NCBI RefSeq assembly: GCF_014197055.1
Contig: NZ_JACIEW010000001.1
Location: 744,001-808,000 of the forward strand
DNA length: 64,000 nt
Origin: Devosia subaequoris
Lineage (GTDB): Bacteria; Pseudomonadota; Alphaproteobacteria; Rhizobiales; Devosiaceae
Reading direction: 5' to 3'
The first letter of the stretch is position 1, and the number at the start of each line of letters is the position of its first letter. Both the position numbers and the translations under genes were made by a program. The notes beneath the pieces are model-generated. The model was not told the origin of the DNA. It worked only from the letters and a program-made list of their open reading frames with translations, and did no database searches. This document shows, piece after piece, positions 1 to 64,000 of the stretch.

Positions 1-31
1 GCAGCCCGCCGCCCACCCGTCCGGAGACATC

Positions 32-2110
32 ATGACCAAGGCTACCCCGCCCATTGCCAGGCGCATTCCGCATTCGCACACGCATCATGACATCACCCGT
101 GATGATCCCTATGCGTGGTTGCGCGCGGAAAACTGGCAGGAGGTGATGCAGAATCCCGAAACGCTTGATCCGGATATCCGCGCCTATCTCGAGGCCGAGA
201 ACAACTACTACGAGACCGAATTCGGCCAGCCGACCGCGGATCTGCAGGACAAGATCTACAAGGAGATTCGAGGTCGTATCAAAGAAGATGACAGTGGCGT
301 TCCATCACCTGACGGTGAGTGGGCCTACAACACGCGGATGCTGGAGGGGAAACAGTACCCGCTCATCGTCCGCACGCCGCGCAATGGTGGCGAGGAAACC
401 GTGCTGCTCGACTGCAACGTGGAGGCAGGGGACGGTTACTTTGGTTTTGCCGGGGCCGGGCATGATCCCTCCCACAGCTACATCACCTGGGCTGCCGATC
501 GGGCCGGCTCGGAATATTTCGATATCGTCGTGCGCGAACTGGCCAGCGGCAAGGATGTCGAAACCATCAAGGATACGGCGGGCAGCACTGTGTGGTCCGC
601 CGACGGCCGGTCCTTCTACTATACAGAATATGACGACAATCACCGCCCGTTCCGTGTGCGCCACCACAGACTGGGCACGGCGCAGGCCGATGACCCCATC
701 GTCTATGAGGAAAAGGACCCCGGCTTCTTTGTCGGCGTGGGCAAGACGCTTTCGGACAAGTTCATCGTCATCGACGCGCATGATCACCAGACCAGCGAAG
801 TCTGGCTGATCGATGCCGAACGCGGTGGCGACCCACGGCTGGTCGCGCCGCGCGTCACGGATCGGGAATACGAGCTCGAAGAGCGTGGTGGCTTGCTCTA
901 TATCCGCACCAATGCGGATGGGGCTGAGGATTACAAGATCGTCACCGCTCCGACCGACAAACCTGCCGCCGAGAACTGGACCGATCTCGTCCCGCATCGC
1001 GAGGGTGTGCTCATCCTCGACATCGCGGTGTTGTCCAACCATCTGCTCCGGCTCGAACGCGAGGACGGCCTGCCGCGCATCGTGGCGCGCGACCTGCGCA
1101 CGGGCAAGGAGGAGATCGTTGGCTTTGAGGAAGAGGCTTATGCGCTGGGCATGTCGACTGGCTATGAGTTCGACACCAGCGTGTTCCGGCTGACCTATTC
1201 CTCGCCGACCACGCCCAGCCAGGTGTTCGATGTCGATCTCGAAACCGGCGCGCGAACCCTGCTCAAGACCCAGGAAGTGCCTTCGGGCCACGACCCTGCC
1301 GATTATGAGACCAAACGCCTTTTCGCCACGGCCAGTGACGGCGAACAGGTGCCGGTGACCCTGCTCTACCGCAAGGGCACACAGCTCGATGGGTCCAACC
1401 CAGCGCTGCTCTATGGCTATGGCTCTTATGGCATGTCGATGCCCGCCAGCTTCTCGGTTTCGGTTCTCTCGCTGGTCGATCGGGGCTTTGTCTACGCGAT
1501 TGCCCATATTCGCGGCGGCATGGACAAGGGCTATCGCTGGTACAAGCAGGGCCGGCGCGAGCACAAGACCAACACCTTCACCGACTTCATCGCTGCGGCA
1601 GAAATGCTGATCGAGGCCGGGTACACGCAGCAGGGCCAGATCATTGCGCAGGGAGGCTCGGCCGGCGGCATGCTGATGGGTGCCATTGCCAATCTGCGGC
1701 CCGATCTCTGGGGGGGGATCATTGCCCAGGTGCCCTTTGTCGACGTGCTCAACACGATGCTCGATGACACGCTGCCCCTGACACCGCCGGAATGGCCCGA
1801 ATGGGGCAACCCCATCACCAGCGCGGAAGACTATGCCCGCATCGCGGCCTACGCTCCCTATGAGGCCGTCTCGGCCCAGGCCTATCCGCCGATCTTTGCG
1901 CTGGCCGGGCTTACCGATCCGCGGGTGACCTATTGGGAGCCGGCCAAATGGGTGGCAAAACTGCGGGCAACCAAGAGCGGGGATGCACCATTGTATCTCA
2001 AGACCAATATGAGCGCCGGCCATGCCGGTGCGTCCGGCCGCTTCGACCGTCTCAAGGAAACCGCCCAGTGCTATGCTTTTGCAATAAAGTCAGCGGGATT
2101 GGACGGTTAG
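32..2110 (+). CDS. ptrB: Oligopeptidase B (S9A serine peptidase)
   Basis: A 692-residue cytosolic serine peptidase of the prolyl-oligopeptidase family, which cleaves short peptides after basic residues. The N-terminal part (about residues 10-400) has the character of the seven-bladed propeller that filters substrates by size. The C-terminal alpha/beta hydrolase starts near the YGYGSYG segment. The catalytic triad can be read as Ser543 in GGSAGG, Asp629 in LTDPRV and His664 in SAGHAG, with the usual family spacing. No signal peptide is visible. The start at 32 has CGGAG five bases upstream. Length is normal for the family (about 680-700). The gene upstream lies outside the window and the next gene, sodB, has its own promoter, so this is probably the end of its transcript. 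Confidence 0.95.
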   Translation: MTKATPPIARRIPHSHTHHDITRDDPYAWLRAENWQEVMQNPETLDPDIRAYLEAENNYYETEFGQPTADLQDKIYKEIRGRIKEDDSGVPSPDGEWAYNTRMLEGKQYPLIVRTPRNGGEETVLLDCNVEAGDGYFGFAGAGHDPSHSYITWAADRAGSEYFDIVVRELASGKDVETIKDTAGSTVWSADGRSFYYTEYDDNHRPFRVRHHRLGTAQADDPIVYEEKDPGFFVGVGKTLSDKFIVIDAHDHQTSEVWLIDAERGGDPRLVAPRVTDREYELEERGGLLYIRTNADGAEDYKIVTAPTDKPAAENWTDLVPHREGVLILDIAVLSNHLLRLEREDGLPRIVARDLRTGKEEIVGFEEEAYALGMSTGYEFDTSVFRLTYSSPTTPSQVFDVDLETGARTLLKTQEVPSGHDPADYETKRLFATASDGEQVPVTLLYRKGTQLDGSNPALLYGYGSYGMSMPASFSVSVLSLVDRGFVYAIAHIRGGMDKGYRWYKQGRREHKTNTFTDFIAAAEMLIEAGYTQQGQIIAQGGSAGGMLMGAIANLRPDLWGGIIAQVPFVDVLNTMLDDTLPLTPPEWPEWGNPITSAEDYARIAAYAPYEAVSAQAYPPIFALAGLTDPRVTYWEPAKWVAKLRATKSGDAPLYLKTNMSAGHAGASGRFDRLKETAQCYAFAIKSAGLDG

Positions 2111-2124
2111 TTGCCAGCACGACA

Positions 2125-2153
2125 TTGTTGCGCCAAGCGCATGTGCCTATAAC
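2125..2153 (+). promoter_or_regulatory. Candidate sigma-70 promoter of sodB
   Basis: TTGTTG (2125-2130), a 17-base spacer and TATAAC (2148-2153) lie about 57 bases before the sodB start, in the 99-base gap after ptrB. The match and spacing are good, but no transcription start is known. Confidence 0.5.
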
Positions 2154-2209
2154 CGGAGCCGAAATGCGGCTCGCGCCAGCGTCATCCTGAAATCCAACCG
2201 GAGGCTAAC

Positions 2210-2815
2210 ATGACCACGTTTGAACTGCCCGCCCTGCCCTATGCCTATGATGCACTGGGTCCCTATATGTCAGCAGAAACCCTGGAGTTTCACCATGACA
2301 AGCACCATCAGGCCTATGTGACCAACGGCAACAATTTGCTCAAAGACTCCGGCCTGGAGGGCAAGAGCCTTGAAGAGATCGTCAAGGAAAGCCACGGCAA
2401 GAATGCGGGCCTGTTCAACAACGCAGGCCAGCATTACAACCATATCCACTTCTGGAACTGGATGAAGCCCAATGGCGGCGGCAAGTCGCTGCCGGGCAAG
2501 CTGCAGGCGGCAGTCGACAGCGACCTGGGCGGTTTTGACAAGCTGCGCGCCGACTTCATCGCGGCCGGCACCACCCAGTTCGGTTCGGGCTGGGCTTGGA
2601 TTGCGGTCAAGAACGGCAAGCTGGAAGTGGCCAAGACCCCGAACGGGGAATCGCCGCTGGTCAATGGCGCCAGCCCGATCCTGGGCGTCGATGTGTGGGA
2701 GCACTCCTACTACATCGACTACCGCAATGCGCGCCCGAAATATCTCGAGGCCTGGTTCGACAATCTGGTGAACTGGGAATATGTGGAGAAGATGTTCGAG
2801 GAAGCCACCGCCTGA
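2210..2815 (+). CDS. sodB: Superoxide dismutase, Fe/Mn family
   Basis: A 201-residue cytosolic dismutase that converts superoxide to oxygen and hydrogen peroxide. The four metal ligands can be placed at His28 (EFHHDKHH), His78 (YNHIHFW), Asp161 and His165 (DVWEHSYY). Gln74, four residues before His78, sits where iron enzymes carry their second-sphere glutamine, so an iron or cambialistic enzyme is more likely than a strict manganese one. Metal choice cannot be settled from sequence. There is no export signal. A GGAGG-type ribosome site precedes the ATG. It is monocistronic: its own promoter lies upstream and a strong hairpin terminator begins 26 bases after the stop codon. Confidence 0.96.
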   Translation: MTTFELPALPYAYDALGPYMSAETLEFHHDKHHQAYVTNGNNLLKDSGLEGKSLEEIVKESHGKNAGLFNNAGQHYNHIHFWNWMKPNGGGKSLPGKLQAAVDSDLGGFDKLRADFIAAGTTQFGSGWAWIAVKNGKLEVAKTPNGESPLVNGASPILGVDVWEHSYYIDYRNARPKYLEAWFDNLVNWEYVEKMFEEATA

Positions 2816-2841
2816 TTGTGGCGCTTCATGAAGAATACAAG

Positions 2842-2869
2842 CGGCGGGAGCGATCCCGCCGTTTTTTTT
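2842..2869 (+). terminator. Rho-independent terminator of sodB
   Basis: A perfect 8-bp stem (CGGCGGGA at 2842-2849, TCCCGCCG at 2854-2861) with loop GCGA is followed by eight T residues. The T run overlaps the stop codon of the decayed DUF454 gene on the other strand. Confidence 0.93.
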
Positions 2870-3104
2870 ATTCCGCCTTGGCTGGCGTCGAGCCATTGGG
2901 CCGGGAGAGAATATAGCCCGCGCTGCCGCCCAAAATAGCGGCGCCGGTGAGCCATCGCCAATAGCCGGGCCTAGCGCCGATCCAGAAAAACGCCACCCCC
3001 ACGGCGATGCTGCAACAAGCCAGGATCTTGGCACGGCGCGGAATGGCGCCCTGGTCACGCCAACGCCGGATGCCGGGCGCGAGCTGTCGCGGTGCCGCAT
3101 GGCA
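2868..3104 (-). pseudogene. 5'-truncated DUF454 (YbaN-like) membrane protein remnant
   Basis: Reading the minus strand from 3098 to the TAA at 2868-2870 gives about 76 residues. They contain the DUF454 core signature WRDQGAIPRRAKILA followed by two hydrophobic stretches (AVGVAFFWIG and LTGAAILGGSAGYIL). Family members normally begin with about 50 residues carrying the first membrane helices and a PTTPF-like motif. Here that part is absent: a TAG in frame at 3105-3107 closes the frame and no ATG, GTG or TTG is found before the conserved core. The first 18 residues would have to be read without a start codon. I therefore call it a remnant; an unannotated start such as CTG cannot be excluded. 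DUF454 function itself is unknown. Confidence 0.6.
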
Positions 3105-3157
3105 CTATTGTCTCTTGAGAACTGGAACCACGCTCTTCTATCCCCCGTTTGAGCATG

Positions 3158-3173
3158 TTAACGAAGGCTTAAC
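3158..3173 (+). promoter_or_regulatory. CtrA-box match upstream of the receiver gene
   Basis: TTAA (3158-3161), seven bases, then TTAAC (3169-3173) is an exact match to the full CtrA consensus TTAA-N7-TTAAC of alphaproteobacteria. It lies 18 bases before the likely GTG start at 3192. Such a position would overlap or follow the core promoter, so repression or activation cannot be told apart. Confidence 0.5.
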
Positions 3174-3191
3174 GAAACGAAGGTGATTTGC

Positions 3192-3743
3192 GTGACCGCT
3201 GCGGGCAAAACTATCGCCATATTGGCAGCCAATCCGGCCCTTAGCGCTCTGCTGACCATGGTGCTGGCAGGCGACTCGCGGCTTCGCGTCCGTCCCTTCG
3301 ACAGCGAGGCGGAGCTGTTCGCCTATATGCGCATCGCCCCGCTCGACATGCTGGTGGTTGACTTCGACCGCGAGGGCCGCCCCGCCTATGAGATGGTGGA
3401 AGCCATCCGCCTCGACCCAAGTCTGGTATCGCGGGACCTGCCCGTAATCGCGATGACCCGCGCCATTACGCCGCCCATGCGCCAGCAGGCGATCAGCGCC
3501 GGCATCGACGAGGTGCTGGTCAAGCCGATGTCGCCACGCCATCTGCTGCAGCGGGTGCAGGCGCGCCTGCTCAATCGCAGCGTTATCGGCGCATTGGGCT
3601 TTGGCTATCGCGGGCCGGAACGGCGCAATCGCGTGCCCATGCGCACGCCTGAGCCGCATCCGGGGCGGCGTTACACGGACAATGTCGTGCCACTATTTCC
3701 CGAGCGCCGCGCCGCGCGGCCGGATCAGAGCCCTTTGGCCTGA
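3192..3743 (+). CDS. Receiver-domain protein with degenerate acidic site
   Basis: A 183-residue protein with one CheY-like receiver domain (about residues 5-125) and no recognised output domain. Asp57 (VVDFD), Thr89 (IAMTR) and Lys111 (LVKPMS) fit phosphoacceptor, switch and conserved lysine positions. The acidic pair that binds magnesium after strand 1 is replaced by Ala-Ala-Asn (AILAANP), so normal phosphorylation is doubtful. The C-terminal 50 residues are basic and contain YRGPERR, reminiscent of the GPDRR tails of other alphaproteobacterial receivers. I chose GTG 3192 because GAAGG sits six bases upstream; GTG 3183 is an alternative that adds three residues. A CtrA box directly precedes it. 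Partner kinase and role are unknown. Confidence 0.75.
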   Translation: MTAAGKTIAILAANPALSALLTMVLAGDSRLRVRPFDSEAELFAYMRIAPLDMLVVDFDREGRPAYEMVEAIRLDPSLVSRDLPVIAMTRAITPPMRQQAISAGIDEVLVKPMSPRHLLQRVQARLLNRSVIGALGFGYRGPERRNRVPMRTPEPHPGRRYTDNVVPLFPERRAARPDQSPLA

Positions 3744-3808
3744 TCGCTCGCCGCCAATTGCGCGGGCGAGCCCGGAGAACGGCGCATCGCCGGTCTACTG
3801 GAAGAGCC

Positions 3809-4360
3809 CTAGGGCCGCTGCTCGTATACCCAGACCACCTTGTTCCACAGATCCTCGACGGTATCAGCGAACTGGATATTGCGATCGTAGTGGGGCACCG
3901 ACGCGGCCAGCACATCGGCGGCAAAGCCGCGCACCACTTCAAAGGCGCGATGCCGGTTGAGCATGACCACCGGGCGTGAAGCGCCTGAGGCCCATGCGCC
4001 AAAAAGTGCTGAAACCGAAGCAAGCGATCCTGGCAGCACCACGAAGGCCGCGCTCTGCGTGGCGAGATAGGCCTGTCTCTCCGCCTTGTCCGGCAGCACG
4101 GTGATGGGCACCCCGGTCAACGCCTGTGGCAATACAATACTCTCATCCGCCACGACCTCGACGACGCCTCCGGCGGTGCGCGCAGCAGTAATCAATGGCA
4201 CAGGGATGACGCCCTGTTCGGCCAGACACAGCATGCGGGCGCCCTTGCGAGCGAAAACGCGCCCGACTTCGCCCATCAGGCTGGCGCGTTCGGGATCACC
4301 CGGCCCCTTGTCAGAGGCAAAGATGGCGACCGTGACAGAGGTCCGCTCGGGATTGGCCAT
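3809..4360 (-). CDS. SLOG/LOG-superfamily (lysine-decarboxylase-like) protein, divergent
   Basis: A 183-residue Rossmann-like protein whose strand pattern (VTVAIFAS, ARMLCLAEQGVI, AAFVVLPGS, RPVVMLN) resembles the SLOG/LOG superfamily of nucleotide-binding proteins. The hallmark PGGxGT loop of LOG phosphoribohydrolases is replaced by PGSLAS (about residue 112), and the upstream GG-G loop by CLAEQGV. Cytokinin-type LOG catalysis is therefore unlikely, while nucleotide binding remains possible. The gene starts one base after the stop codon of the HerA-like ATPase gene, so the two are almost certainly co-translated. No signal peptide or membrane segment is seen. Function is unknown; SLOG domains elsewhere occur in nucleotide-signal and conflict systems. 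Confidence 0.7.
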   Translation of the reverse strand: MANPERTSVTVAIFASDKGPGDPERASLMGEVGRVFARKGARMLCLAEQGVIPVPLITAARTAGGVVEVVADESIVLPQALTGVPITVLPDKAERQAYLATQSAAFVVLPGSLASVSALFGAWASGASRPVVMLNRHRAFEVVRGFAADVLAASVPHYDRNIQFADTVEDLWNKVVWVYEQRP

Positions 4361-4361
4361 A

Positions 4362-5870
4362 TCAGCGCCTCCCCTTCAGACCGCCAAGGATGCCGCGCAC
4401 CAATTCCCGGCCCAGGGTATTGGCCACCGTGCGGGCAAATGAGGTCATTGCCGCTTCGGTCGGCGATTGGCGTGTGCTGCGGCGGGGCGCTGCCGCCTTT
4501 TCGGCACGCGCCCGTTCCTTGGCCAGCCGTTCGGCTTCTTCGAGCCTCTGTGCCTCCAAGGCGGCACGTTCCTCGGCCAATTGCTTCTCGCGCGCCCGCT
4601 TGTGCAGCACTTCAAACGCCGACTCGCGGTCCAGCACGGTGTCGTAGAGGGCGCCAACCGGTGAATTGGCGAGCGCCGCGTCACGTTCGGCCGGAGAGAT
4701 TGGGCCGACCTGCGCCGACGGCGGGCGGATGAAAGTGCGTCCCACCATGGAGGGTACACCCTTGGTTTCGAGCACGGAGACCAGCGCCTCGCCAATGCCA
4801 AGCTGGGTTATGGCCTCTTCGGTCGAGAATGCCGGATTGGGCCGGAACGTCTCGGCCGCCACCCTTACCGCCTTCTGCTCGCGCGGCGTATAGGCGCGCA
4901 AGGCATGCTGGACGCGATTTGCGAGCTGGGCCAGCACACTCTCGGGAATATCGACCGGATTTTGCGTCACAAAATAGACCCCGACACCTTTGGAGCGGAT
5001 CAGCTTGACCACCTGCTCGACCTTGTCGACCAGTGCCTTTGGTGCATCATCGAACAGCAGATGGGCTTCATCGAAGAAGAACACCAGTCTGGGCTTGTCG
5101 GGATCGCCCACCTCGGGCAGCTCCTCAAACAGTTCGGAGAGCAACCAGAGCAGAAAGGTGGCATAAAGCCTTGGCGATTGCATGAGTTGGTCGGCCGCCA
5201 GGATCGAGACCACGCCCCGCCCATCGGCATCGGTGCGCATCAGATCGTCAATCACCAACGCCCGCTCACCGAAGAAATGGTCGGCGCCCTGTTGTTCGAG
5301 CACTAGGAGCGCACGCTGAATGGCCCCGATCGAGGCGGTGGTGACATTGCCGTAGCGCGCGGAAATCTCGCGCGCCCGCTCCTGCACCTCCACCAGCAGC
5401 GCCCGCAGATCCTTCAGATCAAGCAACAGCAGGCCTTCCTCATCGGCGACCCGAAAAGCAATGTTGAGCACGCCTTCCTGGGTGTCGTTGAGGTCCAGAA
5501 TGCGGCTGAGCAGCACCGGCCCCATTTCCGAGATGGTCGCGCGGACCGGGTGCCCCTGCTTACCGAACAAATCCCAAAAGATGACCGGATAGATATCGTC
5601 GGCAAAATCGGTGAAGCCGATTTCTTCGGCGCGTTGTGCCTGCCAGTCCTGCGCCTTGCCCATGCGGGAAATGCCAGAGAGATCGCCCTTGATATCGGCG
5701 GCAAAGACCGGCACACCCGCCGCCGAAAAGCCTTCTGCGAGCACCTGCAGGCTCACCGTCTTGCCAGTGCCGGTTGCGCCGGTAATCAGCCCGTGGCGAT
5801 TGGCGTACTTGAGCTTGAGATATTCCGGCTTGTCGCTCACGCCCAAGAAAATTTCGCCGTCCACGAGCAT
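4362..5870 (-). CDS. HerA-like ATPase (DUF853/YjgR family)
   Basis: A 502-residue P-loop ATPase of the HerA/FtsK class. Walker A is GATGTGKT at residues 31-38 and Walker B is LVFFFDEAH at 262-270. A later segment ([19 protein letters not shown] in sense) matches the sensor region of the DUF853 family, to which E. coli YjgR belongs, and the length agrees (about 500). Residues about 425-475 form a highly charged, probably coiled-coil tail. No partner nuclease of the NurA type is adjacent; instead the coupled downstream gene encodes a SLOG-like protein. Related hexamers move DNA or act in phage defence, but for DUF853 proteins the substrate is not established. Cytosolic. Confidence 0.85.
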
Positions 5871-5975
5871 GCCGCGCCACCTGTTTGTCCGTTATTGGCC
5901 GTACTTATAGCGGCCCAGCGGCGCCCGGAACAAGCAAGTGACAAGCGGGCAGGCCGCGTTTTAGACGTCGACATC

Positions 5976-6015
5976 TTGCCATTTGGCGTATTTGAACATA
6001 TTTTATGCCAAAAGG
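5976..6015 (+). promoter_or_regulatory. Candidate autoregulatory operator/promoter of the Xre-RES pair
   Basis: An imperfect inverted repeat (CCATTTGGCGTA at 5979-5990 and TATGCCAAAAGG at 6004-6015, 10 of 12 positions matching) has a 13-base centre. It ends on the ribosome site of the antitoxin gene. A possible -35 TTGCCA (5976-5981), 17-base spacer and -10 TATTTT (5999-6004) overlap it. The position suits repression by the Xre-type antitoxin, as is known for many toxin-antitoxin operons. The promoter elements are weaker evidence than the dyad. Confidence 0.5.
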
Positions 6016-6023
6016 AGCAACCC

Positions 6024-6434
6024 ATGTTGCATGAATTGCCACGGACAGAAGCCATTCCCGAACTCGCTACCATCACGGGTGCAGAGTCGGCAGCGATGGC
6101 GCGCGCGGTGATGCGACTGTTCGAGCGCTGGGGTGTGAATGACGCCGAGGCCCGCGACATCCTCGGCGGGCTGGCCGCGCGGACCCATGCTCGCTGGAAA
6201 GCCGGTGAACCGGGCCGGATCGACCGCGACCTGGCCACGCGCCTTTCGCTCCTGATGGGTATTCACAAGGGCCTGCGCTATCTCTTTACCGACCCGGAAC
6301 GCGGTTATGCCTGGGTCAGGAAACCCAACCGGGATTTTGGCGGCCGCACGCCGGTTGAAGTCATGGCCGAGGGCAGCCTGTTCGCTCTGGCGCGGGTGCG
6401 CAGCTATCTCGATTCCGAGCGTGGCGGCTGGTGA
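6024..6434 (+). CDS. Xre/MbcA/ParS-type antitoxin (DUF2384)
   Basis: A 136-residue protein with an N-terminal helix-turn-helix-like part (about residues 20-65, LFERWGVNDAEARDILGG) and the C-terminal MbcA/ParS toxin-binding region (GIHKGLRYLF, then RTPVEVMAEGSLFALARVRSYLD). The latter segment is characteristic of antitoxins that pair with RES toxins. AAGGAG lies six bases before ATG 6024. The stop codon overlaps the GTG start of the next gene (GTGA), giving translational coupling. It should neutralise the RES enzyme and, with it, repress the operon through the dyad just upstream. Family assignment rests on the C-terminal motif and the partner. Confidence 0.85.
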   Translation: MLHELPRTEAIPELATITGAESAAMARAVMRLFERWGVNDAEARDILGGLAARTHARWKAGEPGRIDRDLATRLSLLMGIHKGLRYLFTDPERGYAWVRKPNRDFGGRTPVEVMAEGSLFALARVRSYLDSERGGW

Positions 6435-7123
6435 ACGACACCCTGGCCCTGGCGCCGGTCACCTGGCCCAAAGCGTACCGTCTGATCCGCTCGATCCACC
6501 CGCCGATCGACCTGTTCGAAGATATTGCTGATCCCCGCGACTGGGAGGCTCTGGCTTCGGCTGAATCGAAAACCAATCCGCGTCTGTGGGACCATTTGGG
6601 CCGGCTCGATCTGGTGCCGCCCGAACGGCGCGTCGGCGGGCCGGGCGCGAGCTATCTCATGGCGCCATTCGTGCATGTCAGCCACGACAGGCCCGGCCGT
6701 TTCACCGATGGCAGCTATGGGATTTACAGCGTCGGCAATACCGAAGAGGTCGCAATCCGCGAGGTGGCGCATCATCACGGCCGGGCCATGGCCGCGAGCG
6801 CTGAAGCGCCGGGCTGGACTTCCCAGTTTCGCATGCTGGTCAACCGGCTCGAACTCGACCTGCATGATGCTCGCCCGTTCGACCGCCTTCATGACCCTGA
6901 CGACTATCAGGTGTCCCAGGCTCTGGGTCGGCAGCTTCGGCGCGCCGGCAGCAATGGCATCGTCTATCGCAGCGTTCGCGCCAGGGCGGGTGAGTGCGCA
7001 GCCATCTTCTGGCCAGACCTGATCCCCGTGCCGATACAGGCCGACCACTTCGACTATCACTGGGTCGGAAATCATGTCGATCGCATCCGCAATTGCAGGA
7101 CAGGCGCGATCTTCGGGCTTTGA
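6431..7123 (+). CDS. RES-family NAD+-degrading toxin (MbcT/ParT-like)
   Basis: A 230-residue RES-domain protein. RES toxins degrade or phosphorolyse NAD+, or modify proteins with ADP-ribose, and arrest growth. The family's three namesake residues are visible: Arg17 in AYRLIR, a Glu in GIYSVGNTEEVAIRE, and Ser in GIVYRSVR, followed by GECAAIFWP, the usual C-terminal strand. Where most relatives have Pro before the Ser, this one has Arg. The GTG start overlaps the antitoxin stop. There is no secretion signal. The intact motif set suggests an active toxin rather than a relic. The next gene converges on it after 21 bases. Confidence 0.87.
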   Translation: MNDTLALAPVTWPKAYRLIRSIHPPIDLFEDIADPRDWEALASAESKTNPRLWDHLGRLDLVPPERRVGGPGASYLMAPFVHVSHDRPGRFTDGSYGIYSVGNTEEVAIREVAHHHGRAMAASAEAPGWTSQFRMLVNRLELDLHDARPFDRLHDPDDYQVSQALGRQLRRAGSNGIVYRSVRARAGECAAIFWPDLIPVPIQADHFDYHWVGNHVDRIRNCRTGAIFGL

Positions 7124-7144
7124 GAGCTTGAGCCGGTCCGCGGG

Positions 7145-8146
7145 CTAAATCCCCACCGCCCGCATCTCACCGACCACAGTGCCCCGCACGTTCTTGATCG
7201 GCTGACGGGCGAACTGTTCCAGTACGGCCTTCTGGTTGGCGTCCGGATCGGCGAATTTCAGCAGCAAGGCAGCGACCATGGTGTGGCTGGCGACCATGTT
7301 GCCGTCATCGCACTTAAGGGCATAGCCCCAGCCCTTGTCCCGGATAGCGCCGCATTGCACCCCTTCTGCACCGCCTTTCTGCATGACACGACCCATGAAG
7401 GCTTCCATGACCAGCGTGTCGAGGTGGCCGGTGCCCGCAACCAAATGAGGGTGGCTGGTGGCCGCATCGAAGAGGGCCTGGGCTCCTTTGGCATGCTCGC
7501 CATCGAGGCCTTCGCCTGTCGACATACGGGCAAAGCCGCAGGCCCAGGCGTGCAGCGGAGCGGCCCAGGTGGGAATGGAGCAACCATCTGTACCGCAACG
7601 GTCTTCGGTCAGTTCCTCGCCGATCACATATTCTACCGCTGCCCGCACGGCTCTTTGTACGTCATGCTCGCGGTCGACATAGCCCTCTGTCGGCACGCCC
7701 ATGGCCAGCGCGACGCTGAGCATACCAGAATGCTTGCCCGAGCAATTATTGTGCAGGGCACTTGGCTCGGTGGCGGCCGCTCTAAGAGCCTGACGCGCCC
7801 TGGCATTGGTCGGCATGTGAGCACCGCATTCCAGATCGCACTCGGAAAGCCCCATGCGCTCGAGAAACTGGTTCACATGGCTCACATGCTCGTCCTCGCC
7901 ATGATGCGAAGCGCAGGCCAGCGCCAGTTCTTCGGGCGAATGGTGAAAGCGATCAACGGCGTGCCGATCAAAAATGGCCAAGGCCTGCATGGATTTTATA
8001 GCGGATCGAGGGAAGATAGGCCGCTCGATATCGCCGGCCGAGGCAATCACCTGCCCGTCAGCATCAACGATGACAAAGGCACCGCGATGCCGGTTTTCAA
8101 CCCAATTGCCGCGCACGGCCTCGGCGAGAATCGGGTTGGCTTCCAT
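7145..8146 (-). CDS. L-asparaginase, Rhizobium etli (ReAV) type
   Basis: A 333-residue enzyme of Pfam Asparaginase_II, unrelated to E. coli AnsA/AnsB, that hydrolyses asparagine to aspartate and ammonia. Residues known from the R. etli enzyme fall at the same numbers here: Ser48-x-x-Lys51, Ser80 (CASHHGE), Cys135 and Lys138 (NNCSGK), and Cys189 (DGCSIP). A later Cys265 and Lys278 (ALKCDDG) fit the remaining conserved pair. The fold is serine beta-lactamase-like with a zinc site in that homologue. ATG 8146 was chosen because it matches the family N terminus and has GGAG ten bases upstream. Longer readings would run into the SH3 gene. It is cytosolic, and nitrogen supply fits the nitrate genes nearby. 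Confidence 0.88.
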   Translation of the reverse strand: MEANPILAEAVRGNWVENRHRGAFVIVDADGQVIASAGDIERPIFPRSAIKSMQALAIFDRHAVDRFHHSPEELALACASHHGEDEHVSHVNQFLERMGLSECDLECGAHMPTNARARQALRAAATEPSALHNNCSGKHSGMLSVALAMGVPTEGYVDREHDVQRAVRAAVEYVIGEELTEDRCGTDGCSIPTWAAPLHAWACGFARMSTGEGLDGEHAKGAQALFDAATSHPHLVAGTGHLDTLVMEAFMGRVMQKGGAEGVQCGAIRDKGWGYALKCDDGNMVASHTMVAALLLKFADPDANQKAVLEQFARQPIKNVRGTVVGEMRAVGI

Positions 8147-8249
8147 GACAAAAAAACTCCGGTCCTGATTGGCTACCACGAACAACCGAGGACCGGAAAA
8201 GTCAACATGCATGGGTTGCTGGTCCAACAAGACCAACCTGGACGAGAGG

Positions 8250-8588
8250 TCAGATGTCCCAGTTCTCGACCGGAACGAGATAGCGCGAATTGACCCAGCC
8301 CTTGGTGTCGCCGCGTTCGACAAGACACCAGTCAGAGCTGTTCTCGACCTCGATGCAGCGCTCGACCCAGACATGCAGGCCCGGCGCAAAACTTCCCACC
8401 TTCTGCGAATAGCTGGCCGGCCATTTGCGGACATTGAGCCTGTCCCAATGGGCGACGCCAGTGACCTGACCGAGCGTATCGACAGGATAGCCGGCGGCCA
8501 TGGCGGGCTGTACGGCAACCCCGGCCGCTGCGGTGACGATCAGACCGCACAATGCGGCGACGAGAACCTTTTCCTGTGCCTTGTTCAT
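8250..8588 (-). CDS. Secreted SH3-domain protein
   Basis: A 112-residue protein with an N-terminal signal peptide (hydrophobic residues 9-30, likely cleavage after AMA) and a single bacterial SH3 domain (about residues 42-108). The domain contains LNVRKWPASYSQKVGSF, a typical SH3b repeat start, and GWVNSRYLVPV at its end. Two cysteines (CIEVENSSDWC) could form a disulfide in the periplasm. SH3b domains usually bind peptidoglycan or partner proteins; no catalytic domain is attached. It lies upstream of the asparaginase gene on the same strand with about 100 bases between, so co-transcription is possible but the functions look unrelated. Confidence 0.82.
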   Translation of the reverse strand: MNKAQEKVLVAALCGLIVTAAAGVAVQPAMAAGYPVDTLGQVTGVAHWDRLNVRKWPASYSQKVGSFAPGLHVWVERCIEVENSSDWCLVERGDTKGWVNSRYLVPVENWDI

Positions 8589-8701
8589 TTCGTGTGCCCT
8601 CCGAAACTTGATGTTGGAGATACCCTGGCCCCAGGCCTTTGAACCATTGCTGATGGGTGTATTCAGCTTGCGTTCATCCTGGAGCCGGGGCGATGAAGTG
8701 G

Positions 8702-9136
8702 TCAGTTCAGGTCCCGCTGGTGGACATAGAGATAGATGCTGTTGCCGCCGGCGAAGCGCAGTGAAACCACGTCATTGTGGTCGTAGCCCCTGGCCGCGAG
8801 CGCGTTCATCAGCGTCGCATTGCGGGCAATGGGCTCGCGCAAGGTGTTCACATTGCCATCGAGAAACAGCGTGCCGTAATTGTTCTTGCCGGGAACGGTG
8901 GGATCTTCGCAGATCGGATAGAGAAAGATCTTCTGGTTCCGGATGCCCTGGATGTCGAAGGCGTTAACCGAGCGCAGATGACCGATTTCGTCCTCACAAT
9001 TGTGATCGGGGCCCGAACCGGAATAGCTGGGATAGTTGGGCCGGGTTGGCGCCTTGGCCATCTGCGCGTAGCTGGGCAGCACGGCAGAAGTCGTAACGAG
9101 ACCTGCAAGCAGGGCGAGTGCGGTGAGTTTGAACAT
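8702..9136 (-). CDS. Hypothetical secreted protein
   Basis: A 144-residue protein with a clear signal peptide (residues 1-24, ALLAGLVTTSAVLPSYA). The mature part has two cysteines (NCEDEIG and YPICEDP), which may pair. The segment from GTLFLDGNV to RDLN looks like alternating strands and ends with a possible beta-hairpin (VVSLRFAGGNSIYLYVHQ). I do not recognise a family. ATG 9136 has GAGGAG eight bases upstream. It is followed by the SH3-domain gene on the same strand after 113 bases. Location is probably periplasmic. Confidence 0.7.
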   Translation of the reverse strand: MFKLTALALLAGLVTTSAVLPSYAQMAKAPTRPNYPSYSGSGPDHNCEDEIGHLRSVNAFDIQGIRNQKIFLYPICEDPTVPGKNNYGTLFLDGNVNTLREPIARNATLMNALAARGYDHNDVVSLRFAGGNSIYLYVHQRDLN

Positions 9137-9305
9137 TTGGTGTCTCCTCGATTCTTGGTGAAGCGGCCAATTAGGTGGTCCGCCTGTCGATGCTGCGCAC
9201 CGACCTTGGAGACAGTTATGAGCGCTCGGGCTTGAACCGGCGCTGAGAGTGTCGTTCATCATTCGTTAACGCGTTGAAACCACACCCGAACGGTTGGCAG
9301 AACAG

Positions 9306-9338
9306 GCGTTCCGCAATAGGTTGGCGAACCCGGAACGC
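9306..9338. promoter_or_regulatory. Perfect 8-bp inverted repeat upstream of the epimerase gene
   Basis: GCGTTCCG (9306-9313) and CGGAACGC (9331-9338) are perfect inverted arms around a 17-base centre, about 32 bases before ATG 9371. It could be a regulator site in the divergent intergenic region. No known family consensus is matched. Confidence 0.3.
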
Positions 9339-9370
9339 GGAGAATTCGCGTGGAAAAAGAGGAGGTTCTA

Positions 9371-10231
9371 ATGACCAAGGTTCTGGTGACTGGCGGTAGC
9401 GGCAAGCTTGGACGGGCGGTGCTGCGCGATCTGGTGGAGCATGGCTATGACGTCCTCAACCTCGACCAGCAGGCCCTGCCCGAGCCGATCTGCCCCAGTG
9501 TGCGGGTGGATCTGAGCAATTTCGGCGAGGTGTCGAGCGCCATTTTGGGGGGCGTGGATGAACGGGGCGGGCCGTTCGATGCGGTGGTGCATCTGGCCGC
9601 CATTCCGGCACCTGGCCTGTCAGCCAATGCGCGCACGCTGACCAACAATGTCACCTCGAGCTACAATGTGTTCGAGTCCTGCCGGCTGGCTGGAATCAAA
9701 AATGTGGTGTTCGCATCGAGCGAGACCGTACTCGGCCTGCCGTTCGACAATCCGCCGCCCTATGCGCCAGTGGACGAGGAATATTTCCCGCGCCCTGAAA
9801 GCGCCTATTCGCTGGGCAAGCTGCTCGACGAAACCATGGCGGCCCAGTTCTGTCGCTGGGATCCGGAATTGCGCATGGTGGGGCTCAGGTTCTCCAATGT
9901 GATGTATCCGGAGGACTACAAGGCCTTCCCGAGCTTCGACAGCGAACCGCGTAAGCGCAAATGGAACCTGTGGGCCTATATCGATGCGCGGGACGGTGCC
10001 CAGGCGGTGCGGCGGGCGATCCAGGCCGAGTTCAAGGGGTTCGAGGCGTTCATCATCGCCAATGCGGATTCGGTGATGTCTCGGTCCAATATGTCCCTGC
10101 TGGCCGAGGTATTCCCCGAGGTCGAGCAAAAGGGGAATATTACCACCAATGGCACGCTGCTCTCGATCGAGAAGGCCAAGCGCATGCTAGGCTATTCGCC
10201 GCAATATAGCTGGCGCAACGAAGTGAAGTAG
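9371..10231 (+). CDS. NAD(P)-dependent epimerase/dehydratase (extended SDR)
   Basis: A 286-residue extended short-chain dehydrogenase. The cofactor loop GGSGKLG is at residues 8-14 and the catalytic Tyr146/Lys150 lie in AYSLGK, with a Ser in FASSETV before them. The overall shape and length resemble sugar-nucleotide epimerases and uronate dehydrogenases of this class; the exact substrate cannot be read. ATG 9371 has GAGGAGG seven bases upstream, while an ATG-less extension to 9350 lacks one. It stands alone between divergent and unrelated neighbours, giving no pathway hint. Confidence 0.82.
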   Translation: MTKVLVTGGSGKLGRAVLRDLVEHGYDVLNLDQQALPEPICPSVRVDLSNFGEVSSAILGGVDERGGPFDAVVHLAAIPAPGLSANARTLTNNVTSSYNVFESCRLAGIKNVVFASSETVLGLPFDNPPPYAPVDEEYFPRPESAYSLGKLLDETMAAQFCRWDPELRMVGLRFSNVMYPEDYKAFPSFDSEPRKRKWNLWAYIDARDGAQAVRRAIQAEFKGFEAFIIANADSVMSRSNMSLLAEVFPEVEQKGNITTNGTLLSIEKAKRMLGYSPQYSWRNEVK

Positions 10232-10272
10232 CCGTCCGGTCGGGCGGGCGTCAGCACCACATCAAGCAATAA

Positions 10273-10289
10273 TGCATCGGAAATGTGCA
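10273..10289. promoter_or_regulatory. Possible NtrC-type site upstream of nasT
   Basis: TGCA-N9-TGCA spans 17 bp, the length and outer bases of the NtrC consensus (TGCACC-N5-GGTGCA), but the inner CC/GG pairs are not conserved. It lies 38 bases before the nasT start. Confidence 0.28.
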
Positions 10290-10326
10290 TTTTGTGCACT
10301 TGTGCTTTTTTTCATCAAAGGCATAA

Positions 10327-10926
10327 GTGCGCAAGATGCCGAGCCCCGACCTGTCTATTCTGATCATTGACGAGAACCGCATCCGCGCCTCGATTATCGA
10401 GGAAGGTCTGCGTGAGGCTGGCTATGCGCGCGTGGCAGTGATCCATGACGTCAACGAGGTAGGGCGCACCATCTCGCAGACCACGCCCGATGTGGTCTTC
10501 ATCGATCTAGAAAACCCCAAGCGCGACACGCTGGAACATTTCTTCTCGCTCAGCCGCGCCATCCAACGCCCCATCGCCATGTTCGTCGACCGCTCGGATG
10601 GCACCATGATCGAGAAGGCGGTCGAGGCGGGGGTCTCCGCCTATGTGGTGGATGGCCTCAAGAAAGAACGCGTCAAGCCGATCCTCGACATGGCGATCTC
10701 TCGCTTCAACGCCTTTTCCCGACTCAGCCGCGAATTGGAGGAGGCGCGCAGCGCGCTTGAGGAGCGCAAGATCGTCGACCAGGCCAAGGGCATCTTGATG
10801 AAGACCAGGGGCCTCTCCGAACCCGAGGCCTATGCGCTGCTGCGCAAGACCGCCATGAACCAGAACCGCCGGTTGATCGACATTGCCCAAAGCCTGATTA
10901 CCGCCGCCAATCTGCTTGGGCCATAG
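10327..10926 (+). CDS. nasT: NasT: ANTAR-domain antiterminator for nitrate assimilation
   Basis: A 199-residue protein with an N-terminal pseudo-receiver (residues 8-125, Asp60 in VVFIDLE), a linking coiled coil (about 125-145) and a C-terminal ANTAR RNA-binding domain (about 140-193: KIVDQAKGILMKTRGLSEPEAYALLRK). ANTAR proteins bind paired hexaloop hairpins in leader RNAs and prevent early termination. The partner NasS is encoded ten bases downstream. Two matching leaders lie in this window, before nrtA and nirB. GTG 10327 is favoured because AAAGG is five bases upstream; ATG 10336 is the alternative. Confidence 0.93.
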   Translation: MRKMPSPDLSILIIDENRIRASIIEEGLREAGYARVAVIHDVNEVGRTISQTTPDVVFIDLENPKRDTLEHFFSLSRAIQRPIAMFVDRSDGTMIEKAVEAGVSAYVVDGLKKERVKPILDMAISRFNAFSRLSRELEEARSALEERKIVDQAKGILMKTRGLSEPEAYALLRKTAMNQNRRLIDIAQSLITAANLLGP

Positions 10927-10936
10927 GAGCGCAGCC

Positions 10937-12145
10937 ATGTCCCTCCCCCATCTTACCGCCGGCTTTCTCCCCCTGCTCGACAGCGCCCTGCTGGTGCTGG
11001 CGCATGAACTGGGCATTGCTGAGGAGGAAGGCTTTACGCTGGGCCTGACCCGCGAATCCTCCTGGGCCAATATCCGGGACCGGACAGCGCTGGGGCATTT
11101 CGATATTGCGTTGGTACTGGCGCCGATGCCGATTGCTGCCAATCTGGGCCTGACCCCCATTGCGACCCCGATGATCGCGCCGGTAATGACCGGCCTGGGC
11201 AACAATGCCATAACCGTCAGCGCGGATCTTTGGGCACGCATGGAGGACGCAGGTGCGCCGGGCGATCTTGGCGCCGGGCCAGCCGGGAAAGCACTGGCGC
11301 AAGTGGTTCGCTCCAAAGGACGAAAACTGCGCTTTGGCGTGGTGCACCAGACCTCCTCGCATAATTACGAGCTGCGCTATTGGCTTGCCGCCAGCGGCAT
11401 CGTGCCGGACAGGGATGTTGAAATCGTCGTACTGCCGCCGCCGCTTCTGCCGGAAGCGCTGGGCGCCGGGAGCCTTGACGGCTACTGCGTGGGCGAACCC
11501 TGGAACAGCGTCGGCGTCGCCAGGTTCGGCGCGCGCATGGCCACGACAAAATCATCGATCTGGCAGTGGAGCCCCGACAAGGCCATCGGCATGCGTTCGG
11601 ACTGGGCCGATGCAAATCCGGACCTCGTGGCCGCCACAATTCGCGCAGTTTATCGCGCCGGCCAATGGTGCCAGGACAGCGCAAACCATTTGCGGGCGGC
11701 CGAGATCATGGCGGGACCAGCCTATCTCAACCAGCCGGTGGAGATTGTCTCGCGCGCCCTTACCGGCCAGATCGATGGTGGGGCGCAGCAGGTGAGCATC
11801 CCGGATTTCTACGTGCCGCATGCCGGGGCCGCCAACTTTCCCTGGAAGAGCCATGGCCTGTGGTACTACAGCCAGATGGTGCGCTGGGGTGAAGTCGGAT
11901 TTAGCACAGCCAGCGCAGCCATCGCCGCCAACACTTTCCGGCCCGATCTCTATCGCGCCGCGCTGGCGCCGCTCGGCGTCGCCGTGCCCGCCCAAGACAT
12001 GCGCATCGATGGCGACCAGGCGGATAAGCATGCCACGCCCGCGACCGGCGGCACGCTCGAATTGGGACCCAATCTGTTCTTCGATGGCCAGATTTTCGAC
12101 CCCGACGCGATCGAATCCTACATCCGCACGCAGGCGGCCGATTAA
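10937..12145 (+). CDS. nasS: NasS: cytosolic nitrate/nitrite sensor
   Basis: A 402-residue protein of the NrtA/CmpA nitrate-binding family that lacks a signal peptide, as expected for NasS rather than for a transporter subunit. In studied proteobacteria NasS holds NasT inactive and releases it when nitrate or nitrite binds. Family segments include [13 protein letters not shown] (about residue 140), GYCVGEPWNSV (about 180) and the C-terminal WYYSQMVRWGE. ATG 10937 has TAGGAG seven bases upstream and follows the nasT stop by ten bases, so the pair is co-expressed. NrtA, encoded next, is a clear relative with an export signal. Confidence 0.92.
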   Translation: MSLPHLTAGFLPLLDSALLVLAHELGIAEEEGFTLGLTRESSWANIRDRTALGHFDIALVLAPMPIAANLGLTPIATPMIAPVMTGLGNNAITVSADLWARMEDAGAPGDLGAGPAGKALAQVVRSKGRKLRFGVVHQTSSHNYELRYWLAASGIVPDRDVEIVVLPPPLLPEALGAGSLDGYCVGEPWNSVGVARFGARMATTKSSIWQWSPDKAIGMRSDWADANPDLVAATIRAVYRAGQWCQDSANHLRAAEIMAGPAYLNQPVEIVSRALTGQIDGGAQQVSIPDFYVPHAGAANFPWKSHGLWYYSQMVRWGEVGFSTASAAIAANTFRPDLYRAALAPLGVAVPAQDMRIDGDQADKHATPATGGTLELGPNLFFDGQIFDPDAIESYIRTQAAD

Positions 12146-12298
12146 GCCTATTTCATGCGCACGCGATTTTTTCTGCACAAGAAATGAACACCACCTCGAC
12201 CGCATGCCGACGCAACGGGCATTTTCCTCGGCGTGGTCGAGACTGTCTATTTTCTCCAATTCATTGATCTAATTGTTCTTTCACCGAAGCGGCTCAAT

Positions 12299-12314
12299 TG
12301 GCACGCTTCGTGCA
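12299..12314 (+). promoter_or_regulatory. Sigma-54 promoter of the nrt operon
   Basis: TGGCAC (12299-12304), five bases, then GTGCA (12310-12314) matches the -24/-12 consensus TGGCAC-N5-TTGCA with one substitution. The invariant GG and GC are correctly spaced. Transcription should start near 12325, just before the leader hairpins. The equivalent element before nirB has identical spacing, which strengthens both calls. It implies control by an enhancer-binding protein, presumably NtrC. Confidence 0.75.
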
Positions 12315-12324
12315 ATGTGTTGAG

Positions 12325-12457
12325 CGGATGAGCTCCTCCCAAGACGGCTCATAACATATCGGCGTCCGATGACGGGCGCTCCAATGGCAAAGCCGCCAAC
12401 TGGCAAGCGTCCGATCACCTGATCGGAGCGCGTGTCCAGTTGGCGGTATTTTCGTTT
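12325..12457 (+). promoter_or_regulatory. NasT-responsive leader RNA and attenuator of nrtA
   Basis: This fills most of the 356-base gap before nrtA. The first hairpin has arms ATGAGC (12328-12333) and GCTCAT (12347-12352). The second has arms 12361-12367 and 12374-12380 with the six-base loop GATGAC. Then comes a long intrinsic terminator: CCGCCAACTGG (12393-12403) pairs perfectly with CCAGTTGGCGG (12436-12446), with an inner 7-bp stem, followed by TATTTTCGTTT. Seventeen bases of the first hairpin (12330-12346) recur identically before nirB. Paired hairpins with a hexaloop followed by a terminator are the known ANTAR target layout, so NasT is expected to allow read-through when nitrate is present. 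The 150 bases upstream of the promoter show nothing clear. Confidence 0.8.
12393..12457 (+). terminator. Intrinsic terminator within the nrt leader
   Basis: The outer stem is 11 bp and perfect (12393-12403 with 12436-12446). The inner stem TCCGATC/GATCGGA has loop ACCT. A T-rich tail (12447-12457) follows. It lies 45 bases before nrtA and inside its transcript, so it must be conditional. Confidence 0.85.
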
Positions 12458-12501
12458 GGAGCTCTCGCAAGGCCGCTGGGTGTCGACACAACACGGAGAC
12501 G

Positions 12502-13914
12502 ATGATGACTGCGACTACCTGCCCCACGCCGCCACGCCGCCGCCTCAACTCGCTGCTTGCCGGCCTTGCCCTGGGTTTGCTCAGCAGCACGGTTGGTAGC
12601 GCCGCCATGCTCGACGTCGAAAAGGACGAACTGAAATTTGGCTTCATCAAGCTCACCGACATGGCGCCGCTCGCTATCGCCTATGAGCTTGGCTATTTCG
12701 AGGATGAAGGGCTCTATGTGACCCTGGAGCCGCAGGCCAACTGGAAGGTCCTGCTCGATGGTGTCATCACCGGCTCGCTCGATGGCGCCCATATGCTCGC
12801 CGGTCAGCCGCTGGCGGCCACAATTGGCTATGGCACCGAAGCCCATATCGTCACCCCCTTCTCCATGGACCTTAATGGTAACGGCATCACCGTCTCCAAT
12901 GCCGTATGGGAGTTGATGAAACCGCATCTGGAGATGGATGCGGACGGCAAGCCGGTGCATCCCATCTCCGCTGCCGCGCTCAAGCCGGTCATCGAAGACT
13001 TCGACATCGAGGGCCGCCCCTTCAACCTGGGCATGGTGTTCCCTGTTTCCACCCACAATTACGAATTGCGCTACTGGCTGGCCGCCGGCGGCATCAGTCC
13101 AGGCTATTACTCGCCCGAAGATGTTTCGGGGCAGATTGCGGCCGACGCCTATCTGTCCGTAACCCCGCCGCCGCAGATGCCCTCGACACTGGAGGCCGGC
13201 ACTATTGACGGCTATGCGGTAGGCGAGCCCTGGAACCAGGCGGCCGTGTTCAAGAAGATCGGGGTGCCGGTCATCACCGACTACGAGATCTGGAAGAACA
13301 ATCCCGAAAAGGTCTTTGGCATTACCGCCGAATTCGCTGAAACCAATCCAAACACCACGCTGGCGATCACCAAGGCGCTGATCCGCGCCGCCAAATGGCT
13401 CGACGAGGATGACAACGCCAACCGCGCCGAAGCGGTCGAAATCCTGTCACGCTCCGAATATGTCGGTGCCGACGCCGAGGTTATCGCCGCATCGATGACC
13501 GGCACGTTTGAGTTTGAAGCCGGCGACGTGCGCGACGTCCCCGACTTCAACGTGTTCTACCGCTACTTTGCCACCTACCCCTATTATTCCGACGCCGTCT
13601 GGTACCTGACCCAGATGCGCCGCTGGGGTCAGGTGGCCGAGGACATGCCGGAAAGCTGGTACGACGAGGTCGCCAAGTCGGTCTACAAGCCGGACATCTA
13701 TCTCGAAGCCGCGCGGCTGCTGGTCGAAGAGGGCTTGGTCGAGGAAGCCGACTTCCCCTGGGACAGCACCGGCTATCGTGAGCCGACAGCCGAGTTCATC
13801 GACGGCGTCACCTATGACGGCACCCAACCCAACGCCTATATCGACAGCCTTCCGATTGGCCTGAAAACCGGCGACAGCGTCGTCGGCGCCGAAGTTGTCG
13901 CTGCCGCCAACTGA
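12502..13914 (+). CDS. nrtA: Nitrate ABC transporter, substrate-binding protein
   Basis: A 470-residue member of the NrtA/CmpA family that binds nitrate (or nitrite) in the periplasm for the NrtB-NrtCD importer. The N terminus has [14 protein letters not shown], a twin-arginine-like signal with cleavage probably near GSAA, as is usual for this family. Conserved segments include LMxG-type [12 protein letters not shown] and [10 protein letters not shown], shared with NasS. Two ATG codons lie in tandem; 12505 has the better distance from GGAG (7 bases) and would shorten the protein by one residue. First gene of nrtA-nrtB-nrtCD, controlled by the leader upstream. Confidence 0.92.
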
Positions 13915-13964
13915 CATGCTCGGGTGGCTGCGCGGCGGCCACCCTCAGCCCTGAGGACTGCATT

Positions 13965-15038
13965 ATGACCCTTGCAAGCGAAGCCCCCGCCACCAGTGGC
14001 CACCAACGGCAGAAGCTGTTTACTGCCATCAACCGTTCCGCCGCCTGGCTCAGCGCATTGGGCCTGGGCTGGCTCGTGCCGCTGCTGAAAATTGCCGCTG
14101 GCGACGATCCGCGCGAGCAGATGGGAGAATTGCGCGACAGCCTGCTCTTTCCCCTGCTCGGCATTGGTGCCTTCCTGCTCGCCTGGGCAGTGCTGGCGCC
14201 ACAAGTGCAGACCTCGCTCGGCGCCATCCCCGGCCCAGCCCAGGTCTGGGAACAGACCGGAGCGCTCTGGCAGGATCACTTGTCTGAACGCGAAAAAGAA
14301 GCGGCCTTTTATGAACGCCAGGAGGTGCGCAACGACGAACTGGTCGCGGCGGGCCGCCAGGACGATGTCAAATGGCGCGGCTATACCGGCAAGCCAACCT
14401 ATCTCGACCAGATCGTGACTTCGCTCAAAACCGTCGGCCTGGGCTTTCTGATCGCCACAATCATCGCCGTGCCGCTTGGTATTGCCTCGGGGCTCAGCAA
14501 GCCATTTAACGGCGCGCTCAATCCGCTGGTGCAATTGTTCAAGCCGGTCTCGCCGTTGGCCTGGCTGCCCATCGTGACCATGGTGGTGTCGGCCCTCTAT
14601 GTGGACGCCAGCGACGCCTTTCCCAAGGCGCTGGTGATCTCGGCGGTCACCGTGACCCTCTGCTCGCTTTGGCCCACGCTCATCAATACCGCTTTGGGGG
14701 TGGCCTCCATCGACAAGGACCTCGTCAATGTGGGCAAGGTGCTGCAGCTTTCGACGCCCACCACCATCACCAAGCTGGTGCTGCCCTCGGCCCTGCCGTT
14801 GATCTTCACAGGGCTGCGTCTGTCGCTTGGTGTTGGCTGGATGGTGCTGATCGCCGCGGAGATGCTGGCGCAGAACCCGGGGCTGGGGAAATTCGTCTGG
14901 GATGAATTCCAGAACGGCTCGTCCTCCTCGCTGGCCCGCATCATCGTGGCCGTGCTCACCATCGGCATTATCGGCTTCCTGCTCGACCGGGTGATGTTCA
15001 CCCTACAGACCGCCTTCACCTTCTCCGGCAAGCGATAG
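13965..15038 (+). CDS. nrtB: Nitrate ABC transporter, permease
   Basis: A 357-residue inner-membrane permease of the NrtB/CmpB/TauC group. A long N-terminal part (to about residue 150) includes two hydrophobic stretches and a charged segment (LSEREKEAAFYERQEV). The typical binding-protein-dependent transport domain follows. Its ATPase-coupling EAA-like loop is near VLPSALPLIFTGLRLSLGVGW (about residue 268 on). Members of this group are often 270-320 residues, so the N-terminal extension makes it long. It sits 50 bases after nrtA and 9 bases before the ATPase gene. Confidence 0.92.
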   Translation: MTLASEAPATSGHQRQKLFTAINRSAAWLSALGLGWLVPLLKIAAGDDPREQMGELRDSLLFPLLGIGAFLLAWAVLAPQVQTSLGAIPGPAQVWEQTGALWQDHLSEREKEAAFYERQEVRNDELVAAGRQDDVKWRGYTGKPTYLDQIVTSLKTVGLGFLIATIIAVPLGIASGLSKPFNGALNPLVQLFKPVSPLAWLPIVTMVVSALYVDASDAFPKALVISAVTVTLCSLWPTLINTALGVASIDKDLVNVGKVLQLSTPTTITKLVLPSALPLIFTGLRLSLGVGWMVLIAAEMLAQNPGLGKFVWDEFQNGSSSSLARIIVAVLTIGIIGFLLDRVMFTLQTAFTFSGKR

Positions 15039-15047
15039 GACCGAAGC

Positions 15048-16796
15048 ATGGCTCCCATTCTCCAGCTCTCCGGCATATCCAAGCATTTTGGCGAAGGCGC
15101 CAAGCGCGTCGATATCCTCAAGGACATCAATCTGGACGTCGAGGATGGCGAATTCGTTGCCATTCTCGGTTTCTCCGGGGCAGGCAAGACCACCCTTATC
15201 TCGATGATGGCGGGCCTGTCAGAGCCTGATATGGGCGGCGTCATCTATCGCGGCAAGGAGATCGACGGCCCCGGCCCCGAGCGCGGCGTCGTCTTTCAAT
15301 CCTATTCGCTGATGCCCTGGCTGAGCGTTTCCGGGAATATCGATCTGGCGGTCAATGCCGTGCACAAAACCAAGTCGCGCGCCGAAAAACTCGCCCTGCG
15401 CAAACACTATGTGGAAATGGTCGGATTGGGCCACGCCGCAGACCGGCGGCCGGCCGAGTTGTCCGGCGGCATGCGCCAGCGCGTTGCCGTTGCCCGGGCG
15501 CTGGCCATGCAACCTGAAATCCTGTTGCTCGACGAACCCCTCTCGGCCCTCGACGCGCTCACGCGGTCCAAGCTGCAGGACGAGTTCGCGCAGATTTCCG
15601 AGGCCGAGAAGAAGACCATAATCCTCATCACCAATGATGTGGATGAGGCCATTCTCCTGGCTGACCGGGTGATCCCGTTGACGCCCGGCCCCGGCGCAAC
15701 GCTTGGTCCGCATTTCAAGGTCGATATTGAGCGGCCGCGCGACCGGGCCGAGCTCAATGGCGATAATCGCTTCATTACCCTGCGGCGCGAGATCACCGAA
15801 TATCTCATGGATGTCGGCGCCAGCCGCAACCCGTCGGGCGAAGCCGACTATGTCCTGCCCAATGTCACGCCCATTGCCCGCGGCAAATCGGCTCGCCTGC
15901 CCAGCGCGTATACCAATGCGGCTGCTGCATCCGGCATGCAGGACGACTATCTGCGTTTTGACGCAGTCTCCAAGGTCTATCCCACGCCCAAGGGGCCGCT
16001 GACCGTAGTGGATGGCTTCGACTTCCAGATGAAGAAGGGCGAATTTATCACCCTGATCGGGCATTCGGGCTGCGGCAAGTCCACCGTGCTGTCGATGGTC
16101 GCGGGACTGAACGAAATTTCCGCCGGCAATATCGTGCTTGATGGCAAGGGCGTTGTCGGGGCCGGTCCCGAGCGGGCCGTGGTGTTTCAGGCTCCGTCCC
16201 TGATGCCCTGGCTGACCGCGCGTGAAAACGTCGCCCTGGGCGTTGATCGCGTTTACCCCACTGCCGGCCCGGCAGAGCGGCGCGACGTGGTCGAATATTA
16301 CCTTAACCGGGTCGGGCTGGGTGACGCCATGCACCGCCCCGCTTCTGAGCTCTCAAATGGCATGAAGCAGCGCGTGGGTATTGCGCGGGCCTTTGCCCTG
16401 TCGCCCAAGCTGCTGCTGCTCGACGAGCCCTTCGGCATGCTCGACAGCATCACCCGTTGGGAATTGCAGGACGTGCTGATGGATGTCTGGGCGCGCACCC
16501 AGGTGACCGCCATTTGTGTCACCCATGACGTCGACGAAGCCATTCTGCTGGCCGACCGGGTGGTGATGATGTCGAACGGACCCAATGCAAGGATCGGCAA
16601 TGTCATGGAGGTGGACCTGCCGCGCCCCCGTTCCCGCAAGGCACTGCTGGCCCACAAGGACTACTACGGCTATCGCGAAGAACTGCTCGATTTCCTCGAA
16701 GCCTATGAGGGGGGCGCCAATCCGGATCAGCAAACGCTGGACCGCATCCGCGCCAAGAGAGCGCGACGCATTGAGAGTGTGGCAGCGGCAGAATAG
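15048..16796 (+). CDS. nrtCD: Nitrate ABC transporter, two ATPase domains fused
   Basis: A 582-residue protein carrying two complete nucleotide-binding domains joined by a linker (about residues 265-300). It replaces the separate NrtC and NrtD chains of cyanobacteria and has no C-terminal binding-protein domain. Domain 1 has Walker A GFSGAGKT (41-48), LSGGMRQR and LLLDEP, but the H-loop His is Asn196 (ITNDVDEA). Domain 2 has GHSGCGKST (338-346), a changed signature LSNGMKQR (435 on), LLLDEP, and an intact His493 (VTHDVDEA). The two sites should therefore differ in hydrolysis, a pattern known from other asymmetric ABC transporters. The last gene of the operon. Confidence 0.92.
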   Translation: MAPILQLSGISKHFGEGAKRVDILKDINLDVEDGEFVAILGFSGAGKTTLISMMAGLSEPDMGGVIYRGKEIDGPGPERGVVFQSYSLMPWLSVSGNIDLAVNAVHKTKSRAEKLALRKHYVEMVGLGHAADRRPAELSGGMRQRVAVARALAMQPEILLLDEPLSALDALTRSKLQDEFAQISEAEKKTIILITNDVDEAILLADRVIPLTPGPGATLGPHFKVDIERPRDRAELNGDNRFITLRREITEYLMDVGASRNPSGEADYVLPNVTPIARGKSARLPSAYTNAAAASGMQDDYLRFDAVSKVYPTPKGPLTVVDGFDFQMKKGEFITLIGHSGCGKSTVLSMVAGLNEISAGNIVLDGKGVVGAGPERAVVFQAPSLMPWLTARENVALGVDRVYPTAGPAERRDVVEYYLNRVGLGDAMHRPASELSNGMKQRVGIARAFALSPKLLLLDEPFGMLDSITRWELQDVLMDVWARTQVTAICVTHDVDEAILLADRVVMMSNGPNARIGNVMEVDLPRPRSRKALLAHKDYYGYREELLDFLEAYEGGANPDQQTLDRIRAKRARRIESVAAAE

Positions 16797-16916
16797 ATGC
16801 CTCTTTTTCGCCCACCGCCGGACGCACTGCACAATTCATAACCTTTGCGTCCGGCAGCCACGTAACAGAGAATATGCAAGTCGCTGTCAACGCAGGATAA
16901 ATATGCCAAAACAGTT

Positions 16917-16932
16917 TGGCACGGTTCCTGCA
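16917..16932 (+). promoter_or_regulatory. Sigma-54 promoter of the nirBD-nasA-cysG operon
   Basis: TGGCAC (16917-16922), five bases, then CTGCA (16928-16932) fits the -24/-12 consensus with one substitution. Start of transcription is expected near 16943, immediately before the leader hairpins. Same geometry as the nrt promoter. Confidence 0.75.
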
Positions 16933-16942
16933 ACATCGTACC

Positions 16943-17072
16943 CGACAGAGCTCCTCCCAAGACGCTCTTCGACATAACCGACGTCCAAGGTTGGGCGTCA
17001 ACAGGCAAGGCCGCCAACAGGTGCGACGTGATCCCATGCGGATCGTCGGCGCGTCGGTTGGCGGTCTTTTTT
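16943..17072 (+). promoter_or_regulatory. NasT-responsive leader RNA and attenuator of nirB
   Basis: This is most of the 302-base gap before nirB. Hairpin 1 has arms AGAGC (16947-16951) and GCTCT (16964-16968), extended by CGA/TCG. Hairpin 2 is a 7-bp stem (16980-16986 with 16993-16999) closing the hexaloop AAGGTT, with A at loop position 1 and G at position 4, the two bases conserved in ANTAR target loops. The terminator follows at 17011. The 17 bases 16948-16964 are identical to 12330-12346 in the nrt leader. The region 16797-16916 upstream shows nothing definite. Confidence 0.82.
17011..17072 (+). terminator. Intrinsic terminator within the nir leader
   Basis: CCGCCAAC (17011-17018) pairs with GTTGGCGG (17057-17064). 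Inner pairing GATCC/GGATC and CGAC/GTCG extends the stem, and TCTTTTTT follows. It ends 26 bases before nirB, so it must be bypassed for expression. Confidence 0.87.
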
Positions 17073-17098
17073 GTTTTCCAGATTGGAGCCCCAAGCGG

Positions 17099-19543
17099 AT
17101 GGAAAAACTGGTTGTCATAGGTGCAGGGATGGCTTCTGGCCGCGCCCTGGAACACATTTTCGAGGAAGCCCCGGGCCGGTTCGACGTCACGCTGTTCGGC
17201 GCCGAGCCGCGTGGCAATTACAATCGGCTGATGCTCTCCCCGGTCCTGGCCGGAGAGAAGGCATATGAGCAGATCATCACCCATGACGCTGAGTGGTATC
17301 GGGAGCACGGCGTGCAAACCCGGTTCGGCGAAACCGTCACCGGTATCGATCGAGCTCGCAAGGTGGTCATCTCGGCGGGCGGGGAAACGCCTTATGACAA
17401 GCTGATCGTCGCCACCGGCTCGGCACCCTTTATCATTCCCCTGCCCGGCAAGGATCTGCCCGGCGTGATGGCCTTCCGCGATCTCGATGACGTCAACCGT
17501 ATGGTCGAGGTCTCCAAGCGCACTGGCTCCAAAGCCGTGGTGATTGGCGGGGGCCTGCTGGGCCTCGAGGCCGCTGCCGCGCTGAATGCCCGCGGCATGG
17601 AAGTGGTGGTGCTGCACCTGATGGGCCATGTGATGGAACGACAGCTTGATCCGGCTGCCGGCTATCTCCTGCAGCGCGATCTGGAAGCCCGCGGCATCAA
17701 GGTACACTGCAAGGCGCAGACCAAGGCCATTCTCGGTGAAGAGCGGGTCGAGGCCGTAGCGCTGGAAGATGGCACCGTTTATGGCGCCGATATCGTGGTG
17801 ATGGCCGTCGGCATCCGCCCCGAGACGCGCATCGCGGTCGATGCGGGCCTGCATGTCGAGCGCGGCATCGTGGTCAATGACCAGATGGTCACCTCGGACC
17901 CCGATGTGCTGGCGCTGGGCGAATGCGTCGAGCACGAAAAGATCGTCTATGGCCTGGTTGCCCCGCTCTATGACCAGGCCAAAATCCTCGCCAAGACGCT
18001 GGCCAAGGTCGACGCTGCCTTCCGCCCGGTGCAGACCGCGACCCAACTCAAGGTGACCGGCGTTTCGGTCTATTCGGCCGGCGATTTCGCCGATGCCGAG
18101 GACCGCGAGGAGATCGTGCTGCGAGATGCCAATTCAGGCATCTACAAGCGCATTGTGCTCAAGGAGGATCGCGTTATCGGCGCCGTGCTCTACGGTGAAA
18201 CCGCAGACGGCCCCTGGTTCTTCGACATGATCCGCAAGGGCACCGATACGCGGGACATGCGCGCCACACTTATCTTTGGTCAGGCCTACCAGGGGGGAGC
18301 CGCGCTGGACCCTATGGCGGCCGTTGCAGCCTTGCCGGATGATGCAGAAATCTGCGGCTGCAACGGTGTCTGTAAATCTGCGATCACCGGCACGATCGCA
18401 TCCAAGGGCCTGACCGATCTCGATGGCGTGCGCGCCCATACCAAGGCCTCGGCCTCGTGTGGCTCGTGCACCCATCTGGTCGAAAAGCTCATGGCCATCA
18501 CTCTGGGCGACAGCTACAACCCGGCTGCCGTCAAACCGATGTGTCCCTGCACCGAACATGACCACGGCACCGTCCGTCGCCTGATCGTGGCCAAAGAACT
18601 CAAATCCATTCCCGCGATCATGCAGGAATTGGAGTGGAAGACCAGTTGCGGCTGCGCCAAGTGCCGCCCGGCCCTCAACTACTATCTGGTGGCCGAATGG
18701 CCAGGTGAATATGAGGACGATAACCAGTCCCGATTCATCAATGAACGCGTGCACGCCAATATCCAGAAGGATGGCACGTATTCGGTGGTGCCGCGCATGT
18801 GGGGCGGCATGACCAACCCCAAGGAATTGCGCGCCATTGCCGATGTGGCCGACAAGTTCGCCATCCCCGCAGTGAAAGTCACCGGCGGGCAGCGTATCGA
18901 CCTGCTCGGCGTCAAGAAGGAAGACCTGCCCGGCGTCTGGGCCGATCTCAACGCCGCCGGCATGGTATCGGGCGCCGCCTATGCCAAGGGGCTGCGCACG
19001 GTCAAAACCTGCGTCGGTTCGGACTGGTGCCGCTTTGGCACCCAGGATTCGACCGGCCTAGGCGTGCGGCTTGAAAAGTTCATGTGGGGCGCCTGGACCC
19101 CGGCCAAGGTCAAGCTCGCGGTCTCAGGCTGCCCACGCAACTGCGCGGAAGCCACCTGCAAGGATATCGGCGTGATCTGCGTGGATTCGGGCTACGACAT
19201 CCAATTCGCAGGGGCTGCGGGCCTCGACATCAAGGGCACAGAATTGCTCTGCCATGCCGATACCGAGGACGAGGCGCTGGAGATCATCGTGGCCCTCACC
19301 CAGCTCTATCGCGAGCAGGGGCACTATCTCGAGCGCATCTACAAATGGGCCAAGCGCGTCGGCAATGACAGCATCAAGGCTGCGGTGGTCGACGACCTCG
19401 ACAAGCGCAAGCTCTATTACGACCGCTTCGTTTATGCCCAGCAATTCGCCCAGGTCGACCCCTGGGAAGAACGCGTCAATGGCAAGGACGCCCATGAATT
19501 CGCCGCCATGGCCGAATTCGGGCTTCCGGTGGCAGCGGAGTGA
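17099..19543 (+). CDS. nirB: Assimilatory nitrite reductase, large subunit
   Basis: An 814-residue cytosolic flavoprotein that, with NirD, reduces nitrite to ammonium using NAD(P)H. In order it has an FAD/NAD(P)H-binding half (VVIGAGMASG at the start, VVIGGGLLGLEAA near 150), two BFD-type [2Fe-2S] segments (from Cys419, ICGCNGVC, and about 480-527 ending CGCAKC), and a siroheme/[4Fe-4S] domain with Cys638, Cys644, Cys678 and Cys682 (C-x5-C, then C-x3-C). ATG 17099 has GGAG ten bases upstream and lies just past the attenuator. Upstream in-frame codons fall within the terminator and are not used. It needs siroheme, made by CysG at the operon end. Confidence 0.96.
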   Translation: MEKLVVIGAGMASGRALEHIFEEAPGRFDVTLFGAEPRGNYNRLMLSPVLAGEKAYEQIITHDAEWYREHGVQTRFGETVTGIDRARKVVISAGGETPYDKLIVATGSAPFIIPLPGKDLPGVMAFRDLDDVNRMVEVSKRTGSKAVVIGGGLLGLEAAAALNARGMEVVVLHLMGHVMERQLDPAAGYLLQRDLEARGIKVHCKAQTKAILGEERVEAVALEDGTVYGADIVVMAVGIRPETRIAVDAGLHVERGIVVNDQMVTSDPDVLALGECVEHEKIVYGLVAPLYDQAKILAKTLAKVDAAFRPVQTATQLKVTGVSVYSAGDFADAEDREEIVLRDANSGIYKRIVLKEDRVIGAVLYGETADGPWFFDMIRKGTDTRDMRATLIFGQAYQGGAALDPMAAVAALPDDAEICGCNGVCKSAITGTIASKGLTDLDGVRAHTKASASCGSCTHLVEKLMAITLGDSYNPAAVKPMCPCTEHDHGTVRRLIVAKELKSIPAIMQELEWKTSCGCAKCRPALNYYLVAEWPGEYEDDNQSRFINERVHANIQKDGTYSVVPRMWGGMTNPKELRAIADVADKFAIPAVKVTGGQRIDLLGVKKEDLPGVWADLNAAGMVSGAAYAKGLRTVKTCVGSDWCRFGTQDSTGLGVRLEKFMWGAWTPAKVKLAVSGCPRNCAEATCKDIGVICVDSGYDIQFAGAAGLDIKGTELLCHADTEDEALEIIVALTQLYREQGHYLERIYKWAKRVGNDSIKAAVVDDLDKRKLYYDRFVYAQQFAQVDPWEERVNGKDAHEFAAMAEFGLPVAAE

Positions 19544-19548
19544 TCGCC

Positions 19549-19884
19549 ATGACCGAATGGATCGAATTGGGCAGTGTGACTGCCATCCCCCCGCGCGGTG
19601 CTCGCTGCGTCAATACCCCTTCAGGCAAGATCGCTGTCTTTCGCACCGCCGAAGACCAAGTCTATGCCATCGAGAACCGCTGCCCGCACAAGGGCGGCCC
19701 GCTCTCGGAGGGCATCGTGCATGGTGCATCGGTGACCTGCCCGCTGCACAACTGGGTTTTTGACCTCGCCACCGGCGAAGCGCAGGGCGCCGACGAGGGC
19801 CATGTGCAAACCTACCCGGTCAAGGTCGATGGGGGCGTCATCTACATTGCCCCGGATGTGCTGATGCAGATGGCGGCGGAGTAG
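19549..19884 (+). CDS. nirD: Nitrite reductase, small Rieske subunit
   Basis: A 111-residue Rieske-type protein that partners NirB. The [2Fe-2S] ligands are Cys45 and His47 (CPHKGG) and Cys64 and His67 (CPLHNW), all intact, which is not the case in every NirD. ATG 19549 has GCGGAG eight bases upstream; GTG 19540, overlapping the nirB stop, is less likely. The nasA start is two bases after its stop codon. Confidence 0.94.
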   Translation: MTEWIELGSVTAIPPRGARCVNTPSGKIAVFRTAEDQVYAIENRCPHKGGPLSEGIVHGASVTCPLHNWVFDLATGEAQGADEGHVQTYPVKVDGGVIYIAPDVLMQMAAE

Positions 19885-19886
19885 GC

Positions 19887-22511
19887 ATGGTGGAGCATAA
19901 TACGGTTCGCACCACCTGCCCCTATTGCGGTGTCGGCTGCGGCGTGCTCGCCACTCCACAGCCGGACGGCCACGTGACCATTGCCGGCGACCCGGACCAC
20001 CCGGCCAATTTCGGGCGCCTGTGCTCGAAAGGGTCGGCGCTGGGCGAAACCCTGTCACTCGATGGGCGCCTGCTGCATCCGGAAATCGCTGACAAAAGAG
20101 TCACCTGGGACCAAGCATTTGACGAGGTAGCCAACCGCTTCAAGCAGACCATCAGCGAACATGGCCCCAGTTCGGTTGCCATTTACGGCTCTGGCCAACT
20201 CCTCACCGAGGACTATTACGTGGCCAACAAGCTGATGAAAGGCTTTGTCGGCTCGGCCAACATCGACACCAATTCGCGGCTCTGCATGGCCTCCTCGGTG
20301 GCCGGCCACAAGCGCGCTTTTGGCTCCGACACCGTGCCGGGAAATTACGAGGACCTCGAACAGGCCGATCTTATCGTGCTGGTCGGCTCAAACCTGAGCT
20401 GGTGCCACCCGGTACTCTATCAGCGCATTGTTGCCGCCCGCACCGCGCGCCCGGACATGAAGATCGTGCTGATCGATCCGCGCCGCACCGTTTCCGCCGA
20501 CATTGCCGAAATACACCTGCCGATCGCGCCCGATGGCGACAGCGCCTTGTTCGTCGGGCTGCTGGCCCATCTGGACCAACAGGGCATCACCGACAGCGAC
20601 TATGTGAGTGCCTATACTTCCGGCTACGAAGCGGCACTGCTCACCGCCGAGGACTGGGACATTGCTGGGGTCGCGGAAGCGACGGGACTTTCACCGCTGT
20701 CCATCGCGCGTTTCTACGATCTCTTCGCCCGCACCAAGAAGGTCGTTACCGTCTATTCGCAGGGTGTCAACCAATCCGCTGCCGGCAGCGACAAGGTCAA
20801 CGCCATCATCAATTGCCACCTGGCCACCGGGCGGATCGGCAAGCCGGGCATGGGACCCTTTTCGGTCACCGGCCAGCCCAACGCCATGGGCGGACGCGAG
20901 GTGGGGGGCCTCGCCAATATGCTCGCCGCCCATATGGACTTCACGCCCGATGCGATTGACCGGGTCGCTCGCTTCTGGGGCAGTGGCAGCGTGGCCCAAG
21001 GTCCGGGCCTCAAGGCAGTCGACCTGTTCGCCGCCATGGCGCGGGGCGAGATCAAGGCGGTGTGGATCATGGCCACCAATCCGGTGGATTCCATGCCCGA
21101 GGCCGATATTGTGCGCGACGCGCTCAAGGCCTGCCCCTTCGTTGTTGTGTCAGACATGAACCGGCATACCGACACCATGGAGCTGGCCCATGTGCGCCTG
21201 CCCGCCGCCGGCTGGGGCGAAAAGGACGGCACGGTAAGCAATTCGGAGCGCCGCATTTCGCGCCAACGTCCCTTCCTGCCCCTGCCCGGCGAGGCCCGGC
21301 CGGACTGGTGGATCATCAAGGAGGTGGCCAAGCGGCTCGGCCATGGCGCCGCCTTCAGCTATTTCAGCCCGGGCCAGATCTTTGCCGAGCATGTCGCCTT
21401 GTCGGGCTTCGAGAACAGTGGCAACCGCGATTTCGATCTTTCCGGCCTTTCCGGCGCCGACTACGAAACCATGACGCCGGTGCAGTGGCCGGTGCGTTCA
21501 AAGCCCACCGCCCGCATGTTTGGCGATGGCAAGTTCTTCACCCTCGATGGCAGGGCGCGCTTCCTGCCGATCCAGCCACCACCGCCCTTTGCGCCGGCAC
21601 CGGGCACGTTCATTCTCAATACCGGCCGGGTGCGCGACCATTGGCACACCATGACCCGAACCGGCAAAGCCGCCCGCCTGTCTGCGCACATGGCCGAGCC
21701 CTTCGTCGAAATCCACCCTGCTGATGCCAGCGCGATGGGCATCAGTCGCGCCAATCTGGTGCGACTGAGCAATGGTCATGGTAGCGCTTTGGTGCGGGCG
21801 CTGGTCACCGACCGGCAGCAGAGGGGCCAGCTTTTCGTGCCGATGCACTGGACCGATCAGTTCGCCAGCAATGGCCGCGTCGATGCCCTTGTCACGGGCA
21901 AGACCGATCCGGTTTCAGGACAGCCAGCGCTGAAGATGGCGCAGGTTCATGCCGAGCCGGTCGGGGTGCGGCTCTATGGCTTTGTGGTTGCGGCGCAGAA
22001 ACCAGCGCTTGCCACCGACTATTGGGCCATGGCCCCGGCGCATAATGGCTACCGCGCCGAAATTGCCTTGTTCGAGGAGCTGGCGAACTGGTCCGATTTC
22101 CTTGCCGACACTTTCGGCACGGACGCGGTATTTCAGTCCATCCGCGACGAACGCTCTGGGCGCCGTGCCTTCGTGCTGATCGAGAACGGTCGGCTCTTGG
22201 CCGCGCTCTATACTTCGCCCGATCCGGTGCTGGTCTCCCGCCAATGGGCGGTGGACCTGCTTTCCGAAACCGAATTGACCGCGTCGATCGTGCTGGCGGG
22301 CCGCCCCGGAGCCGACCGGCCCGAGGGCGGTGCGATCGTCTGCTCCTGCATGGGCGTGGGCATCAACACCATCACCGAGGCGGTAACCCGCCACGGCTGC
22401 ACCAGTGTCGAAGCGGTTGGCGCCCTCACCCGCGCCGGCACCAATTGCGGCTCCTGCCGCGCCGAAATCAGGGGGATTGTCGATGCAAACCGTCTCATCG
22501 CAGCAGAGTAA
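19887..22511 (+). CDS. nasA: Assimilatory nitrate reductase, catalytic subunit
   Basis: An 874-residue molybdenum enzyme that reduces nitrate to nitrite in the cytosol. The N-terminal [4Fe-4S] ligands are Cys11, Cys14, Cys18 (CPYCGVGC) and Cys46 (LCSKG). The molybdopterin oxidoreductase body and the C-terminal dinucleotide-binding domain (from about residue 575, TGRVRDHWHTMTRTG) follow. The last 60 residues form a BFD-like [2Fe-2S] domain with Cys819, Cys821, Cys854 and Cys857, which probably receives electrons. No twin-arginine signal is present, which fits assimilation. Its end overlaps the cysG start by 29 bases. Confidence 0.95.
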   Translation: MVEHNTVRTTCPYCGVGCGVLATPQPDGHVTIAGDPDHPANFGRLCSKGSALGETLSLDGRLLHPEIADKRVTWDQAFDEVANRFKQTISEHGPSSVAIYGSGQLLTEDYYVANKLMKGFVGSANIDTNSRLCMASSVAGHKRAFGSDTVPGNYEDLEQADLIVLVGSNLSWCHPVLYQRIVAARTARPDMKIVLIDPRRTVSADIAEIHLPIAPDGDSALFVGLLAHLDQQGITDSDYVSAYTSGYEAALLTAEDWDIAGVAEATGLSPLSIARFYDLFARTKKVVTVYSQGVNQSAAGSDKVNAIINCHLATGRIGKPGMGPFSVTGQPNAMGGREVGGLANMLAAHMDFTPDAIDRVARFWGSGSVAQGPGLKAVDLFAAMARGEIKAVWIMATNPVDSMPEADIVRDALKACPFVVVSDMNRHTDTMELAHVRLPAAGWGEKDGTVSNSERRISRQRPFLPLPGEARPDWWIIKEVAKRLGHGAAFSYFSPGQIFAEHVALSGFENSGNRDFDLSGLSGADYETMTPVQWPVRSKPTARMFGDGKFFTLDGRARFLPIQPPPPFAPAPGTFILNTGRVRDHWHTMTRTGKAARLSAHMAEPFVEIHPADASAMGISRANLVRLSNGHGSALVRALVTDRQQRGQLFVPMHWTDQFASNGRVDALVTGKTDPVSGQPALKMAQVHAEPVGVRLYGFVVAAQKPALATDYWAMAPAHNGYRAEIALFEELANWSDFLADTFGTDAVFQSIRDERSGRRAFVLIENGRLLAALYTSPDPVLVSRQWAVDLLSETELTASIVLAGRPGADRPEGGAIVCSCMGVGINTITEAVTRHGCTSVEAVGALTRAGTNCGSCRAEIRGIVDANRLIAAE

Positions 22512-23931
22512 CAAGCGCATAGCAGAGCTCGCCGTTCTGCCCGTCTTCTTCGACCTGCGCGGCAAGCGGGTCGTGGTCATCGGCGGCGGTGAGCCGGCCG
22601 CCTGGAAGACCGAACTGCTGGCAGCAGCCGGGGCGCAGGTGGATGTTTATGCGGAGGAGGTTTGTGAGGAGCTGTCGGCTCTTGCGTCAACCTCCATCAT
22701 CCTCCACCCCCGCCCCTGGACCCCTGACGATCTCGAAGGTGCCGCCCTCGCCATTGCCGATATTGAGGATGACGCGGAAGCCCATGCCTTCATCGCCGCC
22801 GCCAAGGCCCTTGCGGTTCCGTACAACGTCATCGACCGGCCCGAATTCTGCCAGTTCCAGTTCGGGGCCATCGTCAACCGGTCCCCGGTCGTGGTCGGCA
22901 TCTCCACTGCCGGTGCAGCGCCCATACTCGGGCAGGCCGTGCGCCGCCGGATCGAAACACTGCTGCCGCAGACATTGACGCAATGGGCGCTGTTGGCCGC
23001 GAAGCTGCGCGGAAAAGTTATGGATCAGTTGGCCGCCGGGCCGCAGCGCCGCGCCTTCTGGGAGCGTCTGGCCGACCGGGCGTTTGGCAGTCGTGCACCC
23101 GACGCCAGTGACGAAAACATCAATCTTCCCGCCGCCTCAGCCGCCGGTCGAGTGACGCTTGTTGGCGCTGGGCCGGGCGATGCCGAGCTCTTGACCATCA
23201 AGGCCGTGCGAGCGCTGCAATCGGCCGATGTGATCCTATTCGACGATCTGGTCTCATCCGAGGTGCTCGAACTGGCCCGCCGCGAGGCCAAGCGCATGCT
23301 GGTGGGCAAGCGGGCCCAACGCGAAAGTTGCGCCCAGGACGAGATCAACGCGATGATGCTGAGCCTCGCGCGACAGGGCAAGCACGTGGTGCGCCTCAAA
23401 TCCGGCGACCCGATGATCTTCGGCCGCGCGGGTGAGGAGATCGAAATGCTGGAACGCCACGGCGTTGGCGTGTCCGTGGTTCCGGGCATTTCGGCGGGGC
23501 TGGCGCTTGCCAGCCGGCTGGGCGTCTCGCTGACCCATCGCGATCATGCTCAGTCGGTGCGCTTCGTAACCGGGCATTCGCGAAAGGGTGTTTTGCCCGA
23601 TACGCTGAACTGGGCGGCACTGGCCGATCCCGCCACTACTTCGGTCTATTATATGAGCCGTCGCACCCTGCCCGGCATTGTCACCGAGCTTTCCGCCAGG
23701 GGCATGAGCCTTGAAACGCCGGCGATCATCGCGGGGAGCCTGGGGCGTGCTGACGAACAAATCTGGCGCGGAACGATTGGCGAGGCCGTCAACGCGGTGG
23801 AGGCTTTTCCCCTTTCGGCGCCGACAATCTTTGCGGTGGGGGATGCTCTCTCCATGAAGCGCGCGCACGTCACTTCAGACCCTTGGAATTTATCCCAATA
23901 CACTGACAGTATTGGGATAATACACTCTTGA
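22483..23931 (+). CDS. cysG: Siroheme synthase (multifunctional CysG)
   Basis: A 482-residue fusion enzyme. The N-terminal part (about residues 18-215, NAD loop VVVIGGGEPAA at 31-40) is precorrin-2 dehydrogenase/sirohydrochlorin ferrochelatase. The C-terminal part (about 222-468) is uroporphyrinogen-III methyltransferase, with LVGAGPGDAELLT and RLKSGDPMIFGR. It makes siroheme for NirB, which explains its place in the operon. ATG 22483 is preceded by AGGGGGA and lies inside the nasA reading frame. The last 14 residues (after DPWNLSQ) are encoded by a perfect hairpin and match no CysG feature, so the original stop may have been earlier. Confidence 0.94.
   Translation: MQTVSSQQSNKRIAELAVLPVFFDLRGKRVVVIGGGEPAAWKTELLAAAGAQVDVYAEEVCEELSALASTSIILHPRPWTPDDLEGAALAIADIEDDAEAHAFIAAAKALAVPYNVIDRPEFCQFQFGAIVNRSPVVVGISTAGAAPILGQAVRRRIETLLPQTLTQWALLAAKLRGKVMDQLAAGPQRRAFWERLADRAFGSRAPDASDENINLPAASAAGRVTLVGAGPGDAELLTIKAVRALQSADVILFDDLVSSEVLELARREAKRMLVGKRAQRESCAQDEINAMMLSLARQGKHVVRLKSGDPMIFGRAGEEIEMLERHGVGVSVVPGISAGLALASRLGVSLTHRDHAQSVRFVTGHSRKGVLPDTLNWAALADPATTSVYYMSRRTLPGIVTELSARGMSLETPAIIAGSLGRADEQIWRGTIGEAVNAVEAFPLSAPTIFAVGDALSMKRAHVTSDPWNLSQYTDSIGIIHS
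23890..23920. repeat. Perfect 12-bp inverted repeat in the 3' end of cysG
   Basis: TTATCCCAATAC (23890-23901) and GTATTGGGATAA (23909-23920) are perfect arms around ACTGACA. It lies within the last codons of cysG and 57 bases before the next start. No T run follows on the plus strand (TACACTCTTG), so a simple intrinsic terminator is doubtful; an operator or mRNA-end stabiliser is possible. Confidence 0.6.
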
Positions 23932-23976
23932 TTAACCAAGAAAGTGCACTTTGCCTTCACCACAAAGGAGGCCAAT

Positions 23977-24678
23977 GTGCGCAAAATTAACAATATTTTC
24001 ACAGCAGTATTTATCACCGCAACATGTGTGTCGGGCGCACAGGCCGCTGACCTCTGGCAGGACTATCCGCCGGTCATCGATAAACCCGGCCAGACCACGG
24101 ACTGGAGCGGCTTTTACGCAGGTGTGTTTGCTGGCTATGGCGGCGGCCGGGCCACCAGCACGGGCGTTGTGTCAGGCAATGTGACCGATGTGGACGTTCG
24201 TGGCGGCCTGCTTGGCGCAACAGTTGGCGCCAATGCCCAGTTCGACAATTTCGTTCTCGGCCTGGAAGGCGATCTGGCCTGGACCGACGTCAATGGCAGC
24301 GCGACATGCGTTGGCAATCCGACCTTTGATTGCAATGGCACGCTCAATTGGCTTGGTTCTGGCAAGCTGCGCGGCGGCATGGCCTTCGACAGCCTGCTGC
24401 TGTTCGGTACGGCCGGTGTAGCAGCCGGCGGCATCACTGCGTCGGTCAACCCTGTTCCCGGCGGGGCCACCGGCAGCTTTTCGTCCACGGTGTGGGGCTG
24501 GACGGTCGGTGCGGGCGCCGAATACGCTGTCAGCGACGCCATCAGCGTCAAGGCGGAATACAGCTATTACGACTTCGCTTCGGTCAATGCGCCGATCAAT
24601 ACCATTGCAACGGGTGGCTCGACCGATATCAAGTCTAACGCGCACGTTGCCAAGCTGGGCCTCAACTACCGGTTCTGA
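23977..24678 (+). CDS. Outer-membrane beta-barrel protein (Omp25/Omp31-like)
   Basis: A 233-residue protein with a signal peptide (residues 3-21, cleavage after AQA) and a body of alternating hydrophobic strands rich in Gly and aromatic residues. It ends in KLGLNYRF, the C-terminal aromatic residue required for outer-membrane insertion. Opening strand WSGFYAGVFAGYGGG is typical of the small rhizobial/Brucella Omp25-31 barrels. GTG 23977 is chosen because AAAGGAGG lies five bases upstream; a longer ATG start at 23944 has none. One cysteine pair (CVGNPTFDC) may close a loop. Its role is probably structural or porin-like; no substrate can be inferred. Confidence 0.85.
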   Translation: MRKINNIFTAVFITATCVSGAQAADLWQDYPPVIDKPGQTTDWSGFYAGVFAGYGGGRATSTGVVSGNVTDVDVRGGLLGATVGANAQFDNFVLGLEGDLAWTDVNGSATCVGNPTFDCNGTLNWLGSGKLRGGMAFDSLLLFGTAGVAAGGITASVNPVPGGATGSFSSTVWGWTVGAGAEYAVSDAISVKAEYSYYDFASVNAPINTIATGGSTDIKSNAHVAKLGLNYRF

Positions 24679-24702
24679 CGCTTAGCGCAAATCCACTGAC
24701 AC

Positions 24703-24730
24703 GGGCGGCCATCGGGTCGCCCTTTGCGTT
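24703..24730 (+). terminator. Terminator after the outer-membrane protein gene
   Basis: GGGCGGCC (24703-24710), loop ATCG and GGTCGCCC (24715-24722) form an 8-bp stem with one G-T pair, followed by TTTGCGTT. It separates this gene from the convergent rhamnose operon. Confidence 0.65.
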
Positions 24731-24750
24731 CGTGCACGTGCGGCCAAGCC

Positions 24751-25083
24751 TCACTTCATCCAGAACACCGGCTTGAGGTCCACCGAAATCGGTTCATTCT
24801 TGTCATTGGTCGCCATGATGTCGGCCATATGGGCCCACCAACGCCGCATGATCTCGGTGCCTGGCAGGTCCGCCATGGTGTGGTCGACGCGACGCCAGAG
24901 CACACCAAAGAGGGTGTTGGTCTCTTCATCGAGATGGATGGAATAGTCCTTCACCCCGGCCTCGTGCAGCAGGTCGACCAGTTCGGGGAAGATCTCGTCA
25001 TGGCGCTTCTTGTATTCGGCGGCCATGCCGGGATTGAGCAGCATCTTGAAGGCGTGTTTTTCATAGCCATTGTCCACGATCAT
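24751..25083 (-). CDS. rhaM: L-rhamnose mutarotase
   Basis: A 110-residue enzyme that interconverts alpha- and beta-L-rhamnopyranose (called RhaU in rhizobia). The family features include the Met/His-rich start ([27 protein letters not shown]), [18 protein letters not shown] and the C-terminal motif [11 protein letters not shown] with DLKPVFWMK. Length is close to the usual 104. Its start overlaps the rhaQ stop by four bases. It is the last gene of the minus-strand operon; rhizobial operons continue with the kinase gene rhaK, which is absent here. Confidence 0.94.
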
Positions 25084-26081
25084 GCGCGGCGCTCCCGGAT
25101 CATGCGGAACAATATGGGCAAGGCGATCACCACGATCAGCAACGAGCCGGTGAAGATGGTCATCACGATGCCCGGCACGTTGAGCAGGCCGAGGCCAAAA
25201 GTGACAAGGCCAATAATCAGTGCCGCCAGCACCACACCGATGATCGAGCCGGCGCCGCCCAGGATCGAAACGCCGCCGAGCACCACCATGGTCACCACAT
25301 CGAGTTCGAAGCCCTCGGCGATGGATGGACGGGTCGAGCCCAGCCGCGCCGTGAGCAGAATGGCGGCGATGCCGCTCATCAGCCCGGTCAGGCAGAACAG
25401 CACGAACTTGACGCGGTCGACACGGACGCCGGAGAAGCGCGCGGCCGTCGCATTATTGCCGATAGCAAAAACCCGGCGCCCGAAATTGGTGCGGTGCAGC
25501 AGCACGTAGAAAATCACCGCCGCGACGAGGAACAGCACCACCTCGAACGAGATCACCCAAAACACGTAACCCTGGCCGAACCAGGAAAAGCTTGCGGGAT
25601 AGCCCTTGAAGCTCTGGTCGCCCAGAATGATGAAGGCGATGCCGCGGAACAGGCTCATCGTGCCGATGGTCACCACGATGGAGGGGAGTTTCAGCCCGGT
25701 CACCAGAAAACCGTTGAAGGCGCCGCAGAGGATGCCAACGCCGATGCCCACCGCTACCAGCGCCGGGGTGTCCGCGCCATATTGCAGCGCCAGCCCCATC
25801 AGGGTCGAAGCCAGGGCGATGATCGAGGCGACCGAAAGATCGATTTCTCCCGAGATAATCACCAGCGCCATGGCCAGGGCGATCAACCCCTTTTCCGTGA
25901 AGTTGAAGGTGAGGTCGGATAGACTCCAGGCATTGAGGAAATAGGGCGAGGCAAAGCTGTTGGCGATGAAGATTCCCAGCGCCACGAGAACCAGCAGGCT
26001 CTCCCAGCTCAGCACTGCGGACTTGAATGGGTTATCCAGCCGGTTCGGCAGGCGACGGCCATTTGCAGTTGCGTCGGTCAT
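25080..26081 (-). CDS. rhaQ: Rhamnose ABC transporter, permease
   Basis: A 333-residue permease of the ribose/CUT2 family with about ten hydrophobic segments. The conserved loop [20 protein letters not shown] (about residue 60 on) and the coupling segment [17 protein letters not shown] are typical. It overlaps rhaP and rhaM by four bases at each side (ATGA junctions). Substrate is inferred from the operon, which matches the rhizobial rhaRSTPQU order. Confidence 0.9.
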
Positions 26082-27054
26082 GCCGCCACCTCGGCTTTCT
26101 TGAGAATGATACGTCCCTTGCTCCGTTCGCCACGAGCGTTGAGCACCACGGCAAGCAGGATGGCCGCGCCGGAAATGGCCATCTGCCAGAAGGGCGAGAC
26201 GCCGATGACTGGGAGGGCGTTGTTGACGACACCGAGGAACAGGGCGCCAAGCAGCGCACCGCCCACAGTACCGATGCCGCCGGCAATCGAGACCCCTCCG
26301 ATGACGCAGGCCGCCACGATGGTCAGTTCATAGCCGCCGGCCACTTCCACCGAAGCAATGACGTAGCGCGAGATCCAGAGATAGCCGCAAAGCCCCGAAA
26401 TGGCGCCCGAGAGCACAAAGGCCAGGAATTTGGTGCGCCCCACATTGATGCCGGTATAGACCGAGGCAGTCGGATTGACGCCAATGGCATAAAAGGCCCT
26501 GCCCCAGTGTGTGCGGGTCATCAAGAGGTAAACCAGTGCTGCCACGACGATGGCGAACCAGCTCAATATCGGCAGACCAAGGAAGCTGCCGCGCTGGAGT
26601 TGGATGAAATCGGTGCTCATCTGCGCGGCGTTGACCCAGGCGCCGCCCGAAACGACGAAGACCAGACCACGGAAAATGGTCAGCGTGCCCAGAGTCACCA
26701 CGATTGGCGGAATATCAAGCTTCCAGACCAGAATGCCGTTGAATGCGCCCAGCGCCGCGCCCACCACGACGCAACCGGCGATCAACAGCGGAATGGGAAT
26801 GAACGGAAACGCCGCGTTGGTCATGGCCACCAGCATGCCGGTCAGCGCCAGGTTCGAGGCCATGGACAAATCGATGGAGCGGGTCAGGATAACCGCCATC
26901 TGCCCCAGCGCCAGCATCATCAGGATTGATGTGTCGTTGAAAATCGTCAGCAGATTGCCCGGTTGCGAGAAACGGGGAAAACGCAGGGTCACCAGCACGA
27001 TGACGGCGAGAATGGCCAGCGCCAGCCAGAGTTCACGGGATTTCAGGAGCCGGT

Positions 27055-27058
<4 letters not shown>
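26078..27058 (-). CDS. rhaP: Rhamnose ABC transporter, permease
   Basis: A 326-residue CUT2-type permease, paralogous to RhaQ. Signature segments are RSIDLSMASNLALTGMLVA (about residue 61) and GGVSIAGGIGTVGGALLGA. The two permeases probably form the membrane heterodimer. Start and stop overlap the neighbours by four bases. Confidence 0.9.
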
Positions 27059-28560
<1,502 letters not shown>

Positions 28561-28604
28561 TCTTTTGGTCCTTGGCGTCGCAATGGCGCAGGCGCTTGAT
28601 CCGG

Positions 28605-28680
28605 TCCCCTCTCCCTTTGCGGGAGAGGTTAGGGTAAGGGGGCCTTCCGTGCTTCTGGAAAGGCCCCCTCACCCGCCGCT
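28605..28680. repeat. RIME-like palindromic repeat between rhaS and rhaT
   Basis: CCTCTCCC (28608-28615) with GGGAGAGG (28621-28628) forms one hairpin. AGGGGGCCTTCC (28637-28648) with GGAAAGGCCCCCT (28657-28669) forms a second. The CCTCTCCC/GGGAGAGG core recurs near 32848. Such CTCTCCC palindromes are common extragenic elements in Hyphomicrobiales. In the transcript they may protect the rhaS message end and lower rhaT output. Confidence 0.7.
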
Positions 28681-28692
28681 TCGCCTCGAGGA

Positions 28693-29679
28693 TCAGTAAA
28701 TCTTGGAGAACTCTTCGATGTTGGATGCGTCGAACTGGAACGGCGCAGCCATGGCGGCCGAGTTGGTGTCGTCCAGGGTCACTTCGCCGACCTTGCCGAT
28801 GGAGAAGGTTGCGCCGGGAGCGGCTTCTTCGCCTTCAACCAGAGCATTGGCCAGATAGACCGCCGAATAGCCCAGATCGATCGGGTTCCACAGAGCCACG
28901 GCCTGGCTGGCGCCATTGTCGATGAACTGCTTGAACTCGGACGGCAGGGCCAGGCCGGTCACATTGATCTGGCCGATCAGGTCCTGGTCGGTCACGACCT
29001 GGGCAGCCGCCACGACGCCGACGGTGGTCGGGGCGATGATGGCCTTGAGGTCGGGGTGTGCGGCGATCAGGCCGCGAGCCTCTTCGGTCGATTTCACCGA
29101 GTCGTCATCGCCATACACCACCGAAACGAGGTTGATGTTGGGGAACTTCTCAGGAATGGCTTCCTTGGCAGCTTCAATCCAGGCGTTCTGGTTGGTTGCG
29201 GTCGAGGCGGCCGAGAGAATGGCAACATCGCCGCCCTCGGGCAGATAGTCGGCGGCCAGCTTGATGATGGTCTCGCCGATCAAGTCGATGTCAGAGGGGT
29301 TGAGGTGAATCTGGCGGCCTTCGGGGGCAACGCCGGAGTCAAAGCTCACCACCTTGATGCCGCGCTGCATGGCGCGCTGCAGCACCGGCACCAGGGCGTC
29401 CGGATCATTGGCCGAGATGGCGATGGCATCGACCTGCTGGGCGATCAGCGAGTTGACGACTTCGATCTGGGCTTCAGCCGTGGCCGAGGTCGGACCGGTA
29501 TAGATCACTTCAACGTCGCCGAGTTCCTCGGCGGCATCCTGTGCGCCCTTATTGGCGGCGTCGAAGAAGCCATTGCCCAGCGACTTGACGACCAGCGCGA
29601 TGCGGGTCTGTGCCATGGCCGGCGTGGCCAGCAGCACGGCAGCGGTGGCCGTGGCGGCCAGCAGTTTCCAGAGTTTCAT
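28693..29679 (-). CDS. rhaS: Rhamnose ABC transporter, substrate-binding protein
   Basis: A 328-residue periplasmic binding protein of the ribose-binding type. The signal peptide covers residues 1-23 (KLLAATATAAVLLATPAMA), and the mature part begins QTRIALVVKSLGNGFF, a typical first strand. Later AIAISANDPDALVP and VGVVAAAQVV follow the two-lobe pattern. ATG 29679 has GGGAGG four bases upstream. It lies 43 bases after rhaR. Specificity for rhamnose is inferred from the operon. Confidence 0.92.
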   Translation of the reverse strand: MKLWKLLAATATAAVLLATPAMAQTRIALVVKSLGNGFFDAANKGAQDAAEELGDVEVIYTGPTSATAEAQIEVVNSLIAQQVDAIAISANDPDALVPVLQRAMQRGIKVVSFDSGVAPEGRQIHLNPSDIDLIGETIIKLAADYLPEGGDVAILSAASTATNQNAWIEAAKEAIPEKFPNINLVSVVYGDDDSVKSTEEARGLIAAHPDLKAIIAPTTVGVVAAAQVVTDQDLIGQINVTGLALPSEFKQFIDNGASQAVALWNPIDLGYSAVYLANALVEGEEAAPGATFSIGKVGEVTLDDTNSAAMAAPFQFDASNIEEFSKIY

Positions 29680-29722
29680 TTTGTCCCTCCCGGGGGTTGC
29701 TTTTGGTTCAGTCATTGTCAGT

Positions 29723-30523
29723 TCAGGCCACACTTGCTTCAGCCTGCCCTGTTGCGTCCGCCACGATGAGCCGCACACCTGCCGTTTCCAGCATCTGGCG
29801 GTCTTCGTCGCGGATGCCGCTATCGGTGATGACAGCGGCAATTTGATCGAGCCCACAGAGAATGAGGCTCGAGCGTCCAGAGAATTTCGAGGAGTCGGCG
29901 AGAACGATCAGTTCGTCCGCCTGTCCGATCAAGGCCAGCTCCGACTGCACCACCATGGGGTCGGCTTCCATCAGGCCATGCACGCCAATGCCCTGGCAGC
30001 CGATGAACATGCGTTTGGCGTAGAAATGGCTCGCCACCACGCCACCAAAGGGCGAAAGGATGACGTTCTGCTCGCGATAGACCGTGCCGCCGGGAATAAT
30101 GACGGCATTGCGCGAGTTGTGGATGAGGAATTCGGCGATGCCAAAGCTGTTGGTGAAGACGCTGAGGCGCTTGCCTGTCAGATGATGCGCCATCTGATAG
30201 GTCGTTGTGCCGCCATTGATGATGATCGGCTCGCCATCGCGGCACAAGTCGGCAGCGGCGCGGGCAATTGCGCGCTTTTGCGAGATGTTGATCGTTTCAT
30301 TGACAGAAAACGGCCGCCCGACCAGCCCACCCTGGGACGGCGGGTTGATAGCCTCGGCCCCGCCGCGCACGCGACGCAGCCGCCCCTGCTCGTCCAACGA
30401 GGCAATGTCGCGGCGAATGGTAGCTTCCGATGATCCGGTCACTTCACAAAGCTCGGCCACAGTCACCACAGGGTGAGACTGGGCAGCGGCCAATATGACG
30501 CGGTGGCGTTCCATTTCATGCAA
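29723..30523 (-). CDS. rhaR: DeoR-family regulator of rhamnose genes
   Basis: A 266-residue regulator. The N-terminal winged helix (LCEVTGSSEATIRRDIASLDEQGRLRRVRGGA) is the DeoR signature, and the C-terminal sensor domain keeps NGGTTTYQMA and the D-S-x-K motif (LADSSKF). Such sensors bind phosphorylated sugars. TTG 30523 is preferred: GGGAG is eight bases upstream and the resulting LHEMERHR matches rhizobial RhaR. ATG 30514 is the alternative. It is divergent from rhaD and heads the transport operon. An extended dyad in the gap is the likely operator. Confidence 0.87.
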   Translation of the reverse strand: MHEMERHRVILAAAQSHPVVTVAELCEVTGSSEATIRRDIASLDEQGRLRRVRGGAEAINPPSQGGLVGRPFSVNETINISQKRAIARAAADLCRDGEPIIINGGTTTYQMAHHLTGKRLSVFTNSFGIAEFLIHNSRNAVIIPGGTVYREQNVILSPFGGVVASHFYAKRMFIGCQGIGVHGLMEADPMVVQSELALIGQADELIVLADSSKFSGRSSLILCGLDQIAAVITDSGIRDEDRQMLETAGVRLIVADATGQAEASVA

Positions 30524-30569
30524 GGCAGATACTCCCTGAGCGCATTTGCTTCCACCAATTTCGGGCAGA

Positions 30570-30640
30570 GTCAATCACCATTTCGCATGTTTCAGTCATA
30601 AACGCGCACGCATGACTAAACATGATTGTTTCTGATTGAC
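30570..30640. promoter_or_regulatory. Nested dyad operator between rhaR and rhaD
   Basis: Inner arms CATGTTTCAGTCAT (30586-30599) and ATGACTAAACATG (30612-30624) are inverted with a one-base gap. Outer arms GTCAATCA (30570-30577) and TGATTGAC (30633-30640) are perfect. Both pairs share the same centre, near 30605. TGTTTC(A/T)G also occurs as a direct repeat. The site lies midway in the 184-base divergent gap, so one regulator, presumably RhaR, could control both directions. Confidence 0.6.
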
Positions 30641-30707
30641 TTTGTGGACCGTTCTATGCCCATCTCCGGCCAACCCAGTCTGTTGCCCTAACTTTGGGAG
30701 GAATCCT

Positions 30708-32804
30708 ATGTCCACCGCGCCAAAGCGCCTTGAAAACAAGTGGGACGACGCCAAGGCCGCGTCCATGAGCGAGCCGGAACGTCTTGTCTATCGGTCCAAT
30801 CTGCTCGGATCCGACAAGCGCGTCACCAATTATGGCGGCGGCAATACCTCCTCCAAGATCTGGCAAAAAGATCCGCTGACCGGCGAAGACGTTGAAGTAC
30901 TGTGGGTCAAAGGGTCGGGCGGAGACAATGCCTCGATCAAGCTCGATGGCTTCGCCACCCTTTCTATGGACAAGCTGCGCGCGCTGAAGGGCCTCTATCG
31001 CGGTGTCGAATTTGAAGACGAGATGGTGGGCTACCTGCCGCACGCCACCTTCAACCTCAATCCGCGCGCGTCCTCCATCGACACCCCGCTGCATGCCTAT
31101 GTGAACCGGCCTTACGTCGATCACATGCACCCGGACGCGATCATCGCCATCGCGGCCTCGAAGAACTCCAAGGAACTCACCCAGCAGATTTTTGGCGACA
31201 AGATCGGCTGGCTGCCATGGAAGAAGCCCGGCTTCGAACTCGGGCTGTGGCTGGAAAAGTTCTGCCTCGAAAACCCCGACGCTGAAGGCGTGGTGCTCGA
31301 AAGCCATGGCCTGTTCACCTGGGGCAATACCCCCAAGGAATGCTACGAAACCACGATCCGCATCATCAATCAGGCGATCGAGTGGTTTGAAAAGGAAACC
31401 GAGGGCAAGACCATTTTCGGCGGCGCTGCCACCCAGTCCCTGCCGGCAGAGGAACGCCGGGCCATTGCCGCCCGACTGATGCCCAAGATCCGCGGCTTCA
31501 TCTCGGAAGACAGCCACAAGCTGGGACATTTCGACGACAGCAACGCGGTGCTCGAATTCGTCAATTCCAACAATCTGCGTCCGTTGGCAGCGCTGGGCAC
31601 CTCCTGCCCCGATCACTTCCTGCGCACCAAGATCCGTCCGCTGGTGATCGATTTCGATCCTGCAAACCCCGATGTTGATGCTGTCATCGAGGGTCTGGCC
31701 GACCAGATCGCGGCTTATCGCGTCGACTACCAGGCCTATTATGATCGCTGCAAGCACGACAACTCGCCGGCCGTGCGCGACCCCAACGCCGTGGTCTACC
31801 TGATCCCGGGCGTGGGCATGATCACCTTCGCCAAGGACAAGGCCACGGCCCGCATTTCCGGCGAGTTCTATGTCAACGCCATCAATGTGATGCGCGGCGC
31901 TTCAACCGTCTCCGAATATCAGGGCCTGTCCGAGCAGGAAGCCTTCGACATCGAATATTGGCTGCTCGAAGAGGCCAAGCTGGCCCGCATGCCCAAGCCG
32001 AAATCGCTGGCCGGCAAGATCGCCCTAGTCACCGGCGGCGCGGGCGGCATCGGCAAGGCCACGGCTGCGCGCCTCCTGCGCGAAGGCGCCTGCGTCGTGC
32101 TGGCCGATATCGATCAGGGCGCGCTGGACAATGCCACCGAAGAGCTCACCGGCGTGTTCGGCAAGGACTTTGTCCGTCCGGTGAACATCAACGTGACCAG
32201 GGAAGAGCAGATCATTTCCGGCTTCGCCCATGCCGTGGTCGAGTTCGGTGGCCTGGACATTCTGGTGTCAAACGCCGGTCTCGCCTCCTCGGCGCCGATT
32301 GAGGAGACCTCGCTCGACCTTTGGAACAAGAACATGGACATCCTGTCCACGGGCTATTTCCTGGTCAGCCGCGAAGCTTTCAAGATCTTCCGCGCGCAGA
32401 AGATCGGCGGCAATGTCGTGTTCGTGGCCTCCAAGAACGGCCTTGCAGCATCGCCCAATGCCGCCGCCTACTGCACCGCCAAGGCTGCCGAAATCCATCT
32501 CGCCCGCTGCCTGGCACTGGAAGGAGCGGAAGCGCAAATCCGCGTCAATGTGGTCAATCCCGATGCCGTGCTGCGCGGGTCCAAGATCTGGGCCGGCGAA
32601 TGGCTTGAGCAGCGCGCTTCGACCTACAAGACCGACAAGGATGGTCTGGAGGAAATGTATCGTCAGCGCTCCATGCTGAAGCGCTCGGTATTCCCCGAGG
32701 ATATCGCCGAGGCCATCTATTTCTTTGCCAGCGAGGCTTCGGCCAAGTCGACGGGCAATATCATCAATGTCGACGCGGGCAACGCCCAGTCGTTCCCGCG
32801 GTAG
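30708..32804 (+). CDS. rhaD: Bifunctional rhamnulose-1-phosphate aldolase / lactaldehyde dehydrogenase
   Basis: A 698-residue fusion. The N-terminal class II aldolase domain (about residues 1-420) should split L-rhamnulose 1-phosphate to DHAP and L-lactaldehyde; HMHPDAIIA and ESHGLFTWG hold likely metal ligands. The C-terminal short-chain dehydrogenase (about 430-698) has TGGAGGIG at 442-449 and Tyr588/Lys592 (YCTAK) and is thought to oxidise lactaldehyde. ATG 30708 has GGGAGGA six bases upstream. It is the first gene of rhaD-rhaI. Confidence 0.93.
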   Translation: MSTAPKRLENKWDDAKAASMSEPERLVYRSNLLGSDKRVTNYGGGNTSSKIWQKDPLTGEDVEVLWVKGSGGDNASIKLDGFATLSMDKLRALKGLYRGVEFEDEMVGYLPHATFNLNPRASSIDTPLHAYVNRPYVDHMHPDAIIAIAASKNSKELTQQIFGDKIGWLPWKKPGFELGLWLEKFCLENPDAEGVVLESHGLFTWGNTPKECYETTIRIINQAIEWFEKETEGKTIFGGAATQSLPAEERRAIAARLMPKIRGFISEDSHKLGHFDDSNAVLEFVNSNNLRPLAALGTSCPDHFLRTKIRPLVIDFDPANPDVDAVIEGLADQIAAYRVDYQAYYDRCKHDNSPAVRDPNAVVYLIPGVGMITFAKDKATARISGEFYVNAINVMRGASTVSEYQGLSEQEAFDIEYWLLEEAKLARMPKPKSLAGKIALVTGGAGGIGKATAARLLREGACVVLADIDQGALDNATEELTGVFGKDFVRPVNINVTREEQIISGFAHAVVEFGGLDILVSNAGLASSAPIEETSLDLWNKNMDILSTGYFLVSREAFKIFRAQKIGGNVVFVASKNGLAASPNAAAYCTAKAAEIHLARCLALEGAEAQIRVNVVNPDAVLRGSKIWAGEWLEQRASTYKTDKDGLEEMYRQRSMLKRSVFPEDIAEAIYFFASEASAKSTGNIINVDAGNAQSFPR

Positions 32805-32817
32805 GAGAAGGGAGGAG

Positions 32818-32940
32818 CCCCCTCACCGACTCGGCTTCGCCGAGCCACCTCTCCCCGAGTGGGAGAGGAATAAGAGGCCACCGGACCATTCTTCTCCCTC
32901 TCGGGGAGAAGGTGGCGCGCGGCGCCGGATGAGGGGGATC
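32818..32940. repeat. RIME-like palindromic repeat between rhaD and rhaI
   Basis: CTCGGC/GCCGAG (about 32830-32844), CCTCTCCC/GGGAGAGG (32848-32855 with 32861-32868) and CTTCTCCC/GGGGAGAAG (about 32890-32909) are consecutive hairpins. The second core is identical to one in the rhaS-rhaT gap. It fills the 150-base gap. Confidence 0.7.
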
Positions 32941-32955
32941 TCAGGGAGAAAGAAA

Positions 32956-34245
32956 ATGACCGAACACATCATCGACCCATCCGTTGTCGAAGCCGAAAAT
33001 GCCCAGCGCGCGGCCGACCTCAATGTCGACTACGACACGCTTGGCGAGCGCCTCGACCGGCGCGGCATTTCCATTGATGCCATAAAGGACAAGGTTGCCG
33101 CCTTTTCCGTGGCCGTTCCCTCCTGGGGCGTGGGCACCGGCGGCACGCGCTTTGCCCGCTTTCCCGGCAAGGGCGAACCACGCGACATTTTCGACAAGAT
33201 CGAGGATTGCGCAGTCATCGCCCAGTTGACCCAGGCGACTAAAACCGTCTCGCTGCATATTCCGTGGGACAAGGCCGACCCGAACCGTCTCAAGCAGGCT
33301 GCCAGCCGCTTCAATCTCGGCTTCGACGCGATGAATTCGAACACCTTTGCCGACGCCGCCGGGCAGATGCAGAGCTACAAGTTCGGCTCGCTCTCGGCCG
33401 CCGACAAGGCGACGCGCGACCAGGCCATCGAGCACAATCTGGAGTGCATCGAGATCGGCAAGACCATCGGCTCCAAGGCCCTGACGGTCTGGATCGGTGA
33501 CGGCTCGAACTTCCCTGGCCAGGTCAATTTCGCCAACCAGTTCGAACACTATCTGGACTCCATGAAGTCCATTTATGCCGCCCTGCCCGAAGATTGGCGC
33601 GTTTATACCGAACACAAGATGTATGAGCCGGCTTTCTACTCCACGGTCGTGCAGGACTGGGGCACCAATTACCTGATCGCCAAGGAGCTGGGCGACAAGG
33701 CCTATTGCCTGGTCGATCTCGGCCACCATGCACCCAACGTCAATATCGAAATGATCGTCTCGCGCCTGGCCCAGTTCGGCAAGCTCGGCGGCTTCCATTT
33801 CAACGACAGCAAATATGGTGACGACGATCTCGATGCCGGTTCGATCGACCCCTATCGCCTGTTCCTCGTGTTCAACGAACTGGTCGATATCGAAGGTCGC
33901 GACGCCGATTTCCACCCAGCCCACATGCTCGACCAGAGCCACAACGTCACCGATCCGATCGAGTCGCTAATGCTTTCGGCGGCCGATGTGCAGCGCGCCT
34001 ATGCGCAGGCCCTTCTGGTGGATCGCGCGGGTCTGAAAGCCGCCCAAGAGGGCAATGATGCCCTGGCCGCCACCCAGTCGCTGCGCCAGGCTTATCGTAC
34101 CGATGTCGAGCCGATTCTGGCTATGGCGCGCATGGAACAGGGTGGCGCTATCGACTTGCTGGCCACCTATCGCGCCTCGGGCTATCGCGCCAAGGTCGCC
34201 GAAATCCGACCTGAGATCGCGGCGGGCTCGAGCGGCATCGTCTGA
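32956..34245 (+). CDS. rhaI: L-rhamnose isomerase, rhizobial type
   Basis: A 429-residue TIM-barrel sugar isomerase converting L-rhamnose to L-rhamnulose. Likely metal ligands lie in YTEHKMYEPAFYS, LVDLGHHAPNVN and FHFNDSKYGDDDLDAGSIDP, which follow the E-x32-D-type arrangement of xylose isomerase-like enzymes. ATG 32956 has AGGGAG nine bases upstream. It is followed by a strong terminator, so the catabolic transcript is rhaD-rhaI. The kinase that should act on its product is not encoded here. Confidence 0.92.
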   Translation: MTEHIIDPSVVEAENAQRAADLNVDYDTLGERLDRRGISIDAIKDKVAAFSVAVPSWGVGTGGTRFARFPGKGEPRDIFDKIEDCAVIAQLTQATKTVSLHIPWDKADPNRLKQAASRFNLGFDAMNSNTFADAAGQMQSYKFGSLSAADKATRDQAIEHNLECIEIGKTIGSKALTVWIGDGSNFPGQVNFANQFEHYLDSMKSIYAALPEDWRVYTEHKMYEPAFYSTVVQDWGTNYLIAKELGDKAYCLVDLGHHAPNVNIEMIVSRLAQFGKLGGFHFNDSKYGDDDLDAGSIDPYRLFLVFNELVDIEGRDADFHPAHMLDQSHNVTDPIESLMLSAADVQRAYAQALLVDRAGLKAAQEGNDALAATQSLRQAYRTDVEPILAMARMEQGGAIDLLATYRASGYRAKVAEIRPEIAAGSSGIV

Positions 34246-34296
34246 CCGACATCAAGTCGCACAGTTTCCGCGGCACCTCCCCGCCAAGGAAAACGG

Positions 34297-34330
34297 AAGG
34301 CCCGGTGCGCAAGCATCGGGCCTTTTGCTT
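34297..34330 (+). terminator. Terminator of rhaD-rhaI
   Basis: AAGGCCCGGTGC (34297-34308), loop GCAA and GCATCGGGCCTT (34313-34324) form a 12-bp stem with one G-T pair, followed by TTGCTT. Confidence 0.85.
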
Positions 34331-34357
34331 TCGGTTTCAGGGCGCTAGAACCCTTTT

Positions 34358-34831
34358 ATGTCCAAGACCACCCCTGCCACGCTGGCCCTGACCAAGGCCG
34401 GCATTTCATTCTCTCTCGCGCACTACGACTACGACCCCAATGCTGAGCGGGTCGGGGTGCAGGCGGCTGAAGCGATGGGCGTCTCTCCCGCCGAAGTGTT
34501 CAAGACGCTGATGGCCGAGCTCGATGGCAAGCCGGTCTGCGCCATCGTGCCATCGGATGAAGAAGTGAACATGAAGAAGCTGGCAGCAGCGCTGGGCGGC
34601 AAGTCGGCGCAGATGATGAAGCCGCCCAATGCCGAGCGCCTGACCGGTTACAAGGTTGGCGGTATCAGTCCGCTGGGCCAGCGCAAACTCGTGCCGACGG
34701 CGCTCGATGAGCTGGCCACGCTTTACGATGAGATCTACCTCAATGGCGGACAGCGCGGGCTGCAGATCAGGATCCGGCCGGACGATCTGGTTACGGCGCT
34801 GGGCTGCGTCGTGGCCGATCTGGTGCGTTAA
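34358..34831 (+). CDS. ybaK: Cys-tRNA(Pro)/Cys-tRNA(Cys) deacylase
   Basis: A 157-residue YbaK/EbsC-type editing protein that removes cysteine from mischarged tRNA. Family marks include AVxx-type AIVPSDEEVNMKKLAAALG with the conserved Lys, TGYKVGGISPLGQRK and NGGQRGLQIRI. Length is typical. It stands alone after the rhamnose terminator. Cytosolic. Confidence 0.92.
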   Translation: MSKTTPATLALTKAGISFSLAHYDYDPNAERVGVQAAEAMGVSPAEVFKTLMAELDGKPVCAIVPSDEEVNMKKLAAALGGKSAQMMKPPNAERLTGYKVGGISPLGQRKLVPTALDELATLYDEIYLNGGQRGLQIRIRPDDLVTALGCVVADLVR

Positions 34832-34875
34832 CGCATCAGACTCTCACCCGGACGGTCGTCATCCAGAAACGACAA

Positions 34876-34897
34876 AAGGCGCCCGGGTGGACGCCTT
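34876..34897 (-). terminator. Possible terminator of the DUF1127 gene
   Basis: Read on the minus strand, AAGGCG and CGCCTT enclose ten bases and are followed by TTGTCGTTT. The stem is only 6 bp, so it is weak. It lies between two convergent genes. Confidence 0.4.
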
Positions 34898-34944
34898 CAT
34901 CGGATGACCTGGAGGTCAGCGCCGCCTTTCGGCGACAATCGCTT

Positions 34945-35091
34945 TTAGTTGACGTAGGTGCCGCGAGCGATGGCGCGGATGTCACCCTTGGTGATGCCGA
35001 GGTCGTGCAGCTGACGGGCGTCGAGGCTGTTCAGCTCGCGCATGGTGCGCTGGTACTTGGCAAAGTCGGCGATCTTCTTGGCGATGTTCAT
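34945..35091 (-). CDS. DUF1127 small basic protein
   Basis: A 48-residue protein (MNIAKKIADF start, then RTMRELNSLDARQLHDLGITKGDI and IARGTYVN at the end). RELxxLDxRxLxDLGIxxxDI is the DUF1127 signature of alphaproteobacteria. Members such as those in Agrobacterium and Rhodobacter are tied to phosphate metabolism and RNA turnover, partly through RNA binding. AAGGGG lies nine bases before the ATG. It is too short for many gene finders. Confidence 0.9.
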   Translation of the reverse strand: MNIAKKIADFAKYQRTMRELNSLDARQLHDLGITKGDIRAIARGTYVN

Positions 35092-35283
35092 TTTCGGTTT
35101 CCCCTTCGTTTGATGACCCTTATCTAGATCACTCCGGTCGTGATTAGTAGGTGGTCATTCTGCACATCCGTTATGCATACAATGCAAACGAAAGAGGCAA
35201 TTTTGCCACAATCCCATTTCTGGGGTGTCGGACTGTTAGCAAGCACGAGGCCAAGAGAACCGTGCATCCTACTGAAAAACATG

Positions 35284-35315
35284 AAAAAACCGGACTCGGC
35301 GGCGACCGGGTCCGG
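35284..35315 (-). terminator. Terminator of the cydABX operon
   Basis: On the minus strand CCGGACCCGG and CCGAGTCCGG pair over 10 bp with one G-T pair around six bases, followed by TTTTTT and a second T run. It lies 38 bases after the cydX stop. Confidence 0.88.
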
Positions 35316-35352
35316 CATTTGCGTTCCTGACCAACTGGTCAACAGCCATGCG

Positions 35353-35484
35353 TCAGCGGGTAGCAGTCTCGCGGCCCTGCTCGCGCGCCATGCGTCGATC
35401 CTCGCGCATTTCAAACCACATGGCGTTGAGAATGCCGAAGGTGCAGGCCAGGCCCAGCCCAAGAACCCAGGAAAAATACCACAT
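35353..35484 (-). CDS. cydX: Cytochrome bd oxidase small subunit CydX
   Basis: A 43-residue single-span membrane protein: MWYFSWVLGLGLACTFGIL is nearly the E. coli CydX start (MWYFAWILG, then LACSFG), followed by NAMWFEMRED and a charged tail. CydX stabilises the haems of the CydAB complex. It starts nine bases after cydB, and AGGAGAT is found before the ATG. Confidence 0.95.
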   Translation of the reverse strand: MWYFSWVLGLGLACTFGILNAMWFEMREDRRMAREQGRETATR

Positions 35485-35493
35485 CTTGATCTC

Positions 35494-36639
35494 CTAATAG
35501 GCGTTGGGGTTTTTCGAGAGGCTTTCAGTGGTCACCGTGCCGCGCATCACCCGGAACACCCAGGCGGTGTAGAGGACGATGAGGGGCAGGAAGACCACGG
35601 TAGCCAGCAGCATGATGAAGAGCGTCAGGTGGCTCGAGGAGGCATCCCACAGGGTCAGGCCCGCATTGGGCATGGTCGATGACGGCAGAAAGAACGGGAA
35701 GATCGACACGCCAGCGGTGGCGACAATACCGAAAATGCCGGCGCTGCTGCCAAGATAGGCCAGCCAGCGATACCGCCCCATCAGGCCAAGCGTTGCCAGG
35801 GCCATGCCGGCAAAGCCGAGCACTGGCGCGGCGAGCATCCAGGGGTAGAGTCCGTAATTGCGCAGCCAGCCGCCCTGGACGAGTTCCACTGTCTTGCCCA
35901 ACGGGTTGATCGGCGAATTGGGGTCGATCGTGCTGGTCACCACATATCCGTTCATCAGCGCCACCCAGATGCCGCCAATGGCGAAAAGAGCGATGGTGGC
36001 AATGCCGGACAGTATTCCGAGCTGCCGTGCCCGCTCGGCAATCAGGCCGGTGGTCCGCCCCGTGATCAGGGTGGCGCCATGAGTCACGATCATGGCCAGG
36101 CTGACCAGACCTGCCAGCAGGGCAAAGGGCATCAGCAATTGCACGAAATTGCCGGTGTAGAAGACGCGCAGGCTATCGTCGAAGTGGAACGGCGCGCCCA
36201 GCAGGACATTGCCCACCGCCACGCCCATGATGAGCGAGGGCACGAATCCACCCACGAACAGGGCCCAGTCCCAGGTGGTCCGCCAGCGCGGGTCACTGAC
36301 CTTGCCGCGGAACTTGAAGCCAACGGGCCGCAGGATCAGCGCCAGCAGGATCACGATCATGGCGAGGTAGAAGCCCGAGAAGCTCACCGCATAGAGCGGT
36401 GGGAAGGCTGCAAAGATTGCCCCGCCCCCCAGCACCAGCCAGACCTGATTGCCTTCCCAGGTCGGCCCGATCAGGTTGAGCAGCACGCGCCGCTCCTCAT
36501 CGGTCCTGGCGACGAAGGGCAGCAGCGCCCCGACGCCCAGATCGCGTCCACCCATGATGGCAAAGCCGATCAGCAACACGCCCAAGAGCAGCCACCATAT
36601 GAGCCGCAGCGTTTCGTAGTCGAGAGGAATGGTGCTCAC
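35494..36639 (-). CDS. cydB: Cytochrome bd ubiquinol oxidase subunit II
   Basis: A 381-residue inner-membrane protein with about nine helices that pairs with CydA. GRDLGVGALLPF near residue 27 and the GPTWEGNQVWLVLGGGAIFAAFP region (about 53-75) are family hallmarks. Length is typical. The start overlaps the cydA stop by four bases. Confidence 0.95.
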   Translation of the reverse strand: MSTIPLDYETLRLIWWLLLGVLLIGFAIMGGRDLGVGALLPFVARTDEERRVLLNLIGPTWEGNQVWLVLGGGAIFAAFPPLYAVSFSGFYLAMIVILLALILRPVGFKFRGKVSDPRWRTTWDWALFVGGFVPSLIMGVAVGNVLLGAPFHFDDSLRVFYTGNFVQLLMPFALLAGLVSLAMIVTHGATLITGRTTGLIAERARQLGILSGIATIALFAIGGIWVALMNGYVVTSTIDPNSPINPLGKTVELVQGGWLRNYGLYPWMLAAPVLGFAGMALATLGLMGRYRWLAYLGSSAGIFGIVATAGVSIFPFFLPSSTMPNAGLTLWDASSSHLTLFIMLLATVVFLPLIVLYTAWVFRVMRGTVTTESLSKNPNAY

Positions 36640-38231
36640 GAGCCAAGCTCCTTGGTTGCGGGGGTGGCAGGCAGGGTGGTGATAACGAAGTCGTCCTCGT
36701 CATCATCGGTGAACAGCTTCTCCTTGGGACCCGCCTTGATGATGCGCACCATGAGCATGACCATGATGATCAACAGAACGGTGTAGAGCAGCACGAAGAA
36801 GGTCAGCGACAGCACCAGGTCCGTGACCTGCAGGCCCGACGCCGCGTAGAATGTGGGCAATACGCCTTCCACCACCCAGGGCTGTCGTCCGAACTCGGCG
36901 ATGAACCAGCCGCTTTCGATGGCGATCCAGGGCGTGGGCAAGAGGAACACTGTGAACCACAGCAATGGCTTGTTGGTGTCGATCCAGCCGCGCGAGGCGC
37001 GGTAGAACCAGAGCCCGAAAAAAGCGATGAAGAAGAAACCCAGCCCCATCATGATGCGGAAGGTCCAGAACAGCGGCCAGATCTGGGGCACTGTGTCCTC
37101 GGCCGCCATGGCGATCTCCTCGTCAGTGGCGTTCTGCACGTCATCGCGATAACGCTTGAGCAACAGGCCGTAGCCCAGATCCGGCCAGGTCTCCTCGAAC
37201 ACGGCGCGCGCTTCGGTATTGCTGCCATCGGCCCGGATCTGCTGGAGCGCCTCATAGGCGACCATGCCCGAGCGGATCCGGTCCTGCGCCCGGTCGACCA
37301 GATCGTAGATGCCCGGCAATTCCTTATCGAGCGAGCGCGTGGTGATCAGGCCGCCCACCCACGGCACCGAGAGCGACCAGATCGGTTCGCCGTCCTCGCC
37401 GGGAATGGCCAGAATAGTCCATGGCGCCGGTGCCGGCTCGGTGTGAAAGGCGGCTTCGAGCGCCGAGACCTTCATGATCTGATGTTCGGTCGCCACATAG
37501 CCGCTTTCGTCACCCAGCACGACGACCGAAAGGGCCGAGGCTAGGCCGAAGCTGGCGGCCACGACCGCCGAGCGCTTGGCCATTTCGACATGCTTGCCCT
37601 TGACCAGGAACAGCGCCGAAATCGAGAGCACGAAGATTGCGCCGCAGACATAGCCGGCGCTGACGGTGTGCACGAATTTGGCCTGGGCCACCGAATTGAA
37701 GATCACCGCCATGAAGTCGGTGATCTCCATACGCATGGTGTCGGGGTTGAACTTGGCGCCGACCGGATTTTGCATCCAGCCATTGGCGATCAGGATCCAG
37801 AGCGCGGAGAAATTGGCGCCGAAAGCGACGAGCCAGGTGACGACCAGGTGCCCCACCTTACTCAGGCGATCCCAGCCAAAAAAGAACAGGCCCACGAATG
37901 TGGCTTCGAGGAAGAACGCCATCAGGCCTTCAATGGCCAGCGGCGCCCCGAACACGTCACCCACATAATGGCTGTAATAGCTCCAGTTCATGCCGAACTG
38001 GAACTCCATGACAATACCGGTAGCCACGCCCATGGCGAAATTGACGCCAAACAAGGTGCCCCAGAACAGCGTGGCTTTGCGCCAGATGTCGCGCCCCGTC
38101 ATCACATAGACGCTCTCCATGATGGCCATCATGAAGGAGAGACCCAGGGTCAAGGGCACAAAGATGAAGTGATACATCGCGGTAGCGGCGAATTGCCATC
38201 GCGAAAGGTCGACGACGAGCATGTCTATCAT
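36636..38231 (-). CDS. cydA: Cytochrome bd ubiquinol oxidase subunit I
   Basis: A 531-residue haem-bearing subunit of the high-affinity quinol oxidase, located in the inner membrane. His21 (AMYHFIFVPLTLG) fits the haem b595/d ligand, and FGRQPWVVEG near residue 415 is the GRQPW motif of the quinol region. The residues between about 250 and 360 make a rather short Q loop. It is the first gene of cydABX and divergent from cydDC across a perfect FNR box. Confidence 0.96.
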   Translation of the reverse strand: MIDMLVVDLSRWQFAATAMYHFIFVPLTLGLSFMMAIMESVYVMTGRDIWRKATLFWGTLFGVNFAMGVATGIVMEFQFGMNWSYYSHYVGDVFGAPLAIEGLMAFFLEATFVGLFFFGWDRLSKVGHLVVTWLVAFGANFSALWILIANGWMQNPVGAKFNPDTMRMEITDFMAVIFNSVAQAKFVHTVSAGYVCGAIFVLSISALFLVKGKHVEMAKRSAVVAASFGLASALSVVVLGDESGYVATEHQIMKVSALEAAFHTEPAPAPWTILAIPGEDGEPIWSLSVPWVGGLITTRSLDKELPGIYDLVDRAQDRIRSGMVAYEALQQIRADGSNTEARAVFEETWPDLGYGLLLKRYRDDVQNATDEEIAMAAEDTVPQIWPLFWTFRIMMGLGFFFIAFFGLWFYRASRGWIDTNKPLLWFTVFLLPTPWIAIESGWFIAEFGRQPWVVEGVLPTFYAASGLQVTDLVLSLTFFVLLYTVLLIIMVMLMVRIIKAGPKEKLFTDDDEDDFVITTLPATPATKELGS

Positions 38232-38316
38232 GGCACGTGCTATCTCTCCGGTTGCGACGGCAAGAGTCGAAGCCGTCTGATATCCCTTGCTTAGCGCAAG
38301 CAGACTGAGGTTCGCC

Positions 38317-38330
38317 TTGATTCAAATCAA
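38317..38330. promoter_or_regulatory. FNR/Anr box between cydA and cydD
   Basis: TTGATTCAAATCAA is an exact TTGAT-N4-ATCAA match, further extended to CCTTGATTCAAATCAAGG. It sits 86 bases before cydA and 73 before cydD, so it could regulate both. An FNR-type gene lies at the far end of cydDC. Confidence 0.88.
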
Positions 38331-38402
38331 GGTGCTTGGTTGGCCATCGCGCTAGGGTAAAAGGTACCCATTCTCTCATTCCGACTGCAGGCCATTCTCC
38401 CG

Positions 38403-40127
38403 GTGTCAGCTCAGACGAACAAGACCAAGTCCAGGGCGCTCGATGGACTGACCCGCAAGGGTGGGACTGCCCTGATCTTCGCCATCGCCGCACCCCTGAT
38501 TGGCGGCCTGTTGCTGGTCTGGCAGGCATGGACGCTGGCTGATGTGCTGGGACGGGCCATCGAGCTGGGCGAACCGGCGGCGGCGCTGGCGCCATCTATC
38601 CTGCTCATTTTCGGTCTGCTGCTGGTGCGTTCGCTGCTGGGTGCACTGGGCGAACAGGCCGGGTTGAGCGGTGCCGAGACCATCAAATTGCATTTGCGGC
38701 GCGGACTCATGGCGCAATTGCTGGCGCGCTCTCCGCGCGCGGTGGACACCGCGCCGTCCGGTGTGGCGGCTGCGGCGATTATCGATCAGGTGGATACGCT
38801 GGAGGGTTATTTCGCGCGCTATCTGCCTGCCGCGATGCAGGCTGCGCTGCTGCCGCTGATCTTCGGCGCGATCATCCTGCCGCTCGACTGGGTCGCCGGG
38901 GTGCTGTTTCTGATAACCGCGCCGCTGATCCCGGTCTTCATGGCGCTGGTGGGCTGGGGTGCCCAGATCGCCACCGACCGGCAGGCGCGCGCGCTCAGCC
39001 ATTTGTCCGGGCGCTTTGCCGACCGGTTGCGGGGATTGCTGACGCTGAAACTGTTCGGACGGGAAGCGGCAGAGACTGCGGGCATTGTCGAGGCCAGCGA
39101 GGCCCTGCGGCTGCGTACGCTCAAGGTGTTGCGCATTGCCTTCTTGTCGTCGGCGGTACTGGAATTCTTCGCGGCACTCGGCGTGGCCGGGATCGCCCTC
39201 TATGTGGGCTTGACCTTCATCGACTATCTGCAATTGCGCTCCAGCCCGCTGAGCCTGCAATTGGGCATGTTCCTGCTGCTGATGGCACCCGAGGTGTATA
39301 ACCCGCTGCGCCTGTTTGCCTCGCATTATCACGATCGCGACACGGCCCGGTCAGCCATGCTGGAGATCGAGCAGCAGCTCGGCAACCCGTCGGCGGAAGC
39401 GCCGCCCTTGAATGACATCGCCCCTCGTCAGGGCCCGGCCCTTGCCCTGCGCCTTGCGGGCGTCACCCTGCGCACGCCGGACCGGATGGCCAGCGTCGCG
39501 CTTGATCTCTCCTTTGACGTGCCCGCAGGCCAGACCATCGCGCTGCTCGGCCCCAGTGGGTCAGGCAAGTCGACACTGCTTGAAGCCATTGTGGGACTGC
39601 GCGAGCATTCTGGCGAGATCCTGCTCGACGACCGTAAGCTCGCACAATGGCCCGAGGGTGAGTTGCGGGCCCGTAGCTTCCTGTTGACGCAGAAGCCTCG
39701 CATCATTCACGCAAGCCTGGCACAAAACATCGCCTTGGGTCGGCCGGGCGCCACGCGGCAGGAAATCGAAAGCGCCGCCGCGCGCGCGTTGGTCAGCGAT
39801 TTCGCCCTTGGCCTGCCTGATGGACTGGACACGCTGGTGGGGGAGGACGGCGTCGGGCTTTCGGGTGGGCAAGCACAACGCATCGCGCTGGCGCGTCTGT
39901 TCCTGCGCGATGCCGGCCTTATTCTGCTCGATGAACCTACCGCGCATCTCGGTGCCGATATGGAGCAGGAAATTGCCACCAACCTCCTGGCCTATGCCAG
40001 GGGTCGCACCATGGTGATCGCCACCCATTCCGAGGCTCTTGCCGCCCGCATGGACAGGGCCTATCGGCTCACCGGAGGAGACCTCTTTGCCACCCCGCTG
40101 CCCAAGACGAAGCGAGGTGTCGCATGA
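38403..40127 (+). CDS. cydD: Cysteine/glutathione exporter subunit CydD
   Basis: A 574-residue ABC half-transporter with an N-terminal six-helix membrane domain (about 20-310) and an ATPase domain (Walker A GPSGSGKST near 390, LSGGQAQRIALARL, LILLDEPTAHL). CydDC exports thiols to the periplasm and is needed to assemble cytochrome bd. The GTG start lacks a strong ribosome site and is not certain. It overlaps cydC by four bases. Confidence 0.92.
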   Translation: MSAQTNKTKSRALDGLTRKGGTALIFAIAAPLIGGLLLVWQAWTLADVLGRAIELGEPAAALAPSILLIFGLLLVRSLLGALGEQAGLSGAETIKLHLRRGLMAQLLARSPRAVDTAPSGVAAAAIIDQVDTLEGYFARYLPAAMQAALLPLIFGAIILPLDWVAGVLFLITAPLIPVFMALVGWGAQIATDRQARALSHLSGRFADRLRGLLTLKLFGREAAETAGIVEASEALRLRTLKVLRIAFLSSAVLEFFAALGVAGIALYVGLTFIDYLQLRSSPLSLQLGMFLLLMAPEVYNPLRLFASHYHDRDTARSAMLEIEQQLGNPSAEAPPLNDIAPRQGPALALRLAGVTLRTPDRMASVALDLSFDVPAGQTIALLGPSGSGKSTLLEAIVGLREHSGEILLDDRKLAQWPEGELRARSFLLTQKPRIIHASLAQNIALGRPGATRQEIESAAARALVSDFALGLPDGLDTLVGEDGVGLSGGQAQRIALARLFLRDAGLILLDEPTAHLGADMEQEIATNLLAYARGRTMVIATHSEALAARMDRAYRLTGGDLFATPLPKTKRGVA

Positions 40128-41776
40128 AGGCGCTGCTGACCTTCCTGCCGCTGTTCCGCCAGCGCAGTGTATCGCTGCTCCTGGCGCTGGTCCTGTCGCT
40201 GGTCACGCTGCTGGCAGGAGTTTCGCTTCTGGGCACATCGGGCTGGTTCATCACCGCGACAGCGCTGACCACGGCCGGGCTGGGCTTCAATCTGTTTGTG
40301 CCCTCGGCGATGGTGCGCGGCCTTTCCTTTGTGCGCATCCTGGCTCGCTATGGCGAGCGGCTGGTGGGCCACAATGCGACGCTCAAACTGCTGTCCGATC
40401 TGCGTGGCTGGCTGTTTTCCCGGCTCTTCCCGCGCCTGCCCCTGCCCGACCGCTCGCTGCGCCACGGCGATCTGGTCTCGCGGCTGACCGCCGATGTCGA
40501 TGCGCTGGACACGGCCTTCCTGGTCGCCATAGGGCCGCTGGCCGCTGCGGTCGTGGTCGGTACGGCAATGACGGCCATTCTGGCGATATTCCTCCCCGGT
40601 GCCGCCCTGCCCTATGGCCTGGCCTTGGCGCTGGCGGGGCTGGGCGTGCCTTCCCTCATGGTCCTCTTGGGCCGCAAGGCTGGACGCGACAGCGTTGCGG
40701 CACGGGCCGATCTGCGCATGGAAGTACTCGATGGGGTCAATGGCCATGCGGATTTGGTGCTGCTTGGCGCATTGGGCAATGCCGCCGAAAAATTCGAGGC
40801 CGCAGACAAGCACGCTTCGCGCCTCAATCTCCGTCTGGGTGCCATCACCAGCATGGGCGGGCTGATGGTCCAGATGCTGGCGGCGGGGGCGTTGATCGGC
40901 ACGCTTTGGACTGGGCTCGTGGCGCTTGAGGCCGGCCAGATTGATGGCCCGCTGATGGCTGGCCTGCTGCTGGCCGTATTGGGCAGCTTCGAGGTGACGA
41001 GCCTGATCGTGCGCAGCACCAGCAAGGCGACGCAGGCCATGGCGGCCGCCGAGCGCCTGGTGGCATTGGCCGAGCTATCGCCAGTGGTTGCCGAGCCCGC
41101 CGCGCCGCTGCCCATTCCAGACCATGCGCCCATCTCATTCAACGCGGTGAGCTTTGCCTATCCCGGGCTGCCGCCGGTGCTGAGCGACATCAGTTTCGCC
41201 GTCGCCCCTGGAGAGCGCCTCGCGATCGTCGGACCCAGCGGCGGGGGGAAGACCACCCTGCTGCGGCTTCTGCTGCGCTTTGCCGATCCGCAGACTGGCG
41301 CCATCCGCCTCGGCGAAAGTGCCCTGCCGGAATTTCGCAGCGAGGATGTGCACCGCCACATGGCGCTACTCAGCCAGGACAGTCCCGTGTTCATCGACAC
41401 AATCCGCAACAATCTGCTGATTGGTCGGGACACTGCGAGCGAGGACGAGTTGTGGGCGGCTTTGCGCAAGGCCCAACTCGCGCAGCATGTCAGCGCCCTC
41501 CCCAAGGGTCTCGACACGCTGGTCGGCGAAGCCGGACGTACCTTGTCGGCGGGCCAGGCGCGACGGCTATGCCTGGCGCGCGCCCTTCTCTCGAACGCTC
41601 CGGTGCTGTTACTCGACGAACCGACCAATGCACTGGACCGGGAGACCGAGGAAGCATTTTTCAAGGTGCTCGCCAGTGCCTCGGAAGGCCGGACTGTCAT
41701 CATGGTCACCCATGCCGCCATCCCGGAGGGCACGGTGGATCGGGTGCTCACACTGGAAAATGGCAGGCTGGATTAG
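40124..41776 (+). CDS. cydC: Cysteine/glutathione exporter subunit CydC
   Basis: A 550-residue ABC half-transporter, partner of CydD. Membrane domain about 15-310; Walker A GPSGGGKTT near 370; signature LSAGQARRLCLARALL, altered from LSGGQ; VLLLDEPTNALD. The stop codon (41774-41776) overlaps that of the convergent FNR-type gene by two bases, so no terminator fits between them. Confidence 0.92.
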   Translation: MKALLTFLPLFRQRSVSLLLALVLSLVTLLAGVSLLGTSGWFITATALTTAGLGFNLFVPSAMVRGLSFVRILARYGERLVGHNATLKLLSDLRGWLFSRLFPRLPLPDRSLRHGDLVSRLTADVDALDTAFLVAIGPLAAAVVVGTAMTAILAIFLPGAALPYGLALALAGLGVPSLMVLLGRKAGRDSVAARADLRMEVLDGVNGHADLVLLGALGNAAEKFEAADKHASRLNLRLGAITSMGGLMVQMLAAGALIGTLWTGLVALEAGQIDGPLMAGLLLAVLGSFEVTSLIVRSTSKATQAMAAAERLVALAELSPVVAEPAAPLPIPDHAPISFNAVSFAYPGLPPVLSDISFAVAPGERLAIVGPSGGGKTTLLRLLLRFADPQTGAIRLGESALPEFRSEDVHRHMALLSQDSPVFIDTIRNNLLIGRDTASEDELWAALRKAQLAQHVSALPKGLDTLVGEAGRTLSAGQARRLCLARALLSNAPVLLLDEPTNALDRETEEAFFKVLASASEGRTVIMVTHAAIPEGTVDRVLTLENGRLD

Positions 41777-42495
41777 CCGCAGCGCAGTCTGAGCCGCGCC
41801 AGGTCGGGTATGCTGACCTGGCGGAAATTGACGATGCCAATGACGCCATCAGATTTCAGCCGGCTGATCTGGCGGCTGACGGTTTCCACTGTCAGGCCAA
41901 GGAAGTCGCCGATATCGGCCCGGCTCAGCGGCAGGTCGAAGCTGGTTTCCAGCGCCTCGTCGCACGGGTCCATATGGGTGGCGATCAGATACAGAAAGCT
42001 CGCCACTTTCTCGGCTGCCGTCTTGCGCCCGAGCGTCACCATCCAGTCGCGCGCCTCATCGAGTTCGCGCAATGCCTGCATCATCACCCGGTGTTCCAGG
42101 GGCGCACTGCGAGACAGCAGCGCCTCCAGCGCGGGCTTGGGAATAACGCAGAGATCGACATCCGAGGCCGCCTCGGCGGTCACCCGGCTTTCTGCGGCAA
42201 AGGGACGTCCGAGCAGGTCGGGTGCGAACTGCAGCCCCACGACCTGTTGGCGACCATCCTCGAGCACCTTGGACAGCTTGATCACGCCCCGCAACACGCT
42301 GGCATAGCTGTCGATCGGCATGGCGTCGGCCATCAGCTCCTCGCCAGCATCCTTGTGCACGCGGCGGGTGGATTTTGCCAGCGCGACAAGTTCATCGCCG
42401 CTGAGCGCCCCGCAAATACCTTGGTGCCGCGCCTCACAACTTTGGCACAGAACCGGCATTTCTGAATTGTGGATGTCCTTGCGCACAGTTTGCAT
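41773..42495 (-). CDS. FNR-type oxygen-sensing regulator
   Basis: A 240-residue CRP/FNR regulator. Cys17, Cys20 and Cys28 (C-x2-C-x7-C) with Cys116 can bind an oxygen-labile [4Fe-4S] cluster, the pattern of FnrN/FnrL proteins. The helix-turn-helix ADIGDFLGLTVETVSRQISRL carries the E-x2-S-R residues that read TTGAT half-sites. ATG 42495 has AGGAG seven bases upstream; ATG 42501 is too close. The box between cydA and cydD is a likely target. A closer name (fnrN or fnrL) needs phylogeny. Confidence 0.92.
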   Translation of the reverse strand: MQTVRKDIHNSEMPVLCQSCEARHQGICGALSGDELVALAKSTRRVHKDAGEELMADAMPIDSYASVLRGVIKLSKVLEDGRQQVVGLQFAPDLLGRPFAAESRVTAEAASDVDLCVIPKPALEALLSRSAPLEHRVMMQALRELDEARDWMVTLGRKTAAEKVASFLYLIATHMDPCDEALETSFDLPLSRADIGDFLGLTVETVSRQISRLKSDGVIGIVNFRQVSIPDLARLRLRCG

Positions 42496-42680
42496 GGTCA
42501 TGCTCCTGACGCGTCGAGAAATAAGCGCCACACCAACCCAAAGTAAGCCGCCAGACTGTCGCTGTGCCAAGAGGTCGCAGAGGTCTGTGCTTCACATGCA
42601 AAAGCACCGGGACAAAGCAAATGTTTGCAACAGGACGATAGTCATGCCTCAATGCTTGAAACCTTGGTAGGGTGGGCAGC

Positions 42681-42905
42681 ATGCAAGTCAATGTATTCAT
42701 TTCGGACCAGAAGGATGGCAAGGCACCGCAACTGCTCGTGTTGCCCATGGGCCCCGAAGCCGTCATACCGCGCCATCTGCAACATCAGGAATGGCGCCAT
42801 TTTGCAACGACGATGACCGATGACAAGCTCCTGGGCGCGCCGTCACCGGAGATCGAAGCGGCCATCGCCCGGGATCGCTATGCGCTGGTTTCGCCCACTG
42901 GATAA
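42681..42905 (+). CDS. Small hypothetical protein
   Basis: A 74-residue acidic-to-neutral protein (start MQVNVFISDQKDGK, end ALVSPTG) with no signal, membrane segment or recognised domain. WRHFATTMTDDKLLG and IEAAIARDRYALV suggest a strand-helix unit. AGGGTGGG precedes the ATG. It is divergent from the FNR-type gene and 69 bases before copA, from which it is separated by the copper promoter. Codon use looks normal, and I take it as real with moderate confidence. Confidence 0.6.
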   Translation: MQVNVFISDQKDGKAPQLLVLPMGPEAVIPRHLQHQEWRHFATTMTDDKLLGAPSPEIEAAIARDRYALVSPTG

Positions 42906-42921
42906 GCTTTCCTCGCCACTC

Positions 42922-42952
42922 TTGACCTTACCATGATGGGAAGGTCTATATG
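42922..42952 (+). promoter_or_regulatory. CueR-type promoter of the copper operon
   Basis: TTGACC (-35, 42922-42927), a 19-base spacer and TATATG (-10, 42947-42952). The spacer holds the dyad GACCTTACC-ATGAT-GGGAAGGTC (42924-42946), close to the CueR/HmrR operator ACCTTCC-N-GGAAGGT. The over-long spacer is typical of MerR-family activation. Confidence 0.85.
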
Positions 42953-42974
42953 GTTGTGGACGAGGTGAAAGACC

Positions 42975-45236
42975 ATGAACGAAACCGTCCACAGCAACTC
43001 TAAATCTTCTGCCGTTTCGATCGAAATCGAGGGCATGACCTGTGCTTCCTGCGTCAATCGCGTGGAGAAGGCCCTGCTCAAGGTGCCCGGTGTCGAGAAC
43101 TCTGCCGTCAATCTGGCCACCGAGCGCGCCACCATCGCTGGCGGCGACGTCGACGCGCTGCTCAAGGCCGTGGAAAAGGTCGGCTACAAGGCCAGCCTGC
43201 GCCAGCCCGATGCGCCGGCACATGATCACATGCATCATCACGACGAAGACGCCGCCATTCTCAAGCGCGACGTCATCATCGCCGCCATCCCGACTCTGCC
43301 GCTGTTCCTGATCGAGATGATCGGCCATATCCACATGCCTTTCCACATGTGGGTGATGTCGCTGGTGCCGACCCAGACGCTGTGGGTCGCCTATTTCGCG
43401 CTAGCCAGTTTCGTCCTCTTCGTGCCGGGCCGGCGCTTCTTCAAAATCGGCTTTCCGGCCCTGTTCCGCGGCGCACCGGAGATGAACTCGCTGGTTGCCC
43501 TCGGGTCCGGGGCCGCTTGGCTCTATTCCAGCGTGGTGACCTTCGTGCCGCAATTGGTGCCGGCGGAAACACGCTATGTATACTTCGAGGCGGCCGCGGT
43601 TATCGTCACTTTGATCCTGGTTGGGCGCTGGCTGGAAGCCATGGCCAAGGGCCGCACCGGCGAGGCAATCAGCCAGTTGGTGCAGCAACAGGCCAAAACC
43701 GCCCGGATCGTGCGCGCAGACAAAGCGGTTGAAGTCCCGGTTGAAGAGGTTCGGGTCGGGGACATCATCGTGGTACGTCCGGGCGAAAAGATTGCCGTGG
43801 ACGGCGAGATCGTCGAGGGCGAAAGCCATATCGATGAATCGATGATCTCGGGAGAACCCCTGCCCGTCTCCAAGACCGTGGGCGCCAGCGTCATCGGTGG
43901 CACGCTCAACACGTCGGGCAGCTTCAATTTCCGCGCCACCAAGGTGGGAACCGATACCATGCTGGCCCATATCATCCGCATGGTCGAGGATGCGCAGGCC
44001 GGCAAGCTGCCCATTCAGGCGGTTGTAGACCGGGTCACCGCGGTTTTCGTGCCCATAGTGATCGGTCTTGCCATTCTCACCGCCATCATCTGGTTCTGGC
44101 TCGGCCCCGACCCGGCTCTGACTTATGCGCTGGTCAATGCCGTGGCCGTCCTCATCATCGCCTGCCCCTGCGCCATGGGCTTGGCGACCCCCATGTCGAT
44201 CATGGTGGGCACAGGCCGCGCCGCCCAGCTCGGTGTGCTGTTTCGCAAGGGCGAGGCACTGCAGCAGTTGCGCGATGCCGGTATCGTTGCATTCGACAAG
44301 ACCGGGACGTTGACCGAAGGCAAGCCTGCGCTGACAGATCTCATTCTTGATGACGATTTCGAGCATGACGAAGTGCTGGCCCTGATCGCCGCCGTCGAGA
44401 GCCGGTCCGAGCATCCCATTGCCACGGCCATTGTCGCGGCAGCCGAAAAGGCGGGCCTGACAATTGGTGCGGTGACCGAATTCAGCTCCAATTCGGGCAC
44501 CGGCGTCACCGCCCGGGTCGATGGACGGCTGGTTGCGGTGGGCTCGCAGCGCCATATGAGCCATCTGAATTTCTCTGACTTTTCGGCGGCAATCGACAGG
44601 CTCGCCGCAGAAGGCAAGACGCCGGTATTCGCAGCCATCGACGACAGGCTCGCTGCCGCGATCGTGGTGGCCGACACCATCAAGCCGACCAGCAAATCTG
44701 TCATCGAGGCCTTGCATGGCATGGGCCTGAAAACAGCGATGATTTCGGGCGACAATCGCCGCACGGCCGAGGCCATCGCCGCCCAACTCGGCATTGACGA
44801 GGTACGGGCCGAAGTGCTGCCTGCCGACAAGGTGGAAGCCATCAAGTCGCTGCGGCAGGGCAATCGGGTTGTCGCCTATGTCGGAGACGGTATCAACGAT
44901 GCCCCTGCCCTGGCCGAAGCCGATATCGGCATCGCCGTCGGCTCAGGCACGGACGCGGCCATCGAAAGCGCGGATGTCGTGCTGCTGGGTGGTGACCTCA
45001 AAGGCGTACTCAATGCGCTGACCGTCAGCCGGGCGACGCTGCGCAATATCCGGGAGAACCTGTTCTGGGCTTTCGGCTACAACGCCGTTCTGATCCCGGT
45101 GGCCGCCGGAGTGCTCTATCCTGCTTTCGGTATCCTGCTTTCGCCCATGATCGGGGCCGGCGCCATGGCCCTGAGCTCGGTCTTCGTGGTCGGCAACGCG
45201 CAACGCTTGCGGGGCATCAAAGGAGTGACGTCGTGA
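42975..45236 (+). CDS. copA: Copper-exporting P-type ATPase
   Basis: A 753-residue P1B-ATPase that pumps Cu(I) out of the cytosol. One N-terminal metal-binding domain (Cys23, Cys26 in GMTCASC), a His-rich link ([10 protein letters not shown], about 83-92), membrane helices, the ISGEP actuator motif, the CPC ion site (Cys397-Pro398-Cys399), the phosphorylated Asp441 in DKTGT, SEHPIA and [10 protein letters not shown]. The YN and MxxSS-type residues in the last helices agree with Cu(I) specificity. It is the first gene of copA-cueR-copZ. Confidence 0.95.
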
Positions 45237-45649
45237 ATATCGGACAAGCCGCAGACCAGTCCGGCGTCTCGGCCAAGATGATCCGCTATTACGAACAGAT
45301 CGGCCTCATTTCCCCGCCTTCGAGGACCGACAGCAATTACCGGGTTTACGGCCCCGACGAGGTGCATGTGCTGCGCTTCATCAAGCGGGCGCGAACCCTG
45401 GGCTTCTCGGTTGAGGAAACGTCGGTCCTGCTCGGTCTCTGGCAGGACCGGACCCGCGCTAGTGCTGAGGTGCGGGACATCGCCAGCAGCCACATCGTTG
45501 CGCTCGAAACCAAGATTGCCGAATTGCAGGGCATGGTGAAGACGCTCAGCCATCTGGTGCATTGCTGCGCCGGCGACAATCGGCCCGATTGCCCCATTCT
45601 CGACGATCTGGCCGGCACACCGGCCGAACAGACATCCAAAGGACACTGA
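45233..45649 (+). CDS. cueR: Copper-responsive MerR-family activator
   Basis: A 138-residue regulator with the MerR helix-turn-helix ([24 protein letters not shown]), a dimerising coiled coil, and the copper loop [10 protein letters not shown] (Cys112 and Cys120 are the CueR/HmrR ligand pair). It should activate the 19-bp-spacer promoter before copA. The GTG start overlaps the copA stop by four bases, so the regulator is in the operon it controls rather than divergent. Confidence 0.93.
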
Positions 45650-45650
45650 A

Positions 45651-45851
45651 ATGGCTGAGAAAACCACCCTGACCGTCAACGACATGACCTGCAACCATTG
45701 CGTTGGCGCGATACGCGGCGCCCTCGAGGAGGCCCTGCCGGGCACACAGATCGAGATCGATCTGGCAGCGCACAAGGTCAGCTTCACGGGCGACAAGGCC
45801 AAGGGCGAAGAGGCGATCCGCGAGGCAGGCTATACCCCCGAAGCGGGGTGA
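45651..45851 (+). CDS. copZ: Copper chaperone CopZ
   Basis: A 66-residue HMA-domain protein with Cys14 and Cys17 (DMTCNHC). It carries Cu(I) in the cytosol to CopA or CueR. Length is typical. It begins one base after the cueR stop. The 287 bases that follow show no gene I can support. Confidence 0.93.
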   Translation: MAEKTTLTVNDMTCNHCVGAIRGALEEALPGTQIEIDLAAHKVSFTGDKAKGEEAIREAGYTPEAG

Positions 45852-46082
45852 TTGGTGAGCTCCAGCGGCGCCAAAGAATAGGCCGGCGCCGCCCGGAGCC
45901 CAGCGCAATAATGCGTCAGCAGCGCTGTCGTTCCCGCGGCATGAACATCAAAGTGAAATTCTTCCGCAGCTTCAAAACTGGTGAGCCCCCGCGACGCCAA
46001 GGAAGGCGGGCACCGCCCGGAACTCGATAGCAGAAATAACGGGATTCCCGTGTCAACCTGAAGACACGCGAATGCCTTGAAA

Positions 46083-46114
46083 TAAAACGAAAAAGGGGCG
46101 CCATGGGCGCCCCT
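46083..46114 (-). terminator. Terminator of the sugar ABC operon
   Basis: On the minus strand AGGGGCGCC and GGCGCCCCT pair over 9 bp around three bases, followed by TTTTCGTTTTA. It lies 24 bases after the binding-protein stop. Confidence 0.88.
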
Positions 46115-46138
46115 CGAATGGTTGTTGGTTTCGCTGGC

Positions 46139-47086
46139 TCAGAACGGGCTGTCCGGGAAGTAGAACTGCTCGGCGTTCTCCTGGGTCACCAGCGGCGCAC
46201 CCAGAATGTATTCGCCCTGCACCGGACCATTGGAGGTGAAGTTGGCAACGGTCACGTCCATGGCCGTTGCGATCATGGCAGGCGGATAGAGCACATCGAC
46301 CGGGATCAGGGTGTCGCCATCCATGATGCCCTTGATGACGTCCTTCATGCCAGCGCCACCGACGATGAACATCTCGTCTTCACGACCAGCCTGACGCACG
46401 GCTTCCACCACGCCCATGGCAATGTCGTCGTCCTGCGCCCAGACGCCGTCGATATCGGGGAAGCGCGACAGGAAGTCCTGCATCACTTCGAAGCCATCAT
46501 CGCGGTTCCAGTTGGCGAATTCATCGTCGAGCACATTGATGCCCGAGCCCTCGATACCGGCCATGAAGGCGTCGAAACGTTCGGTATCGATAACGGTCGG
46601 AATACCACGCAGGATCACGATGTTATCGCCGTCACCCAGACGGGTCTTGAAGTACTCAGCGGAAACCGAACCCAGTTCGGTGTTGTTGCCGGCAACATAG
46701 ACGTCCTGGATCGAGGCATCGGGCAGGCCGCGATCGACCACGGTGATGAACGCACCCGATTCCTTGGCCTGACGCACCGGCTCAACCAGCGGATCGGATT
46801 CGAAGGGCAGCACGACAAGCGCGTCGATCTGCTGCACCGAGATCAGGTCTTCGATGTCGCTGGCCTGATCGCCGGGGCTATCGGCAGTCACCAAGGTGAT
46901 GTCAATATTGTCATGCGCAGCTTCGAGGCGCTTTTCAGCTTCCTGGGCATGCCAGTTCAGGCCGCCGGCCCAACCATGAGTTGCGGCTGGAATGGAGACA
47001 CCGATCCGGATCTGATCCTGTGCCACCGCTGCGCCAGCCAGGGCGGTCGTTGCCGCCAGAGCCAGGGTCAATGCCTTCATAGACAT
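46139..47086 (-). CDS. Sugar ABC transporter, substrate-binding protein (CUT2)
   Basis: A 315-residue periplasmic binding protein with signal peptide residues 1-22 (cleavage after AVA). RIGVSIPAATHGWAGGLNWHAQEAEKR is the first lobe, and AQDDDIAMGVVEAVRQAG and DVLYPPAMIATAM mark the second. It resembles ribose/xylose-type proteins, but the ligand cannot be read. ATG 47086 has GGGAGG eight bases upstream. It is the last gene of the operon ATPase-permease-binding protein, an unusual order for CUT2 systems, where it is often first. Confidence 0.88.
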   Translation of the reverse strand: MSMKALTLALAATTALAGAAVAQDQIRIGVSIPAATHGWAGGLNWHAQEAEKRLEAAHDNIDITLVTADSPGDQASDIEDLISVQQIDALVVLPFESDPLVEPVRQAKESGAFITVVDRGLPDASIQDVYVAGNNTELGSVSAEYFKTRLGDGDNIVILRGIPTVIDTERFDAFMAGIEGSGINVLDDEFANWNRDDGFEVMQDFLSRFPDIDGVWAQDDDIAMGVVEAVRQAGREDEMFIVGGAGMKDVIKGIMDGDTLIPVDVLYPPAMIATAMDVTVANFTSNGPVQGEYILGAPLVTQENAEQFYFPDSPF

Positions 47087-47157
47087 GGGTAGTTCCTCCC
47101 TTAAAGTGTGGCGCCACGCGCCGGTTAAGCCCGCCCAAAAGGGCTGGGAATTCTTGG

Positions 47158-48186
47158 TTACTCGGGCTTCTTGGCCCTGCGGCTGGTGTGGAACGAGCCG
47201 CGCTGGAGATAGACAGCCGCCACGATAATCACGCCCTGCACCGCCCCGTTGAGGTAGTTCGAGATGATATCGGTGAGATTGAGAATATTGCCGATGGCCG
47301 TCAGGATCAGTGCACCGATCACAGTGCCCCCGATGCGGCCATAACCGCCCTTGAGCATGGTGCCGCCGATGATCACTGCGGCAATTGCCTCAAGCTCCCA
47401 GAGCACACCGGTGGCCGAAGAGGCCGAGCCCAGACGCGGCACATAGATGATGGTGGCGAGCGAGACGCACAGGCCCTGCAGAATATAGGTCATGGTCCGC
47501 ACCCGATCGACCTTGATGGCCGAGTAGCGTGCGACCTGCTCGTTGGAGCCGATGGCCATGCAATAGCGCCCGAATGCCGTACGGTTCATCAATACCCAGC
47601 CGAGCAACGCAACGATGATGAAGACCCAAACCGGATAGGGCAGCCCAATGAAGCTGTCGTAATAGACCGGCCGATAGATCTCGCGCGCACCGCGATTGAG
47701 CGAGAGCGTGCCGCCATCGGCAAAATAGGTGATCAGCGAGCGATAAATGCCCATCGTGCCCAGGGTCACGATAAAGGCCTCGATCTTGCCCTTGGTGGTC
47801 AGAAACCCGTTGATGAAGCCGGCGCCGATCCCCAGGATCAGCGAACAGCCTATGCCCAGCAGGACTGTCCAGATGGAGGCACCCATGCTGTCGACTGCGG
47901 CATTCATGATGATGATCATCATGCCGGCAATGAAGGCGGCCATGGAGCCAACTGACAGATCGATGCCGCCAGCGGTGATGACGAAGGTGGCGCCGACCGC
48001 GATGATGCCGATAAAGGCGGAGCGGGTCAGCAGGTTGGTGACGTTGCCTTCGCCGAGGAACAGCGGGTTGAGGCTATAGCCCAGGATGATCAGCAGGATC
48101 AGCGCCAGCAGCGGCCCTGCCGTCTTGAGATCGAGCCGGAAGCCCTTATGCGGTTTGCTTGCCGTATCAGGCACTGAGACGCTCAT
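47158..48186 (-). CDS. Sugar ABC transporter, permease (CUT2)
   Basis: A 342-residue permease with about ten hydrophobic segments. TAGGIDLSVGSMAAFIAGMM (about residue 76 on) is the conserved CUT2 loop, and GGTMLKGGYGRIGGTVIGAL the coupling region. The ATG at 48186 lies inside the ATPase gene (20-base overlap); a start at 48195 is possible. Confidence 0.88.
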   Translation of the reverse strand: MSVSVPDTASKPHKGFRLDLKTAGPLLALILLIILGYSLNPLFLGEGNVTNLLTRSAFIGIIAVGATFVITAGGIDLSVGSMAAFIAGMMIIIMNAAVDSMGASIWTVLLGIGCSLILGIGAGFINGFLTTKGKIEAFIVTLGTMGIYRSLITYFADGGTLSLNRGAREIYRPVYYDSFIGLPYPVWVFIIVALLGWVLMNRTAFGRYCMAIGSNEQVARYSAIKVDRVRTMTYILQGLCVSLATIIYVPRLGSASSATGVLWELEAIAAVIIGGTMLKGGYGRIGGTVIGALILTAIGNILNLTDIISNYLNGAVQGVIIVAAVYLQRGSFHTSRRAKKPE

Positions 48187-49708
48187 TTTCCCCACCCTGC
48201 TTGATGCCGGCCGCGTAACGCATGATCTCGGCTTCGGTTATTTCTGCGCCTTCCAGCACGCCGGCCATACGCCCCTGGCGCATGACGACAACACGATGGC
48301 TGAGGCCGATGACTTCCTGCATTTCCGAGGAGATCACGATGATCGCTTTCCCCTCGGCGGCCAGCGCCGCGATGATGTGATAGATTTGCTGTTTCGTGCC
48401 GACGTCGATGCCGCGCGTCGGTTCGTCCATGATGACGATCTCGGGATCGCTCTCCATGGTCTTGCCTAGCATCAGCTTCTGCTGATTGCCGCCAGAGAGC
48501 TTGCCGACCTGTACGGAAGGATCGCGGGCGCGAATATCAAAACGGCGCACGGCGCGGTCCAGCGCCTGGGCTTCGCTGCGGCCATCGAGAAAGCCCATTT
48601 TCAGGTGCTTTTTCAGGGTCAGCAAAGTCAGGTTGGGCTGGAGGCCTGCATTGAGCAGAAGCCCCCGCCCCTTCCGGTCCTTGGTCATATAGGCCAGGCC
48701 CGCCGCAACGGATTTCGAAACGTCGGAATAGTCGGCGGGCGCACCATTGACGGTGACCTCTCCGCCGGTCTTCGCGCTCAGCCCGGCAATAGCCTCGGCC
48801 ACAGCGGTGCGCCCGGACCCGATCAGCCCGGCAAAGCCCAGGATTTCCCCGCGCCTCAAGTCAAACGAGATGTCCGATATGCCCGGCGCCGACAGCCCGC
48901 GCACCGAAAGCACGACTTCAGTGTCGACATCGGGCTCGCGCTTGGGCGGATAGAGATTGGACAGTTCGCGACCAACCATCATCTGCGCGATGGAGTCCGG
49001 CGTCAGGTTTTCTGTGCCCACGGTGGCAATCAATTGGCCGTCGCGCAGCACGGTGACACGATTGGCCAGTTCCATGATCTCATCGAGCTTGTGCGAGATG
49101 AAAATCACCGCCACGCCCTTTGCCGTCAGGCGTCGCACCTGTTCGAAGAGGGTACGGCTTTCCGCGACGGACAGCACGGCGGTCGGCTCATCCATGATGA
49201 TGACGCGGGCATCGCGGCTGATCGCCTTGGCGATCTCGACCATCTGCTTGTCCGCCACCGACAAGGTGTTGATCCGCGCATCCGGATCGATCGGGACATG
49301 TAGGGTGTCCAGGATAGCCTTGGCCTGATCCCGCATCGCCTTGAGGTCGAGGAATGGCCCAGATTTCAGTTCGCGCCCGAGAAAGATCGAGTCCGCAACG
49401 GACAGATGCTCGGCCAACAGCAATTCCTGATGGATCACCACGATGCCCATGGCCGCCGCCTCGCCATTGGGCGGCAGCACGACTTTCTGGCCGTCGTAGG
49501 TGATGGTGCCGGAGGTCGGCTGTTCAATGCCCGAAAGGATCTTGATCAGGGTGGATTTGCCAGCGCCATTCTCCCCAATGATGGCATGAACTTCGCCGGG
49601 GCGGACATCGAAATCGATGCTGAACAGCACGGGGATTTCGCCGAAGGATTTCGAGATGCGGCTGGCCGACAGAATCGACGGCACATTTGCGTCTGGCGCT
49701 TCAGCCAT
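48167..49708 (-). CDS. Sugar ABC transporter, ATPase (CUT2)
   Basis: A 513-residue protein with two ATPase domains. Domain 1 has GENGAGKST (about residue 46) and VIMDEPTAVL. Domain 2 has a degenerate Walker A (GLIGSGRTA), as usual, with LSGGNQQKL and VIMDEPTRGID. First gene of the importer operon, divergent from a LacI-type regulator. Confidence 0.9.
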   Translation of the reverse strand: MAEAPDANVPSILSASRISKSFGEIPVLFSIDFDVRPGEVHAIIGENGAGKSTLIKILSGIEQPTSGTITYDGQKVVLPPNGEAAAMGIVVIHQELLLAEHLSVADSIFLGRELKSGPFLDLKAMRDQAKAILDTLHVPIDPDARINTLSVADKQMVEIAKAISRDARVIIMDEPTAVLSVAESRTLFEQVRRLTAKGVAVIFISHKLDEIMELANRVTVLRDGQLIATVGTENLTPDSIAQMMVGRELSNLYPPKREPDVDTEVVLSVRGLSAPGISDISFDLRRGEILGFAGLIGSGRTAVAEAIAGLSAKTGGEVTVNGAPADYSDVSKSVAAGLAYMTKDRKGRGLLLNAGLQPNLTLLTLKKHLKMGFLDGRSEAQALDRAVRRFDIRARDPSVQVGKLSGGNQQKLMLGKTMESDPEIVIMDEPTRGIDVGTKQQIYHIIAALAAEGKAIIVISSEMQEVIGLSHRVVVMRQGRMAGVLEGAEITEAEIMRYAAGIKQGGENERLSA

Positions 49709-49772
49709 ATCGCGTCTCCTCCCCTGAACCCGGCACTGCTTGATGCGGTGATCATTTGGTCCTGATCGCTGA

Positions 49773-49807
49773 TGTAAAGGTTTTCACGAACCGTGTAAAG
49801 GTTTACA
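49773..49807. promoter_or_regulatory. Twin LacI-type operators before the sugar ABC operon
   Basis: TGTAAAGGTTTTCA (49773-49786) and TGTAAAGGTTTACA (49794-49807) are 21 bp apart, two helical turns on the same face. The second is a palindrome except for its centre. They lie 65-99 bases before the ATPase gene and 111-145 before the regulator. Confidence 0.65.
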
Positions 49808-49917
49808 GTGTTCGAATTCGGTTTATCGCCGGGGGGAGGCCGTAGCCAAAGCCGCGGCGTCTGCTAAAGGCGGAGTGCGCAAGGCTATCAGGCCACGCAC
49901 GGAGGGCGGAGAGCCAA

Positions 49918-50940
49918 GTGCTGCAGCAAAAGCTGGCCACAATCGAAGATGTTGCCGCGATGGCGGGCGTATCTATCGCCACCGTCAGTCGCGCGATCAA
50001 CGAGCCAACCAAGGTGGCCGATGCGACGCGCCGCAAGGTTACCGATGCGATTGCCCGCACCGGCTACACCACCAATGCCATGGCCCGCTCGCTGCGCATG
50101 CGCCGCAGCAATATGATCCTGATTCTTGCCCCCGACGTCGGTGACCCGAACTTCTCCAACATCCTGGTGGGCCTTGAGACCGAAGCCAGCAAGCGCGGCT
50201 ATGGCCTGTTGATCGGCAACACCCAGAACGATCCCAGCCGGGAAACGGACTATCTGCGCTTTATCAGCTCCAACCAGGCCGACGGGCTGATCCTGTTTAC
50301 GGGCCACCTGCCCTTCGGACTGGGCCAGTCACCAGCCGATGCGCGCCTGCCGCCCATGGTGGCGGTCAATGAACCGGTCCTCGGCGAAGACATTCCATTT
50401 GTCGGGGTCGACAATTTCGAAGGCGCGCGTGTCGCGGCGGAGCACCTGATCTCGCAGGGCCATCGCCGCATCGCCTTTGTCGGGCGCGCGCCCAATCGCG
50501 AGATCAACCGGCTGCGGGAGGACGGCTATCGGGCCGCCCTTGGCGGGGCCGGCATCAATATCGATCCGCGCCTTATTATCGACGGCGACGGCACCACGGA
50601 AAGCGGCCGGGCGGCGGCCGAACTGATGTTCGTCCGCGATGCCCTGCCCACGGCGTTTCTCTGCGTCAACGACGCGACGGCCATGGGCGTGATCATCGCC
50701 CTTAATGCCCGCCGCTACGATCTGCCACGGCAATTCTCGGTAATGGGGTTCGACGACATTTCCTTTGCCAGTTTCATCACCCCCTCGCTGACCACCATGA
50801 AACAGCCGCGTCATCGCATGGGGGAAGCAGCGATGGAATTGCTGCTGACACTGCTGGCAGGCGAGAAACCAGGATCACGCGAGGTGCTGCTGCGTGCCGA
50901 ACTGATCCTGCGCAACTCGGTCACGCGCCCACCCGGTTAA
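49918..50940 (+). CDS. LacI-family transcriptional regulator
   Basis: A 340-residue regulator with the LacI helix-turn-helix (ATIEDVAAMAGVSIATVSRAINEP) and a periplasmic-binding-like sensor domain (VMGFDDISFASFITPSLTTMKQP near the end is characteristic). Overall it resembles CytR-like regulators of sugar uptake. The GTG start has GGCGGAG six bases upstream. It is divergent from the importer operon and probably binds the twin sites there. Its stop is three bases from that of the convergent second LacI gene. Confidence 0.9.
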   Translation: MLQQKLATIEDVAAMAGVSIATVSRAINEPTKVADATRRKVTDAIARTGYTTNAMARSLRMRRSNMILILAPDVGDPNFSNILVGLETEASKRGYGLLIGNTQNDPSRETDYLRFISSNQADGLILFTGHLPFGLGQSPADARLPPMVAVNEPVLGEDIPFVGVDNFEGARVAAEHLISQGHRRIAFVGRAPNREINRLREDGYRAALGGAGINIDPRLIIDGDGTTESGRAAAELMFVRDALPTAFLCVNDATAMGVIIALNARRYDLPRQFSVMGFDDISFASFITPSLTTMKQPRHRMGEAAMELLLTLLAGEKPGSREVLLRAELILRNSVTRPPG

Positions 50941-50943
50941 ACC

Positions 50944-51969
50944 TCAGTCGCCGCTGCGCCATTGCGGCTGCGGCTCTGCCAAGGTCTGCAGTTCCTCGAC
51001 CGGCGCGCCATCGATGCGCAATTGCAGCAGCCTGGTCAATTCGACCCCTGCCCCCACAATGTCCTCTCGCACGCTATCAAGGCGCGGGAAAATGGTGGGC
51101 AGGATGCCTGAGGTTTGCTTGTAGATCAGGTGCACATCCCCGCCGATCACGACACCGGCTTCCATAAATCCGCCCAGCAGAGCCAGGGCCCGCATTTCGC
51201 TGTCACAGATAACACCATCGGGGCGGTCCGCGGACTGCGAGAGTTCAATACCCTTGGCGCGCATTTCAGCCGGGGTCAGACTCACGGTGCGTTCGAGCAA
51301 CGTCGTTTCGATCCCGTTGCGCGCCGCGGCCTTGTGAAAGGCCGTGACGATGTTGTGATAGTTTGTGGTGCTGTCATCCCCGATCACCAGCAGCACCCGC
51401 TGACACCCCTTCCCCACGAGCCGCTCCACCGCCTGGGTCGCGAAGACCTCGGCATGAAAATCGTGGTAGGGGTGCGGGGAGAAGAATTCCGTCCGCCCGT
51501 GGCTGACGAAGGGAAAGTCAGCGTCCACCATCATCTGCACCCTGGGGTCGCGTGGTCCGGTATGGGTGATAATCACGCCGTCCGCTGTGCGATTTTCTAA
51601 GATGTAGCGGATGGTGTCGGTGGAATGCCGGTCGAATTCCGGCGACACATTGAGATGATAGGGCGTCCCCTGCAGCGCCTGGCCGATCCCCTGAATCATC
51701 TGGCGGGCGAAGTCGATGGAGTCCTCGGCGCCATCGAGCACCAGGGCCAGCACATTGGTCTTGCCGGTGCGAAGGCGCACGCCCGCCCGGTCCGGGACAT
51801 AGCCGAGTGCCTTGGCGGCGGCAGCCACCTTGTCGCGGGTTTCCTGCTTGAGCGTCGTGCCACCCCGCAGCGACAGCGAGACCGTCGACAGGCTCAGCCC
51901 GGTGGCCTCAGCGATGGTCTTCAGTGTGACGCGCCCCTTGGCCGAAGGCCCGGGCCTGTTCTTGTGCAT
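50944..51969 (-). CDS. LacI-family regulator, probably of the mannosidase gene
   Basis: A 341-residue LacI-type regulator. Helix-turn-helix VTLKTIAEATGLSLSTVSLSLRGG, then a sensor domain with VIITHTGPRDPRV and LVIGDDSTTN. ATG 51969 has AGGGGA nine bases upstream; an ATG at 52035 would add 22 residues outside the family. It is divergent from the alpha-mannosidase gene, and AAGCGCTT, a typical LacI-family core, lies in the gap. Confidence 0.9.
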   Translation of the reverse strand: MHKNRPGPSAKGRVTLKTIAEATGLSLSTVSLSLRGGTTLKQETRDKVAAAAKALGYVPDRAGVRLRTGKTNVLALVLDGAEDSIDFARQMIQGIGQALQGTPYHLNVSPEFDRHSTDTIRYILENRTADGVIITHTGPRDPRVQMMVDADFPFVSHGRTEFFSPHPYHDFHAEVFATQAVERLVGKGCQRVLLVIGDDSTTNYHNIVTAFHKAAARNGIETTLLERTVSLTPAEMRAKGIELSQSADRPDGVICDSEMRALALLGGFMEAGVVIGGDVHLIYKQTSGILPTIFPRLDSVREDIVGAGVELTRLLQLRIDGAPVEELQTLAEPQPQWRSGD

Positions 51970-52081
51970 GCGGCAAAGTCCCCTGAACCCTACATAGCAG
52001 AGCCGGACGTCTGAGTGTACCGAACTCTTCTGCAACGCTGCAACTGCTGCGTTTCCGGAGACTTGAACCGCAGCCTCCCTC

Positions 52082-52092
52082 TAAAGCGCTTA
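52082..52092. promoter_or_regulatory. LacI-family operator core before the mannosidase gene
   Basis: TAAAGCGCTTA contains the perfect palindrome AAGCGCTT (52084-52091), with the central CG that LacI-family proteins bend into. It is 115 bases from the regulator start and 131 from the mannosidase start. Confidence 0.6.
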
Positions 52093-52222
52093 CCAAAAAT
52101 ACTAAATAGGGCCGCCCGCCCGAACGCCACCCGCGCTGCAGCCGATAATTGCAACGTTACACCTGGTATGCTTAGGTGCTGCAAAATGTGAACACAGGGT
52201 TCGCCGGTGCCGGAGTCAAAGG

Positions 52223-55200
52223 ATGACCTATTCCAATCCCCTCTCGTCAAAACTGGGTTTGCTGGACGATGATCTGAAACAAGAGGGCAAGCTGCTGCGC
52301 CTGTGCGCGGATCTGGAAAAGAAGATCCGGACGCCCCTCAGCAATGTGCCATTCCAGTGGCATGTGCAGCGCGCCGATGATTTCTCGGCCGCCGATGCCC
52401 TCAAGGCCGATTGGCGTAGCTGGGAGAAGTTTGGCCGCCACTCGGTCTGGGGCAAGCACCAGGAACACACCTGGTTCGCGGCCGAGATCACCGTGCCCGA
52501 AGCGGCGCGCGGCAAGGTCTTCGTCGCCCACTTTACCAGCCAGTGGCAGGACCGCCCCGGCTCGACCGACCCGCAATGCCTTGCCTATCTCGACGGCCAG
52601 ATCGCTCAGGCGCTCGATGGCAACCACACCGAACTGGTGATCGAGCGTGATGCCAAGCCGGGCAACAAGCATGTGCTGCTGGTCAACGCTTTCACCTTTT
52701 TCGACCGGCCCCTGGTCGGTTTCGAGGTGGATTTCTTCATTCGCAATGAACGCGCAGAAAAGCTCTATTACGACCTGCAGACACCGGTGGATGTCGCCGT
52801 TCTGTTGCAGCAGAACGATCCTCGCCGACACGCGATCCTGAACATCGTGCAGAGGGCGCTGCGGGCTTTGGACCGGCGCGACGGGCATACCGACGCCTTC
52901 GAGGCCGGTCTGCCCGAGGCCGAGAAGATCGCCCAGGAAATCTATGAGCTCGTCGACACCGAAGTGCAGCCGCAGATAACGGCTGTCGGCTCAACCCATC
53001 TTGATGTGGGCTGGCTCTGGCGCGTCATGCACACCCGCGACAAGACCGGCCGCAGCTTTGCCACGGTGCTCAACCTGATGGAGGAGTATCCGCAGTTCGT
53101 CTTCATGTACAACCAGTCGGTGCTGTTCGACTTTCTCAAACGGGACTACCCGGAAATCTGGGATCGGATGATGGCGCGGATCAAATCCGGCCAGTTCGAG
53201 ATCGAGGGCGCCATGTGGGTGGAGCCGGACGTCAATATCGCCTCAGGGGAAAGCCTCGTCCGCCAGATCATGCGCGGCCGCCGGCTTCATCTGGAAAATT
53301 TCGGCGTCGACCCCAAGACCGTGTGGCTGCCCGACACCTTCGGCTATTCGGCCAACCTGCCGCAAATCATGGACAAGTCGGGGCTCAAATATTTCGTCAC
53401 GTCCAAGCTGAGCTGGAACGATACAGACCGGCACCCCTATGACACCTTCTTCTGGCGCGGCATCGACGGCACCACGACCAAGGCGCAACTCATCACCGCG
53501 CAGCGGTATGACAGTGAGCAGATATTCACGACCTATAATGGTGATCTCTCGGTCTCCGAGACCATGGGCGCCTGGAAGCGCTACGAGCCCAAGGCGGCAT
53601 ATGATGAGGTCGTCATGTCCTATGGTTATGGCGATGGCGGCGGTGGCCCGACCCGCGCCATGATCGAGCGCGGCACGCGCCTGGAACGCGGCATCCCGGG
53701 CGCACCCAAGGTCAAGCTCGAAGGCGTCGTGCCTTTCCTCGACCGTCTGGGCAAAGCCATGGATGCAGATCCTGCGCGCTTCCCGGTGTGGAATGGCGAG
53801 CTATACCTGCAATATCACCGCGGCACTCTGACCTCGGTGGCCAAGAACAAGGCCAATAACCGCAATTCGGAACGCCGCCTGCGCGAGCTGGAAATGCTCG
53901 GCGCCATCGCCCTGGCCACGACAGGTCACGCCTATCCCAGCGAGACGCTGGCCGAGTTCTGGGAGTTGGTGCTGATCAACCAGTTCCACGACATCCTGCC
54001 TGGCACCTCGATCCCGGAAGTCTATGTCGACAGCGACGCCGAATATGGCCGCATCTTCTCCACGCTGGATTCGGCCAATGGCCCCTGGCACGCCGCGGCA
54101 CAAGCTGCCACCAAGCCTGGCGAACAGTTGCGCCTGATCAATTTCACCAGTCAGACCCGCTCGGGTCTGGTGCATCTGGGCACCGAAGTCCCTGAGGATG
54201 CGGCACTCGCAACGCCCTCCGGCACCCAGCCGGTGCAGAAGATCACCCGCGCCGATGGCTCCACCGACATCGTGGCGGCGGTCGGCGACATGGCGCCATT
54301 GGGCTGGATCGGCGCGCAGCTCGTCTCGCGTGGGTCACCGGCCGGTACCGAGCTTTCCGTTTCGGCAAGCCATCTCGAAAATGCGCTGATCCGCGTAGCC
54401 TTCGATGAACATGGCGAGATCACCTCGGTCTTCGACAAGACCCGCAATCGCGAAACCCTTGCTCCCGGCGCCAGGGCCAATCGTCTCATTGCTTATGAAG
54501 ATAAGCCAATGGAGTGGGATGCCTGGGATATCGACCGCTATTTCGAGGAACAATCCTGGCCACTGGCCGACGGCAAGGCTGATATCTCGGTGGTCGAGAC
54601 CGGCCCGCACCGCGCCGCCATCCGGGTGGAACGCAGCTATCAGAAGTCCAAGATCATCCAGGTCATTTCGCTGGCAGCCGGCGAACGGCAGGTCGAGTTC
54701 GACACCTTCATCGACTGGCAGGAGCGCGCACAGGTCATCAAGGCGCAGTTCGGTTTCGATCTCAATATCAGTGAAATCCGCTCCGAGATTGCCTTTGGCC
54801 ATGTCACCCGCCCGACCCATCGCAACACCACTTGGGATCGTGCTCGTTTCGAGGCTTCGATGCATCGCTGGGTCGATATTTCCGAGGCCGATTTCGGCAT
54901 CGCCCTGCTCAATGACAGCAAATATGCCTATGACTGCCACGAGCAGTCGGTGCGGCTGACCCTGGTGCGGGGCTCGAGCTTCCCCGACCCTGACGCCGAT
55001 CTGGGCGAACACCGCATCCGCTACGCCATGTTCGTGCACGGGGGCGTGGCCGATCTGGCGGAAATCCCCCGCGCCGCAGAGCGGTTCAACAATCCAGTGG
55101 CGGTTGTCGGTTCGCGCACTGTAGCAAGCTCGACCGCAAGCGAGTTCGCCCGCTTCAGCCTGGCTTCGGTCGACGCGCCCAATGTCACCATCGAGACGGT

Positions 55201-55417
55201 CAAGAAGGCGGAACAGTCCGATGCCATCGTGCTGCGTGTTTTCGAGCACGCCAACATTCGGGCTGATGCGACAATCAGCTTTGGCCTGCCGGTCAAGTCG
55301 GCGCGCATCGTCAATCTGATGGAAGAAGGCGAGGCAGAACCGCTTGAGATCAAGGACAACAGCGTCACGCTCAAGTTGCGGCCGTTCGAAATCGCAACCC
55401 TGATGATCGAGACCTGA
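52223..55417 (+). CDS. Alpha-mannosidase, glycoside hydrolase family 38
   Basis: A 1064-residue cytosolic enzyme with the layout of class C (Ams1/MAN2C1-like) mannosidases: an N-terminal beta domain, a catalytic barrel (about 250-520), a middle domain and a long beta C terminus. Zinc ligands His259 and Asp261 (GSTHLDVGW) and the nucleophile Asp371 (WLPDTFGYS) are in place. There is no signal peptide, so substrates must enter the cell. ATG 52223 has GGAG seven bases upstream. The importer operon that converges on it may supply manno-oligosaccharides. Confidence 0.93.
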   Translation: MTYSNPLSSKLGLLDDDLKQEGKLLRLCADLEKKIRTPLSNVPFQWHVQRADDFSAADALKADWRSWEKFGRHSVWGKHQEHTWFAAEITVPEAARGKVFVAHFTSQWQDRPGSTDPQCLAYLDGQIAQALDGNHTELVIERDAKPGNKHVLLVNAFTFFDRPLVGFEVDFFIRNERAEKLYYDLQTPVDVAVLLQQNDPRRHAILNIVQRALRALDRRDGHTDAFEAGLPEAEKIAQEIYELVDTEVQPQITAVGSTHLDVGWLWRVMHTRDKTGRSFATVLNLMEEYPQFVFMYNQSVLFDFLKRDYPEIWDRMMARIKSGQFEIEGAMWVEPDVNIASGESLVRQIMRGRRLHLENFGVDPKTVWLPDTFGYSANLPQIMDKSGLKYFVTSKLSWNDTDRHPYDTFFWRGIDGTTTKAQLITAQRYDSEQIFTTYNGDLSVSETMGAWKRYEPKAAYDEVVMSYGYGDGGGGPTRAMIERGTRLERGIPGAPKVKLEGVVPFLDRLGKAMDADPARFPVWNGELYLQYHRGTLTSVAKNKANNRNSERRLRELEMLGAIALATTGHAYPSETLAEFWELVLINQFHDILPGTSIPEVYVDSDAEYGRIFSTLDSANGPWHAAAQAATKPGEQLRLINFTSQTRSGLVHLGTEVPEDAALATPSGTQPVQKITRADGSTDIVAAVGDMAPLGWIGAQLVSRGSPAGTELSVSASHLENALIRVAFDEHGEITSVFDKTRNRETLAPGARANRLIAYEDKPMEWDAWDIDRYFEEQSWPLADGKADISVVETGPHRAAIRVERSYQKSKIIQVISLAAGERQVEFDTFIDWQERAQVIKAQFGFDLNISEIRSEIAFGHVTRPTHRNTTWDRARFEASMHRWVDISEADFGIALLNDSKYAYDCHEQSVRLTLVRGSSFPDPDADLGEHRIRYAMFVHGGVADLAEIPRAAERFNNPVAVVGSRTVASSTASEFARFSLASVDAPNVTIETVKKAEQSDAIVLRVFEHANIRADATISFGLPVKSARIVNLMEEGEAEPLEIKDNSVTLKLRPFEIATLMIET

Positions 55418-55439
55418 GGAGGCGCGGGGCCAAGAGACC

Positions 55440-55467
55440 GTCCGGACGCTGCGTTGAGCGCCCGGAC
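55440..55467. terminator. Hairpin between convergent mannosidase and importer genes
   Basis: GTCCGGACGCT (55440-55450) pairs with AGCGCCCGGAC (55457-55467) with one mismatch. There is no T run on either side, so the terminator role is uncertain. Confidence 0.4.
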
Positions 55468-55479
55468 GCTTGGCGAACG

Positions 55480-57144
55480 CTAAGCCGCAATCTCGAATGC
55501 TGCCCGAACGAGCCGTCGGGTGTAGTCGGTTGCGGGGTTGGTCAGCACTTCGCTTACTGGCCCCTGCTCGACGATCTTGCCGTGCTGCATGACCATGACG
55601 CGGTGGCATAGCGCCCGCACGACTTTCAGATCGTGGCTGATGAACAGATAGCTCAGGCCCCTCTCGTCCTGCAGCTTGCGCAGTAGGTCAATGATCTGGG
55701 CTTGCACGGACAGGTCCAGCGCCGAGGTCGGCTCGTCGAGCAGGATGAATTCGGGCTCGAGCGCAATGGCGCGGGCAATGGCGATGCGCTGCCGCTGACC
55801 TCCAGAAAACTCGTGCGGGAAGCGCTGCAGGATATTGTCGGGTAGTCCCGCATCACGCAGCGCCTGCCGGACGCGATCAATGCGGTCGTTCCGGTTCTCA
55901 CCGATGCCGTTGACCACCAGTCCTTCCTCGATGATCTGGCGGATCGACATGCGTGGATTGAGGCTGGCGAAGGGGTCCTGGAAAACGATCTGCATGCGGC
56001 TGCGCAAGGGACGCATAGCCTGACGATTCCGGCCATCTATGCGCTCGCCGTCGAACCAGATCTGACCGCCCTGATTGCCGATCAACCGGATCAGGGCCTG
56101 CCCGAAGGTAGTTTTGCCCGACCCACTCTCGCCCACAATGCCCAATGTCTCGTGACGCATGAGCTTGATGTCGAGATTGTCGACGGCTTTCAGATCGAAG
56201 AAGTCGGGTTTGAAAAAGCCGCCGCGCTTGAGGGTAAAGGTGACTTTCACCTCCTTGCCCTCCAGCACGGTTTCGTGTTCCCCGTCCGCGAGCGGTAAGG
56301 CCGTACCCTTGGGTTCCGAGGCGAGCAGGTGTTTGGTATAGGCGTGCTGCGGGTTGGCAAAGAGCGCCTCGGTCTCGTTGTGCTCCTGCACCCGGCCGTT
56401 CTGCATCACATAGACATATTCAGAGAACTGCCGGACGATGGTCAGGTCATGGGTGATCAGGATCACCGCCATGCCGTATTTGTCCTTGAGGTCCTTGATC
56501 AGGTTGAGGATCTGGGCCTGGACGGTCACGTCGAGCGCTGTGGTCGGTTCGTCCGCGATCAGCACTTCGGGGCGATTGGCGAGCGCCATGGCGATCATCA
56601 CGCGCTGGCGCTGGCCACCCGATAGCTGGTGCGGGAACTGATTGAGCCGCGCCCGCGGGTCTGGAATCTGCACCTCTTCGAGCAGTTTTTCGGCCCGGTT
56701 CATGGCCTCCTGGCGCGAGACGCGATTGTGCAGGTGGATGATCTCGCAGATCTGCTGGCCGATGGTATAGACCGGGTTGAGCGAGCTCATCGGCTCCTGG
56801 AAGATCATGGCGATGTCATTGCCGCGCAGCTTGCGCATTTCGCGGTCGCCCATCTTGACCACGTCCTTGCCGGAAAGCGTGATCTGCGTTTGCGGCAGAA
56901 TGGTCGCCCGCTTGGTCAGCAGCTTCATCAGCGTGCGGGCCGTAACCGACTTGCCCGAGCCGCTTTCACCCACCAGCGCAATGGTCTCCCCCTTGTGGAG
57001 CTGGAAAGAGACGTCGCGCACGGCGTTGACGGTGCCGCCCTCCACCTTGAAGTCGACACCAACATTGCGGGCGTCCAAAATCAGCTCGCGGCCATGCGTG
57101 CCCAGATCGTGACGCTCGGACGGAACCAGCTTGTTTTCGGTCAT
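55480..57144 (-). CDS. ABC transporter ATPase, two domains (Dpp/Opp/GsiA type)
   Basis: A 554-residue fusion of two family-5 ATPase domains. Domain 1 (about 15-280) has GESGSGKSVTAR, LSGGQRQRVMIAMAL and LIADEPTTALD. Domain 2 (about 300-550) has GESGSGKTTFGQAL, FSGGQRQRIAIARA and LLDEPTSALD, with the trailing oligopeptide-type C terminus. Unlike the nitrate ATPase above, both domains keep their catalytic His (ITHDL, ISHDL). ATG 57144 has GAGGA seven bases upstream. Confidence 0.92.
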   Translation of the reverse strand: MTENKLVPSERHDLGTHGRELILDARNVGVDFKVEGGTVNAVRDVSFQLHKGETIALVGESGSGKSVTARTLMKLLTKRATILPQTQITLSGKDVVKMGDREMRKLRGNDIAMIFQEPMSSLNPVYTIGQQICEIIHLHNRVSRQEAMNRAEKLLEEVQIPDPRARLNQFPHQLSGGQRQRVMIAMALANRPEVLIADEPTTALDVTVQAQILNLIKDLKDKYGMAVILITHDLTIVRQFSEYVYVMQNGRVQEHNETEALFANPQHAYTKHLLASEPKGTALPLADGEHETVLEGKEVKVTFTLKRGGFFKPDFFDLKAVDNLDIKLMRHETLGIVGESGSGKTTFGQALIRLIGNQGGQIWFDGERIDGRNRQAMRPLRSRMQIVFQDPFASLNPRMSIRQIIEEGLVVNGIGENRNDRIDRVRQALRDAGLPDNILQRFPHEFSGGQRQRIAIARAIALEPEFILLDEPTSALDLSVQAQIIDLLRKLQDERGLSYLFISHDLKVVRALCHRVMVMQHGKIVEQGPVSEVLTNPATDYTRRLVRAAFEIAA

Positions 57145-57154
57145 GGCTCTATCC

Positions 57155-58348
57155 TCAATAGGGGTCGACGGCGTCGCGCAGGCCATCGCCCAGCGCGTTG
57201 AAGGCAAAGACGGTAATCAGCACGAAGATCACCGGCGAGAGGATCCAGGGATAGGAGCCGATCACCGAGAAGGTGCCCGTATCCTGCAGCATCAAGCCCC
57301 AGGAAATCAGCGGTGGCTTCACCGCAAAGCCCAGGAACCCGAGAAAGCTTTCGAGCAGGACGACCGTTGGAATGGCCAGAGTGACCGCCACAATGATGTG
57401 GCTGAGTACGTTGGGCAGGATGTGCCGCGTGATGATGCGGCCGTCCGATGCGCCCACGGCAATCGCGGCCCGCACATATTCGATGCGCGCCAGCGACAAG
57501 GTCTTGGAGCGCACCTCGCGGCTCAATTGCGCCCAGCCCAGCACCGCCATGACGAAGATCACGAAGGTGAGGAACACATTGGATGGCGCCGTCACCGGGA
57601 TCAGCGAGGTGAGAGCCAGATAGAGCGGCAATTGCGGGAAAGCGAGCACGAACTCCACGAAGCGCTGCAGCCAGGCGTCGACAGCGCCGCCGATATAGCC
57701 CGAGGTGATGCCGACCAGCGTGCCGACCACGGTCGTCATGGTCACCACTGCAAGCGCGATCATCAGGGAAATGCGCGAACCGACAATACCGCGAGATAGA
57801 ATATCGCGGCCGAATTTGTCGGTGCCCAGAAGCTGGATCGGGCGGCCATCGGTCGAGCCAAAGAAGTGGATATTGGCCGGAATGAACCAGAACAGGCGAT
57901 ACTCATGGCCTTGCACGAAAAAGCCGGTCGGGGTCGGGTTGTCCTTTACGGCACCGGTGAGCGGTTGAAAGGTAACCGGGTCGAATTCGCCGGTATCGCC
58001 GATGGGATAGACCCATGGGATGAGGCTGAAATTACCCTGGGGGTCTTCGAACGCGATCAGGTCCGGCGGCGCGAAGGGCAGATTGGGTTCCTTGGGGTCC
58101 ATTGGCGCGAAGAAATCGGCAAAGACCGAAACGACGAGCAACATGACCACCAGGACAAGGCCGATCATGCCCATGGTGGAGCGGCGGAAGCGGCGCCAGA
58201 CCAGGGTTGCATAGGTTTCGTTGCCCGAACCGTGGCGCGACACCGTGGCGGGCACGTCAGCCTCTTCGGCGGGCGTCGTTGCCGGACCGGCACCGACATC
58301 GGGCGGGAGCGGGATTGCGGAATGGATATCCTTGTCGGAGCGGGTCAT
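57155..58348 (-). CDS. ABC transporter permease (DppC type)
   Basis: A 397-residue permease. About 45 N-terminal residues are cytosolic, then comes a first helix (MIGLVLVVMLLVVSVFADFF). A roughly 100-residue periplasmic stretch follows (to about 165), then the five-helix transport core starting LLGTDKFGRDILSRGIVG. That periplasmic insert is longer than in DppC (about 300 residues in total) and is seen in permeases for oligosaccharides and antibiotics of this class. Overlaps the DppB-type gene by four bases. Confidence 0.9.
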   Translation of the reverse strand: MTRSDKDIHSAIPLPPDVGAGPATTPAEEADVPATVSRHGSGNETYATLVWRRFRRSTMGMIGLVLVVMLLVVSVFADFFAPMDPKEPNLPFAPPDLIAFEDPQGNFSLIPWVYPIGDTGEFDPVTFQPLTGAVKDNPTPTGFFVQGHEYRLFWFIPANIHFFGSTDGRPIQLLGTDKFGRDILSRGIVGSRISLMIALAVVTMTTVVGTLVGITSGYIGGAVDAWLQRFVEFVLAFPQLPLYLALTSLIPVTAPSNVFLTFVIFVMAVLGWAQLSREVRSKTLSLARIEYVRAAIAVGASDGRIITRHILPNVLSHIIVAVTLAIPTVVLLESFLGFLGFAVKPPLISWGLMLQDTGTFSVIGSYPWILSPVIFVLITVFAFNALGDGLRDAVDPY

Positions 58349-59355
58349 TCGGCATTCCCTCCCAGGCGGACGCGTGGATCGAGGGCGACGAGCAACAGAT
58401 CGGCAATGATGTTGCCAATGATCAGCGTGGTGGCGAGCACCAGCATGAAAGTGGCGGTGACATAGACATCGCCAACGCCCATGGAGCCGACAATTGCCGG
58501 ACCAACCGTGGCGAGACCGAAGACGATGGCCACTTCAATTTCACCCGTCAGCATGTAGGGCAGGACGACGCCCTGATAGGCCACCAGCGGGTGCAAGGCG
58601 TTGGGCACGGCGTGCTTCATGATGACGGCGCCCTCAGGCAGACCCTTGGCCCGCGCGGTCTCGACATATTGAGAGTTGAGCACGTCGAGCAGATTGGCGC
58701 GCATCACACGCATATTGTAGGCGAGCCCGCCAAAGGTGGCGATGAAGATCACCGGCCAGATATGGGCCACAAGGTCGACGAAACGCCCCCAGCCCCAGGG
58801 CTGTCCGCCCCAATAGGCGGAGTTGAAACTGCCGATTTCGTTCACCCCCAATCGGAACACCAGGATGTAGAGAATAATGATGGCCAGCAGAAAGCGCGGG
58901 ATCGTCATGCCCAGGAACGAGATCACGCCAAGCAGCGTATCGGCCCAGGAATACTGGCGGGTGGCGGCAATGATGCCCAGGCCAATGCCCAGGAAGGACG
59001 CCAGGATATGGCAGGTCAGCGCCAGCAGGATCGTGGCCGGCAGCCGCTCGGTCACCACCTGCCCGACGGGCTTGTTGTAGTAGAGCGAATGGCCGAAATC
59101 GAAGCGGGTGACGATGCCGGTGATCCAGCGGAAATATTGCACGACGAGCGGATCGTTGAGGCCATTGGCTTCGCGATAGGCTTCCGCCTGTATTTCGGCC
59201 TGTTCCGCAGGAACGCCGCCCTGGTTCATCAGCATGGAGCGGATATAGTCGCCATAGTCGCCCGGAGGCGCCTGAATGATGGCGAAGGTCACGACGCTGA
59301 GCAGAAACAGCAACGGGATCGCGCCGAGGATGCGAATAACGAGAAAACGAAGCAT
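58345..59355 (-). CDS. ABC transporter permease (DppB type)
   Basis: A 336-residue inner-membrane permease. The N-terminal helix (LRFLVIRILGAIPLLFLLSVVTFAII) and APPGDYGDYIRS are typical, as is the RVMRANLLDVLNSQYVETARAKGL coupling loop. ATG 59355 has AGAGG eight bases upstream. Confidence 0.92.
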   Translation of the reverse strand: MLRFLVIRILGAIPLLFLLSVVTFAIIQAPPGDYGDYIRSMLMNQGGVPAEQAEIQAEAYREANGLNDPLVVQYFRWITGIVTRFDFGHSLYYNKPVGQVVTERLPATILLALTCHILASFLGIGLGIIAATRQYSWADTLLGVISFLGMTIPRFLLAIIILYILVFRLGVNEIGSFNSAYWGGQPWGWGRFVDLVAHIWPVIFIATFGGLAYNMRVMRANLLDVLNSQYVETARAKGLPEGAVIMKHAVPNALHPLVAYQGVVLPYMLTGEIEVAIVFGLATVGPAIVGSMGVGDVYVTATFMLVLATTLIIGNIIADLLLVALDPRVRLGGNAE

Positions 59356-59505
59356 TGAAGGGCCTCTGCGACACTGTTGAACGGGGCTGCCGTTCACCCC
59401 AGCCCTCTGCCGTTCAGTGCGAGGGGGCCAATCGTGGTCGTGGCACGATCAAGCCAAGGAAATTGAACCGATACCCGGACACCTGCGGGGTGAGGTGCGG
59501 GCGAT

Positions 59506-59532
59506 GCCGGCGGAACCCAGGGTCCCGCCGGC
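59506..59532. other. GC-rich hairpin after the binding-protein gene
   Basis: GCCGGCGG (59506-59513) pairs with CCGCCGGC (59525-59532), with further inner pairs after one mismatch. It sits ten bases beyond the binding-protein stop and before the permease gene, where such hairpins commonly protect the abundant upstream message. No T run follows on the minus strand. Confidence 0.55.
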
Positions 59533-59541
59533 GGCTATGGG

Positions 59542-61620
59542 TTACATCGGGCCGTCGCTGCCCGGTGCGCCCGGAAGCGTTTCGGGATGCAGTTCGTAGC
59601 TGGCCTGCTTGTCCTCGGGCACATAGACCCGCTCGCGGATGATGTTGTCTTCAGCCCAGTTGAACATGAAGATCGGGGCACCAGCCGGGATGTTGGCGAA
59701 GCGCTTGTTGATGATCAGCGCACCCGGGTACTGGGTCAGGCCCACCGAATAGACGTTCTCGGTGAAGATCTGCTGATACTGCTTCATCAACTCGGCCCGT
59801 TCGGCATTATCGCTGGTGGCGATGAACGCGTTCACGGTGTCGACGAGCTCCTGTTCGAACGGGAGCAGGTCAAGCGTTCCGTCTGTGCCAGCGCGGTGGA
59901 ACGGATGGGTGCGCGGCCCAGTGGGCGCAAGCGCGGATGTGCCCTGCACAACCGACACCATTTCGGCGCCCTGGCGTTCCACATTCCAGTCGAACTGACC
60001 GGCCTGGGCCATGTCGTCACGGGCAGTGCCCTGCTGGAAGTTGGCGATAACGCGCAGGCCAAGCGGCTCCATCATCGCAATCACGCCTTCGGCGAGATTG
60101 GTGTCGGTGCCATAGTCGGTATTGGCCAGCAGGGTGATCTCCACATCGGCGCCATTGGCGGTGCCTTCAGGGAAGTTGCGGATGCCATTGCCATCGGTAT
60201 CCTCAAGCCCCAGACCGTCGAGCAATTCGTTCGCGGCCTCGAGATTGTGCGGATAATAGACGGTGGAATCCTTGTCGTAATAGGTCGTGCCGGCATAAAG
60301 GCCGCCCGGATAGATGGCGGTGAACGGACCACGCACCAGCGATTCACCCAGCCGCTGACGATCGACCGCCATGGTCACGGCTTTGCGGAAATCAAGGTCG
60401 CGGTTGAGTTCACGCACGGCCTGTTCGCGCGCATCGGGCTCACCCCAGCCATTGCCTGAGAGATTCATTCGCAGGGCATAGCCGATGGTGCGGGCACCGA
60501 ATTGCAGACGAGCCGGAGCGTCATCCTCAGCGGAGCGACGCAGGGCTTCGACATAGCTTTCGGCCTGTTCAAGGTTGGAGAAGTCGCCCGAACCGGCGAC
60601 GGCCTGAACGTCACGGTCAGCCCAGGTCGAGAGGCGATAGTGCATCTCGTTGAGATAGGGCAATTGATTGCCGTTCTCATCGACCTTCCAGTAGTACGGA
60701 TTGCGACGCATGACGATGATATCGTCAGGCCGGTACTCCACCGGCACCCAGGCACCCATCACCGGAATATTGAGATATTCGGGCGGGAACGCGTTTTTGT
60801 ACTCATCGTAAGTGTTGTCCGAATAGTTCGGATGCTCAGGCTTGAGGATGTGGCTCGGACCCGGACAGAACGTGCCATATGCCATGGCATAGAGGTACTG
60901 AGTGGGGAACGCTTCCTGGAAAGTCCATTTGATCGTGTAGGGATCAAGTGCTTCGAGCGTGGTGCCCTGACCGAAGGTTTCCGGCGTGCCACCGTTGAGC
61001 GGCGAGACGTTCTGGTCGAGAACATTGTCTTCCCAGTAGAACATCACGTCATCGGCATCGAACGGATCGCCGTCGGACCATTTTGCACCCTCGATCAGGT
61101 GCATGGTCAGTTCCTTGCCATCCTCGGACCATTCCCAGCTCTTGGCCAGGTTGGGCATGGGCTCGAGTTCATCGGCCTTGATTGTGAAGAGCGGGCCAGT
61201 GCGCGTCAGACACTCGGAAAGCCCGATGTCGATACCGCCCCAGCCCTGGCTTTGACCGCCAATATAGTTCCAGCCTTCGGGCCGGCCGCCGATGACGTGG
61301 CGCATGGTGTCGCCATAGACACCGATACCGTCCGGCATATTGGCGGCCTTGTAGACCAAGGGCTCTTTGGGCAGACGCTCGCCGACCGGCGGCAAGGTGC
61401 CGGCGTCGACATATTTCGACGTCACCCAGTCGGGCTCGTTATATTCCGGCAAAGCCTTGTATTCGAGGATATCGGACACGCTGACAAAGACCGGCTCACT
61501 CTGCGCCGAAAATTCTGGGGGATCGGGCAATTCGCCCGTCAATTCCTGCGCCGGCAGTGCCAACATCGACACGGACAGCAAAAGTCCTGCCCCGCCAAGG
61601 GCATAGATATGCTTTCTCAA
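59542..61620 (-). CDS. Family-5 substrate-binding protein, long form
   Basis: A 692-residue periplasmic protein of the SBP_bac_5 (oligopeptide) family. Signal peptide residues 1-24 (HIYALGGAGLLLSVSMLALPAQ). LAKSWEWSEDGKELTMHLIEGAKWSDGDPFDADDVMF is the defining region. At 692 residues it is about 140 longer than peptide-binding DppA/OppA and similar to rhizobial binding proteins for alpha-galactosides (AgpA type), so an oligosaccharide ligand is likely here. TTG 61620 is chosen: GGGAGG is five bases upstream. It is the first gene of the importer operon, divergent from an AraC regulator. Confidence 0.88.
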   Translation of the reverse strand: MRKHIYALGGAGLLLSVSMLALPAQELTGELPDPPEFSAQSEPVFVSVSDILEYKALPEYNEPDWVTSKYVDAGTLPPVGERLPKEPLVYKAANMPDGIGVYGDTMRHVIGGRPEGWNYIGGQSQGWGGIDIGLSECLTRTGPLFTIKADELEPMPNLAKSWEWSEDGKELTMHLIEGAKWSDGDPFDADDVMFYWEDNVLDQNVSPLNGGTPETFGQGTTLEALDPYTIKWTFQEAFPTQYLYAMAYGTFCPGPSHILKPEHPNYSDNTYDEYKNAFPPEYLNIPVMGAWVPVEYRPDDIIVMRRNPYYWKVDENGNQLPYLNEMHYRLSTWADRDVQAVAGSGDFSNLEQAESYVEALRRSAEDDAPARLQFGARTIGYALRMNLSGNGWGEPDAREQAVRELNRDLDFRKAVTMAVDRQRLGESLVRGPFTAIYPGGLYAGTTYYDKDSTVYYPHNLEAANELLDGLGLEDTDGNGIRNFPEGTANGADVEITLLANTDYGTDTNLAEGVIAMMEPLGLRVIANFQQGTARDDMAQAGQFDWNVERQGAEMVSVVQGTSALAPTGPRTHPFHRAGTDGTLDLLPFEQELVDTVNAFIATSDNAERAELMKQYQQIFTENVYSVGLTQYPGALIINKRFANIPAGAPIFMFNWAEDNIIRERVYVPEDKQASYELHPETLPGAPGSDGPM

Positions 61621-61735
61621 TAGAACCTCCCATCGCATACGGGGCAAAGAGCGGTCTCGCCCGGGCCGGATACTCCTCTTCCGACCCTGCCTCCGTGCAT
61701 GGGTGAAGCCTAACCCTTGCCACACGCGAAGCAAT

Positions 61736-61760
61736 CCGGAATGATAGTGACTAATTCCGG
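61736..61760. promoter_or_regulatory. Inverted repeat before the AraC-type gene
   Basis: CCGGAAT (61736-61742) and ATTCCGG (61754-61760) are perfect arms around 11 bases, 25 bases before the AraC start and 116 before the binding-protein start. It is a candidate operator for the divergent pair. Confidence 0.45.
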
Positions 61761-61784
61761 TTTTCTAAGAACTGCAGGAAAAGT

Positions 61785-62705
61785 ATGACTGTTGTTGAAA
61801 GCCCTGGCCGGCCTTTGCGCGCAAGGGAGAAAGCGCCGCGTCCGACGCCGCGGCCGGACCGGAGTTTCTATGCCTCGGGAAAGGCGTTCGGGCGCTTCGG
61901 CATCCGCGCTTTTCCTCCCCAGATCATGCCAGAGCCGCATAGCCATGGCCATATCGAGTTCAACTGGCTGACCGAAGGCACGATGGACTATGTGTTCGAC
62001 GGCGGGCCGCTGTCGGTCGGCGCCAATCGGCTGGTGGCCTTCTGGGCCGGTATTCCGCATCAGACCGTGGGCCTGCACGATGTGGACAATGCACGCCAGC
62101 TGAACATCTACCTGCCAATGGACGCTTTTCTGGAGATGCCACAGCTTGGCCGTCTCACCGAGACGCTGATGGGCGGGGGCGTTATTCAGCTCACGCCCGA
62201 GTGCATTGGATTGGAAACGCTGGAACGCTGGTATGGCGACTATCGCAGCGGCAATTCCCTGCGCTCCGATCTTGTTCGCGCCGAAATCAGCACCATGTTC
62301 CGTCGCGCTGCAATTACAGGCTGGGATACCCTATTGCCGGCGTGGGTGGAGATGTCCGGCGCCCGCAGTCGAACCGCCAGCCCCGTGCGCTATGTTGTGC
62401 GCATGGTGCGGCACATTGTTGAAAATATCGCGGACCCGCTCTCGGTTGAAGACATCGCCGATGTCGTGGGGCTCCATCCCAACTACGCCACGAACCTGTT
62501 CACCAAGGTCATGCACATTTCAGTGCAGAAATTCGTCACCCGCATGCGGTTGATCCGCGCCCGCAGCCTGTTGTTCGACAGCAATCTGGCGATCGCCAAT
62601 ATCGCCTTTCAAGCTGGGTTTTCCAGCCAGACCCAATTCTACGAACATTTCCGCAAGGCTTACGGCATGACCCCCAGCCAGATGCGGGAAAACAAGATCG
62701 CCTGA
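61785..62705 (+). CDS. AraC-family regulator of the family-5 importer
   Basis: A 306-residue regulator: N-terminal cupin (MPEPHSHGHIEFNWLTEGTMDYVFDGG, about residues 48-75) for ligand sensing, C-terminal double helix-turn-helix (LSVEDIADVVGLHPNYATNLFTKVM and ANIAFQAGFSSQTQFYEHFRKAYGMTPSQMR). It resembles MelR and the rhizobial AgpT activators of alpha-galactoside uptake. ATG 61785 has GCAGGA five bases upstream. Divergence from the importer suggests it controls that operon. Confidence 0.9.
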   Translation: MTVVESPGRPLRAREKAPRPTPRPDRSFYASGKAFGRFGIRAFPPQIMPEPHSHGHIEFNWLTEGTMDYVFDGGPLSVGANRLVAFWAGIPHQTVGLHDVDNARQLNIYLPMDAFLEMPQLGRLTETLMGGGVIQLTPECIGLETLERWYGDYRSGNSLRSDLVRAEISTMFRRAAITGWDTLLPAWVEMSGARSRTASPVRYVVRMVRHIVENIADPLSVEDIADVVGLHPNYATNLFTKVMHISVQKFVTRMRLIRARSLLFDSNLAIANIAFQAGFSSQTQFYEHFRKAYGMTPSQMRENKIA

Positions 62706-62706
62706 C

Positions 62707-64000
62707 CTAACCCATCTCCTGAACGATGCGCAGAAACTCGGCGTGGCCGAGAGCCAGTTGAGCTGCGCCGCGATACTCGCGCACCAGGCTCTCATAGGTC
62801 TGCTGCGCGAAGCGCCGCAGCTTCGGATCTGCTTCCATCTCCCGGCGCGCCAGCGATTGGTCGAGCAGGCCGAGACCGTCCAGCACCGGATAATGCAACT
62901 GGGTTTCGATATGTGGCAGCCCGCCGAGATAATTGGGAAAATGCTCGGTCCGCGGCATCTGCTGTTGCCAGCGGGCGAGGCGCTCCTTGGTTTCCGGGTG
63001 TAGGCGGTTGGCCCGCACTTCGCGCCAGAACGGGGTATCGTCGCGCTCTGTCACGTAGTGGGTGTTCACGAACGTCCGGAAGTCATCGACCTGGCGCCCG
63101 ACCCGGACATTGTAATCGTCTCGCGCCTTCTGCTCGATCCGTTCCGGGCGATCCATATAGCGCTGCGCGAACAGCATCATCTGCACGATGGTGCCGTGGA
63201 TCGAGGTGGATTCGAGCGGCTCGAGAAAGCTCGAGCTGAGTCCCACGGCAAGGCAATTGCCGATCCACGCCTTTTCCAGCCGTCCGATCTGGAAGCGTAT
63301 ATCTCCGCGCACTTCGATCTCGTGACCGAGCGCGACTTCGACTTCGGCCTTGGCCTGCTCAGGCGTGGAGAATTCATCGGAATAGACATAGCCGCAGCCG
63401 AACCGGGTGCGCGTGGGTATCTGCCACATCCAGCCGGACCCCTGCGCCCAGGCGCGCGTAAAGGGTGGCAGCTCCTCCCCTTCCCTGACGTCGATCCAGA
63501 ACGGCAGCGCCCGATTGACCGGCAGTTCATGGGCATAGGATATCCAGGGGGCCTGCAGTTCCTTGACGATGAGCTGCTTGCGGAAACCCGTGGCGTCGAT
63601 GAAGAAATCACCTTCGAGCCGCTGGTTATCCGCCAGCACGAGCGCCGTGATGTCGCCCGTCTCCGGATGACGCTCGACGCCCTCAACCAGCGCGTCGACC
63701 TTCTCGACGCCCTTGGACTTGATGGCGAAGAACTTGCCGACCAGCGCCTGATCGAAATGATAGGCATGGTGAAATGGGCCGAGTGGGATCAGGCTGCCAT
63801 CAGGCTTGCGGGCAAAGGGCGCTTTCCACTGCTCCAGCAGGGGCTGGAACATATGCATGTCCTGCACCGGGCGACCCGCCGCAACGGCATAGACATTAAG
63901 ATAGTCGCTTGGCGCGCCGGCGGGCGGCTGCACCACCTGGTGCGGATCATCGATCGGGCCGTAATAGGTATAACCCTTGCGCCGCCAGTCCTCGTGACGA
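62707..64000 (-). CDS. Flavin-dependent tryptophan-halogenase-like protein (partial)
   Basis: The frame is open to the right edge, so the N terminus (with the FAD GxGxxG motif) is outside the window; 430 C-terminal residues are visible. They match the PrnA/RebH halogenase family: FIDATGFRKQL, GWMWQIPTRTRFGCGYVYS, and SSFLEPLESTSIHG, whose Glu is the conserved catalytic glutamate. It would use FADH2, chloride or bromide and oxygen. The substrate is unknown: no flavin reductase or tryptophan gene is near. Its 3' end is only one base from that of the AraC gene. Confidence 0.88.
   Translation of the reverse strand, partial: RHEDWRRKGYTYYGPIDDPHQVVQPPAGAPSDYLNVYAVAAGRPVQDMHMFQPLLEQWKAPFARKPDGSLIPLGPFHHAYHFDQALVGKFFAIKSKGVEKVDALVEGVERHPETGDITALVLADNQRLEGDFFIDATGFRKQLIVKELQAPWISYAHELPVNRALPFWIDVREGEELPPFTRAWAQGSGWMWQIPTRTRFGCGYVYSDEFSTPEQAKAEVEVALGHEIEVRGDIRFQIGRLEKAWIGNCLAVGLSSSFLEPLESTSIHGTIVQMMLFAQRYMDRPERIEQKARDDYNVRVGRQVDDFRTFVNTHYVTERDDTPFWREVRANRLHPETKERLARWQQQMPRTEHFPNYLGGLPHIETQLHYPVLDGLGLLDQSLARREMEADPKLRRFAQQTYESLVREYRGAAQLALGHAEFLRIVQEMG

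Follow-up and report, generated by a model that had tools for sequence, protein, structure and literature searches.

A separately conserved 5' stem-loop in the putative NasT-controlled leaders of Devosia nitrate assimilation operons

The leader before nirB in Devosia subaequoris, at positions 16943-17072 of the window (the whole stretch of 64,000 nucleotides that was analysed), is very probably a NasT-controlled attenuator of the ANTAR type that also carries an accessory, separately conserved 5' stem-loop, which we call HP1. In our model, HP1 stands at the 5' end predicted for a sigma54 transcript, as a third element; it is neither P1 nor P2 of the ANTAR motif, because P1 corresponds to hairpin 2 of the leader and P2 overlaps the 5' arm of the terminator. 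The same model has the HP1 loop as nearly fixed, largely unpaired and anti-Shine-Dalgarno-like. The accessible papers describe ANTAR leaders as two hairpins plus a terminator; the leaders here add a third stem-loop at the 5' end, with a 12-base loop that hardly varies and whose conservation is apparently not explained by NasT recognition. The computation shows how the leaders are built, how far they are conserved and distributed, that their stems covary, and that both kinds of leader occur together with one NasT. From the sequence, we infer the start site, termination, NasT binding, control by NasS, accumulation of the RNA and any role of the loop.

All features described here lie on the forward strand. 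The order of the locus is nasT, a nasS-like gene, the first leader, nrtA, nrtB, nrtCD, the second leader, nirB, and then nirD-, nasA- and cysG-like frames, of which the names nirD and cysG were assigned by eye. The nasT gene (10327-10926) encodes a receiver and ANTAR protein (PF00072 and PF03861), and this is the one ANTAR protein found in the genome by both a NasT-like search and an ANTAR-domain search. It is followed by a nitrate-sensor gene of the NMT1-like family (10916-12145; PF13379), which we take to be nasS from its place after nasT and from general knowledge of such loci. The nitrate ABC transporter genes nrtA, nrtB and nrtCD (12502-16796) lie 3' of the first leader and match PF13379, TIGR01183 (below its cut-off) and TIGR01184 (above its cut-off). 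The nirB gene, for the nitrite reductase large subunit (17099-19543), matches TIGR02374 above the cut-off with 855 bits and also has the Pfam domains. A -24/-12 promoter of the sigma54 type, recognised by the known consensus, precedes each leader: TGGCACGGTTCCTGCA at 16917-16932 before nirB and TGGCACGCTTCGTGCA at 12299-12314 before nrtA. By the usual spacing of such promoters to +1, the transcripts are predicted to begin at about 16943-16945 and at about 12325, respectively.

HP1 of the nirB leader (16947-16968) has the stem AGAGC (16947-16951)/GCTCT (16964-16968) around the loop TCCTCCCAAGAC at 16952-16963, and is supported by sequence, predicted fold, loop conservation and stem covariation. 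Its counterpart in the nrtA leader (12328-12352), supported by sequence, fold and stem covariation, has the stem ATGAGC (12328-12333)/GCTCAT (12347-12352) around TCCTCCCAAGACG. Next in the nirB leader comes P1, GACGTCC[AAGGTT]GGGCGTC (16980-16999), whose hexaloop has A at position 1 and G at position 4 and which covaries among related leaders, followed by P2, GGC[AAGGCC]GCC (17004-17015), with an A1/G4 hexaloop and covariation likewise. The nrtA leader has P1, GGCGTCC[GATGAC]GGGCGCT, at 12361-12380, with G at both positions 1 and 4 of the loop, and P2, GGC[AAAGCC]GCC, at 12386-12397, seen in sequence and fold. Intrinsic terminators are predicted from fold and sequence at 17007-17077, with a stem at 17007-17068 and the tract TTTTTTGTTTT at 17067-17077, and at 12392-12452, with a stem at 12392-12447 and a short T run to 12452. 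P2 overlaps the 5' arm of the predicted terminator stem in both leaders, the stem starting at 17007 before nirB and at 12392 before nrtA. By eye, the terminator tail of related leaders is often TTTTTTGTTTT(T), as at 17067-17077. The linker between P1 and P2 is five bases long in the nrtA leader (12381-12385) and four in the nirB leader (17000-17003), the latter just under the natural range of 5-12 given for eut leaders in the available text of PMC3369931, where a linker of 3 or 14 was harmful in one test. The 5' segments, HP1 with P1, are not strikingly stable, as 19 of 200 and 14 of 200 shuffled versions fold as well.

The initial annotation had drawn attention to a run of 17 identical bases, GAGCTCCTCCCAAGACG, and we find it at 16948-16964 and 12330-12346, enclosed by HP1 of the nirB and the nrtA leader, respectively, with both copies inside NasT-type leaders and 4618 bases apart. 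The hexaloop AAGGTT is likewise present as described, at 16987-16992 with closing pairs CC/GG, both terminators open with GCCGCCAAC, and the proposal that the two operons use a single leader design is supported, as is its view that the generic two-hexaloop model leaves the 17-base element unaccounted for. Two of its assignments need to be changed. The first hairpin is not a member of the hexaloop pair, since it lacks a hexaloop with A1 and G4; the pair is made up of hairpin 2 as P1 and, as P2, a mini-hairpin extending into the 5' arm of the terminator. The conserved element itself stands, with the correction that the unit is not the 17 bases but the 12-base loop with two closing G-C pairs, GC[UCCUCCCAAGAC]GC; the outer stem letters of HP1 vary from leader to leader.

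Taken by itself, the repeat is within chance for the window, which holds three further pairs of direct exact repeats of at least 17 bases. These are 17 to 19 bases long and start at 27349/48476, 36330/48093 and 36336/59016. What lifts the 17-base repeat above chance is its conservation among relatives, not its being repeated: the element is kept before nas genes within Devosia and its near relatives, which was the question the initial annotation had posed. We also considered a recent duplication and rejected it. Across seven species, orthologous leaders are more alike (mean identity 0.86 for nrtA and 0.79 for nirB) than the nrtA and nirB leaders within one genome (0.71), so the identity of the two copies in the window is old and has been maintained.

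Related leaders were sought with two models. The first, R1, was built from both leaders of the window with their HP1 letters included; at E<=0.1 it matched in 53 of the 75 genus genomes, and at E<=0.01 in 30 of the 397 genomes of the order. As R1 is biased toward loop-bearing leaders, the counts below come from R2, which was built from the 71 distinct P1/P2 segments of the R1 matches and leaves HP1 out. In these 71 segments, 99.2% of cells are paired, and changes on both sides of a pair number 37 against 9.1 in shuffles, a value that none of 500 shuffles reached; most of this covariation comes from P1, as P2 has three pairs and two of them are invariant, and the shuffles, here and for HP1, leave the relatedness among sequences in place. 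R2 matched in 71 of 136 family genomes at E<=0.01. There were 110 matches in the family, of which 103 had E<=1e-3 and came from 69 of the 136 genomes by hand count; the seven with E above 1e-3 were left uncounted. Leaders were extracted with a pattern requiring A or G at position 1 and G at position 4 of the P1 loop, which gave 102 leaders (104 rows, two of them false), and the nrtA leader of the window was added by hand to make 103. This equals the R2 total at E<=1e-3, so hardly any leader can have been lost. Dropped before counting were four matches that seem to fall within coding sequence (L119, L125, L126 and L127) and, in L058, a further match to the pattern.

The P1 loop has A1/G4 in 96 of the 102 family leaders and G1/G4 in the other six, and a G at position 4 is common to all extracted leaders, as the extraction pattern demands. 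The nrtA P1 hexaloop of the window (12368-12373) also begins with G, and so do the nrtA loops of six related species. That all seven species have G there fits the EutV structure as described in the accessible text of PMC8934654, where G4 touches the protein and A1 does not. A sigma54-type promoter stands at the same place before 97 of the 102 family leaders and before the nrtA leader of the window as well; the criterion was GG-N10-GC with at least 8 of 12 letters of the known consensus, and at least 9 were found. Three of the leaders (L109, L110 and L113, in genomes G029, G088 and G006) precede a cysG-like gene after nasTS, and in them P1 begins about five bases past the predicted start, which leaves no space for HP1.

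We called a leader loop-bearing if it had CTCCC-N2-G between the predicted +1 and P1. By this definition a loop of the UCCUCCCAAGAC type occurs in 46 of 103 leaders (45 of the 97 sigma54-preceded ones and the nrtA leader of the window), from 35 genomes and with 43 distinct sequences. The letters inside the definition are constant by construction; the remaining UCCUCCCAAGAC positions are conserved in 41 to 45 of the 46, and the linker positions past the stem in about half. Counted from the predicted start, the core of the loop begins between +10 and +13 in all 46, and at +12 in 31 of them. Across six stem pairs in the 43 distinct sequences, 88% of cells are paired, which none of 1000 shuffles reached, with the stem register picked for each sequence so as to maximise pairing. 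Changes on both sides occur in 28 cells against 8.5 in shuffles (0 of 1000), while the weaker measure of further pair types gives 9 (6.9 in shuffles; 27 of 1000 got as high). The UCCUCCC of the loop is predicted to be mostly unpaired (mean 0.67 in 45 leaders, compared with about 0.3 for the RNA as a whole); in this prediction the 3' end of the RNA was set too far downstream for some leaders, which leaves HP1 unaffected.

Leaders with the loop (45 of 45) open with a predicted hairpin just after the predicted +1, and so do most of those without it: 45 of the 52 other sigma54-preceded leaders have a plain predicted 5' hairpin near +1, and the remaining seven have only 4 to 8 bases ahead of P1. 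The commonest loop among the 52 is UUCG, found in 13. A 5' hairpin is thus the rule in these leaders, with the fixed loop as an elaboration specific to one lineage. In L098 (G073) and L180 (G445), both with a plain hairpin, CTCCC-R-AG lies just upstream of the predicted +1; neither was taken as loop-bearing, and the motif in them is either a matter of chance or a relic of the loop.

The loop has a narrow distribution. Among 75 genomes of the genus, the 13-mer CTCCTCCCAAGAC occurs 35 times, 33 of them in nas leaders with P1 and P2, and the reversed 13-mer pattern has no occurrence in the same genomes. The two occurrences elsewhere (L212 and L213) lie in open frames, with no sigma54-type promoter visible. 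Scanning a genome collection of 84,980 species for the promoter together with the 13-mer gave 23 stretches, labelled Devosia or Pelagibacterium, both Devosiaceae in the Hyphomicrobiales, with the exception of two from MAGs labelled only to order or class. Within the family, the loop is found in the genus of the window, in group g28 and in one genome of g145, and the 18 leaders that R1 matched outside the family, from 17 genomes, all lack its pattern. Ten genomes have the loop in two leaders, and with the genome of the window there are eleven. A looser pattern search that allowed three mismatches was uninformative.

Leaders with and without the loop coexist in 17 genomes, and in 14 of these the loop-less leader also has a sigma54-type promoter. 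In the other three (G001, G002 and G024), it has no recognisable one. L117, L182 and L101 are the extra P1/P2 leaders without such a promoter in these genomes, and L101 and L117 precede a nasA-like nitrate reductase gene. Each of the 38 genomes searched, all 17 mixed ones included, yielded exactly one NasT-like protein (E<=1e-20); with the ANTAR domain as query, 14 of the 17 gave one protein above the cut-off, and G026, G027 and G029 gave two or three. Because 17 genomes mix both kinds of leader, 14 of them with a single ANTAR protein, it seems that NasT can hardly require the HP1 loop, unless the loop-less leaders are not its targets; every leader is taken as a NasT target from its sequence. 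The proposal in the initial annotation that the 17 bases are a specific NasT contact is therefore unlikely as far as a requirement is concerned. The loop may still help NasT in some leaders, and a folding role, which the annotation had offered as the other option, is possible.

On our reading, the nirB leader would work as follows. Under nitrogen limitation, sigma54 polymerase would start at about 16943-16945. Where nitrate is absent, the leader would fold into the terminator at 17007-17068, and the transcript would end after about 130 bases. With nitrate or nitrite present, NasS would free NasT, as is known for the control of NasT by NasS in Paracoccus from the portion of PMC3795266 available. 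The freed NasT would hold the hexaloops of P1 (16980-16999) and P2 (17004-17015), and, because the 3' arm of P2 is part of the 5' arm of the terminator, a P2 held by NasT would give read-through into nirB. HP1 (16947-16968) would lie upstream of this switch and be dispensable for NasT recognition as such. Most likely, the near-general 5' hairpin protects or insulates the 5' end, and we read the loop UCCUCCCAAGAC of Devosia and its close relatives as a putative binding site for a partner other than NasT, either an RNA or a protein.

Several explanations of the loop itself compete, and none has better than a modest claim. The one we tentatively rank highest is that HP1 stabilises the 5' end and that its loop either binds a general RNA-binding protein or chaperone or forms an RNase-resistant fold. 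The regularity with which both kinds of leader open with a predicted hairpin (45 of 45 and 45 of 52) favours it, as does UUCG, the commonest loop among the loop-less leaders (13 of 52), since UUCG loops are stable. Yet twelve nearly fixed loop bases are not needed for stability, and plain hairpins manage without them. Somewhat less probable, in our judgement, is that the terminated leader of about 130 bases is a trans-acting small RNA, with a protected 5' hairpin, an exposed anti-Shine-Dalgarno loop and a terminator tail, that silences other mRNAs in the manner of the NfeR1 and AbcR RNAs. It would be made under nitrogen limitation without nitrate, and the predicted open loop on variable stems resembles the ar14/NfeR1 signature as it appears in the accessible part of PMC10746234, a fixed, unpaired CCUCCUCCC on differing stems. 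There are precedents in Sinorhizobium, where terminated leaders act as or become small RNAs (PMC9373788), and in Listeria for a leader-derived small RNA (PMC11394854), as far as the available text of both papers goes. A faint hint also comes from ntrB, at whose start 9 of 15 loop-bearing genomes have a GGAGG-type match, against 0 of 6 that lack the loop, among 22 ntrC loci of which one (L231) gave no ntrB frame and two (L225 and L233, the latter among the nine) have a doubtful choice of start. Against this, most of the nine genomes are close relatives, GGAGG is an ordinary ribosome-binding site, and the matches stop short of the rest of the loop. Nor are CTTGGGAGG-N(3-10)-ATG sites enriched in a telling way: the 30 loop-bearing genomes of the genus have 114 of them and the remaining 45 have 142 (p 0.11 by rank test); in the genome of the window, four of nine CTTGGGAGG sites outside the leaders fall at start regions, with no nitrogen gene among them by eye. 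The conserved AAGAC, too, exceeds a Shine-Dalgarno complement. The fuller proposal, that the Devosiaceae NasT leader doubles as a nitrate-silenced small RNA, made by sigma54 polymerase in nitrogen starvation, switched off by NasT read-through and acting in trans through its loop, we hold to be slightly less probable again. If it is true, a single RNA would tell other mRNAs, or an RNA-binding protein, that the cell is short of nitrogen and has no nitrate.

Next in rank is the reading of the initial annotation, that the loop is an additional NasT contact or folding aid, which we think rather doubtful: the 13-mer is nearly confined to leaders with P1 and P2 (33 of 35 in the genus) and its place is fixed, but 17 genomes with one NasT each (14 with one ANTAR protein in all) mix both leader types, 52 sigma54-preceded leaders of the family do without the loop, and HP1 has no A1/G4 hexaloop. 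It is unlikely that the fixed bases matter at the level of the DNA or of the initially transcribed sequence, through promoter escape, pausing or a DNA-binding site near +10 to +22. The near-constant distance to the sigma54 promoter (+12 in 31 of 46 and +10 to +13 in 46 of 46) would suit such a role, whereas the compensating changes in the stem (A-U, U-A and G-C at pair 5) point to an RNA hairpin. Very unlikely, too, is a control of translation in which the loop would pair with the operon's own ribosome-binding site. Both leaders of the window have GGAG after the terminator, with 5 to 7 complementary bases by eye (GGAGC and GGAGCTC), but the mean complementary run is 4.5 with the loop and 4.7 without it (p 0.25; 43 and 52 leaders), and the mean duplex of -10.4 kcal/mol with the loop is, if anything, weaker than the -12.0 kcal/mol without it (p 0.006). 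We give the least credence to a leader peptide, a nine-codon frame at 12328-12354 of the nrtA leader (ATG AGC TCC TCC CAA GAC GGC TCA TAA, or MSSSQDGS). An ATG is in register in 16 of the 46 loop-bearing leaders, with a stop before P1 in 13, while the other 30, the nirB leader included, have no ATG, no Shine-Dalgarno site was seen, and it is letters rather than codons that are conserved. Two further candidates were discarded on inspection by eye: a boxA-like reading of GCUCUUCGACA, as GGCUCAU, with compensation in the 5' arm, occurs in many leaders, and a pseudoknot between CCCAA and UUGGG of P1, which is present in the nirB leader and absent in the nrtA leader.

The coexistence of leaders with and without the loop in the same cell, under one NasT, offers a natural comparison for roles of attenuators beyond attenuation, and it also bears on whether released leader RNAs act as small RNAs of nitrogen status.

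Rfam gave nothing above the gathering score in 14 loci, five of which have leaders, and in the window, positions 11000-18000 gave four matches, all far below their gathering scores. Our literature search, which covered titles and displayed abstracts, mostly of open papers, returned none on Devosia NasT leaders or on a third conserved hairpin in such leaders; two papers that contain both Devosia and NasT seem, from their titles, to be unrelated. The closest relatives in general build are the ANTAR leaders of eut, nasF and amiE (Ramesh et al. 2012, PMC3369931). As set out in the accessible text of PMC3369931 and PMC3369936, the motif comprises two hexaloop hairpins, each with A1 and G4: P1, and P2, which overlaps the terminator on its 5' side. 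In the portion of PMC3369931 available, these leaders share with ours P1, a short linker and a P2 that overlaps the terminator, and they too have an ANTAR protein encoded nearby and nitrogen genes downstream. The Devosia leaders differ from those described there in a conserved stem-loop upstream of P1, in a P1 loop that opens with G rather than A before nrtA, and in a sigma54 promoter immediately upstream.

The nasA leader of Paracoccus denitrificans is similar in arrangement, with nasTS followed by a hairpin leader and a nitrate assimilation operon, and NasT binds this leader RNA, according to the available text of PMC3795266 and PMC5424462. The Paracoccus work differs in describing two hairpins, HI and HII, both of them mutated. 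In Bradyrhizobium, NasT hairpins are found in few NasT-dependent genes, as far as the accessible part of PMC6759348 describes them. For the loop of HP1, the nearest likeness is to the NfeR1/ar14 and AbcR small RNAs, which, as presented in the available text of PMC10746234, have fixed, CCUCC-rich anti-Shine-Dalgarno letters that are unpaired on freely varying stems, and which also belong to a context of nitrogen stress; the NfeR1/ar14 RNAs repress ntrB in Sinorhizobium. From what the same text describes, ar14/NfeR1 has three hairpins, each with an unpaired CCUCCUCCC, whereas the Devosia leader has one such loop, with UCCUCCC, and, unlike those RNAs, carries it in the leader of an operon, together with a sigma54 promoter and a putative NasT switch.
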